A stretch of 40,939 nucleotides of DNA from positions 1 through 40,939 of the forward strand of contig JAAUPA010000011.1 in the NCBI GenBank assembly GCA_012034615.1. Direction: 5' to 3'. Shown here piece after piece: positions 1 through 40,939 of this stretch (within the stretch, counting starts at the first letter, position 1; each line of letters starts with the position of its first letter). Made by a program: the position numbers and the translations under genes. The stretch comes from Leptolyngbyaceae cyanobacterium CSU_1_4 (GTDB lineage: Bacteria > Cyanobacteriota > Cyanobacteriia > Elainellales > Elainellaceae). The notes beneath the pieces were generated by a model. That model saw nothing but the letters and a program-made list of their open reading frames with translations, was not told the DNA's origin and searched no databases.

Positions 1-270
1 GCCCGCATCATCGCCTTGACCGACAGGCACCAGCCCGCCGCCATCGCGCCGCTGTTCGGGCGACGCCATCGGCCGCTGGGATGGCGAGACGCTCGTCGTC
101 GAGACCACCAACTTCAACGACTATCATCGCTGGCAGGATCATCCGGCGTTTCTGTCGGCCAACGCCAGGGTCACCGAACGCTTCACGCGCACGGGCGCAG
201 ACGAGCTGACCTATGCGTTCGAGGTGAACGATCCGGGCTTCTACACGCAGACCTGGAAGGGCGAGATGGG
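1..270 (+). pseudogene. Foreign (proteobacterial-like) gene fragment, frameshifted, at chimeric contig end
   Basis: The first ~270 bases are markedly GC-rich, have no HIP1 octamer and encode a fragment unlike anything cyanobacterial. Frame 1 reads ARIIALTDRHQPAAIAPLFG. From about base 59 the sense continues in frame 2 as GDAIGRWDGETLVVETTNF, then ERFTRTGADELTYAFEV and DPGFYTQTWKGEM, ending at the TGA at 272-274. From memory, the GRWDG-TLVV-TTNF and ERFTR patterns are typical of uncharacterised proteins abundant in Sphingomonas-like and other soil bacteria. One extra G in the GGG at 58-60 explains the frame change. The other end runs straight into mltA codons, with the join somewhere in ~255-275. 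I read this as a mis-joined contaminant rather than gene transfer, because both genes are cut mid-body. No function can be assigned. Confidence 0.7.
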
Positions 271-882
271 TTGAGCGGCAAAGGCTTGCTGCGGGGGCTG
301 GAGTTGGTGTGGTTGCGCGATCGCCTCCAAGCCTATCTGGTGCAAGTTCAAGGTTCGGCACAGCTCCAAATGACCGATGGCTCTACCTTATCGGTGGGCT
401 ATGCCGGACATACGAACTATGCCTATGTCAGTTTGGGGCGCGAGTTGGTCAATGCGGGGAAGTTTCGCTTAGAAGAGCTGAGCTTGCCTGTTTTGATTCA
501 ATATTTTCAGCAAAATCCGGCAGATATGGATGTTTATATTCCTCGGAACAACCGTTTCGTCTTTTTTGAGGAAACTACAGGCACTCCGGCAACCGGTAGT
601 TTGGGCGTTCCGGTGACCGCAGAGCGATCGATCGCCACTGATAAATCCTTAATGCCGCCCGGTGCCTTGGCATTCATTCAAACCCTGATTCCTGAAAGCG
701 ATGCAAGAGGCACTTTGGTGCCGCAGCCTGCCAGTCGATATGTGTTGGATCAAGACACGGGTGGGGCGATTCGGGGGGCAGGACGAGTTGATTTGTTCAT
801 GGGAACGGGAACGCTGGCGGGCGATCGGGCAGGGTTAATTAATGCAACGGGGCAACTTTATTATCTGTTGCTGAAGGAATAG
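271..882 (+). CDS. mltA: MltA-family lytic murein transglycosylase, C-terminal part (5' end missing)
   Basis: This is the C-terminal ~200 residues of a membrane-bound lytic transglycosylase A, an enzyme that cleaves the MurNAc-GlcNAc bond of peptidoglycan with 1,6-anhydro product formation. Visible family signatures are ELVWLRDRLQAYLVQVQGSA, VGYAGHTNYAYVSLGRELV, MDVYIPRNNRFVFF and the C-terminal 3D domain with DQDTGGAIRGAGRVDLFMG, whose RVD aspartate is in the position of the catalytic acid of E. coli MltA. The stop is at 880-882. The N-terminal half, with signal peptide or lipobox, is absent because foreign DNA replaces it upstream of about codon LSGKG. The preserved part looks intact and undegraded, consistent with an assembly break rather than a dying gene. 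The first native residue cannot be fixed to better than about 15 bases. Confidence 0.88.
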   Translation: MSGKGLLRGLELVWLRDRLQAYLVQVQGSAQLQMTDGSTLSVGYAGHTNYAYVSLGRELVNAGKFRLEELSLPVLIQYFQQNPADMDVYIPRNNRFVFFEETTGTPATGSLGVPVTAERSIATDKSLMPPGALAFIQTLIPESDARGTLVPQPASRYVLDQDTGGAIRGAGRVDLFMGTGTLAGDRAGLINATGQLYYLLLKE

Positions 883-930
883 GCTGCTTGAAGAAATAGG
901 CTGCTTGAAGAAACAGGCTGTCCGAAGAAA
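872..930 (+). repeat. Short imperfect tandem repeats after mltA
   Basis: Three imperfect copies of a ~17-base unit (AATAGGCTGCTTGAAGA) begin in the last codons of mltA and continue past its stop. Looser variants (GCTGAAGGAA, GCCGCTGAAGGAATAA) extend to about 998. The first copy includes the mltA stop codon, so slippage here could change the protein's C terminus. No function is apparent. Confidence 0.75.
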
Positions 931-1054
931 AGAATGGGGAAGAGATCAGCGGCTGAAGGAAAAAGAAACTGCGGAAGGAATAAGCCGCTGAAGGAATAAA
1001 GGTTGCTCGATCGCCATTGCTCGATACAATCGATCTGCCCCCTGAAAGGTTTTT

Positions 1055-2257
1055 ATGCACACCAATATGCACACCAAAAAGAATGTGGCGCTCCTCGCAA
1101 TTTGCCAAGCGCTGTCCATGACTAGCATCACCGTGCTATTTACCGTTGCGGCTTTGATTGGTAGCCAATTGGCAAGCGATCGCGCCTTGGCAACCTTGCC
1201 GATCGCCTTACTCCAAGTTGCCGTCATGCTAACCACCATTCCGGCTTCGCTGTTAATGCAACGCCAAGGTCGCCGTTTTGGGTTTGTGATCGGAACGCTG
1301 GTGGGCATTGGTGGCGCAGGTTTAAGCATTTGGGCAGTGCTGGAAGGAAATTTTCTAGTATTTTGTGTGGCAATGATTTTGCTGGGTATTTTTAACGGGT
1401 TTACCGGATTTTATCGATTTGCAGCGGCTGAGGTGGCAGAGGAAGCGTTTCGGGCTCAGGCGATTTCGTTAGTGGTAGCGGGGGGCGTGGTGGCTGCCTT
1501 GGTGGGTCCAGGGCTGGCAAATTGGGCGAAAGATTGGTTTCCGGCGGTGTTTGCTGGCTCTTTGCTGCCCATTATTGCCTTGCAATGTCTGACGCTGGGC
1601 GTGTTGGCGGGAATTGAGATGCCGCCCTTGGAAAAGGTAGATTTAAAGGGAGGGCGATCGCTCGTTCTCATCATGCGTCAACCTGTGTTCTTAGTTGCTT
1701 TGCTAGGCAGCGTCATGGGCTATAGCGTTATGGTTCTGATTATGACGGCAACACCGTTAGCGATCGTGGGTTTTCAGCATCCTTTTCATGAGGCGGCGAC
1801 CGTTCTTCAGTGGCATGTGTTGGGCATGTTTGCCCCGTCATTTTTTACAGGTTTTTTGATTGCTCGGTTGGGTGTGCTGAAGATTATTTTATGCGGTATT
1901 GCTTTAAATCTAATTTGTGTGGCAATTAATGCATCAGGCATCGATATTTTTCACTTCCGATCGGCATTGCTGTTGTTGGGTGTGGGCTGGAACTTTTTGT
2001 TTATTGGGTCTACCACACTTTTAACTCAAGCTTATACGCCTGCCGAAAAAGCGAAGACCCAAGCAGCCCACGACTTTTTAATGTTTAGCTTTGTGGCGAT
2101 CGCGGCATACGGTTCTGGGCGAATTCTCACCCATGGCGGCTGGGCGGTTGTGAATTATGCCGCATTGCCGGGGCTGGCGATCGCGCTGGTAGCCGTGCTG
2201 TGGTTTCAACAACAGAGCATTCGACCCGTCAATAACACCAACACCAATAAAGAGTAA
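1055..2257 (+). CDS. MFS transporter, 12-TM type
   Basis: A 400-residue integral membrane protein with about twelve hydrophobic segments. The loop between helices 2 and 3 carries RQGRRFGFVIG, the degenerate G-x-x-x-D/G-R-R-G-R/K motif typical of the major facilitator superfamily. It most resembles bacterial exporter-type MFS proteins of unknown substrate, so a substrate should not be assigned. There are two in-frame ATGs (1055 and 1067) inside a direct repeat ATGCACACCAA. The Shine-Dalgarno-like GAAAGG at 1044-1049 lies 5 bases from the first and 17 from the second, which favours 1055. The gene stands alone: mltA ends 172 bases upstream and a probable terminator follows the stop. Confidence 0.88.
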   Translation: MHTNMHTKKNVALLAICQALSMTSITVLFTVAALIGSQLASDRALATLPIALLQVAVMLTTIPASLLMQRQGRRFGFVIGTLVGIGGAGLSIWAVLEGNFLVFCVAMILLGIFNGFTGFYRFAAAEVAEEAFRAQAISLVVAGGVVAALVGPGLANWAKDWFPAVFAGSLLPIIALQCLTLGVLAGIEMPPLEKVDLKGGRSLVLIMRQPVFLVALLGSVMGYSVMVLIMTATPLAIVGFQHPFHEAATVLQWHVLGMFAPSFFTGFLIARLGVLKIILCGIALNLICVAINASGIDIFHFRSALLLLGVGWNFLFIGSTTLLTQAYTPAEKAKTQAAHDFLMFSFVAIAAYGSGRILTHGGWAVVNYAALPGLAIALVAVLWFQQQSIRPVNNTNTNKE

Positions 2258-2279
2258 GCAGGAAATCAATAAAATCCAG

Positions 2280-2308
2280 AACGGGTGAACAAACTGCCCA
2301 CCCGTTTT
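2280..2308 (+). terminator. Probable rho-independent terminator of the MFS gene
   Basis: An 8-bp stem, AACGGGTG (2280-2287) with CACCCGTT (2299-2306), encloses an 11-base loop and ends in TTTT, starting 23 bases after the MFS stop. The U-tract is short, so efficiency is uncertain. Confidence 0.6.
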
Positions 2309-2418
2309 GGAAATATTCAGAATGGAAACATTCACGCGATGTGCAACTAACCTCAACCTTCAACCCCGAGCCCTTCTTCCAAGCTAGGCTACTCTAGCTA
2401 CGCTTCAGTCTTTTCAGC

Positions 2419-2450
2419 CCCCTAAATCCCCAGATTGGGGGATTTAGGGG
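2419..2450. repeat. Perfect 13-bp inverted repeat (C-rich cyanobacterial dispersed repeat)
   Basis: CCCCTAAATCCCC (2419-2431) pairs perfectly with GGGGATTTAGGGG (2438-2450) over a 6-base loop. The same CCCCTAAATCCCC core recurs at 18254-18340 in this window. The motif resembles short non-coding repeats spread through many cyanobacterial genomes. It lacks a U-tract, so it is not a standard terminator. Confidence 0.8.
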
Positions 2451-2492
2451 CAAAAAGCTAGAGCATCCCACCGGGAATTCATTATCAACGCA

Positions 2493-2528
2493 GCCCCCTT
2501 ACTCTAAAGACTACTAGAGTAAGGGGGC
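2493..2528. repeat. Perfect 14-bp hairpin
   Basis: GCCCCCTTACTCTA (2493-2506) and TAGAGTAAGGGGGC (2515-2528) form a perfect 14-bp stem with an 8-base loop. It lies 42 bases after the preceding inverted repeat. It could block transcription from either side, but no T-run follows. A mobile or REP-like repeat is as likely as a terminator. Confidence 0.8.
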
Positions 2529-2895
2529 GTAATTAATCTATAGATAGCCGTGGGGCAAGCGTCTCGCTTGCGGGCAAGATGAGCTCAATCTTTAGAAAAA
2601 ATCTCGATGGAAATGGTGTTTCGCTCCCTTTATCATTTTGCTCAAGCCAAACAAAGAGCTGCCTCGACGCAGTTGACTCCTTTTTGAGTCCGTTTTCAAA
2701 ACTCTTTTGGCTTAGTCAAAGCCCAGTGCAAGCGAAAACGCAAAAATGAGGCGTTTGTTGACATCTGGGCTACTTCCTTAAGTTGACATCTATGGCAAGA
2801 TGCCCGCACTACGTCTGATATTTCCCCACGTCTGACATTTAATTAGACCGGTTAGATGTCTCGGTGCCATATTTCTTCGGCGCAACCTTTCTGTT

Positions 2896-3898
2896 CTACA
2901 GTTTCACCGATTTCAACTGACTGCGCGGATCAAACGTACGATTCGCGCGTACCTTCTCATATAGCTCTCGCTCCACCTCCGTCAAGTCGGTCGGTGGCAC
3001 AATTAATATTTTCACGAACTGATCGCCCCGTCCATCTTTCACCTTCCGCCAGCCCTTGCCCCGCAAGCGCAACGTTTGCCCCGATCGAATGCCTGCTGGA
3101 ATATTCATCGTGACAGAACCCTCAGGGGTGGGCACTTCAATGGAGGCACCTAAGACGGCTTCATCCGGAGCGATCGCCACCTCACACAACAAATTATCCC
3201 CATCAAACTGGAAGAACGGATGGGGCTGGGTCTCCACCACCAAATACAAATCGCCCCGCTGCTGATTGTAAGGATTGATTTGCCCTTTCCCCTTCACCCG
3301 AATTCGGCTTCCTGGCTTTGCCCCCGGCGGAATTCGGACTGTGATCATTTCGCCACTCAAATTCAGGCGTTTTTGCACACCCTCAAACGCTTCCGCCAGC
3401 GTCAGGGCGATCGGCGACTCAATATCTTGCCCTGCCCCCGCCGGATCGCCACCATACCCAGAAAAATCTCCATACCCTGCCCCCGGTGCGCCCGGACGAT
3501 AGGTATAGCTGCTGCTACTGCTGCTTCTGCGCTGCGCTCCTGGAGGAGTGTTGCCAAACCGCCCCAACAGCTCATCAATAAACTCATCAAAATTGTTGTA
3601 CTTACCAAAGTCAACGCTATTTGCGCCCACTCCCCCCCCATCAGGGCGAGCCAGAGGCACCTGCCTGCTTCCAATACTGACCAAACTGGTCATACTTTCG
3701 CCGCTTATCTGGATCGGACAGCACCTCGTAAGCTTCACCCACCTCTTTAAATTTCGCTTCTGCCGATTTGTCTCCAGGATTTACGTCCGGATGGTATTTC
3801 CGCGCCTGTTTGCGATAGCTCTGCTTAATTTCATCAGCAGTGGCGCTTTTTCCTACACCCAGCGTCGCATAATAATCTTTGAAATCAGTCGCAGCCAT
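2896..3898 (-). CDS. dnaJ: DnaJ/CbpA-type co-chaperone (class II), with a +1 frameshift
   Basis: J-domain co-chaperone that delivers clients to DnaK and stimulates its ATPase in the cytoplasm. The 5' part (3898 down to ~3641) gives the J domain, residues ~1-72, with the essential HPD in [19 protein letters not shown]. The rest, in another frame, has a Gly/Ser-rich linker with the [13 protein letters not shown] helix, then two DnaJ C-terminal beta domains ([40 protein letters not shown]). No CxxCxGxG zinc repeats are present, so it is CbpA-like. Reading fails at a TGA (3641-3643) after QAGASGSP; deleting one base, for example in the CCC just before it, joins the frames and gives 333 residues, the normal family length. 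Start ATG at 3898. The single indel in a conserved gene suggests a sequence error rather than a pseudogene. Confidence 0.9.
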
Positions 3899-4028
3899 TC
3901 CGGTTTCCCTATGGATTTTACATAAAACACCTACCCCTAACCTATCAGGACTTTAAGTGATTTAGGTTCGGTTCGAGAGTAAGAAATAGAGCAATTTCCG
4001 TACCTGGCTCCAAATCTTCCACCTGCCC

Positions 4029-5504
4029 TTAATCCTCAGGCAAATCGCAATCATAACCTTCACTATCAATCCAGTCTAAAAGGCTAGTCCAAAGCTCATG
4101 GAAAACATAAGTTAGCCAACTGAGCTGCTGAATATTGTCATGAACTGCGTCTAATTCTTGAGGATATTGCTCAATTAGCCACTGTTGCAGCTCGCCATTA
4201 TAAACAGTTTCTAGATGGGCAAAAATATTTTCTTGCTCAACCCTAATCAATGTTCTAAAGCATTCATGTTCCTGATCGAACTGACACGGCTCAGGCAGAG
4301 CCAACCGGGGATGATCTTGAACAGCCCCTTTAACAAACTCAATGATTCTTCGGAAGGCTTGCAAGGCTTCGTTCAAGTCATCATAACGCCGCACAATATT
4401 ATCTTTGGCTTCGTTGATTTGACACAAAGTTTCTAACCCCGTTTGACCCAGCATCGGGAGGTCAGGATAGCGAGGAAGCAGCATGACGAGTGCCCCTCTT
4501 TGGCTCAAGTCATCTCTCAATGTTTCGTCAATGCCTAAACTACCCTCAAACCGAGTGGCAATAACCTGGGCACCCTGTAAATTGACTCGGGTCAAGTTGG
4601 CGCTGCTCAGGTTTGCATCATTCAAGATTGCCCCACTCAAATCAGCTTCATTCAAATAGGCACGATTGAGCAAAGCATGACAGAGTTCTGCCTCCTGCAC
4701 GCACGCACGCAGCAAAATCACCTCAGTCATTTCAGCCCGATTCAAGGTCGTATTTTTAAGATTGGCACCGCTCAGGTAAGCACGGCTCAATTTTGCGTCA
4801 TCAAGATTGCAGCCTTCCAAAATCGCATCGCTTAAATTTGCCCGAAACAATTTGGCATTTTGGAGGTTAGCACCTTGCAAATTTGCCGCCACTAAAAGAG
4901 CGCCGCTTAAGTCTGCGTCGATTAACTGAGCAAGGCTTAAGTTGATCCCTCGCATGTCAGCCCCAATCAACCTTGCGCCCTGAAGATTGGCTTTGTGAAG
5001 CTTGGCAAAGGTCAAATTAGCTCGATTCAGAGACACCTCCTGAAGATCGGCATGGCTTAAATCTGTTCCCCTGAGCCTAGCTCCATCTAGTCTGGCGCGG
5101 CTGAGTTGAGCATTATTGAGATTGGCGCGCCGCAAGCGCGTTCCTAGGAGTTGGGCTTCGATTAGAAAAGCATGATTTAAATCGGCTCGTTCGAGGTTGG
5201 CGCGCTGTAAGTCACTACGGTACAGGTTAGCCTTGCTCAAATTTGCATTGATTAAATCGGCACCTGTGAGGTCTGTGTTGCTGAGATTGGCATGAGATAG
5301 ATTGGCATGATTAAGGTTAATGCGCCGGAGGTCTGCACCTGAGAGATCTGCTCCTGAAAGATTGGCACCTGAGAGATTAGCGCCGCTTAAGTTGGCTCCT
5401 CTCAAGTTGCAGCCTTGGAGGTCAAGACCTTGTAGATTAGCCCCTTGTAAGTTGGTGGAAGGGCAATTTCCATAAGCCTGTAAGTTAGCAGGTAGATGGG
5501 TCAT
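4029..5504 (-). CDS. Pentapeptide-repeat protein with helical C-terminal domain
   Basis: A 491-residue protein. Residues ~17-320 are almost uninterrupted A(N/D)LxX pentapeptides (ANLSGANLSGADLSGADL and so on), about 60 units, which fold as a right-handed quadrilateral beta-helix. The last ~165 residues are not repeats; they are predicted helical and acidic (ending CDLPED), with Trp-rich patches (QQLSWLTYVFHELWTSLLDW). No signal peptide or membrane segment is visible, so it is probably cytoplasmic. Pentapeptide proteins are abundant in cyanobacteria and mostly lack known roles; DNA-gyrase mimicry applies to only a few and should not be assumed. There is no strong ribosome-binding site before the ATG. 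dnaJ lies 130 bases downstream on the same strand. Confidence 0.9.
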   Translation of the reverse strand: MTHLPANLQAYGNCPSTNLQGANLQGLDLQGCNLRGANLSGANLSGANLSGADLSGADLRRINLNHANLSHANLSNTDLTGADLINANLSKANLYRSDLQRANLERADLNHAFLIEAQLLGTRLRRANLNNAQLSRARLDGARLRGTDLSHADLQEVSLNRANLTFAKLHKANLQGARLIGADMRGINLSLAQLIDADLSGALLVAANLQGANLQNAKLFRANLSDAILEGCNLDDAKLSRAYLSGANLKNTTLNRAEMTEVILLRACVQEAELCHALLNRAYLNEADLSGAILNDANLSSANLTRVNLQGAQVIATRFEGSLGIDETLRDDLSQRGALVMLLPRYPDLPMLGQTGLETLCQINEAKDNIVRRYDDLNEALQAFRRIIEFVKGAVQDHPRLALPEPCQFDQEHECFRTLIRVEQENIFAHLETVYNGELQQWLIEQYPQELDAVHDNIQQLSWLTYVFHELWTSLLDWIDSEGYDCDLPED

Positions 5505-5817
5505 GGGCTTTTGTCCATCACGACTAATTTTGCATCATAGAAATATGTTGAATATGTTGAACGAAGACGATCGCCTAGGAGGGTATCCAAGCGATCGCCC
5601 CGTCCCAGCAGTTTAAGACAACTTCAGCATTAATTTTGTACAGAGGGGCACATATATACGCACTGTGCGCATGTTATTTCCAATAAACTTAAGCACTGAG
5701 TAGTTGCCATCCATTCGCACAATTAATCGGGTAATCGTATGATCCAAGACAAACTGAATAACAATGCGCATATAAAATATGTATCTGACTTTGAAACATT
5801 GAAATTGGATACCCCAA
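5505..5817. other. Divergent promoter region
   Basis: About 310 bases between two divergent genes. It contains two HIP1-type GCGATCGC-like sites near 5568 and 5591 and AT-rich stretches with small palindromes such as CATATAAAATATG (~5769-5781). These are plausible promoter DNA, but I cannot place -10/-35 boxes with confidence and see no RNA gene. Confidence 0.5.
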
Positions 5818-7056
5818 ATGACCAGCTTGGATCAAACGCGCAATAGTCAGAATCGGGGAAGACCGATGCTTTCCAACGTTGAACGAAAACGGGCAAGAAA
5901 TTTATCCGTATCGGATGAAGCTTGGAAAAAGCTAGAAGAACAAATTCAGAATTTACCGGTCAAAACTGCTTCTGAATTGGTTGAGAAAATTGGCTTAGGT
6001 CAGATCCAGCTCACGACCGCAGAATCTTCAACCTTGGGAGATATTCCTATTTGTCGTCGGCTGAAGGCGCTGATGGAAGAGCCCATTGCTGCCTTTGGAT
6101 CAATTTTGGCGTTTGTGCGGCGCACCTGCTGGCAATTTAATCTTGAACCGACCGATGCCCGGGTTTATGACATCACCCTGAAGGCAAGCACCATCGTTTT
6201 TTATACGGGTTATACCCATCCTGATGTGCTGATCAACAATCCTAGCGCATTAATCAAGTGGCTGTGCTACGAGATTTTGCAAGCTGAGGCCGATCGCCAA
6301 TCTCACTCAACTTCGTCTCCAGTTTGCCCAGCGATCGCTGATCCTACAGGCGAGCCCTCTAAAATCGAACCCTCTAAAATCGAACCTATGAAACCGTCTG
6401 AAGTAGAACGAATTTTTGGGCGAATTAACCATGCTTTCGTTCGCCTAGAAATGGCAGCGCGATCGCCTGAATACAAAGCCCTCAAAATGAAAACCATAGA
6501 CGGTTTAACCATTAAACAAATTAGCCGCATCTTCAAACTGCAAAAACACGAAGTGAGCAAAGTTGAAGTGAGCCGAATGATTAAGCAGGGCTTAGTTAAT
6601 TTTCGGGAGTTATTTTACGATGCCGAGGAAGACGGATCGCCGCCCATAGATGCAGCCCCCGCTGGGCATCGGCAATGGGTACAACAAGCCGCTCAAGATT
6701 ACTTGCACCTAGCATTGCAAGAGAGCCTCACAGGCGAAGCCTTGGGGAAGTTACAAGAAATTTTGCTGGCAACTAGCCAGGATCCTTATTTAGATTTTTG
6801 GTTAAACGAAATTGATTACTGCCTACGCGATCGCACCCCTTACGCAGGCAAGCGCAATGGCAAAACACCCGAACCCGATGCAGCCGTTAGAAACTGGATA
6901 GCCAAAGATCTTGAAGAGCACCTTCTTCAGAAAAAGAAAGAGATCGATCGAGAGCTGGCATTTTGTCAGACCGCTCAGCAAATCCAACAGATATTAGAAA
7001 CCTATGCAGAGAAAGAGGCGATCGCCAAGCTGTCTGTTAAACGTCTGATTGGGTAA
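5818..7056 (+). CDS. Putative DNA-binding protein with RHH-like N terminus and sigma-70 region-4-like segment
   Basis: A 412-residue protein of unrecognised family. Residues ~13-55 (RGRPMLSNVERKRARNLSVS, then DEAWKKLEEQIQNLP) are basic, start with an AT-hook-like RGRP and resemble a ribbon-helix-helix arm. Residues ~185-270 contain ALKMKTIDGLTIKQISRIF and HEVSKVEVSRMIKQGLVNF, the layout of a sigma-70 region-4 helix-turn-helix (conserved 'L-M...DGLT-KQI', then a recognition helix). A short SKIEP-SKIEP repeat links the two halves. The C-terminal ~110 residues are charged and helical (LLQKKKEIDRELAFC). I infer a transcription regulator or divergent sigma-like factor. The homology is judged by eye and sigma activity is unproven. 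It is a single gene, convergent with glgC (27 bases between stops). Confidence 0.75.
   Translation: MTSLDQTRNSQNRGRPMLSNVERKRARNLSVSDEAWKKLEEQIQNLPVKTASELVEKIGLGQIQLTTAESSTLGDIPICRRLKALMEEPIAAFGSILAFVRRTCWQFNLEPTDARVYDITLKASTIVFYTGYTHPDVLINNPSALIKWLCYEILQAEADRQSHSTSSPVCPAIADPTGEPSKIEPSKIEPMKPSEVERIFGRINHAFVRLEMAARSPEYKALKMKTIDGLTIKQISRIFKLQKHEVSKVEVSRMIKQGLVNFRELFYDAEEDGSPPIDAAPAGHRQWVQQAAQDYLHLALQESLTGEALGKLQEILLATSQDPYLDFWLNEIDYCLRDRTPYAGKRNGKTPEPDAAVRNWIAKDLEEHLLQKKKEIDRELAFCQTAQQIQQILETYAEKEAIAKLSVKRLIG
6355..6384 (+). repeat. Perfect 2x15-bp tandem repeat inside the coding region
   Basis: CCCTCTAAAATCGAA occurs twice head to tail (6355-6369, 6370-6384), encoding a duplicated SKIEP pentapeptide in the linker between the two putative DNA-binding parts. 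It keeps frame and looks like recent slippage. Confidence 0.9.
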
Positions 7057-7083
7057 ACGTCTGGAGCGAGATTTATGAAGGAG

Positions 7084-8373
7084 CTAGATGATCGTGCTGT
7101 CGGCGATCGTGGCTCCCTTAATCGTGACAATAATGCCACTGCGAATATAAAAGCCTAAATCCTCGCGCTCCGCCTCTTGGACATTGTCCTTATTGATAAT
7201 TTGAACATTGCGACCAATCCGCCCGTTCTTATCAATAATGGCGCGCCGAATCGTCGTATTTGCGCCAATCCCAATCGGCACGCCACCCCGCGCCACATCA
7301 GCCTCCCGATCGGCAAGAGGCTGATAGAAATCTGCCCCCATCAACAAAGAATCTTGAATCGTGCAACCTGCCTCAATTCGAGTCCGAATGCCCAGAATGG
7401 AATGATGAATTTGGCAGTCTTTCATAATCGAGCCATCGCCAATCATCGAATCGGTCACTCGACAGTTTTGCATCTTGCTGGGCGGCAGGGCGCGACCTCT
7501 CGTATAAATAGGAGCCTTCTCATCGTAGAAGCTAAACGCAGGATGAGGATGCTGAGTAAGCGCCAAGTTAGCATCATAGAACGCTTCAATGGTTCCAATA
7601 TCTTCCCAATAGCCGTTAAATAAGTACGCCTGAATGTTGTGATCGGTCGAAGCCGCCGGGATAATTTCCTTCCCAAAATCTGTTTGGTCAGGATATTTCT
7701 TTAACAAATCCACCAAAGCTCGGGTATTGAAGACATAGATTCCCATCGAAGCAATGTAAGGACTTTGGAGCGCTTGTTCAGGAGTGAGCCCTAAGGTAGT
7801 AGTATCAACCCGCATTTCATGAAGGGCATCGCCTTTAGGCTTTTCACTAAAGTCAATAATCTTGCCCTGATCATCAATTTTTACTAGCCCAAAGTCAGAG
7901 GCGCGCTTTTCATCGACGGGCAACACCGAAATGGTAATGTCTGCTCCGGTGTCTCGATGGCGCTGCACAAATTTGGCATAATCCATGCGATAGAGATGAT
8001 CTCCCGAGAGGATCAAAAACTCGCTCACGTCCCATTCCTTAAATAATGGGAGATACTGACGCACCGCATCGGCTGTACCTTGGAACCAGTTTGGGTTTTC
8101 GGGAGTTCTTTGAGCTGCCAAAACTTCTACAAAGCCTTCATGGAACCCAGAAAAGCTGTAGGTGCGAGAAAGGTGTCGGTTTAAAGAGGCCGAGTTGAAC
8201 TGAGTTAAAACGTAAATCTTGTAAATGTCCGAGTTAATGCAATTACTAACTGGGATATCGATCAAGCGATACTTCCCAGCAAGAGGCACGGCAGGTTTTG
8301 CTCGCAGCTTTGTTAAAGGATATAAACGGGTGCCAGCACCGCCGCCCAAAATGATTGCTAATACTTTTTTCAC
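7084..8373 (-). CDS. glgC: Glucose-1-phosphate adenylyltransferase (ADP-glucose pyrophosphorylase)
   Basis: Makes ADP-glucose from ATP and glucose-1-phosphate, the committed, allosterically regulated step of glycogen synthesis. The full-length 429 residues show the nucleotidyl-transferase signature ([20 protein letters not shown], residues ~8-27), the conserved [14 protein letters not shown], the [14 protein letters not shown] catalytic loop and IASMGIYVF. The C-terminal left-handed beta-helix ends in the cyanobacterial [17 protein letters not shown], which carries the activator (3-phosphoglycerate) site lysine. Start is GTG at 8373, preceded by AAGAGG about 7 bases upstream, and the N terminus [10 protein letters not shown] matches the family. 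It is transcribed alone from the 8374-8645 spacer. Confidence 0.98.
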
Positions 8374-8515
8374 AAAGACCTCTTAACCGTTTCTTTATAA
8401 TTCACGTACTCCCCAACCTTAGTGTCTGATGGTATGTGGAAGTTGGCAAGAGGTTAAAGATACAAGATCATCGGGTTCTCAAAAATTTGATCCCCACTGG
8501 GCATACCAGAGGATT

Positions 8516-8541
8516 GATCTCAATTGAGATCAATTGAGATC
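8516..8541. repeat. 16-bp perfect palindrome extended by a direct repeat, upstream of glgC
   Basis: GATCTCAATTGAGATC (8516-8531) is perfectly self-complementary, and AATTGAGATC is repeated at once (8532-8541). It sits ~143-168 bases upstream of the glgC start. It could be an operator, but there is no direct evidence. Confidence 0.7.
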
Positions 8542-8583
8542 AGCGAACAGGGCTCCTCATAATCATTCTTCTGAATCACAGCC

Positions 8584-8634
8584 ACCCCTCCACTCCTCCA
8601 CTCCTCCACTCCTCCACCCCTCCACTCCCCTCCA
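8584..8634. repeat. 8-bp polypyrimidine tandem repeat
   Basis: Three perfect ACTCCTCC units (8592-8615) are flanked by variant ACCCCTCC units, giving about six copies over 51 bases of pure C/T/A sequence. It ends just outside the stop of the hybrid kinase gene. This is a slippage-prone microsatellite, and the rest of the 8374-8645 spacer shows no gene. Confidence 0.9.
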
Positions 8635-8645
8635 CAAGAGAACTC

Positions 8646-11600
8646 CTAGTAAGCCGACTTCATTTTTACAGAGGGATCAGGATGCACAGAGAAGGTGAGG
8701 ACGGTTTCGTCTACGCCTTTGAGTTGCAGCGGGCTGAACTTAGTAATGGTGTCTTCTTCTAGCTCTAAATAGTCTGCAACGGCGGCAGAAACCAGGATAG
8801 AGCTAGGTTCGGCGGCTTCTTGAATGCGGGCAGCAATGTTGACGCTAGGTCCGATCGCCGTATAGTCCGATCGCACAGAGCCGCCGAACATGCCGACCAC
8901 AGCAGTACCCTGATGAATGCCGCAGCGAAATTGCACTTTCGGAATGCCTTGCGCTTCCCAGCGATCGTTAAGAGCTGCGAGCGAGCGATACATTTGGCGG
9001 GCAGCGGCGATCGCGCGTTTTACTTGTTCATTCGGGCTAATTTCTTCAGGTGCTCCAAAAATTGCCAGAATTGCATCTCCCATAAATTTGTCTACCGTAC
9101 CGCCATTCTCAAAAATAGCGTGGGTCATTTCGGTTAAGTATTCGTTGAGCAGTTCGGCAACGCGGCGCGATCGCAAATTGTTCGAGAGTTGCGTAAACCC
9201 AATAATGTCACTGAACAAAATAGTAATCATGCGCGGCTCGGGGCGCAAATCAAGAGTGAGATTGCCCTCAGCCGCTTTCTTTACTAGCGAAGGCGGCAAG
9301 AAGCGCCCTAAAACCGATTCGGTTAGATAAGTGTTTAACGCAGCAACCCGTTGCTCGTTTTCTTTAAGAGCAAGCAGGTTACGCACCTCTGCCACCAATT
9401 CTCGATTGTTAAAAGGCTTAGACAGGTAAGCATCTGCCCCTTTTTCAGCACCTTCTAGCCGCGTATCTTCATCAGCTTTGGCAGTCAGCAGAATAATGGG
9501 AATTCCCCGCAACGCCTCATCCTGACGAATCATGCCAATCATTTCCAGCCCAGAGACCATCGGCATCATCAGATCAGTAATGATGAGATTAGGTCGATGG
9601 GATTGCACCACCTGGAAACCCTCAGCGCCATTCCGAGCCGTCAAAATTTGATGTCCCATCCGTTGCAACACGCCAGAAACATAGTTCCGCATATCGGCGT
9701 TGTCTTCTACCACCAAAATTGTGGCGGTTTTTGCCAGATCTGGGTTGCTTGGGGGGGCAGACAGCGTAGGAAGCGCCGCGACCCCTGGCGGGCTACTCGA
9801 AGCGATCGCCAGTTCAGAAGGCAGGGGATTTTCGGTGCACTGCTGCGAATCAGTGTCCACATCTGCCAGTTCAACCTGAGCTCGACTCTGTTCAATTTCT
9901 ACCGGGATCTCAATGATCTGAGCTGGGGGTAAGTGGGTTGTACCTGTTTGCAACCAAACTGAAAAGGTTGTGCCTTCGCCGTAAATGGATTCTACGGTGA
10001 CCTGCCCGCCATGCATTTCCACTAATTCTTTCACCAAAGACAGCCCCAAGCCGCTCCCTTCATGGCTGCGACTCGCCGACCCATCAGCTTGACGAAAGCG
10101 ATCGAACAAGTGAGGAATTTGGTCAGGACGAATGCCAATGCCCGTATCTTTAATCTGCATCAGGCAATGGTCGCCCTCTTGTCTGAGGATGATCTCAATT
10201 TTGCCGCCTGCTTCGGTGAACTTAATGGCGTTGGACAGTAAGTTGTAAAGAACTTTGTCAAATTTTTCTAGATCTAAATAAACGGGCGGACAGTCTTCTA
10301 AATGAGGCAATAGGCTGATTTGCTTTTTCTCACAGTACGAGTCGAAGGAGTCAACCACTTGACTGACAAACTCTAAAAGGTTGCAGGGACGAAACTTGGG
10401 CTGCATGAGTCCTGCGTCTAGGCGCTGCAAATCAAGAAGCTGATTAACCAGACGGAGTAAGCGGCGAGAATTGCGCAGAGCAATCACAGACTGGTCGTAG
10501 GAAAGTCCTTCTGCTTGGGCAACGGCAGATTCTAGGGGACCAATGGTCAGCGTTAAGGGTGTGCGGAACTCGTGGGAGACATTTTGGAAAAACTCGGTTT
10601 TTTGTTTGTCGAGTTCGAGCAATTGCTCTGCCTGCTGCCGCATGGTTTGGTACAAACGCGACTGTTGCACGGCGATCGCGCCTGAGCAGCTACAGCCTGA
10701 GCCAAGCCAATTTCAGCCGTCTCCCAGCGCCGAGGCTGGCGAGTTTGGCGCAAAGAAATGCTGCCAATGATTTTACCGTTGTACAGGAGCGGTACGACTA
10801 AGAGGGCACGAGCGGGCGATCGAAGCAACAAATCCGTCACATGCATTTCTAGCTGATCGCTCAAATCATCAATAATGACCGGAGCCTGCGTCTCAAGCAA
10901 TTGCTTTAAACAGGATTACCCTCAATCGGGGCTTTAGACTGCGGTAGCTGGGGCTGTTGCTCCTGATTTGCATCATGCAACCCCACGCACTGCACAAACT
11001 CATCTTCCTCAGTCCACAAAGACAAGGCACAGCCATCCGCATGAAGGGCTTGACCAAGCTGCTGAGTAATGGCGGCAAAAATTTCCTGAGGATCAAGACT
11101 AGAGCGGATCGCAGCCGTAATCGTGTTGACCAATGCCTCTCGTTTTGCCAAAGCTCGGACTTGCTCATAGGCTCTCGCCTGAGACAGGGCAAGGGCGGCT
11201 TGATCCGCCACCATCATAATGAGCTGAACCTCGTCGTCGTCCCAGGTGCGCGGCTTGCCGCATTGGTGCAGCGCCAAAACCGCCATCAAATCTTGCTGAA
11301 GAATGAGAGGCACAATGAGGCTAGAGACAATTCCAGCCGCCTGATAAGCCTGCCGACGCAGATCTTTAACATCTCCCTGAACTCGCTCATCGGTCTGAGC
11401 CTCGTTGATCACTTGGACTTGACGGGTTTCCCAAAGGGTATGCGCCAAGCTGCTAGAGCTGCCATCCATCCGCGACAAAGAGATTTCTGAGGGCAATTGC
11501 CCTTCGTCAGGAGCAGGAATGGTGTAAACAAACCACTCGTCTTCCAGTCGTCCGTCTTGAAAAGGGCGAAGAATACAGCAGTCTACTTCAAACATGTGCC

Positions 11601-12117
11601 CCACCGTCTCCACGATAGTTTGGAGAATCTCTTGGTAGCTGAGAGCACTGCGGATGGTGTTGGTGACCGCGTTGAGCAATGACTCTTGCCGCAGCGTCCG
11701 CTGAAGTTCTTGAGTCCGGGCTTTAAGAATGCTATGGGTATCTGCGGCTTGCCGCACTACTACTTTAAGTTCGTCGTCGTCCCAGGGCTTGGTGACATAT
11801 TTGAAGACTTTGCCAGAATTAATGGCTTCTACCAAGTCGCCTACATCGGTATAGCCGGTGAGAATGATCCGAATGGTGTCGGGGTATTGGGTGGCAGTCA
11901 GACCCAAAAACTCTGTGCCACTCATGAGGGGCATTCGTTGGTCTGAAATAATAACGGCGACTTCGCCTTGGCGATCGAGGATCTCAAGGGCAGCCGGACC
12001 ACTCTCTGCTTTTAGCACCTTAAACTCGCGGTGAAAGATGCGATAAAGCAGATCTAGGTTATCCGGTTCGTCATCAACAACAAGGATCGTGAACTTGGTT
12101 TTAGTCTTTACATTCAT
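8646..12117 (-). CDS. Giant hybrid: REC-GAF-GAF-GAF-histidine kinase-REC-class III nucleotide cyclase (two frameshifts)
   Basis: After correction this is 1157 residues. REC1 (residues 1-~125; phospho-Asp in IISDQRMP, D59) is followed by three GAF domains. Next come HisKA (VSHEFRTPL), HATPase (NLLSNAIKFT, DTGIGIRPDQI, GSGLGLSLVKEL), REC2 (IITDLMMP) and a C-terminal class III adenylyl/guanylyl cyclase. The cyclase keeps both metal aspartates (LFSDIIGFT, KFMGDAIL), the purine-selecting lysine of adenylyl cyclases and the transition-state Asn/Arg (VNIAAR). It should be a soluble phosphorelay enzyme making cAMP. Two single-base deletions split the reading: in GTTTA near 10907 (after EGNPV) and beside a HIP1 site near 10677 (after AVAAQA). 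Restoring both gives an exact codon count. MNVKTKTKF at 12117 is preferred as start; an upstream ATG at 12165 is possible. It is divergent from the GNAT gene. Confidence 0.9.
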
Positions 12118-12371
12118 AACTTTCAGCATTGATCTCGAAGAGATGCCTGCCTTCAGAGTTCCCAATTCTGGGAGAGCATAACCTTGAGAGAAGTAAAAGA
12201 AGGCAAAGAAATTTGAGGAATTTTGTGCTTTTCTTAATTCACTTTACTTTTTCTTAACTTAGGCGATCGCCAACCCTCAGTGATCTTTCTGAATTCAGTA
12301 GCAAAAGCTAGGTCGAAAATACCAGACTAAGATAGAGGCATTCCATCTCAGGCATTCCATCCCATTGAGTC

Positions 12372-13076
12372 ATGTCTACATCCCCTTTCCCTCGCAACTG
12401 GTCGGGCGATTTACCTCAAACTGGAGGTAAAGACCGTGGGCGCAAACCTCTTCCGATCGCAGTGCGATCGGTTCAGCAGCAAGACTTGGCAAGCTTGGCA
12501 GAGGTTTTGGTCAATAGCTTTCATTCCAAGGAAGGTCTCTTGGGGCTGCTCTATCCTTTACTGCGAATGGGGATTTACGAAGACTTGCGGAGCCGATTAC
12601 GGAATAAGAGCCATCGATATGCTTGCTTAGTTGCGGTTCATCGTGCCAGCCCGGAGACGCTCAATGCGGCACATCTGCACCAATTAGCAACGGTGCCGGG
12701 TGTGGTTGAGTTGTTCGAGATACCTGCAAGGGGCCGCCCGATCGGCACGGTTGAGATGACGGTTCGAGCCTCTCACCCCTGGCACGCCCCGCAAAGTAGG
12801 GGCTATCTTTATCTTTCTAACTTGGCAGTCCAGGCTGAATATCGCTGCCATGGAGTGGCACAGCAGTTGTTACAAGCTTGTGAGCAAACAGCGTTGGATT
12901 GGGGGTTTGAAAATATCTATCTTCATGTGTTGGAAAATAACGCTTCTGCACGGCGGCTCTATCGCAAGGCGGGCTATCAGCTTCATGAAGTGGAGAGTGG
13001 GTTGGGAAGTTGGTTAATGGGGCAGCCGAAGCAATTGTTTCTGCGAAAGATTTTAGTAAAGCGATCAATGACTTAA
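12372..13076 (+). CDS. GNAT-family N-acetyltransferase
   Basis: 234 residues. The N-terminal ~30 residues are basic and unstructured, and the rest is a GNAT fold. Motif A, which binds acetyl-CoA, is visible as YLSNLAVQAEYRCHGVAQQL (R/Q-x-x-G-x-A form, with Cys-His in the middle). Motif B follows as LHVLENNASARRLYRKAGYQ, typical of RimI-like acetyltransferases. The substrate is unknown; protein N-terminal or small-molecule acetylation are both possible. It is the first gene of a two-gene unit: the SDR gene starts 14 bases after its stop and its ribosome-binding site overlaps the end of this gene. The 12166-12371 spacer is AT-rich with repeated TTTTCTTAA and is likely a divergent promoter. Confidence 0.88.
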   Translation: MSTSPFPRNWSGDLPQTGGKDRGRKPLPIAVRSVQQQDLASLAEVLVNSFHSKEGLLGLLYPLLRMGIYEDLRSRLRNKSHRYACLVAVHRASPETLNAAHLHQLATVPGVVELFEIPARGRPIGTVEMTVRASHPWHAPQSRGYLYLSNLAVQAEYRCHGVAQQLLQACEQTALDWGFENIYLHVLENNASARRLYRKAGYQLHEVESGLGSWLMGQPKQLFLRKILVKRSMT

Positions 13077-13082
13077 AGGAGG
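13075..13082 (+). promoter_or_regulatory. Strong ribosome-binding site deciding the SDR start
   Basis: AAAGGAGG lies 8 bases before ATG 13091 and overlaps the GNAT stop codon. It rules out the in-frame upstream ATG at 13010, which would begin inside the acetyltransferase. Confidence 0.9.
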
Positions 13083-13090
13083 ATCAGCCC

Positions 13091-13978
13091 ATGTTTTTAG
13101 TGACCGGTGCAACGGGTGGACTGGGACGCAAAATAGTCAGCTTGCTTCGGCAAAGAGGGCAGGCGGTACGGGCGTTTGTACGCCTTACGTCTCGGTATGG
13201 AGATTTGGAGCAGCGAGGCGCAGAAGTTTTTATTGGAGATTTGCAGCAAGAGAGAGAGATTCAGAAGGCTTGTCAGGGGGTGCAGTATGTCATTAGCGCC
13301 CATGGCTCGAACGAGTTTAACCGGGGTAAACCTGAGGCGATCGATTATCGAGCCAATATTGATTTAATTGATGCGGCTAAGGCTGCGGGGGTGCAGCATT
13401 TTGTCTTTATTTCGGTGCTAGGAGCCGATCGCGGCTACGAAGATGCGCCGGTGTTCAAGGCAAAATGGGCAGTGGAGCAATATCTTAGAGCAAGCGGGTT
13501 GAACTACACAATTTTGCGTCCTTCTGGGTTTTCGTCGAATTTGTTGCCCTTGGCGGAAAGGTTTGAACAAACGGGAATTTATTTGTTGATTGGGGATGCC
13601 AAAATTCGGACTTCTATTGTCAGCACTGATGATTTGGCGCGGATTGCGGTGGACTCAGTAGCCGTTGAAGGGGCGCGCAATCAGACTTTGTCTGTGGGAG
13701 GGGCGCAGGCTTTAACCCGAGATGAGATTCCGCGAATTTTTGGGCGAATTTTTAACCGAGAGCCCCTTATCATCAATCCGCCCTTGGCAGCGCTAGATGC
13801 GGTGAGGGCGTTGTTGGGCGTGGTTAGTCCAGACTCGCGGCAGGCTTTAGGCACCTTGCGATCGCTCCTTGCCAACGAGTTCTTCTGCACGCCCAGTGAG
13901 ATTCAGCATCTAGAAACGTTGTTCAATTTCAAGATGGAGACTTTGGAAAGCTACTTGCGGCGGCATCTTAGCGTTTAG
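13091..13978 (+). CDS. Atypical short-chain dehydrogenase (NmrA/Ycf39-like NAD(P)-binding protein)
   Basis: 295 residues. It opens with a Rossmann nucleotide-binding loop, MFLVTGATGGLGRKIVSLL, then VRAFVR and FIGDLQ. The rest matches the SDR_a5/NmrA-type architecture (FVFISVLGADRGYEDAP, LNYTILRPSGFSSNLL). The active-site Tyr-x-x-x-Lys of classical SDRs is absent, as in NmrA-like sensors and Ycf39-type photosystem II assembly factors. The substrate is unknown. Its family relatives act as redox-state or assembly proteins rather than clear dehydrogenases. It is translated with the GNAT gene and ends overlapping the convergent VOC gene by four bases. Confidence 0.88.
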   Translation: MFLVTGATGGLGRKIVSLLRQRGQAVRAFVRLTSRYGDLEQRGAEVFIGDLQQEREIQKACQGVQYVISAHGSNEFNRGKPEAIDYRANIDLIDAAKAAGVQHFVFISVLGADRGYEDAPVFKAKWAVEQYLRASGLNYTILRPSGFSSNLLPLAERFEQTGIYLLIGDAKIRTSIVSTDDLARIAVDSVAVEGARNQTLSVGGAQALTRDEIPRIFGRIFNREPLIINPPLAALDAVRALLGVVSPDSRQALGTLRSLLANEFFCTPSEIQHLETLFNFKMETLESYLRRHLSV

Positions 13979-14343
13979 GCTAGTCCAGACACCAGCGATA
14001 GCCCATTCTGATCGGGGTCAAGAAGGCTGACAGTGGTGCCGCCCCACGGTTGTACCTGGGGTTCGCCCATGAATTCTACGCCTCGGGTTGCCAGATCGCC
14101 ATAAACTTTATGAACATCTTCCACACTGAAAGATAGTCCGGCGAACCGTCCTACTAACTCTGCTTCACTGCCTTCGCTAATCTTTTCTACAACTAAGGAC
14201 ACGCTGCCTAAGTCGAACAACAAGAACCCGTTATCGCTGCCATCTGCCTTGAGAGGCATTTCTAAGAGGTCGCAGTAGAATTGTTTGGCGCGTTCAATGT
14301 CGGTGACAAATAAACGAACAGTATTGAGCATCCAGGCGTTCAT
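13975..14343 (-). CDS. VOC (glyoxalase/bleomycin-resistance) superfamily protein
   Basis: 122 residues in two beta-alpha-beta-beta-beta halves: VRLFVTDIERAKQFYCDLL and LSFSVEDVHKVYGDLATRG with WGGTTVSLLDPDQNGLSLV. Proteins of this fold include glyoxalase I, dioxygenases and antibiotic-sequestering proteins. The usual metal ligands (His/Glu at the strand starts) are only partly present, so an enzymatic role is not certain. Start ATG at 14343. The DUF92 gene lies 88 bases upstream on the same strand. Confidence 0.85.
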   Translation of the reverse strand: MNAWMLNTVRLFVTDIERAKQFYCDLLEMPLKADGSDNGFLLFDLGSVSLVVEKISEGSEAELVGRFAGLSFSVEDVHKVYGDLATRGVEFMGEPQVQPWGGTTVSLLDPDQNGLSLVSGLA

Positions 14344-14431
14344 AGTCTTGTCCTCTTTGGGTTAAAAGGGTAGAAATGATCTATATAACCTTCTGTACAA
14401 ACTAATGATTCCCTAAGCTTGTTCTTTCTTT

Positions 14432-15192
14432 TTATAAAGTGGATTGCAGCGCTAAAGCTAGCAGAATGGCGACGATCGCCCCAATTAAGGTGTTCAAAAT
14501 ATTGACCACATCATGGGTCAACCCAGCCACTTTGCCTTCAATGGTAGCGCCAATCAAGCTTTCAATATTGGTGGCAATGAAAGCCGCGATCGCACAAATG
14601 CCAATCCCGACAGGGCTAACAAGACCCACGAACCAGGCTAAGGTGGCGATCGCAATAGAGCCGATGATTCCGGCTAGCGTTCCCTCCAAGCTCACTGCGC
14701 CCTCAGTGCCTCGGGGGACAGGCTGTAATGTAGTGATCAAAAACGTTCGTTGTCCATAAGCTTTACCAATTTCGGTGCCACAGGTATCTGCCAGCTTGGT
14801 GCCAATACTGGCAACGTATGCCAACTGCAAAAGCGGCACCCAAGCTTGGAGATGACTAGACCCGTTCCAGGTCGCCCCATAAACGCCCAGGGCACACAAG
14901 GTGCCAATTAACGCCGATCCCCACACATTCTCAGGACCACGCGCGCCCGATCGCTGTTCAGCAATTCCTAACGCCTCTTTTTGCGCCATGCCGACTCGGG
15001 TTACCGCAGAACCCGCCAGAAAATAAAACATCATGACGCTATAGCCTTGCCACCCCAACGTGCCCCACAGGATGACCCCCAAGGCTCCAGCGTGGAAAAG
15101 TCCGGCAGGGGTGAGAAGCTTTTTGGGGGCAAGGGCAGCGATCGCCATCAGCCAGCATTCAGTCCAAAGCCAATTAGCCAAGGGGTCACCAT
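14432..15192 (-). CDS. DUF92 / VTE6-like membrane protein (putative phytyl-phosphate kinase), probable N-terminal frameshift
   Basis: Multi-pass membrane protein of the DUF92 family, with LAYVASIGTKLADTCGTEIG and GTEGAVSLEGTLAG. The plant relative VTE6 phosphorylates phytyl-phosphate to phytyl-diphosphate in tocopherol and chlorophyll recycling, and the role here is inferred from that. The open frame begins only with TTG (15181, ANWLWTECWL). An overlapping frame starting at ATG 15192 reads MVTPWLIGFGLNAG, a much more plausible first helix, and then meets TGA next to a HIP1 site. One missing base at ~15150 would connect the ATG to LMAIAALAPKKLLTPAG and give 253 residues. The join is my inference; the rest of the gene is secure. 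Confidence 0.85.
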
Positions 15193-15400
15193 AGGGGCAC
15201 CATAGGAAAATTCAAGTAAAAGAAAGATTTCAGCCAGATCCTCTCAATTTTCGCATAATCCTTGAGAAGCATCACACCATTTAGCAAACGATGAACCCCA
15301 CTAAAAGTTTAAGAAATATTGAAGAAATTTAGGGATAGGAGGAGGATGGGAAACCTTCGATGTGAAGACCGAACTTAACCGAACTTAGCGGTGCCTGCCC

Positions 15401-18184
15401 ATGACTTCTTTAACAGACGCAGAGAAAAACCATTTTGCCAAGGAAAGTAGCCTTCTCCGCCGAATTAACCAGAGAATTCGACGATCGCTAGAGCTTGAAG
15501 ACATCTTAAGCACCACCGCAACCGAGGTGCGAGCCTTTTTAGGGAGCGATCGGGTCAAAATTTATCAGTTTCATTCAGACAAGAGCGGTAAAGTCGTGGC
15601 AGAGTCGATTCACAATAATCGGCTGCCTTCTTTGATGGGGCTAAGTTTTCCAGCCGATGATATTCCGGCTCAGGCGCGGCAGCTTTTTGTAGATATTCAG
15701 GCGCGGGTTGTGGTGGATGTGGCTAGCCGACAAATTGGACAGAGTTTTTATCGCAATTTAGAAACCGGAGAACAGATCGCCGAAGAGGTGCGCTATCGAC
15801 CGATCGAGCCTTGCCATGCCGAATATTTAACTGCCATGGGCGTGAAGTCTTCTCTGACGCTGCCCATTCTTTATCAGGATCAACTGTGGGGTTTACTCGT
15901 TGCCCATCATGCTGAACCCCAAGAAATTGCCATGCACGACTTACAGGCAGTTCAGGGCGTGGTCGATCAAATTTCAGTGGCGATCGCTCAATCGATGCTG
16001 CTTGCCCAAGCCCGCGATCGTGCCGAGCGAGAAGCACAGCTTAACCACATTACCAACCTGCTGCACTCTCGCTCCACCATTGAAATCCAGGCAGCCCTAG
16101 AAACAGCCGTTACCACCTTTGGCGGTTCTGGCGGCAGAGTGTGTATTAAATCTGAAGCGTTTAGTGAACAGGGTGGCTTGCCTCTCAGTTTTGAGAACTG
16201 CACTGAAGCCAATAACTGTGTTCTTCAGCTTTACCTCGACGGCACCCAGCCCACCATGCCTGAGTTGGCAATGTATCCTTTAATGGAGCAATACTCGGTT
16301 TGGCAAGAATACTTTCAAGCCCACAAGTTTCAGCCTTGGGCAATTTCAGATATTTACAATACCCCGCAGCTCCGAAACCTCCAGCCCGCCTTTCGCTCTA
16401 CAAAAATTCGGGGAATGTTGGTTGTGCCGCTTCAATACCGTCAACGAACGCTGGGTTATTTAAGCATTTTTCGAGACGAGCTTGCCACTGAAACACTTTG
16501 GGCGGGACAGTTTGACCCCGATCAGCGCCAGCTTTATCCTCGACAATCGTTTGAGCTTTGGCGTGATACTCGCAAAGCCCAAGTTTGTGAATGGACGGCA
16601 CAGGAAATCAAACTAGGTCGAACCTTGGGCATTCACTTTGCCACAGCCATTCAACAGTCAGAAACCCATCAACAGTTGCAAATCCTCAACGACAACTTAG
16701 AGCATCTCAACGCGGGGTTAGAGCAAAAAATATTTGAGCAAACCTCCGCACTTTGGCAAACCCACGAGCTCCAGCAGATTTTGTTTCAGGTTGTGGTTAA
16801 AATGCGGGATTCGCTTGACCTAGACACGATTTTTAAGACGACGGCTCAGGAATTGAGGCGATCGCTCAAAGTTGAGCGAGTTGGAATTTTTCGGTTTACA
16901 CCTGGCTCAAGCTGCGACGAGGGAGAGTTTGTCTCAGAAGATTGCTTACCAAATGTTTCTTCTAATTTGGGCAAGAAAGTCTGTGACCGCCACTTTCAAA
17001 AAGAATACGCGCCCTCTTATTACAAAGGGGGGAGGCAAGTTCTCAATGACGTTCGCAATTCTGGTCTAAAGGAATGTCACATAGCGTTACTCGAAAGCTT
17101 AGGAATTAAAGCACAAATCGTTATTCCTTTGGTTCGACAAGAAGAGCTGTGGGGACTTTTGTGCGTTCATCAATGCGCTCAGCCTCGACAATGGGAGCGT
17201 TCGGAAATTCAGTTTGTGACTCAAATTGCAGCCCAACTTGATGTGGCCATTCAGCAGGCAGAGTTGCTGGCTCAAACCCAAGAGCAATCCCATCAACTTG
17301 CGGAAACTTTAGCCAATCTCCAAGAAACCCAGCTCCAGCTCGTGCAAACCGAAAAAATGTCTAGTCTTGGGCATTTGGTGGCAGGTATTGCCCACGAAAT
17401 CAATAATCCGATCAATTTTATTCACGGCAATGTTCATCACATCAGTCGTTACATAGAGGACATTTTAGAACTGCTAGATCTTTACCAAAAACACTATGCT
17501 GATCCTTTGGCAGAAATTGATAACCGAGAACAAGAATTAGACCTCGACTTCTTGCGGGCAGACTTTCCAAAAATTCTGACCTCAATGAAGATAGGGACTG
17601 AGCGGATTCGTCAGATTGTTCTGTCGCTTAGAAATTTTTCGCGTCTTGACCAAGCTGATATGAAGCAGGTCGATCTGCATGAAGGCATTGATAGCACTCT
17701 TTTAATTTTGCAGCATCGCTTCAAAGCTCAATCTATTGATGAGATCGAGCTGATTAAAGAGTATGGGAATTTGCCGTTAGTGGAGTGTTATGCCGGACAA
17801 GTCAATCAGGTGTTAATGAATTTGTTGAGTAATGCGATCGATGCCCTGGAAGAAAGCACAGATTTTCTATCTTTGGATGCCGAAATTGAAAGTAGCCCTG
17901 AGGGCACGACAAAGCGTCCTACCATTCACATTCGGACTGAGGTTTTGGAGAATCAGCAGGTGGCAATTCGGATTGCTGACAATGGCATGGGGATTCCCGA
18001 AAAAGCTCGAAATAATTTATTTGATCCTTTTTTTACAACCAAGCCGATCGGGAAGGGCACGGGGTTAGGGTTGTCAATTAGTTACCAAATTATTACAGAC
18101 AAGCATCGGGGTAGCCTCAAATATTTTTCGGATCCCGGGAAAGGAACTGAATTTGTGATACAGCTTCCTATTCAAAAATCCTGA
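15401..18184 (+). CDS. Multi-GAF sensor histidine kinase with cyanobacteriochrome-type Cys-His
   Basis: 927 residues, no membrane segments. GAF1 (~25-200) is phytochrome/cyanobacteriochrome-like: SFPADDIPAQARQLF, then RPIEPCHAEYL with Cys138-His139 in the canonical bilin-attachment position. GAF2 (~205-425) is divergent. A coiled coil follows, then GAF3 (~470-640), which also has a Cys-His at the same place (LKECHIALLESLGIKA, Cys559). The kinase core carries the phospho-His in GIAHEINNPINFIHGNV (His665), N box NLLSNAIDALEE, IADNGMGIPEKARNNLFDPFF and GKGTGLGLSISYQII. No receiver domain is fused, so its partner response regulator is elsewhere. I infer a light-responsive cytoplasmic kinase. Chromophore attachment is predicted from the motif only, and GAF3's Cys-His is commonly seen without bilin binding. 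The upstream spacer repeats ACCGAACTTA. Confidence 0.93.
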   Translation: MTSLTDAEKNHFAKESSLLRRINQRIRRSLELEDILSTTATEVRAFLGSDRVKIYQFHSDKSGKVVAESIHNNRLPSLMGLSFPADDIPAQARQLFVDIQARVVVDVASRQIGQSFYRNLETGEQIAEEVRYRPIEPCHAEYLTAMGVKSSLTLPILYQDQLWGLLVAHHAEPQEIAMHDLQAVQGVVDQISVAIAQSMLLAQARDRAEREAQLNHITNLLHSRSTIEIQAALETAVTTFGGSGGRVCIKSEAFSEQGGLPLSFENCTEANNCVLQLYLDGTQPTMPELAMYPLMEQYSVWQEYFQAHKFQPWAISDIYNTPQLRNLQPAFRSTKIRGMLVVPLQYRQRTLGYLSIFRDELATETLWAGQFDPDQRQLYPRQSFELWRDTRKAQVCEWTAQEIKLGRTLGIHFATAIQQSETHQQLQILNDNLEHLNAGLEQKIFEQTSALWQTHELQQILFQVVVKMRDSLDLDTIFKTTAQELRRSLKVERVGIFRFTPGSSCDEGEFVSEDCLPNVSSNLGKKVCDRHFQKEYAPSYYKGGRQVLNDVRNSGLKECHIALLESLGIKAQIVIPLVRQEELWGLLCVHQCAQPRQWERSEIQFVTQIAAQLDVAIQQAELLAQTQEQSHQLAETLANLQETQLQLVQTEKMSSLGHLVAGIAHEINNPINFIHGNVHHISRYIEDILELLDLYQKHYADPLAEIDNREQELDLDFLRADFPKILTSMKIGTERIRQIVLSLRNFSRLDQADMKQVDLHEGIDSTLLILQHRFKAQSIDEIELIKEYGNLPLVECYAGQVNQVLMNLLSNAIDALEESTDFLSLDAEIESSPEGTTKRPTIHIRTEVLENQQVAIRIADNGMGIPEKARNNLFDPFFTTKPIGKGTGLGLSISYQIITDKHRGSLKYFSDPGKGTEFVIQLPIQKS

Positions 18185-18253
18185 GGCGATCGCATCATTT
18201 TTCACCAGATTGGGCTGCAAGGATGCTTTAAAGGTATCAAGGTGCTTTACACT

Positions 18254-18340
18254 CGCCCCCTAAATCCCCCAAATTGAGGGACTTTGAACCCACTCATTGG
18301 ATCGAAGCCCGCCATTCTGAGGGATTTAGGGTAAGGGCGG
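18254..18340. repeat. C-rich dispersed repeat, ~87-bp inverted-repeat element
   Basis: CCCTAAATCCC (18258-18268) is inverted as GGGATTTAGGG (18321-18331), with the phrase GGGACTTTGAA between. It is the second copy of the CCCCTAAATCCCC family seen at 2419-2450. It lies between the kinase gene stop and the convergent peptidoglycan-binding gene. It could fold in RNA and attenuate both, but it is more simply a non-autonomous repeat. Confidence 0.75.
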
Positions 18341-18374
18341 TTTGGAAAAGCTGCACATTGCGTACTCTAAAGAA

Positions 18375-18962
18375 TTAGATTCCTAAGGCATCAAAAACAG
18401 CGAATCCGGCAATACCATCTTCAGAAAGCCCGATCGCATTCTGGAAGGCGATAACCGCATCTCTAGTCACAGGGCCAAAATAACCAGTTGCCGGACCACT
18501 AAAATACCCAAACCGTCGTAAGGAATTCTGCAGAGCTACTACCCCATCTCCACTATCACCAACTCGCAGCGCAGCTCTGATAACTGGAGGACGCACAGCA
18601 GGTGCTCCTGTGCCAAGTCGTTGCTGAATTGCTTCACTGGTGCTAGGACCCACTTGTCCATCAACAGCTAGCCCAGCATCTCGCTGAAAGCGTATCACTG
18701 CATCTTCAGTCGCAGGTCCGAAATAACCTGTACTTGAAAACCTGAAATAACCCAAGGTTGCTAGGTCATCCTGCAAAGTGGTGACTAAGGGCCCGCTACC
18801 CCCCAAGCTCATGATCCCGGCTTGGCTAATCAGGAGCGGCGAGGGAGATGAAACAGAGGGGCGCGCTAAGGCTGGGGCAGAGGCGGCACTAGCGCTCGGA
18901 GCTAATGCGACAGTAAGCACCATCAATGACAAAACCGAGGAGATAGATTGAAAGATTTTCAT
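18375..18962 (-). CDS. Secreted tandem peptidoglycan-binding (PG_binding_1) protein, copy A
   Basis: 195 residues from ATG 18962 (MKIF; a further ATG at 18977 is in frame but adds only GHCT). It has a typical signal peptide (basic start, hydrophobic core SVLSLMVLTVALAPSASA, likely cut after ASA). A Ser/Pro linker and two PG_binding_1 repeats follow, each with the LQxxLxxLGY...GYFG..T..AV..FQ pattern (TLQDDLATLGYF and ALQNSLRRFGYF). These domains bind peptidoglycan; there is no catalytic domain, so the protein is probably a cell-wall-associated binder. It is a paralogue of the next gene, including shared upstream DNA. Confidence 0.9.
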   Translation of the reverse strand: MKIFQSISSVLSLMVLTVALAPSASAASAPALARPSVSSPSPLLISQAGIMSLGGSGPLVTTLQDDLATLGYFRFSSTGYFGPATEDAVIRFQRDAGLAVDGQVGPSTSEAIQQRLGTGAPAVRPPVIRAALRVGDSGDGVVALQNSLRRFGYFSGPATGYFGPVTRDAVIAFQNAIGLSEDGIAGFAVFDALGI

Positions 18963-19052
18963 AGTGCAATGACCCATTGTGATGAATTGATCAAGACGAC
19001 ACAGTAACTTTTTACCAGAGAGATGCCTAGCAAAGCAAAGACCCAGAATGCA

Positions 19053-19129
19053 AAAGTTACAAACCAGTACCGTTCACGTCAGCATATCCGCGAAAATTAC
19101 AAACCAGTACCGTTTACGTCAGCATATCC
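19053..19129. repeat. Two tandem 37-bp direct repeats upstream of copy A
   Basis: AAARTTACAAACCAGTACCG, then TYACGTCAGCATATCC, occurs at 19053-19089 and 19093-19129 with three mismatches or fewer. A weaker relative lies upstream of copy B (~19942-20000: ACCAG...GTCAG...ATCCTACCGATGT). These probably belong to the duplicated promoter region. The rest of 18963-19261 shows the 5' leader shared with copy B and no gene. Confidence 0.85.
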
Positions 19130-19261
19130 TACCAATGTATGAAAAATATAGAGTTTAACGCGAACAGACTACTATTAAGCCGCGTCCGCAAGGCTGGGGT
19201 TCAAACCTCTGGTTTAGCCCAGGATTTAACTTGATTTCTGACGAAACAGACAGGAGTTTAA

Positions 19262-19869
19262 TTACTGAGCTTGTCGTAGCGCCTCTGCTGTACCTCTGCC
19301 GACAATTCCATCTGCCGCTATGCCGTTGGCTTGCTGAAAATTAATGACAGCCGCTTGGGTTAAAGCTCCAAAAAAGCCAGTTGCAGGTCCATCGAAATAT
19401 CCTAAGGTGATCAGTCTTTTTTGCAACTCAGAAACCTGGGCACCGGTGTCGTTAAGCATTAAGACTGCGCTAATAGGGACTTCGCTGATGGGGGTGGATG
19501 AACCGCTGCCCAATCGTTGCTGAATGGCTTCACTGGTGCCAGAACCGACTTGTCCATCAACGGTGAGCCCAGCATCTCGCTGGAAGCGGATGACGGCATC
19601 TTCAGTCATCGTGCCAAAATACCCCGTGTTAGTGCCACTGTAATAGCCCAAACTTGCCAGGTCTTCCTGCAACTGGCTCACCAAGGGACCACTCCCGCCG
19701 CGGCTCATAACCCGGCTTGGCTCATCAGCAGGGGGGAGAGAATTGGGGAGGGAGACGAAACGGCGGGACGCAATCGGGCTGGGGCTGGGGCAGCACCGGC
19801 GATCGGGGCTAATGCGACAGTCAGCACCGTCAATGACAAAACCGAGGAGATAAATTGAAAGATTTTCAT
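19262..19869 (-). CDS. Secreted tandem peptidoglycan-binding protein, copy B, with a -1 frameshift
   Basis: Paralogue of copy A. The signal peptide (MKIFQFISSVLSLTVLTVAL, start ATG 19869) is in one frame and ends at SQAGL-stop. The mature part, beginning MSRGGSGPLVSQLQEDLASL, is in the next frame and holds two PG_binding_1 repeats. Copy A reads ISQAG-IMSLGGSGPLV with GGGATCATG at this point, while copy B has GGGTTATG, one base shorter at ~19712. Adding one base restores 202 residues. The leader upstream of the ATG (GTGCAATGACC..TTGTGATGAATTGATCA..ACGA.ACAGTAAC) is nearly identical to copy A. Function as for copy A: a wall-binding protein, probably expressed in parallel. Confidence 0.88.
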
Positions 19870-20128
19870 GGTGCAATGACCCCTTGTGATGAATTGATCA
19901 GGACGATACAGTAACCTTCCAGCAAGAGATAACTGACGACGCAAAATTTATACACCCGTCCCATTGATACCAGTCTTTATGTCAGTCCATCCTACCGATG
20001 TCAGCAAAATAGAAGACTTAAGATCAGAAAAATACTGACCAAACTTGGGACAAACTGGGTTGAACTAAGCATTTCTTTTTTCAGAAAAGTATCTTACACG
20101 ATTTCTAGTCCATGAAGGGATTTGAGTC

Positions 20129-20162
20129 AAAAAAAACTTCCGCATTTTTAGAGGGCGGAAGT
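20129..20162 (-). terminator. Strong rho-independent terminator of the small membrane protein gene
   Basis: On the minus strand, ACTTCCGC (20162-20155) pairs with GCGGAAGT (20143-20136) over an 11-base loop, followed by seven or eight Us (20136-20129). It lies ~20 bases past the stop of the 72-residue gene. Confidence 0.9.
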
Positions 20163-20182
20163 CAGAAGGCTGTTTTCTAAAG

Positions 20183-20401
20183 TTAATTTTTGGGCAGATA
20201 GTGGTCGATTAGGAGAGTCGCTGTAACCGCAATAGCGGTGATACCTAAAGCAAGTAAGGGATGTTGCCCTCGACTAATAGCAAAAGAAGTCACTGCACCT
20301 GCGCCCAAAGCTGCTGTAACAGCGCCACCTAGCCAGTCTTTCTTGGAGTCTTTGTCGTACATTAGTTTAAGTTTGAATAGGTCAATTAAATGTGATTTCA
20401 T
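20183..20401 (-). CDS. Small conserved-looking membrane protein
   Basis: 72 residues, or 59 from the internal ATG at 20362 (MYDKDSKKDWLGG). It has two hydrophobic helices, AVTAALGAGAVTSFAI and LLALGITAIAVTATLLI, separated by SRGQHP. I do not recognise a named family, though near-identical short proteins of this shape are common in cyanobacteria. Its reality is supported by codon pattern, hydrophobic pattern and the clean terminator after it. Neither start has a clear ribosome-binding site. Confidence 0.65.
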   Translation of the reverse strand: MKSHLIDLFKLKLMYDKDSKKDWLGGAVTAALGAGAVTSFAISRGQHPLLALGITAIAVTATLLIDHYLPKN

Positions 20402-20509
20402 GTCATCTATTTAACCAACCTATCATCTAAACATTCGGCAATAAATTTAACTCAGGTATCTTGTAACTAAGATACAAATTCGGTTAGGTTTCTTAACCTA
20501 GTTAGTTTA

Positions 20510-20635
20510 AAATTCCGGTTTTCCTAGAATGATGATGGAAACTGTAGGGCATGCTTCTAGCCGGCGCGAGCAGGATGCTCACCCTACGGGAACTTGCTTT
20601 TTTTAATCACCTGAACCCCAGGAAAACCGAAATTT
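20510..20635. mobile_element. MITE-like element with 16-bp terminal inverted repeats
   Basis: AAATTCCGGTTTTCCT (20510-20525) is inverted at 20620-20635 as AGGAAAACCGAAATTT (one mismatch), enclosing 94 bases. Inside is a smaller inverted pair (GTAGGG at 20544, CCCTAC at 20582) around GC-rich GCCGGCGCGAGC. It codes for nothing. I see no clear target-site duplication, so a structured intergenic RNA is an alternative. Confidence 0.5.
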
Positions 20636-20678
20636 CTTGCGAATTGAGGGATTTTCAGCGAGGTTGTAAAAGCGTAGG

Positions 20679-21761
20679 CTAAGGAGTTGCTACGGGTTCT
20701 AATCCTAGCTTTGCTAAAAGCCGATCGCCATCAAAGTAATTTGCCATCATTTGACAGATTTCTTGTACTTTAATGGGTTCATGCAATCGGGCTTGTCCGA
20801 AGGCTTGGTCGATAATTTCTACAGTGGTCAGGGTATCTAAATCGACGGAAAGAATAGGGACTTCTAAATCTTCGGCGCGGCTGAGGATGGTGTCTGTGGG
20901 GGGCAAGTGCCCGGTGAGGATGAGGCATTGCGTCGAGGTTTCTAGGGCTGCAACTTGAATGTCGGTGCGATCGCCCCCGGTCACCACTGCCATATTATGA
21001 GCTCGACGAAAATACTCTAACGCTGAGTTAACATTCATCGCCCCAATTTTGAGGCTTTCCACCATCAGATCCATGCGATCGGGGCGACAGAGCACCTCCG
21101 CATTCAACCGCCGCACCAATTCACCCACACTGACACTGCGTAACAGCTCATTATGGGGCAGCATTCCCAGCACATCAATGCCTTGTTTCTCTAAAAATGG
21201 CTTGATCTGAGTTTGGGTCAGATTCATTTGGGTCAAAGGAATGTCGTTCAGCAAGACCCCAATGAGGCGATCGCCCAACTGTTGTTTTGCCGCCATCAGC
21301 TTCTCAACCACCAAGCCCGACTGACAACGCGCCACCAAAACCACCGAAGCATTCAATGCCTCAGCCATTTGCGGCATTGCCAAATCAAACAATCTGCCTT
21401 CTTCGAGACTGCTAGAACCTTCTAAAAGGACTAAGTCTGAGGTGGGTGCATACTGTTGAAGAGCTTGAACATAGTCAACCGGGTCGGCTCCAGAAAGCTT
21501 TTTCCCAATCGTGACCTGATCCAAAGAAAGCAGGGTGGGCAACAGACGATGGTCTGGCAAATTCAGCATTTGGGTAATGAATCGGACATCTTCATCAAGC
21601 GTATCGACTTGAGATTCACTCAGACAAGTCCCGATCGGCTTGCCATAGGCAATATCAATTCCCTTTTCTCTAAACTGACTAGCCAGCCCCAAAACTACAG
21701 CAGATTTACCGCTGTAAGCTTCTGAAGACCCCACTAAAAGATACTTTGAAGACTTAGGCAC
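20679..21761 (-). CDS. Phosphotransacetylase-N/DRTGG-family protein (BioD-like ATPase fold)
   Basis: 360 residues. The N-terminal half (1-~210) has a DTBS/BioD-type P-loop fold: LLVGSSEAYSGKSAVVLGLA in place of a standard Walker A, then LVLLEGSSSLEEG. The C-terminal half (~215-350) is a DRTGG domain (VVTGGDRTDIQVAALE). This pair occurs in the N-terminal regulatory half of E. coli-type Pta, but the acetyl-transferring PTA_PTB domain is missing. Stand-alone forms are standard in cyanobacteria, so this is not a truncation. A nucleotide-sensing role is plausible; the activity is unknown. It is the last gene of the run pheT - yciI-like - this gene, after a 94-base gap that may hold its own promoter. 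Confidence 0.88.
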   Translation of the reverse strand: MPKSSKYLLVGSSEAYSGKSAVVLGLASQFREKGIDIAYGKPIGTCLSESQVDTLDEDVRFITQMLNLPDHRLLPTLLSLDQVTIGKKLSGADPVDYVQALQQYAPTSDLVLLEGSSSLEEGRLFDLAMPQMAEALNASVVLVARCQSGLVVEKLMAAKQQLGDRLIGVLLNDIPLTQMNLTQTQIKPFLEKQGIDVLGMLPHNELLRSVSVGELVRRLNAEVLCRPDRMDLMVESLKIGAMNVNSALEYFRRAHNMAVVTGGDRTDIQVAALETSTQCLILTGHLPPTDTILSRAEDLEVPILSVDLDTLTTVEIIDQAFGQARLHEPIKVQEICQMMANYFDGDRLLAKLGLEPVATP

Positions 21762-21797
21762 GACCCCGCTCCTGAGATAGACTTGCCGGACGAGTGT

Positions 21798-21829
21798 TTA
21801 ACTAAAATTTTTGATAAGACTTTAGTTAA
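21798..21829. promoter_or_regulatory. Inverted repeat upstream of the DRTGG-family gene
   Basis: TTAACTAAA (21798-21806) and TTTAGTTAA (21821-21829) form a 9-bp arm pair in the 94-base gap before the gene start. This is a candidate operator. It is too AT-rich to be a good terminator, and regulation here is unproven. Confidence 0.4.
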
Positions 21830-21855
21830 GCATTGTTTAACAGAATAAAGCTATT

Positions 21856-22125
21856 TCAGAAAGCTTGGATCCATTCCTTAATTTCGTACCTTGTCCAAAC
21901 TCCATTTTGCCAATACGGATCTGCCTCTACGAGATGCCGCACGATCGCCTCATTTTCTGCTTCATAAATGCCAAACACTCGGGTCAAATCTTGCGTCGGA
22001 CCGATCGTCACCAAAGTTCCGGCTGCCTTCTGTTGAGCCAAACCGTCCAGATGCGCTTGACGAAAAGGGGCACGCTTTTCTAAAACATCTGGGCAATAAT
22101 TGCCCCACATAATGTACTTTGGCAT
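21856..22125 (-). CDS. YciI-family protein
   Basis: 89 residues with the ferredoxin-like YCII fold. Features are a conserved early aromatic stretch (PKYIMWGNYCPDVLEKRAPF), the AHLDGLAQQKAAGTLVTIGP segment that supplies the family's His/Asp pocket, and a C-terminal VEADPYWQNGVWTRYEIKEW. The activity of most members is unknown. It begins 17 bases after the pheT stop, so it is very likely cotranscribed with pheT. Confidence 0.88.
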   Translation of the reverse strand: MPKYIMWGNYCPDVLEKRAPFRQAHLDGLAQQKAAGTLVTIGPTQDLTRVFGIYEAENEAIVRHLVEADPYWQNGVWTRYEIKEWIQAF

Positions 22126-22142
22126 TATTAAAAAATTTCCCC

Positions 22143-24596
22143 TTAACTTCTTAAATCCACACTGAACTTTTCCACCAACGCATCTCGCACTTTTTTGTGA
22201 ATTGGCTCTACATCTTCATCCGTAAGGGTGCGATCGCCCGTTCGGTACACTAATCGAAACGCCAAGCTTCGTTTTCCTTCCGGCACATTTTCCCCTAAAT
22301 ACTCATCAAACAACGTGACCGAATCGAGCAGTTTTCCCCCCGCCTTTTGAATGGTTCGCTCGAGTTCTGCCACCGAAATTTTGACCGAAGCAAAAAAAGC
22401 AATATCTCGATCGGAGGCGGGATAGGGAGAATAGACCTGGAAAATGGGAGTAATGCGCTCGTCTTGATCGAGGCGATCGAACATCACATCTAGATCAAGC
22501 TCAAAGACATAGACCTCATCGGGGAGCCCCCGTTCTTGGCGCAACTGGGGATGGAGTTGCCCAAAGGTGCCCAAGCGATCGCCCTGCACCCAGAGCGAAG
22601 CCGTCCGACCGGGATGCAATGCCGTATCCCGGCGATCGGGCTGATATTCCACCCCTAGCCCTAGTCTTTGAAAAGCACTTTCCAGCCGTCCCTTTGCCTC
22701 AAACCAGCTCATCGGCTGCTCTCGTCCCCCCTGAGTCCACAGCCCCTGCTTAGCATCACCGCCCATAATTCCTGCCACCTTATCGGCTTCCGCCAGCCCT
22801 TCCTCATCGCGCCAAAACACGCGCCCCATCTCAAAGGCATTCAACGCCCCATTGCCTTGCTCCAGGTTGTACTGAAACGCATCAATCAAACCCGGCACCA
22901 ACTCCGTGCGCAGTGCCGAATATTCAGCCAGCAAAGGATTGACCAAAGACACTTGATCTTGAGACTCTGCCTTAACCAAAGAATAGTGAATTACCTCAGT
23001 TAGCCCGACGGCCTGAAACGCTGCCTGAATTCTGCGGCTTAGGGCCTGCTCCACCGAAAGGAATCCTGGTTCGGTTTTGCTCGGTAGCGTATCGCAAAAT
23101 TTATTAAACCCATAAAGCCGCGCGACTTCTTCAATTAAATCAATCTCGCGCTCCAAATCTCGATAGCGGTAGGACGGCACAGTCACCAACCACACTCCAG
23201 GCTTGCTCAGCACAAGCTGGCACCCCAAAGCGCTCAGGGTTCGTTCTACATCCGCTGCCTGTAAGTCAGCGACCTCTGGTTCTTCGTCATCGTTTGCGGT
23301 GAGATTGACTGGGCCCAAAACTTGATTGACTCGTTCTAAGCGAAGCTCAATGGCTCGTACGGTCTCGGTTTGCCCAGGGCGCACATCGGTCAGGGCTTGC
23401 GTTCCTACCGTTCCTCCTGCTAGTTCAACGATGAGACCTAAAGCGCGCTGGCAGGCAATCCTCACGGCTGCCTGGTTTACCCCCCGCTCATAGCGGGTGG
23501 AAGCCTCTGTGCGAATGCCCTGCGATCGCGCCGATCGCCGAATTGCCACCGGGTCAAAAATTGCTGCCTCCAAGACCAGGTTTTGAGTGTCTGCGGAGAC
23601 CTCGGTAGATTCACCCCCCATCACCCCGGCTAAGGCGACAGGCTGATCATTGGCTGTAATCACCAAAGTTTGCTCTTGCAGCGTCCGCTTTTGGCTATCG
23701 AGAGTGGTGAGAGTTTCCCTCAGGTCGGCAAAGCGAACGCCCAGAGTGACCGTTGCGCTGGCTGGAACGAGAGACCGAAGGCGATCGTGGTCAAAGGCAT
23801 GAAGCGGCTGACCCCATTCCAGCAGTACATAATTCGTCACATCTACCACATTGTTAATCGGACGAGTGCCTGCGGCTTGCAATCGTCGCTGAAGCCATGG
23901 AGGAGAAGGGGCAATGTTCACCCCCGCGATCGCAGTTCCGATATAAATGGGGCAAGCCTGCGTCTCAGTAATCCGAAGGGTTAGGTCTCCAGATGGCGGG
24001 GTGGCGATCGGGGCGGGTTCTGGCAATCTCAAGGCTGCGCCTGTAATGGCTGCCACTTCCCGCGCAATCCCCACCATGCTCAGGGCATCCGCCCGGTTGG
24101 CTGTCGAGGTCAGATCCAACACGACATCATCCAGCCCCAAGAGCGATCGGGCATCGGTTCCAACCTGCAAATTCTCTTCGGTAAAAATATGAATGCCTTC
24201 AGAATCCTTTGCCAACCCAACTTCTGCCAACGAGCAAATCATCCCTTCCGAAGGCACATCCCGCAACTTCCGAGGCTTAATCTTGAGATCCACAATGGGT
24301 AAATAACTGCCCAAAGTCGCCACAGCCACATAGATATCTGCCCGCACATTTGCAGCGCCGCAAACAATGGTGGAAGGCTCGCTGCCGCCAATATCTACGG
24401 TACAAACGCTCAGTTTATCAGCATTGGGATGAGGCTCACGAGCCAACACTTTGCCCACAACCACCCCGTCTGCCCACGTCCGCCGATCTTCAATCTCTTC
24501 CACCTCAAACCCAGCCATGGTCAGCGCTTCTGCCAATTCCTCTGGGGTCATGGTGATATCGACAAGTTCCCGTAGCCAGTTCAAAGAGATCCGCAT
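22143..24596 (-). CDS. pheT: Phenylalanyl-tRNA synthetase beta subunit
   Basis: 817 residues, normal full length. PheT pairs with PheS (not in this window) to charge tRNA-Phe. Domains in order are: the N-terminal tRNA-binding OB fold ([40 protein letters not shown]); the B3/B4 editing region ([15 protein letters not shown]); the B5 motif with its DNA-binding-like fold; the catalytic-like core (AFEMGRVFW); and the C-terminal FDX-ACB anticodon-binding domain ([31 protein letters not shown]). Unlike several neighbours it shows no frameshift. Start ATG at 24596. Confidence 0.98.
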
Positions 24597-24804
24597 TGCG
24601 CCGCCTGAGAGTGAATGTTCGTAGGGATTAACCCAACTAATTCTATCGGGGAATCGCTGTTTTAGGCGCTATTATTTGCCCGTTGAGGCGACTCCTTGCA
24701 GGTATCTTGAAGCGATCGCCCGGAGGCGGTTGCAGAATTCTAAACCTGGGTCTGAAAATTGATTCTCCAATTTGGCTGGGGTCATGACAGTTGCCCTTCC
24801 CCTA

Positions 24805-24878
24805 CGCCCCAGACAGGACTCGAACCTGTGACCGTCTGCTTAGAAGGCAGATGCTCTATCCAACTGAGCTACTGGAGC
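24805..24878 (-). tRNA. trnR-UCU: tRNA-Arg (anticodon UCU)
   Basis: A complete 74-base cloverleaf on the minus strand. Acceptor arm GCTCCAG pairs with CTGGGGC (one G-U), the D arm contains AGCTCAGTTGGATAGAGC, and anticodon stem TCTGC/GCAGA has loop CTTCTAA, giving anticodon TCT. The T arm is ACAGG/CCTGT with TTCGAGT, and the discriminator is G. The 3' CCA is not encoded. The gene is isolated in the 24597-25025 spacer, which otherwise shows only likely promoter DNA for pheT and the downstream genes. Confidence 0.97.
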
Positions 24879-25025
24879 CGACTTTTCCTGCTTCGATATG
24901 CTAAGCCCTAAATGTGGGCAGACTAGTTGCAATATTGGCAGCTTTGCTGATCTTTCGTGCATCACTATAGCATTACAACTGGCTAGTTTGCCCATCCCGC
25001 CCAGAGAGGAGTCAGGTCGCCAACC

Positions 25026-25703
25026 ATGTTTATCTTAAAAAGGCAGGACGTCCAGCTCTCCAGCATTCCCCATCCCAAGAAGGATCAGCAGGTTCCGATT
25101 CTGACCTATCAGGGACAAACTTTTCGTCTAATTAGCGTTTTTCAGGCGGCTCAAGAGGAAGAAGCAAAATCTTTTTGGAGAGATTTAACCGACAACCGAG
25201 GCAAAGCCTGTGTTTTGCTTGAAGAACCTGAGCGATTCAGCGTTTGGGGAAAAATTCACCTTGATCAATTAACTGCCGAACCTGCCCCCGAGCCGCAATC
25301 TCAAAAAGGGGAAGCTTCTCCTGCGTTTGTGCAAGCCTCTCTCCTTTTGCTGCAATCGGTTTATATGGATATCGAAGATATGCTGGGCACTCGGCAGCTC
25401 AATGCATTTCATAAAGAAATCACGACGGTCTTTCAGCAAGGGCGCTTTCCTCAAACCGAATCGACCGATGCAATTAATCAAATCCTTAAGGTAGATCCTC
25501 TGGAATCTTTACAGGTGCCGCCTTGGCGAGAGCAGCACTTGATGGCACTTTTGCAAGAACTGCATCGGCTAGGAAAGCAACACTTTGGCAATGCTAGCTT
25601 TACTCGGCGGGTGATGGAATCCTTACAAGATATGCCCTCGCACGATCGCAATCAGTTTTTAGGGTGGCTGAAGCGATCGCCCATGGGTAGCCTTTGGCAG
25701 TAG
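25026..25703 (+). CDS. Conserved cyanobacterial protein (Npun_F0813-like)
   Basis: 225 residues, soluble. It begins FILKRQDVQLSSIPHPKKDQ with QVPILTYQGQTFRLI, a start I associate with the Npun_F0813 family; that match is from memory. The second half is helical (PAFVQASLLLLQSVYMDIED, HLMALLQELHRLGKQHFG). No catalytic motif is visible and the role is unknown. It stands alone, followed by a 110-base gap to a membrane protein gene on the same strand. Confidence 0.8.
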   Translation: MFILKRQDVQLSSIPHPKKDQQVPILTYQGQTFRLISVFQAAQEEEAKSFWRDLTDNRGKACVLLEEPERFSVWGKIHLDQLTAEPAPEPQSQKGEASPAFVQASLLLLQSVYMDIEDMLGTRQLNAFHKEITTVFQQGRFPQTESTDAINQILKVDPLESLQVPPWREQHLMALLQELHRLGKQHFGNASFTRRVMESLQDMPSHDRNQFLGWLKRSPMGSLWQ

Positions 25704-25813
25704 GCACAGTTTTCAGGAATAGCAAGGTTAGTTTCGCTGAACCGTGGGCATGATAGTGATGAGTTTTTGATGATGAGTTTTTGCCGCGCATTCGCTTTCT
25801 GAGGAACAGTCCC

Positions 25814-26930
25814 TTGAGCAACAAGTCTTCTACCCAATCTTTCCCATCGATTCAAACCGTTGTCTTGGTTGCAACAGCCTGGTCGGTCGTTGCCTTACTG
25901 TTTTTTCTTTTGTTTAGCGCTGCAACACCCGACACAGGTCGCCCGGTTTGGTACACCGTCACGACTTACGTTTTAGAAAATATGTCATTTTTGGGAGCGG
26001 GCTGGCTGTGCTTTCGGAATTGGCGCAGTTCGCAAATTGTCAGCGGTGGTTTGGTGTGGCTGTCTATTGGGTTAGGGATGTTTTCCTATTCGCTGGGCAA
26101 CTTACTGTTGTCATACTGGGAAATCGGGTTAGGTAATTCTCCGGAAGTGTCGCCTGGTGATCTATTCTTTATTCTGACTTACTTATTTTTGGGCTTTGGT
26201 TTGTTCAAAGCAATCACCTCTAAACAGCTCAACTTGGCTCCTTTACAATGGATGATTGTGGCGGGGATGGCAGCAGCGGGAATTATGGTTGCAGGTTTGT
26301 TTGCTCCTAGCTCAGCGAATGCTGCAACTCCTTCAATCATTGTTCAAGCAACGCCATCGTCTACAACTATCATTTCTCCGATCGCCTCTCCTTCATTACA
26401 GCCTTTCACGGCACCCGCTGTATCCCCATCGCCTGCGATCGCCTCTCCTGCCCCCCTTCCCGCTGCCAGCCCAGAGAGAGTGAGTTCAGAAGTGACTCCA
26501 GAATCCAGTGTCTTAGAACCCGCTAGCCCAGAACCGACGACTCCAGAATCGGCTAGCTCAGAACCCGAGAAAACTGCCAAAGAAGTGCCAGCTTGGCGAT
26601 CGCCCTTGAAAACAACTAGAGCCTCTAGCCAGCACCGTCGGTTGGTTATACATCATTGGTGATGTCATTCTGGTGGTGATGGCGACCACGTTACTCTTAG
26701 CCTTTTGGGGCGGGCGGTTTTCCCTGTCTTGGCGCTTCATTGCCGCTGCTTCCCTCTCTTACTACATTGCCGATCTGTGGTTTAACTATGCCACTCGATA
26801 CATTGCCGACTATGAAACTGGAGCATTGCCCGAAGTCTTTTGGATTTTTAGTGGCTGCTTGTTTGCAATTGGTGCAGCCCTAGAGTTTGACTTGTCTACC
26901 CGTCGTCGTAGCTCTCGCAGAAGAGCCTAA
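25814..26930 (+). CDS. Membrane protein with internal Ser/Pro/Ala-rich linker, frameshifted
   Basis: Corrected, this is 371 residues with about six membrane helices. The first block (SVVALLFFLLFSAA, LVWLSIGLGMFSYSLGNLLL, GDLFFILTYLFLGFGLF, WMIVAGMAAAGIMVAGLF) resembles by eye the multi-TM sensor region often placed before GGDEF domains in other proteins; no GGDEF follows here. A ~100-residue low-complexity linker (ASPSLQPFTAPAVSPSP, PEPTTPESASSEPE) comes next, and then WLYIIGDVILVVMATTLLLA and SLSYYIADLW. The frame switches between 26612 and 26645, and removing one base joins both parts. The best start is TTG 25814 with GAGGAA seven bases upstream; TTG 25781 is also in frame. Function unknown. 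Confidence 0.7.
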
Positions 26931-27068
26931 AGGTTTCTACCCCACAAGTTCCTAGATCTGAGATAAAATCGTCAAGCTGCTGAGGTAAAAGTTAAACTTT
27001 GCCATAAGCTGAGACGGTGCAAGCTCGTCATTCATGATTTAAGATCACTGGTCGAGGAATTTGTCGGT

Positions 27069-28064
27069 ATGGCTCCCCAAAAACTGTCTCAATCCGATAA
27101 GCAAGATATCCTTAACCTCTACCGACAAGTGTTAGAAGAATCTACCACGACTCTAGCTAGCCGCTATAGCGTCAGCACCAGCACGATTAGTCGGCTGTTG
27201 AAGCAAACTTTGCCGGAAGCAGAGTATGAGGCATTGATTCAACAAAAGCGATCGGGAGCTTCTAGAGGGCAGGCACAACCCGAGGAGAGTCTGACTATTC
27301 CTGGAATTGCTGCCCTTGTCTCGCCCGAGAGTTTTAGTGAGCCTGAAGGTTTTAGTGAGCCAAAAGCCTCTAATACCTCTGAAACATTGACTCATTCTGA
27401 GCAGCCTGAATTAGCGCCCGAACCTGCCAAGAGCCGTGCACCGATTATTCGACGAAATCGCCAGACTGTTGAGGAACCCATTGTTGAAAGTTCGCTGATG
27501 GCTGAAGGCACGCTGATATCTGCTCAACTGCATGTCACAACACACACAGATGAGTCCTCTGAAGCGCCTCGGTTTGAAAAACCTGTCAGCAAGTCCCTAC
27601 TGCTGGTGAGCGAAGAATTTGCTGATTTGGATGACGAGATGGACAGTGATTTAGATGATGATGATGATGACGACGATTTGGATGACGATGATTTGGATGA
27701 TGAACTCACAGATGACCTAGGCTCATTTGGAACGATTCAGGTAGATAGCAAGGGGTTCGTTCAAGTGCAGCCTTTAGTTGAGACTGCGATTCCCAAAATT
27801 TGCTATGTCGTGGTCGATCGCGCCTCCGAGCTCATTACTCGTCCTTTGAAAGACTTTGCAGAACTGGGGCAAATTCCCTCGGATGAAGTTCAAGAGAAAA
27901 CCTTACCCATTTTTGACAACCATCGCATTGCTAAACGCTTTATGCGACGAATGCAGCGAGTGGTTAAGGTGCCCGATGGCAGAGTTTTTAGCAAAGTTAG
28001 ACCTTATTTACAAGCTAAGGGCATCACTCGTCTATTGATTGATGGACAAGTTTATTCGCTGTAA
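27069..28064 (+). CDS. Conserved protein with N-terminal HTH and very acidic central stretch
   Basis: 331 residues. Residues ~1-60 form a helix-turn-helix of the transposase-like kind (LSQSDKQDILNLYRQVLEES, LASRYSVSTSTISRLLKQTL), probably DNA-binding. A disordered Ser/Pro/Glu region follows, then a stretch of ~32 mostly Asp residues (DLDDDDDDDDLDDDDLDDEL). The C terminus is a compact conserved-looking domain ending IFDNHRIAKRFMRRM and RVFSKVRPYLQAKGITRLLI. No transposase catalytic residues are present, so this is not a mobile element. A DNA-binding role with an acidic linker is my inference. Start ATG 27069. Confidence 0.75.
   Translation: MAPQKLSQSDKQDILNLYRQVLEESTTTLASRYSVSTSTISRLLKQTLPEAEYEALIQQKRSGASRGQAQPEESLTIPGIAALVSPESFSEPEGFSEPKASNTSETLTHSEQPELAPEPAKSRAPIIRRNRQTVEEPIVESSLMAEGTLISAQLHVTTHTDESSEAPRFEKPVSKSLLLVSEEFADLDDEMDSDLDDDDDDDDLDDDDLDDELTDDLGSFGTIQVDSKGFVQVQPLVETAIPKICYVVVDRASELITRPLKDFAELGQIPSDEVQEKTLPIFDNHRIAKRFMRRMQRVVKVPDGRVFSKVRPYLQAKGITRLLIDGQVYSL
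27624..27717 (+). repeat. (GAT/GAC)-rich trinucleotide tract encoding poly-Asp
   Basis: Interrupted GAT/GAC/TTG-type trinucleotide repeats stay in frame and encode the acidic run. Such tracts change length by slippage, so linker length is probably variable between strains. Confidence 0.85.
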
Positions 28065-28207
28065 AGCTTGGTCAGTCTGCGTTTGGAGCGCCCTAGGGAT
28101 GCTTGTTGCGGAGATTAATCTTAAAATGTAATCCTAAAATGTCCTGATCCTTTCATGAAGGAACTGTAAACAGAGAAGCATCCATTGACTTTCAGTGTGA
28201 TGTTTTG

Positions 28208-28465
28208 ATGAATCAAACCCTTGGGACTAGGATTATGCAAAGTTTAATTGCCTTATACCTACCGATCGCCTTTGTCATGCTGTGTATCTTTCTAGGTGGA
28301 TTCCTAAGAGATCATTCCGCCTCTAAAGCAGACGTGATTTCGTGGATCGCTGTGTTTGTCGGATCTGCCCTTTTCCCTCTAGTCATTCCTATTGCTTTGA
28401 TGGAAAGATTGCTGAGGGCAAACTTGCCTAAGCCCGTTCGCTTCTTAGAATCTCCCCGGTATTAA
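28208..28465 (+). CDS. Small two-helix membrane protein
   Basis: 85 residues with two hydrophobic helices (LIALYLPIAFVMLCIFLGGF and VISWIAVFVGSALFPLVIPI) and a basic C-terminal tail (LRANLPKPVRFLESPRY). ATG 28208 is preferred over the TTG three bases upstream. I do not recognise the family. It sits between the HTH/acidic gene and the convergent HAD gene. Confidence 0.6.
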   Translation: MNQTLGTRIMQSLIALYLPIAFVMLCIFLGGFLRDHSASKADVISWIAVFVGSALFPLVIPIALMERLLRANLPKPVRFLESPRY

Positions 28466-28499
28466 CTTTCCTGCGATCGCTCGATATCACGACCCGCCA

Positions 28500-29285
28500 T
28501 TATCGATTGAGTAGCTGGCTTATTTGGCTAGGATGTAACTGCTCGACGTTGCGAAGCACGATCGCTGCTCCAGCTTCCTCTAACTTATGGCTGTAGTCCG
28601 TTGCATAGTCGGCGGACACTTGAGTGTGTGGCGGCAAAATGCCCACGCCAATCCACTGGCGATCGGGCTGTTGAGCACGCGCTTGAGTGACGGTATACAT
28701 ATCTGCAACGGTGTCGCCCACATAAATCACGGGCAGAGCAGTAGAAGCTAGCTGGGCGATTGCCTGAAATAGTCCAGTCGGATTAGGCTTACCCGGTGCA
28801 TCTTCCATGGCTACTAAGACGGGAGACCGCAACCCCAGCCGCTTTTCCAACACGTATCGAGCCGATCCTTGGGTGGCACCGCTAAAAAAGCCCCAAAGAA
28901 TTCCGGCTGCGGTCAGTTGGTCGAGGTAAGCAGGCTGGAGCAACAGCGGCTCTTGAGTAATGTAACCATTCCAGCGATCGGGATTGTCTAGCTCTGTGCC
29001 TCGGTAGCGACGCTGGAAGTAATCAACGATCGTCTCATAGGTGAGGTCAAGCTGCTCTCTGGGTTTCCCTTGCTGCTCAAAGTAGCGGTAGGTAAATTCT
29101 TGGGCGGCTTCCCAATCGTTATTCCAAATGCCTTCTTCTTTCAGGGTGTCAATATTAGCTTGATTAGGACGGTATGCCCCTTGAGTGAAATGCTCGACGG
29201 TATCTGCTAATGCCCGACGGTAAGAGTTGCCCACGTCTCGAATGACGCCATCAATGTCAAAAATTACGATGACAAAATGATTCAC
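28500..29285 (-). CDS. HAD-superfamily IA phosphatase-like protein (TIGR01548-type)
   Basis: 261 residues. Motif I is FDIDGVIRD with nucleophile D10 and acid/base D12. A helical cap follows, then motif II-like FFSGATQGSAR, a lysine in GKPNPTGLF and motif IV YVGDTVADM. All catalytic groups of the HAD fold are present, so it is probably an active phosphatase; the substrate is unknown. A cyanobacterial subfamily of this sort is labelled TIGR01548 (assignment from memory). It is divergent from PSRP-3 over a 105-base promoter gap. Confidence 0.85.
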   Translation of the reverse strand: MNHFVIVIFDIDGVIRDVGNSYRRALADTVEHFTQGAYRPNQANIDTLKEEGIWNNDWEAAQEFTYRYFEQQGKPREQLDLTYETIVDYFQRRYRGTELDNPDRWNGYITQEPLLLQPAYLDQLTAAGILWGFFSGATQGSARYVLEKRLGLRSPVLVAMEDAPGKPNPTGLFQAIAQLASTALPVIYVGDTVADMYTVTQARAQQPDRQWIGVGILPPHTQVSADYATDYSHKLEEAGAAIVLRNVEQLHPSQISQLLNR

Positions 29286-29390
29286 TGCTGCAACACTCCT
29301 CTTCAGACGCTATCTTTTTCTTCAGATCTGTAGATACAATAAGGGATCGTTGTAAAGTTTGGGAACGCAACAGTCGTTCGGGAGGGTTGT

Positions 29391-29690
29391 TTGACAAAGT
29401 TTATCTTAAAGGTTCTCTGGCTAGAACAGAACGTAGCGTTGGCAGTTGATCAAATTGTCGGTAAAGGCACGAGTCCTTTGACTTCGTATTTCTTTTGGCC
29501 TCGGAACGATGCCTGGGAACAGTTGAAATCTGAGCTAGAAGCCAAGCATTGGATTGCTGAGAGCGATCGCTTCGAGTTGCTCAACAAAGCTACTGAAGTA
29601 ATCAACTTTTGGCAAGAAGAGGGCAAGCGCACCTCTATGAATGACGCACAAGCCAGATTTCCTGAAGTGGCATTTACCGGAAGCAACTAG
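29391..29690 (+). CDS. ycf65: 30S ribosomal protein PSRP-3 / Ycf65
   Basis: 99 residues matching the plastid-specific ribosomal protein 3 family (Ycf65, cS23), a small-subunit protein shared by cyanobacteria and chloroplasts. Diagnostic are [40 protein letters not shown] and [13 protein letters not shown]. The start is TTG 29391, set by GGGAGGG at 29380-29386; no ATG fits the conserved N terminus. A strong terminator follows. Confidence 0.93.
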
Positions 29691-29714
29691 TAATTTTTTT
29701 TGAGTTAGTTTGCT

Positions 29715-29741
29715 GGGGGCAGAGAGAATCTGCCCCTTTTT
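29715..29741 (+). terminator. Rho-independent terminator of PSRP-3
   Basis: GGGGCAG (29716-29722) pairs with CTGCCCC (29730-29736) over a 7-base loop, followed by TTTTT (29737-29741). It overlaps the stop of the opposing GT2 gene by two bases. On the minus strand no T-run follows, so it is one-way. Confidence 0.9.
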
Positions 29742-30750
29742 AATTAGATTCAGATTCCACGACTTCTCGAACTCGGTAGATGGGGCGGTTTTGCGACTCG
29801 TGATAGGTGCGCATTAACAGTTCGCCGAGTAAGCCAAAGCTAAACAGTTGAACGCCCGTGAGAAACAGGACAACCGCGAGAATGAGCAAGGGGCGATCGC
29901 CAATACTTTGTCCTAAGCCCAATTTCAAGAAGGTCAGATAACTTCCTAGCCCAACGCCTATCAAAATTGCCAGCAGTCCAAACAGCCCAAAGACATGCAT
30001 GGGGCGGGTTAGGAACTTCTTCATAAAGAAGATCGTGAATAAATCCATCAATACCCGAAAGGTTCGCCCTAGCCCATATTTACTACGCCCAAATTGGCGA
30101 GCGTGGTGAATGACGGGCATTTCAGCGATTTTTGCGCCTTCGATAAATGCCAAAGCGGGTAAGAACCGATGAAGTTCGCCATAGAGGTTCATGTCCATGA
30201 CTAGCTCGGAGCGGTAGGCTTTGAGGGAGCAGCCATAGTCGTGAATATTGACCCCGGTGACTTTGCCGATGAGCCAGTTGGCAATTTTAGAAGGAATGAG
30301 GCGCGTAAACATATCATCTTGCCGCTGCTTGCGCCAACCGCTGACCATATCGTAGCCCTCGTCAAGTTTTTCTAACAGCAGGGGAATATCGCTAGGATCG
30401 TTCTGCAAGTCGCCGTCTAGGGTGATGATGACTTGTCCCATGGCGTGATGAAATCCGGCTGCCATGGCGGCGGTTTGCCCATAGTTGCGGCGCAGTAAAA
30501 CGGCGCGGAGGTCGGTGCGATCTTGTGCCAGTTTTTTGAGAAGTTCGGCAGAACCGTCTTTAGAGCCGTCGTCTACGCAGATAGTTTCGTAGGCAATACA
30601 TTGGTCTTGGAGGGCTGTGGCGATCGCTTCAACTAATCGAGGAATGCTTTCGACCTCGTTATAAATGGGCACTACAACGGAAACCTTAAACTGGACAGGG
30701 CGAAACCCAGATATTCCCTGTGACCCTTCGGGCACGAATGACGTACTCAT
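29740..30750 (-). CDS. GT2 glycosyltransferase with two C-terminal helices (DPM1/GtrB-like)
   Basis: 336 residues. The GT-A domain (1-~235) has VVVPIYNEVESIPRLVE, the nucleotide-sugar DxD-type region (CVDDGSKDGS, ITLDGDLQNDPSDI) and MVSGWRKQRQDD. Two transmembrane helices near the C terminus (VFGLFGLLAILIGVGLGSYL, LLILAVVLFLTGVQLF) anchor it. Relatives transfer a sugar from UDP- or GDP-sugar to polyprenyl phosphate on the cytoplasmic face. The next gene upstream encodes a UPF0104 membrane protein 29 bases away, a pair that fits making and moving a lipid-linked sugar. Confidence 0.92.
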   Translation of the reverse strand: MSTSFVPEGSQGISGFRPVQFKVSVVVPIYNEVESIPRLVEAIATALQDQCIAYETICVDDGSKDGSAELLKKLAQDRTDLRAVLLRRNYGQTAAMAAGFHHAMGQVIITLDGDLQNDPSDIPLLLEKLDEGYDMVSGWRKQRQDDMFTRLIPSKIANWLIGKVTGVNIHDYGCSLKAYRSELVMDMNLYGELHRFLPALAFIEGAKIAEMPVIHHARQFGRSKYGLGRTFRVLMDLFTIFFMKKFLTRPMHVFGLFGLLAILIGVGLGSYLTFLKLGLGQSIGDRPLLILAVVLFLTGVQLFSFGLLGELLMRTYHESQNRPIYRVREVVESESN

Positions 30751-30779
30751 AAGACTCGCCTTGTGAAACAGGCTCTATT

Positions 30780-31721
30780 CTACCGAGTTTTGACCCCTGC
30801 TAAGCCTGCTCCGACGACTTCGGCAAGGATGCTAATCATTCGGTACAATGCTACGCCGCCAATGATCGTGCCTGTGGAAATCTCGGAGTTAAGCAGGGCG
30901 ATCGCAGTGGCTTCAAATACACCAATGCCTCCGGGTGCGCCTGGAATGACGAGTCCCAGCATCCAGGCGAGACTAAAAGCACTGAATATTAATGGAATTT
31001 GAGTGGGGGCGATCGGGCTTAATGCCGATAAAGTCAGCAAAAATCCTAGTCCGCGCAGGGCTACAAATCCAGCTTCACCTAACAGAGGCAAGATAGGATA
31101 TCGGCGAATTTGAATTGGGTCTTGAATTTGAACAGCTTGATCTTGAATAGGTTGAGCTTGAACAGCTTGAGCGCTTTGAGGCTTTTTTTTGAGACGACTA
31201 GCGAGTTGCAGGAGCGGATTTAGAAATCTGGGATGAATGGCGATTAATACAACGGCTAGACAAAGAAATTGCATCAGTCCGCTAGTCTGAGTGCCAGTGA
31301 TGAGGGCGATCGCCAGTGCTGCTGCTGCCATGAGCAGAGGTTCGAGCAACACGCTTAAGGTTGCGGCAGCGACAGAAAACCCAGCGTTTTTGGCGGCAAT
31401 GACTCTGCCATAAAAATGCCAAACGTTGCCAGGAAGGTATTTTGCGAGGTTGGTGGTGAGATAGACTCTGATGCTCCAAAGACCGGGAGCGGGCTGATTG
31501 AGTTCGCGCAAAATCCAACTCCAAACCCAGCCCGACCAAATGTGAGCAAGTAAGGTGACGACGAGGGCGATCGCTAGTTTAAAGTATCCTGTTGTGGTGA
31601 TCCGGATGGCGGCGACTTCTTGCCAGTTTTGGTGAATGGCACTGGCAATAAAAAAGATGGTTCCGCCTAAAATAACCCAGCGGAGATAGGGCTTGAGCCG
31701 AGAGAGTTTGATGCTAGCCAT
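30780..31721 (-). CDS. UPF0104 / LPG synthase-TM-like membrane protein
   Basis: 313 residues with about eight membrane helices. The family signature NLAKYLPGNVWHFYGR is present near residue ~92, together with GAPGGIGVFEATAIALL. The fold is shared with the membrane half of lysyl-phosphatidylglycerol synthase and AglD-like proteins; here no catalytic cytosolic domain is attached, so a lipid or lipid-sugar flippase role is inferred. A loop contains QAVQAQPIQDQAVQIQDPIQ, a Gln-rich repetitive insert encoded by repetitive DNA (31110-31170). The start ATG overlaps the upstream stop as TAATG (coupled translation). Confidence 0.87.
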   Translation of the reverse strand: MASIKLSRLKPYLRWVILGGTIFFIASAIHQNWQEVAAIRITTTGYFKLAIALVVTLLAHIWSGWVWSWILRELNQPAPGLWSIRVYLTTNLAKYLPGNVWHFYGRVIAAKNAGFSVAAATLSVLLEPLLMAAAALAIALITGTQTSGLMQFLCLAVVLIAIHPRFLNPLLQLASRLKKKPQSAQAVQAQPIQDQAVQIQDPIQIRRYPILPLLGEAGFVALRGLGFLLTLSALSPIAPTQIPLIFSAFSLAWMLGLVIPGAPGGIGVFEATAIALLNSEISTGTIIGGVALYRMISILAEVVGAGLAGVKTR

Positions 31722-32326
31722 TAAGCGATCGCAGCCTCACACTGTACAAAAACTCCGTTAATGGCGTTCATTAAGCAATCTAGATCGTAAATTGTGTAGA
31801 CTGTGATGTTTTTGGTGAACTGACTTGCCACCAATCGTCCAAACTCCCAAACTTTACCATTGGAAACGATTCCGAAAATGGGTTGGTGCAATTCGCTATT
31901 GAGTTTTTGGACAGCGACCATTTCTGCTAAACATTGTCCCCAACCTTCTGCAAAATCATCTCGCTTGGCTTCAACGACAATGATGTAAGGCTGGTCGAAC
32001 ACAAATTTGCCCAAGGGCGATCGCTTCGCCACAATATAGTCTGGAATGCCACATAGCTTCTCATTAAAGCTAATGGGCTGATGGCTCCACAGGCTGAAGT
32101 GCTCTTTATGGTGTTTATAAACTTCTTTGAGAGTAGGATAAATTAAATTTTCACAAACGGCATATTCCGAGTTATCAAAAACAACTTCTCTGAGGCTAAA
32201 TTCAATATCTGCTTTGAACGCCTCATTGCTAGCAAAGGAGACTTCTGCTACAAAATCCATCTCCATTGAGACAATTTGATATTCCTTAAGAACATCCCCA
32301 ATTCCTTTAAAGGTTGTGAACGGCAT
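31721..32326 (-). CDS. PD-(D/E)XK nuclease-fold protein
   Basis: 201 residues. The core reads GIPDYIVAKR, then YIIVVEAKRDDF, then GWGQCLAEMVAVQ, i.e. D96, E119-x-K121 and Q131, the PD-(D/E)XK arrangement seen in many endonucleases and in stand-alone cyanobacterial proteins. All catalytic residues appear to be kept. It begins 10 bases after the SbcC-like gene and overlaps the next gene by TAATG, so the three genes are likely one transcript. It could be a DNA-processing partner of the ATPase. Stand-alone members of this kind are widespread and uncharacterised in cyanobacteria, so the pairing is only suggestive. Confidence 0.8.
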   Translation of the reverse strand: MPFTTFKGIGDVLKEYQIVSMEMDFVAEVSFASNEAFKADIEFSLREVVFDNSEYAVCENLIYPTLKEVYKHHKEHFSLWSHQPISFNEKLCGIPDYIVAKRSPLGKFVFDQPYIIVVEAKRDDFAEGWGQCLAEMVAVQKLNSELHQPIFGIVSNGKVWEFGRLVASQFTKNITVYTIYDLDCLMNAINGVFVQCEAAIA

Positions 32327-32336
32327 CTAGCTTCCT

Positions 32337-35089
32337 CTACACTTCCCGCACCACTAGAATAACGTTTTCTGTGAATTTCTCGAAGGTGTCGTCGTGGCTA
32401 ATGACGAAGAGTTGACGGAAGGTTTTGATATTGGCGATCGCCTCTGCTAAGCTTTCTCGTCTGGGTCGATCCATATTAGTAGTAGGTTCATCAAAAAAGG
32501 CGATATCGATATCTGCCAATACCCGCAACAGCGCTAACCGGACTGCTAATGCTGCACACATTTGTTCGCCACCGGATAGATTGATGAATCGACGATTATG
32601 AGCGCCTTCTTGCACAATAATTTCGTAATCTTTTGTCCATTCCAGCGCCACGTTAGGGCGATTGACTAATTCGCGGAAGAGGCGATCGGCTTCGTGAGAA
32701 ATATTTTGCACATAGCGTTCAGTAATACGAGGTCCGGCTTCTTTATAGGCTTTGCGAGCGAAGGAGATAAAGCGTTTAATTTTCTCGGTTTGTTTAAGTT
32801 CTTCGACGGCGCGATCGCGTTTCTCGGCAATACCTTGGAGCGTTGCGATTTGGGTGCTAATTTCCATCAGCCGCTTGCGCTGTTGCGGCAATCCTCCAGA
32901 AAGTTGATCGGCTTGACTACGCCTGTGACTGTACGCAGTTTCAACTTGTTTCCAAAGTTCGGGATCGTAATCCTTAAGGAGGCGATCGCTCTCGGTCTGA
33001 GTATTATTCTGTTCGGTTTGTAATTCTTGTAGCTGAACAGTTGCTGTTTGTAGTTCTGGTTCTAGTTTACGAAGCTGGTTAGCATCGTTTTGATATTGCA
33101 GATAAGTTAGATACGCAGACTGGTGATTTTGACGGTTCTGTTTCTGTTCCTCAATCTGTATCTCCAGGTCGGCAAATTCATTAAGTTGATCGTTAAATTG
33201 ATTGATTAGTGCCTGTACCTGATCGCATTGTTCAACAATGGCTAACTGTTGGCGAATTAGATTAGGATGCTGTTGTAAATCTCTGGTTAAAAGCTGACTC
33301 CGACCGCGTGGATCGGCAAGGTTCGTGAGGCTGGCGGCGAGGTGCGATCGCTGTTGCTGAAGTTCTGGCTCGGTGGCTAACTGTTGAGTGAGGACAGAGA
33401 GGCGATCGGTTAATTGATCAACTTCTCTTAGGAGGCTGGCTTGCTGCGATCGCTTGACGGCTAAACCAGAGAGTTCGGCGCGCGATGGGTAAGCAATATC
33501 AAGCTTCGTTTTAATGTGTTGGAGCTGCTGCTGAAGCTTAGGAACAGAAGTTTGTTCAGATAAATCTGCCAGAATTTTCCACAGTGAATTGATTAACTCG
33601 GTGTTAAGTTCTATCCCAGCTTCGATCGTTTCTAGGGCAAGTTGGGCGGCAGGGAGCGGCGAGGTTTGCAAGATTTTTCTAAGAGCTTCAATGGTGTCTT
33701 CGGCTTGCTGTTGATGACGATCGCCCCTCGTTTCACCATCACTAACCAATTGCCGAAACTCGGCTTCAAACTGTTTGGCGGCTTCAACTCGGCTCAGTTG
33801 TTCTTGCAGGCGATCGCGCTTTGCTCCCATTCAGGAATCTGCTCTACCGCTGCTGCTAAGGCTTGAATGCGATCGATTTCTTGGGTCAGCTTGGCTTGCT
33901 CGGCTTGCAGTTTGGCAATTTGGCGGCTCAAACTTTGCTGTTCTAACTTGACTGCTTGGAGTTGATTAAACTGGTCGGTCAGGTTGGCTTGCTGCTGTTC
34001 CAAATCGGCTTGTTGCACGACTAACGGCTGCATCTGTTCAATTTCTGCGGCTGCTTGGGTGAGATTTTCGAGTTGCAGATTGACTTTGGTGAGTTGGGTT
34101 TGTTGCGCCACCATTGCTGCTTGCTGTTTTTCTCGCTGTTTAATTAATAACTGTTTTCGTTTGGCTTGTTGATCAAATTCTTCGAGCTGCGCCTCGGCTC
34201 TTAGAACAGCTTGATAGCTTTCTTTATTTTGCGTACAAATGGCAACTGCCGATTGCGATCGCTCCACCAACTGCAAGATTCTCGTCTGTGTCTGCTGTGC
34301 GGCTTCTGCTTTAACCGTAATTTGCTGCAACCGAGAAGTAATAGTCTGCACGGCTTGAGCTTGCGTGGATAGGCATTCTTTTTCACTCTGGAGCTCATTT
34401 AACTCAGTTTGTAACTGCTGCAAGCTAGCTTCGTTGGCGGTAATTTCTTGGCTAACCATGTTTTGACGGTGCTGCAAAGGCTGCCATTCTTGCAGACTTT
34501 CTTCGTACTGAGCGATCGCCGCTTCCAGTTTTTCTACTTCTGCTTTACCGTGCTTCTCCAAAGACAGCATTTGCTGATTCGTTTGTCGATATTCACCCAC
34601 CTTCAGAATTGCATCAAAAGTTAATTTCCGTTTCTCAGAAGCTTGCAAAAAATCGGCGGTAAACATTCCCTGCGGCACGCCGATCGTGTTGGCAAAAAGC
34701 TGTCCTAAATCTGTTCCAGGTGCAACGCCAAACTGCTGCCGTAACCACGGCATAATTTCATCTTCAATATGCTTATAATCGAGCCGCACATTAAGCTGTG
34801 GATCAAACAGCGTATAGCCTTTGGTGGTGCAGCGCTCCACTTCGTAAGTGCGTCCGTCTCGGCTAGAAATGAATGCCACTCTGGCTTGGGCGCTGCCTGC
34901 CCCGTTGCGAATTAAATCGTCTTTGTTATAGCCGCCTCGGTAATTAAACAATGTCCAGGCGATCGCTTCTAAAATACTGGTTTTCCCGGCTCCATTTTCG
35001 CCACAAATAGCATTGGTTCCGGGCTGAAAAATGAACTGGCGATCGCTGTGGGACTTAAAGTTTTTGAGAGTAACCGAGAGAATTTCCAT
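32337..35089 (-). CDS. sbcC: SbcC/Rad50-like SMC-family ATPase, with a -1 frameshift
   Basis: Corrected, this is 917 residues. The N-terminal ATPase lobe (MEILSVTLKNFKSHSDR, Walker A CGENGAGKTSILEAIAW) is followed by ~550 residues of coiled coil. The C-terminal lobe has FINLSGGEQMCAALAVRLAL and Walker B IAFFDEPTTNMDRPRRESLA. In SbcC-SbcD or Rad50-Mre11 the partner is a metallophosphatase; none is adjacent here. No CxxC zinc-hook motif is visible at the coiled-coil apex, unlike standard Rad50/SbcC. The frame breaks at ~33815, where one base is missing just before a HIP1 site (EWEQ / RDRLQEQLSRVEA). Restoring it gives exactly 918 codons. Start ATG 35089, not 35125, from homology to the family N terminus. 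Confidence 0.92.
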
Positions 35090-35122
35090 ACGCTGTTCAG
35101 ATCGCTGTCCCAAAATATTAGT

Positions 35123-35168
35123 CAAAACTCGCTCTGTAGAACAATTGCACCACAGAAAATGAGTTTTG
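35123..35168. repeat. Inverted repeat between por and the SbcC-like gene
   Basis: CAAAACTC (35123-35130) and GAGTTTTG (35161-35168) with an inner CTGTAG/CACAG pair form an imperfect hairpin in the gap. No T-run follows on either strand. It may be a weak por terminator or an operator for the downstream operon. Confidence 0.4.
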
Positions 35169-35179
35169 GCACGTGAATT

Positions 35180-36181
<1,002 letters not shown>

Positions 36182-36354
36182 TCAGGATCTCACATGATGG
36201 CGATCGGATGTCAATCTAAGTGAATTAAGTTAAACAAATGTCAATTAAGTATACGATTTCCTCGTTGTTCGTCGGTCAGCGATCCTAGGGTTGGCTCCCA
36301 GATTCTGTTTACAGATTTTGGTAAAATAAGACGAATGACCCTTAGGTGATCTCA

Positions 36355-37022
36355 ATGGCTCACGCTCTAGTCAACGCAACGTCTCCACAACGCGATCGCC
36401 CTTCCCCCTGGCAACCCGCAACTTGGGCTGATTATCTGGCTCTGTGTGATGCCCCTAACATCGAGCGCATTCGCATATTTTTTGATGAAGGATTGATGTG
36501 GACTGAAATGGGCGAAGAAGGGCTTAATCATTCAAGTGTCTGTGATTTGTTTACAATGCTGATTGCTTTTTGGAAAGCCAGCCATCCTGAACAAATTATT
36601 TATTCACTGGGTCGCTGCCAACTTGAAAAAACAGGTCATAAAGCCTGCGCTCCTGATTTGGTTGTTTATCTGGGAGAACCGCCACCGCGTTGGCAACCCG
36701 GACAACGGCGATTCGTCAACCTGGATCAGGCAGGGCTTCCGGCGCTGGTGGGCGAAGTATCTGATACGACGCTGGCGAATGATTTGGATCGTAAAAAGCA
36801 CCTTTATGCGGCGCTAGGGATCCCTGAGTATTGGGTGATTGATGTGCGAGGAAGACAAGTTCTAGCATTTCTGCTGCAAGCGGATGGCAGCTATGCCGAG
36901 TGTGATACTCTGAGGCATTTGCAGGATTGGCGATTACTTTGTTAGAACAAACTCTGGAACGTCTGGATCAAGAAGCAAATACCGATGCAGCGCTGTGGTT
37001 TTCACAGCAGTTAGCATCCTAG
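36355..37022 (+). CDS. Uma2/DUF820-family endonuclease-like protein, with a -1 frameshift
   Basis: Corrected, this is 222 residues. The family is a PD-(D/E)XK-fold protein common and multi-copy in cyanobacteria. Visible are PDLVVYLGEPPPR, LVGEVSDTTLANDLDRKKHL and YAALGIPEYWVIDV, the conserved Uma2 core with likely catalytic D...E...K residues. Reading ends early (DWRLLC), but the next frame gives the family tail EAFAGLAITLLEQTLERL, ending at TAG 37022. One missing base near 36907 joins the two. ATG 36355 is preferred over GTG 36346. The biological role of Uma2 proteins is unknown. Confidence 0.87.
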
Positions 37023-37051
37023 GAGGATATATCTCTGAGAAAATATCCTCC
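37022..37051. repeat. 9-bp inverted repeat at the junction of convergent genes
   Basis: GGAGGATAT (37022-37030) pairs with ATATCCTCC (37043-37051), overlapping the Uma2 stop and lying 17 bases beyond the putA stop. Without a T-run it is at best a weak two-way terminator. Confidence 0.5.
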
Positions 37052-37067
37052 CCCAATACATTCCTCG

Positions 37068-40049
37068 CTACTCTGCTCCTTCGATCGGCGCAAATCCCTG
37101 TCGCTGAACGTTTTCGGTGATGGCACGTGGCTCTAAAAATTGCAGCAAATAATCAGGACCACCCGCCTTTGAGCCAACGCCCGAAAGCTTAAAGCCGCCA
37201 AAGGGTTGCCGCGCCACGATCGCCCCGGTAATGGTGCGATTAATGTACAAATTTCCGACCTCAAATTCGGCTTCTGCCCGTTGAATGTGGGAAGGCGTGC
37301 GCGAGTATAGTCCGCCCGTGAGCGCGTAATCAGTGCCGTTAGCAATGGCGATCGCCTCGTCAAAGTTCTGCGCTTTAATCACGGCTAAAACGGGTCCAAA
37401 AATCTCTTCCTGAGCCAGTTTGGCAGTGGGTGGAACATCGGTAAAAATGACAGGCGCAACAAAGTATCCCACCCCAGGAGAAGGCATTTCCAGCGCCACC
37501 GTTGCCTCTAGTTTGCCCTGCTCAATCGATGCCCGAATCCGGTTCTCTGCCGTGGCATCAATCACAGGACCCACTTGAGTGCTAGGATGCTCAGCAACAC
37601 CGACGTTGAGCGATCGCGTGGCTTCCACTAGTCGTTTAACAAACGTGTCGTAAATGCTTGCCAAAACGATCACGCGCGAACAAGCCGAGCATTTCTGACC
37701 ACTGTAGCCAAATGCCGAGTAAACGACACCCTGCACCGCCTGATCGAGATCTGCGCTCTCATCGACCACAATGGCGTTTTTGCCGCCCATTTCTGCAACG
37801 ACGCGCTTCAGGTGTTTTTGACCCGGTTGCAGAATTGCTGCATCGGCGTAAATTCGACAGCCCACTTCTTGAGAACCTGTGAAGGTAATCATGTTGACGT
37901 TCGGATGTTTGACCAGGTGCGCGCCAACCGTGGAACCTTTGCCCGGAATGTATTGAAACACGCCCTTTGGCATACCCGCTTCCACCAAAATTTCTGCTAG
38001 TTTTGCCGCAATCACGCACGAAGTTTCAGCAGGTTTCAGCAATGTGCAATTACCCGCAACAAGCGCAGCGACGGTCATGCCTGTCGGAATGGCTAAAGGA
38101 AAGTTCCAGGGAGAAATAACCACCACAATGCCCAACGGTTGATAATGATAGCGATTTGTTTCACCGGGAAAATCATAGGCGTAGCCTTGATCCAGTCGCT
38201 CCATTTCACCGGCATAATAACGGCAAAAGTCGATCGCTTCTGACACTTCAGGATCAGCCTGCCCCAAGGGTTTACCCGTTTCCAATACCATCCAAGCCGA
38301 AAGTTCTGCCCGTCGCTGTTCCATTAATTCCGCTGCTTTCCGTAGAATTGCGGCTCGTTCTTTGGGCGGCGTTTTTCGCCATGCTGGAAATGCTGCTTTT
38401 GCCGCTTGAATCGCTGCTTCAGCTTGCTCAATGCTTAGTAATCCAATCTCACCAACCACCTCAGACGGATTAGAAGGATTAACTGAACTAATGCGATCGC
38501 CCGTGTCAATTCGTTCACCGTTCACCAAAGGTAAATAGGTTTTGCCAAGCTGCTGACGAACCGTTTGGAAGGCTTTTTGAGCGCGATCGCGTTCTGCCAA
38601 ACTTGCATAGTCTGTATCTGCTGCATTCTGAAAAGTAGAGTGGTCTGAACTAAAGCTGTGTAAGCTAACTTCTTCTGCTTCTAGTGTAGGAGCAACTAGT
38701 AACTCCTCAACCGGACGCTCTTCTAAGTTTTGTCGCAGAAAAGAGCTATTCGCAGTGTTTTCCAAAAGACGACGAATTAAATACGCCATGCCTGGAATCA
38801 ATTCACCATAAGGACAGTAAACGCGCACTCGATAGCCTTGTTCAACCAGCGCTTTTGCCAGTTTATCCGCCATGCCATACAGAACTTGTAGCTCAATGTG
38901 ACGACGGGGAATTTTTAGCTCTTGAGCGATCGCCATCGCATAGGCTTGCGATCGCACATTATGGCTACCGATCGCGGCATATAAATACTCATGATTTTCC
39001 AACAGCATCCGCGTCATTTTCTCAAAATTAGCATCGGTTGAAGCCTTCTGAGAAAATACAGGTTTTTCCCAATCCCGCTGCGCTGCTTTAATGGTTTCTT
39101 GATCCCAATACGCCCCTTTGACTAAGCGAATGGTGATAGGATTTCCCCGCTGTTTTGCCCAATCAATCAACCCTTGTAAATCTTGCTGTCCCGATCGCAA
39201 ATAGGCTTGCAGCGTCACCCCAATGTCTGTTCTACTCCGAAACTCATCTTCCATTAAAAGCTGTTTCAAAATAGAAATAGTCAGGTCTTTATAAGCGTAT
39301 TGTTCCATGTCAAAGTGAACGGCTGCACCTAGTTCTCCAGCTCGTCGTAGGAGTATCCGCGATCGCTCCATCACCCGTTCCCGGCTGCCTACTTCGTCTA
39401 ATGGATCAAACTGAGAATAAAACGCGGTTAGCTTCACTGAAACTTGCACCTTTGCCAGGGCTTCGCCGTCTGCAAAATCGATCGCCTCTACCTTCGACCA
39501 ACGCTGAGATGCTACCGTTAGCTGCTCCATCATTTCTAAGTAGCGATCGAGGTAAGACTGCGCTTCTACCTCAGTAATCACGGCTTCTCCTAACAAATCC
39601 ACCGTAAAGGTCATTTTGTCTTTCCGAAGCTGTTCCAAGGTTTTGATGACTTGCTTAATCTCTTCTCCAGAAATGTACTTGTGCGCCAGTGTCTCGACCG
39701 CTGTAGAAACCGTAGTAGCCGCCACTTGACCGGGTAAAGACTCAGGATTAGTAAAGTTCAATAGGCTCTTCAGAGCATTGGGTAACTCGACCGACTCATC
39801 CGCCAAATACTCTTGCAAATGGTGAGCAATTTCAGCCTTGCTATGGAGCGCGGGCAAACAGTCAATGAACCGAAAAAGCTGCACTCTCAGCCCCGGATTC
39901 GCCATTGTCCAAGCCAGCAACTTGTCATCCCAACGCATTTGATCACGCACTTGGGCGAAGAACGATCGGTTTTCGCGGGTGGCAGATAACAGCCGCCGGG
40001 CGATCGCCTGAGTCTGAGTTTCGTAAGTTTCAGAAATTTGCGCAACCAT
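37068..40049 (-). CDS. putA: Bifunctional proline dehydrogenase / L-glutamate-gamma-semialdehyde dehydrogenase
   Basis: 993 residues. It oxidises proline to P5C (FAD) and then to glutamate (NAD). The PRODH barrel (~130-460) shows SVKLTAFYSQFDPLDEVGSR, FDMEQYAYKDLT and RLVKGAYWDQETIKAAQRDW. A 50-residue linker follows, then the aldehyde dehydrogenase (~510-980) with VVISPWNFPLAIPTGMT, MITFTGSQEVGCRI, catalytic Glu in VVAEMGGKNAIVV and catalytic Cys in GYSGQKCSACSRV. The length suits the minimal PutA of cyanobacteria: the DNA-binding N-terminal RHH and the C-terminal extra domain of E. coli PutA are naturally absent. It is intact, with no frameshift. Start ATG 40049. Confidence 0.97.
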   Translation of the reverse strand: MVAQISETYETQTQAIARRLLSATRENRSFFAQVRDQMRWDDKLLAWTMANPGLRVQLFRFIDCLPALHSKAEIAHHLQEYLADESVELPNALKSLLNFTNPESLPGQVAATTVSTAVETLAHKYISGEEIKQVIKTLEQLRKDKMTFTVDLLGEAVITEVEAQSYLDRYLEMMEQLTVASQRWSKVEAIDFADGEALAKVQVSVKLTAFYSQFDPLDEVGSRERVMERSRILLRRAGELGAAVHFDMEQYAYKDLTISILKQLLMEDEFRSRTDIGVTLQAYLRSGQQDLQGLIDWAKQRGNPITIRLVKGAYWDQETIKAAQRDWEKPVFSQKASTDANFEKMTRMLLENHEYLYAAIGSHNVRSQAYAMAIAQELKIPRRHIELQVLYGMADKLAKALVEQGYRVRVYCPYGELIPGMAYLIRRLLENTANSSFLRQNLEERPVEELLVAPTLEAEEVSLHSFSSDHSTFQNAADTDYASLAERDRAQKAFQTVRQQLGKTYLPLVNGERIDTGDRISSVNPSNPSEVVGEIGLLSIEQAEAAIQAAKAAFPAWRKTPPKERAAILRKAAELMEQRRAELSAWMVLETGKPLGQADPEVSEAIDFCRYYAGEMERLDQGYAYDFPGETNRYHYQPLGIVVVISPWNFPLAIPTGMTVAALVAGNCTLLKPAETSCVIAAKLAEILVEAGMPKGVFQYIPGKGSTVGAHLVKHPNVNMITFTGSQEVGCRIYADAAILQPGQKHLKRVVAEMGGKNAIVVDESADLDQAVQGVVYSAFGYSGQKCSACSRVIVLASIYDTFVKRLVEATRSLNVGVAEHPSTQVGPVIDATAENRIRASIEQGKLEATVALEMPSPGVGYFVAPVIFTDVPPTAKLAQEEIFGPVLAVIKAQNFDEAIAIANGTDYALTGGLYSRTPSHIQRAEAEFEVGNLYINRTITGAIVARQPFGGFKLSGVGSKAGGPDYLLQFLEPRAITENVQRQGFAPIEGAE

Positions 40050-40222
40050 TACTTATAAACCTCTTGTGTCGAGCAGCAGTTCAGGGAATGAGCACCCCCA
40101 GACTTCCATTGTGAAGCCATTATGAGGCAATGGCGAAGCAATTTTTGTTCTAGTAGAGCTTGAATGCCTGACTGGAATGCTTGAGCTGTTATGGACTCGA
40201 GACGGCTATGGGCTAAAAACAG

Positions 40223-40939
40223 TTATGGGCTAAAGACGGCTTGAATTTCATTGCCCCAAGTGAGGCGGAGCTGATACTGTGCATTGCCATTGCTAACTGC
40301 TATTTCGACCCAGCCATGACTGCCAATGAGGGCGACGGGCTGACCAGGCTGAACTTCTCCATAGGTGCGGCAGCCAGGAATAGAGCGTTTACCCACCGTA
40401 ACCGACCAAGCTTTTCCCTGAACGAGATGACCCGGAATAGTGGTGATGACGTTGCCAAAGCGATCGACATATTGGACGCTACCCGTGCAGCCTGTCGCCG
40501 TGACAGTACAAACGGGGATCAGTAGCCTGATTAGGGTAGCCGGATCGATCGCCCTTCCTAGGTCAGCGATCGCCACACCACTCGCCAAATGAGCGCCCAC
40601 AGGTGCAAAAATATCGCGCCCATGAAAAGTGCTGCTGGGGTTTGCATTGCGCCAATATTGAGAGTTCGTGAGTTCGACCGCCTGAACGATCGCCCGATTA
40701 GACAATAATCCGGTAAAAATTCCGTTATCAGGACCTACCAAAAAACCATCTGTAAGCTGAATGGCGATCGCCCGCCGCTTGCCCCCTACTCCTGGATCAA
40801 CCACCGTCACATGCACCGTGTCAGCAGGAAAAAAGGATAAGGCATTCATCAAATTAAAACTGTGCCGCCATCACATCTTGAGGCTCAATTTGATGGGTCA
40901 GATCAATCACTTTAAGCAGGGGGTTGACTTGAGCAATCA
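40223..40939 (-). CDS. SAM hydroxide adenosyltransferase (DUF62), 5' end cut by the window, +1 frameshift
   Basis: Nearly complete DUF62 protein (SAM + hydroxide to adenosine + methionine). Signatures are TVVDPGVGGKRRAIAI, FLVGPDNGIFTGLLSN, SSTFHGRDIFAPVGAHLASG and the C-terminal YVDRFGNVITTIPG. The last bases of the window (minus, from 40939) encode VNPLLKVIDLTHQIEPQDVM, which continues as AAQF and then hits TAA. The main frame begins NLMNALSFFPADTVHV. Removing one T from the TTTT at ~40855-40858 joins them, so the ATG at 40852 is not the true start. The true start lies outside the window. The SAM/nucleophile-binding Asp and Asn residues are kept. Confidence 0.88.

Follow-up and report, generated by a model that had tools for sequence, protein, structure and literature searches.

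The window, a stretch of 40,939 nucleotides from a draft genome of 379 contigs, carries on its minus strand at positions 8646..12117 an orthologue of cyaC whose frame is broken twice in the assembly, as seen from its reading frames, matches in relatives, and a match to a solved structure. Open reading frames and their translations place the coding of 12117-8646 in three frames: a first piece of 419 aa (ORF 12165-10906, with its start taken as the TTG at 12165), a middle piece at about 10906-10680, and a third piece of 674 aa (ORF 10670-8646), all on the minus strand. By coordinate arithmetic, restoring one base at each break gives a protein of 1157 residues that starts at the ATG at 12117, and on that assumption the length given in the first-pass annotation agrees with the coordinates. 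Short G-rich repeats (ggagtggagg-like) are present at 8575-8630, just 3' of the cyaC stop.

Pfam searches of the pieces identified Response_reg, GAF, HisKA, HATPase_c, Response_reg, and Guanylate_cyc, and the domain order along the minus strand from 12117 to 8646 is REC, GAF, GAF, HisKA, HATPase, REC, and class III cyclase. The first receiver (REC1; 11755..12087, PF00072) has its phospho-acceptor Asp at 11943-11941 and is followed by GAF1 (11185..11634, residues 178-327, PF01590) and GAF2 (10679..11094), the latter divided by the first frame break, detected by Pfam on the middle piece, and corresponding to residues 358-500 in an intact relative. The HisKA domain (10410..10604, PF00512) contains the phospho-accepting His at 10574-10572, and the HATPase_c domain (9948..10268, PF02518) precedes a second receiver (REC2; 9384..9719, PF00072) with its Asp at 9575-9573, so that the His and both receiver Asp residues are present. 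The C-terminal class III nucleotide cyclase (8685..9230, PF00211) has the complete set of D, K, D, T, N, and R, with the first codon bases of the metal-binding Asp residues at 9209 and 9077, Lys at 9089, Thr at 8861, Asn at 8840, and Arg at 8828 on the minus strand. The Pfam search thus returned the succession of domains that the first-pass annotation had proposed, apart from its count of three GAFs: in the same-genus relative with the whole gene, Pfam detects two GAF stretches, and a third was ruled out because the interdomain spaces in the window pieces and in that relative are too short to hold it.

The window gene is an orthologue of CyaC, a cyanobacterial class III adenylate cyclase with two-component domains. 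The best match of its protein to a solved structure is the adenylate cyclase chain 1wc1 (E 4.6e-78), which we take to be CyaC of Spirulina platensis. When 1wc1 was searched back into the window genome, the cyaC locus ranked first (68% identity, E 1.2e-79), making the two reciprocal best matches; the next of the seven genome matches reached 32% (E 3.5e-22), and the six other cyclase-like matches were 26-36% identical to 1wc1 compared with 68% for the cyaC locus. A cyaC match was found in 45 of the 60 related genomes searched (E ≤ 1e-120), and the named collection holds at least 80 cyaC loci, largely from Nostocales. A single protein joining these domains is not a new combination, as the intact gene is widespread in cyanobacteria, and the window gene is an ordinary member of the well-studied CyaC, already known.

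Single-frame orthologues of at least 1050 aa were recovered from 100 distinct loci, all of which share the kinase His, the REC2 Asp, and the six cyclase residues without exception, bearing out the earlier proposal that the cyclase keeps its catalytic residues. Of these, 96 have the REC1 Asp and the other four a gap in its place; gaps occur at REC1 positions in 3 to 15 of the 100, and some of the listed rows begin late because their locus ends there. At the position of the adenine-side Asp, the window cyclase and all 100 orthologues have Thr, a replacement that we take to denote a class IIIb cyclase. Pfam families were identical in the nine orthologues scanned (9/9 of the 100). The intact same-genus gene, in genome G001, occupies one frame, encodes 1165 aa from a TTG start with two GAFs and the same Pfam set, and is 95% identical to the window protein over the C-terminal half. 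Beside cyaC, glgC occurs in the same genus alone (L005 and L034, one genome); it was found beside cyaC in none of the 80 named loci and in none of the other loci among the 46 examined, where flanks are often short, and a lasting link between the two genes was rejected as the adjacency is confined to the same genus.

Compared with the same-genus relative, in which the gene is intact, the window gene is one base short at each break: at 10905..10912 (near 10908) for the first, and at 10672..10680 (near 10679) for the second, which adjoins a GCGATCGC (HIP1-type) site. No compensating change was seen near either break in the alignment to G001. The dN/dS values of the three pieces (0.032, 0.076, and 0.037) are close to that of the neighbouring glgC (0.026), which indicates that purifying selection acted on the protein at least until very recent times. 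The frame was also tested in 123 loci, several of which are second copies of one gene, leaving out L002-L004 (other kinases) and with L035 and L036 lacking the gene. The frame was intact in 101 of the 123, and none of the other orthologues was broken at the places seen in the window. Besides the window locus (L001), frame changes occurred in four genomes (L011/L041, L022/L042/L051, L025/L043/L049, and L039), at about residues 359-363, 523, 110, and 878-884 of the relative; two of these genomes are titled MAGs, and the assemblies of the other two have completeness values of 83% and 68%. All other loci that fell below the cut either run into a contig or locus end or are split without a frame change (L110 and L111).

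Breaks of this kind are not confined to cyaC in the draft genome. Together with a further piece of that genome, one of 20 retrieved, the window was aligned to G001 over about 53.7 kb, in which there are 8 frame-break sites in 7 genes; two of the 10 break rows found were shadow reading frames of other rows, and five reverse-search rows appear, by position, to be the sites already counted, viewed in the opposite direction. In the window, the frame is also broken in genes which by eye we take to encode a DnaJ-type protein (2896-3961, near 3647), an SbcC-type ATPase (32340-35194, near 33820), a Uma2-like protein (36325-37019, near 36905), and a SAM-dependent adenosyl-hydrolase type protein (40232-40937, near 40834, where three indels lie close together). 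On the further piece, a break at L163:12176 is close to a C terminus and either genome could be off, and another interrupts the sole copy in the genome of the glpX-type fructose bisphosphatase (L163:476-1584, G000:C347), an enzyme needed in the cyanobacterial Calvin cycle. Two of the eight sites (window 10672 and 33810) lie within 3 bases of GCGATCGC; positions no more than 2 bases from such a site make up 1.9% of the window. This is suggestive of HIP1-type sites as a cause, with numbers too few for a claim, and may point to systematic base-calling error.

An error-rich assembly would explain all eight breaks at once, including the one in the sole glpX-type fructose bisphosphatase, and from the sequence both cyaC breaks are probably single-base draft-assembly errors. 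The frame as given is interrupted twice, which the first-pass annotation had named as the observation that would count against a protein made in one piece, if confirmed; we judge that these interruptions probably come from the assembly. Alternatively, the breaks could be real and recent, in which case the window gene is a broken cyaC, a pseudogene in an organism without full-length CyaC. Two breaks do fall within this one gene, less than 230 bases apart, compared with about 0.5 expected per 3.5 kb at the average density, which is somewhat above prediction, and the matches listed for the genome include no second gene with this architecture. Since CyaC is not known to be essential, a genuine loss of very recent date would be indistinguishable from an error. 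However, all cyaC pieces show constraint like that on glgC, and the same assembly also breaks the sole Calvin-cycle fructose bisphosphatase and several other genes, making such a loss unlikely.

Less probable still is a reading in which real breaks leave a gene that works either through programmed frameshifting or in pieces, with the sensor apart from the kinase-cyclase, even though every piece retains its domains and residues. The first break cuts GAF2 inside the domain, and by eye its site does not match a standard slippery heptamer in the reading frame concerned. No other broken orthologue shares either site, and 100 distinct orthologues are whole. A shared or programmed frameshift was rejected on this ground, the other broken orthologues being broken elsewhere. 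The best explanation, to which we assign a probability of about 0.9, is a CyaC orthologue that is presumably functional in the organism, with a putative relay to REC2 that would raise cAMP and with breaks that are probable assembly errors. The locus extends a conserved cyanobacterial cAMP enzyme to one more species, and its frame breaks caution against reading those in this draft genome as biology.

By analogy, our best guess is that activity and phosphotransfer order in the window protein follow the published CyaC model. The histidine kinase would autophosphorylate on the His at 10574, the phosphate would move to the Asp of the second receiver, and the phosphorylated receiver would in turn stimulate the C-terminal cyclase to make more cAMP. 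The relay to a receiver controlling the cyclase, as first annotated, matches that model; the union of these domains in one protein is itself not new. Tuning of the enzyme may come from the GAFs and from the first receiver, the latter possibly via phosphate from another kinase. Such upstream control, also suggested in the first-pass annotation, has a parallel in Anabaena, where AphC purportedly phosphorylates CyaC (PMC4284465). That control was reportedly published in 2004. A phytochrome-like histidine kinase (two GAFs, partial PHY, HATPase) is encoded 3 kb from cyaC at 15401-18184, is also syntenic in G001, and is a possible candidate partner.

CyaC converts the signal of a phosphate relay into cAMP as a messenger, and its cAMP synthesis is reportedly activated by autophosphorylation and bicarbonate. 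We take CyaC of Spirulina (Arthrospira) platensis to have an architecture like that of the window gene, with two receivers flanking a histidine kinase and a C-terminal class III cyclase, and its catalytic domain to be that of PDB entries 1wc0-1wc6. Work by Kasahara in 1997 and by Kasahara and Ohmori in 1999 reportedly established the working order of kinase, receiver, and cyclase, the latter study reportedly with residue-level results on the relay. The catalytic domain of the S. platensis enzyme is 68% identical to that of the window and has the same active-site residues, a comparison that covers the catalytic-domain sequence; the window gene differs in having its frame broken in the assembly. 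Compared with the intact same-genus protein, the listed orthologues from Nostoc and its relatives show 64-66% identity. In Anabaena sp. PCC 7120, CyaC (all4963) is described as an adenylate cyclase with two-component sensor and regulator domains, for which FurA is marked as an activator (PMC12282138).
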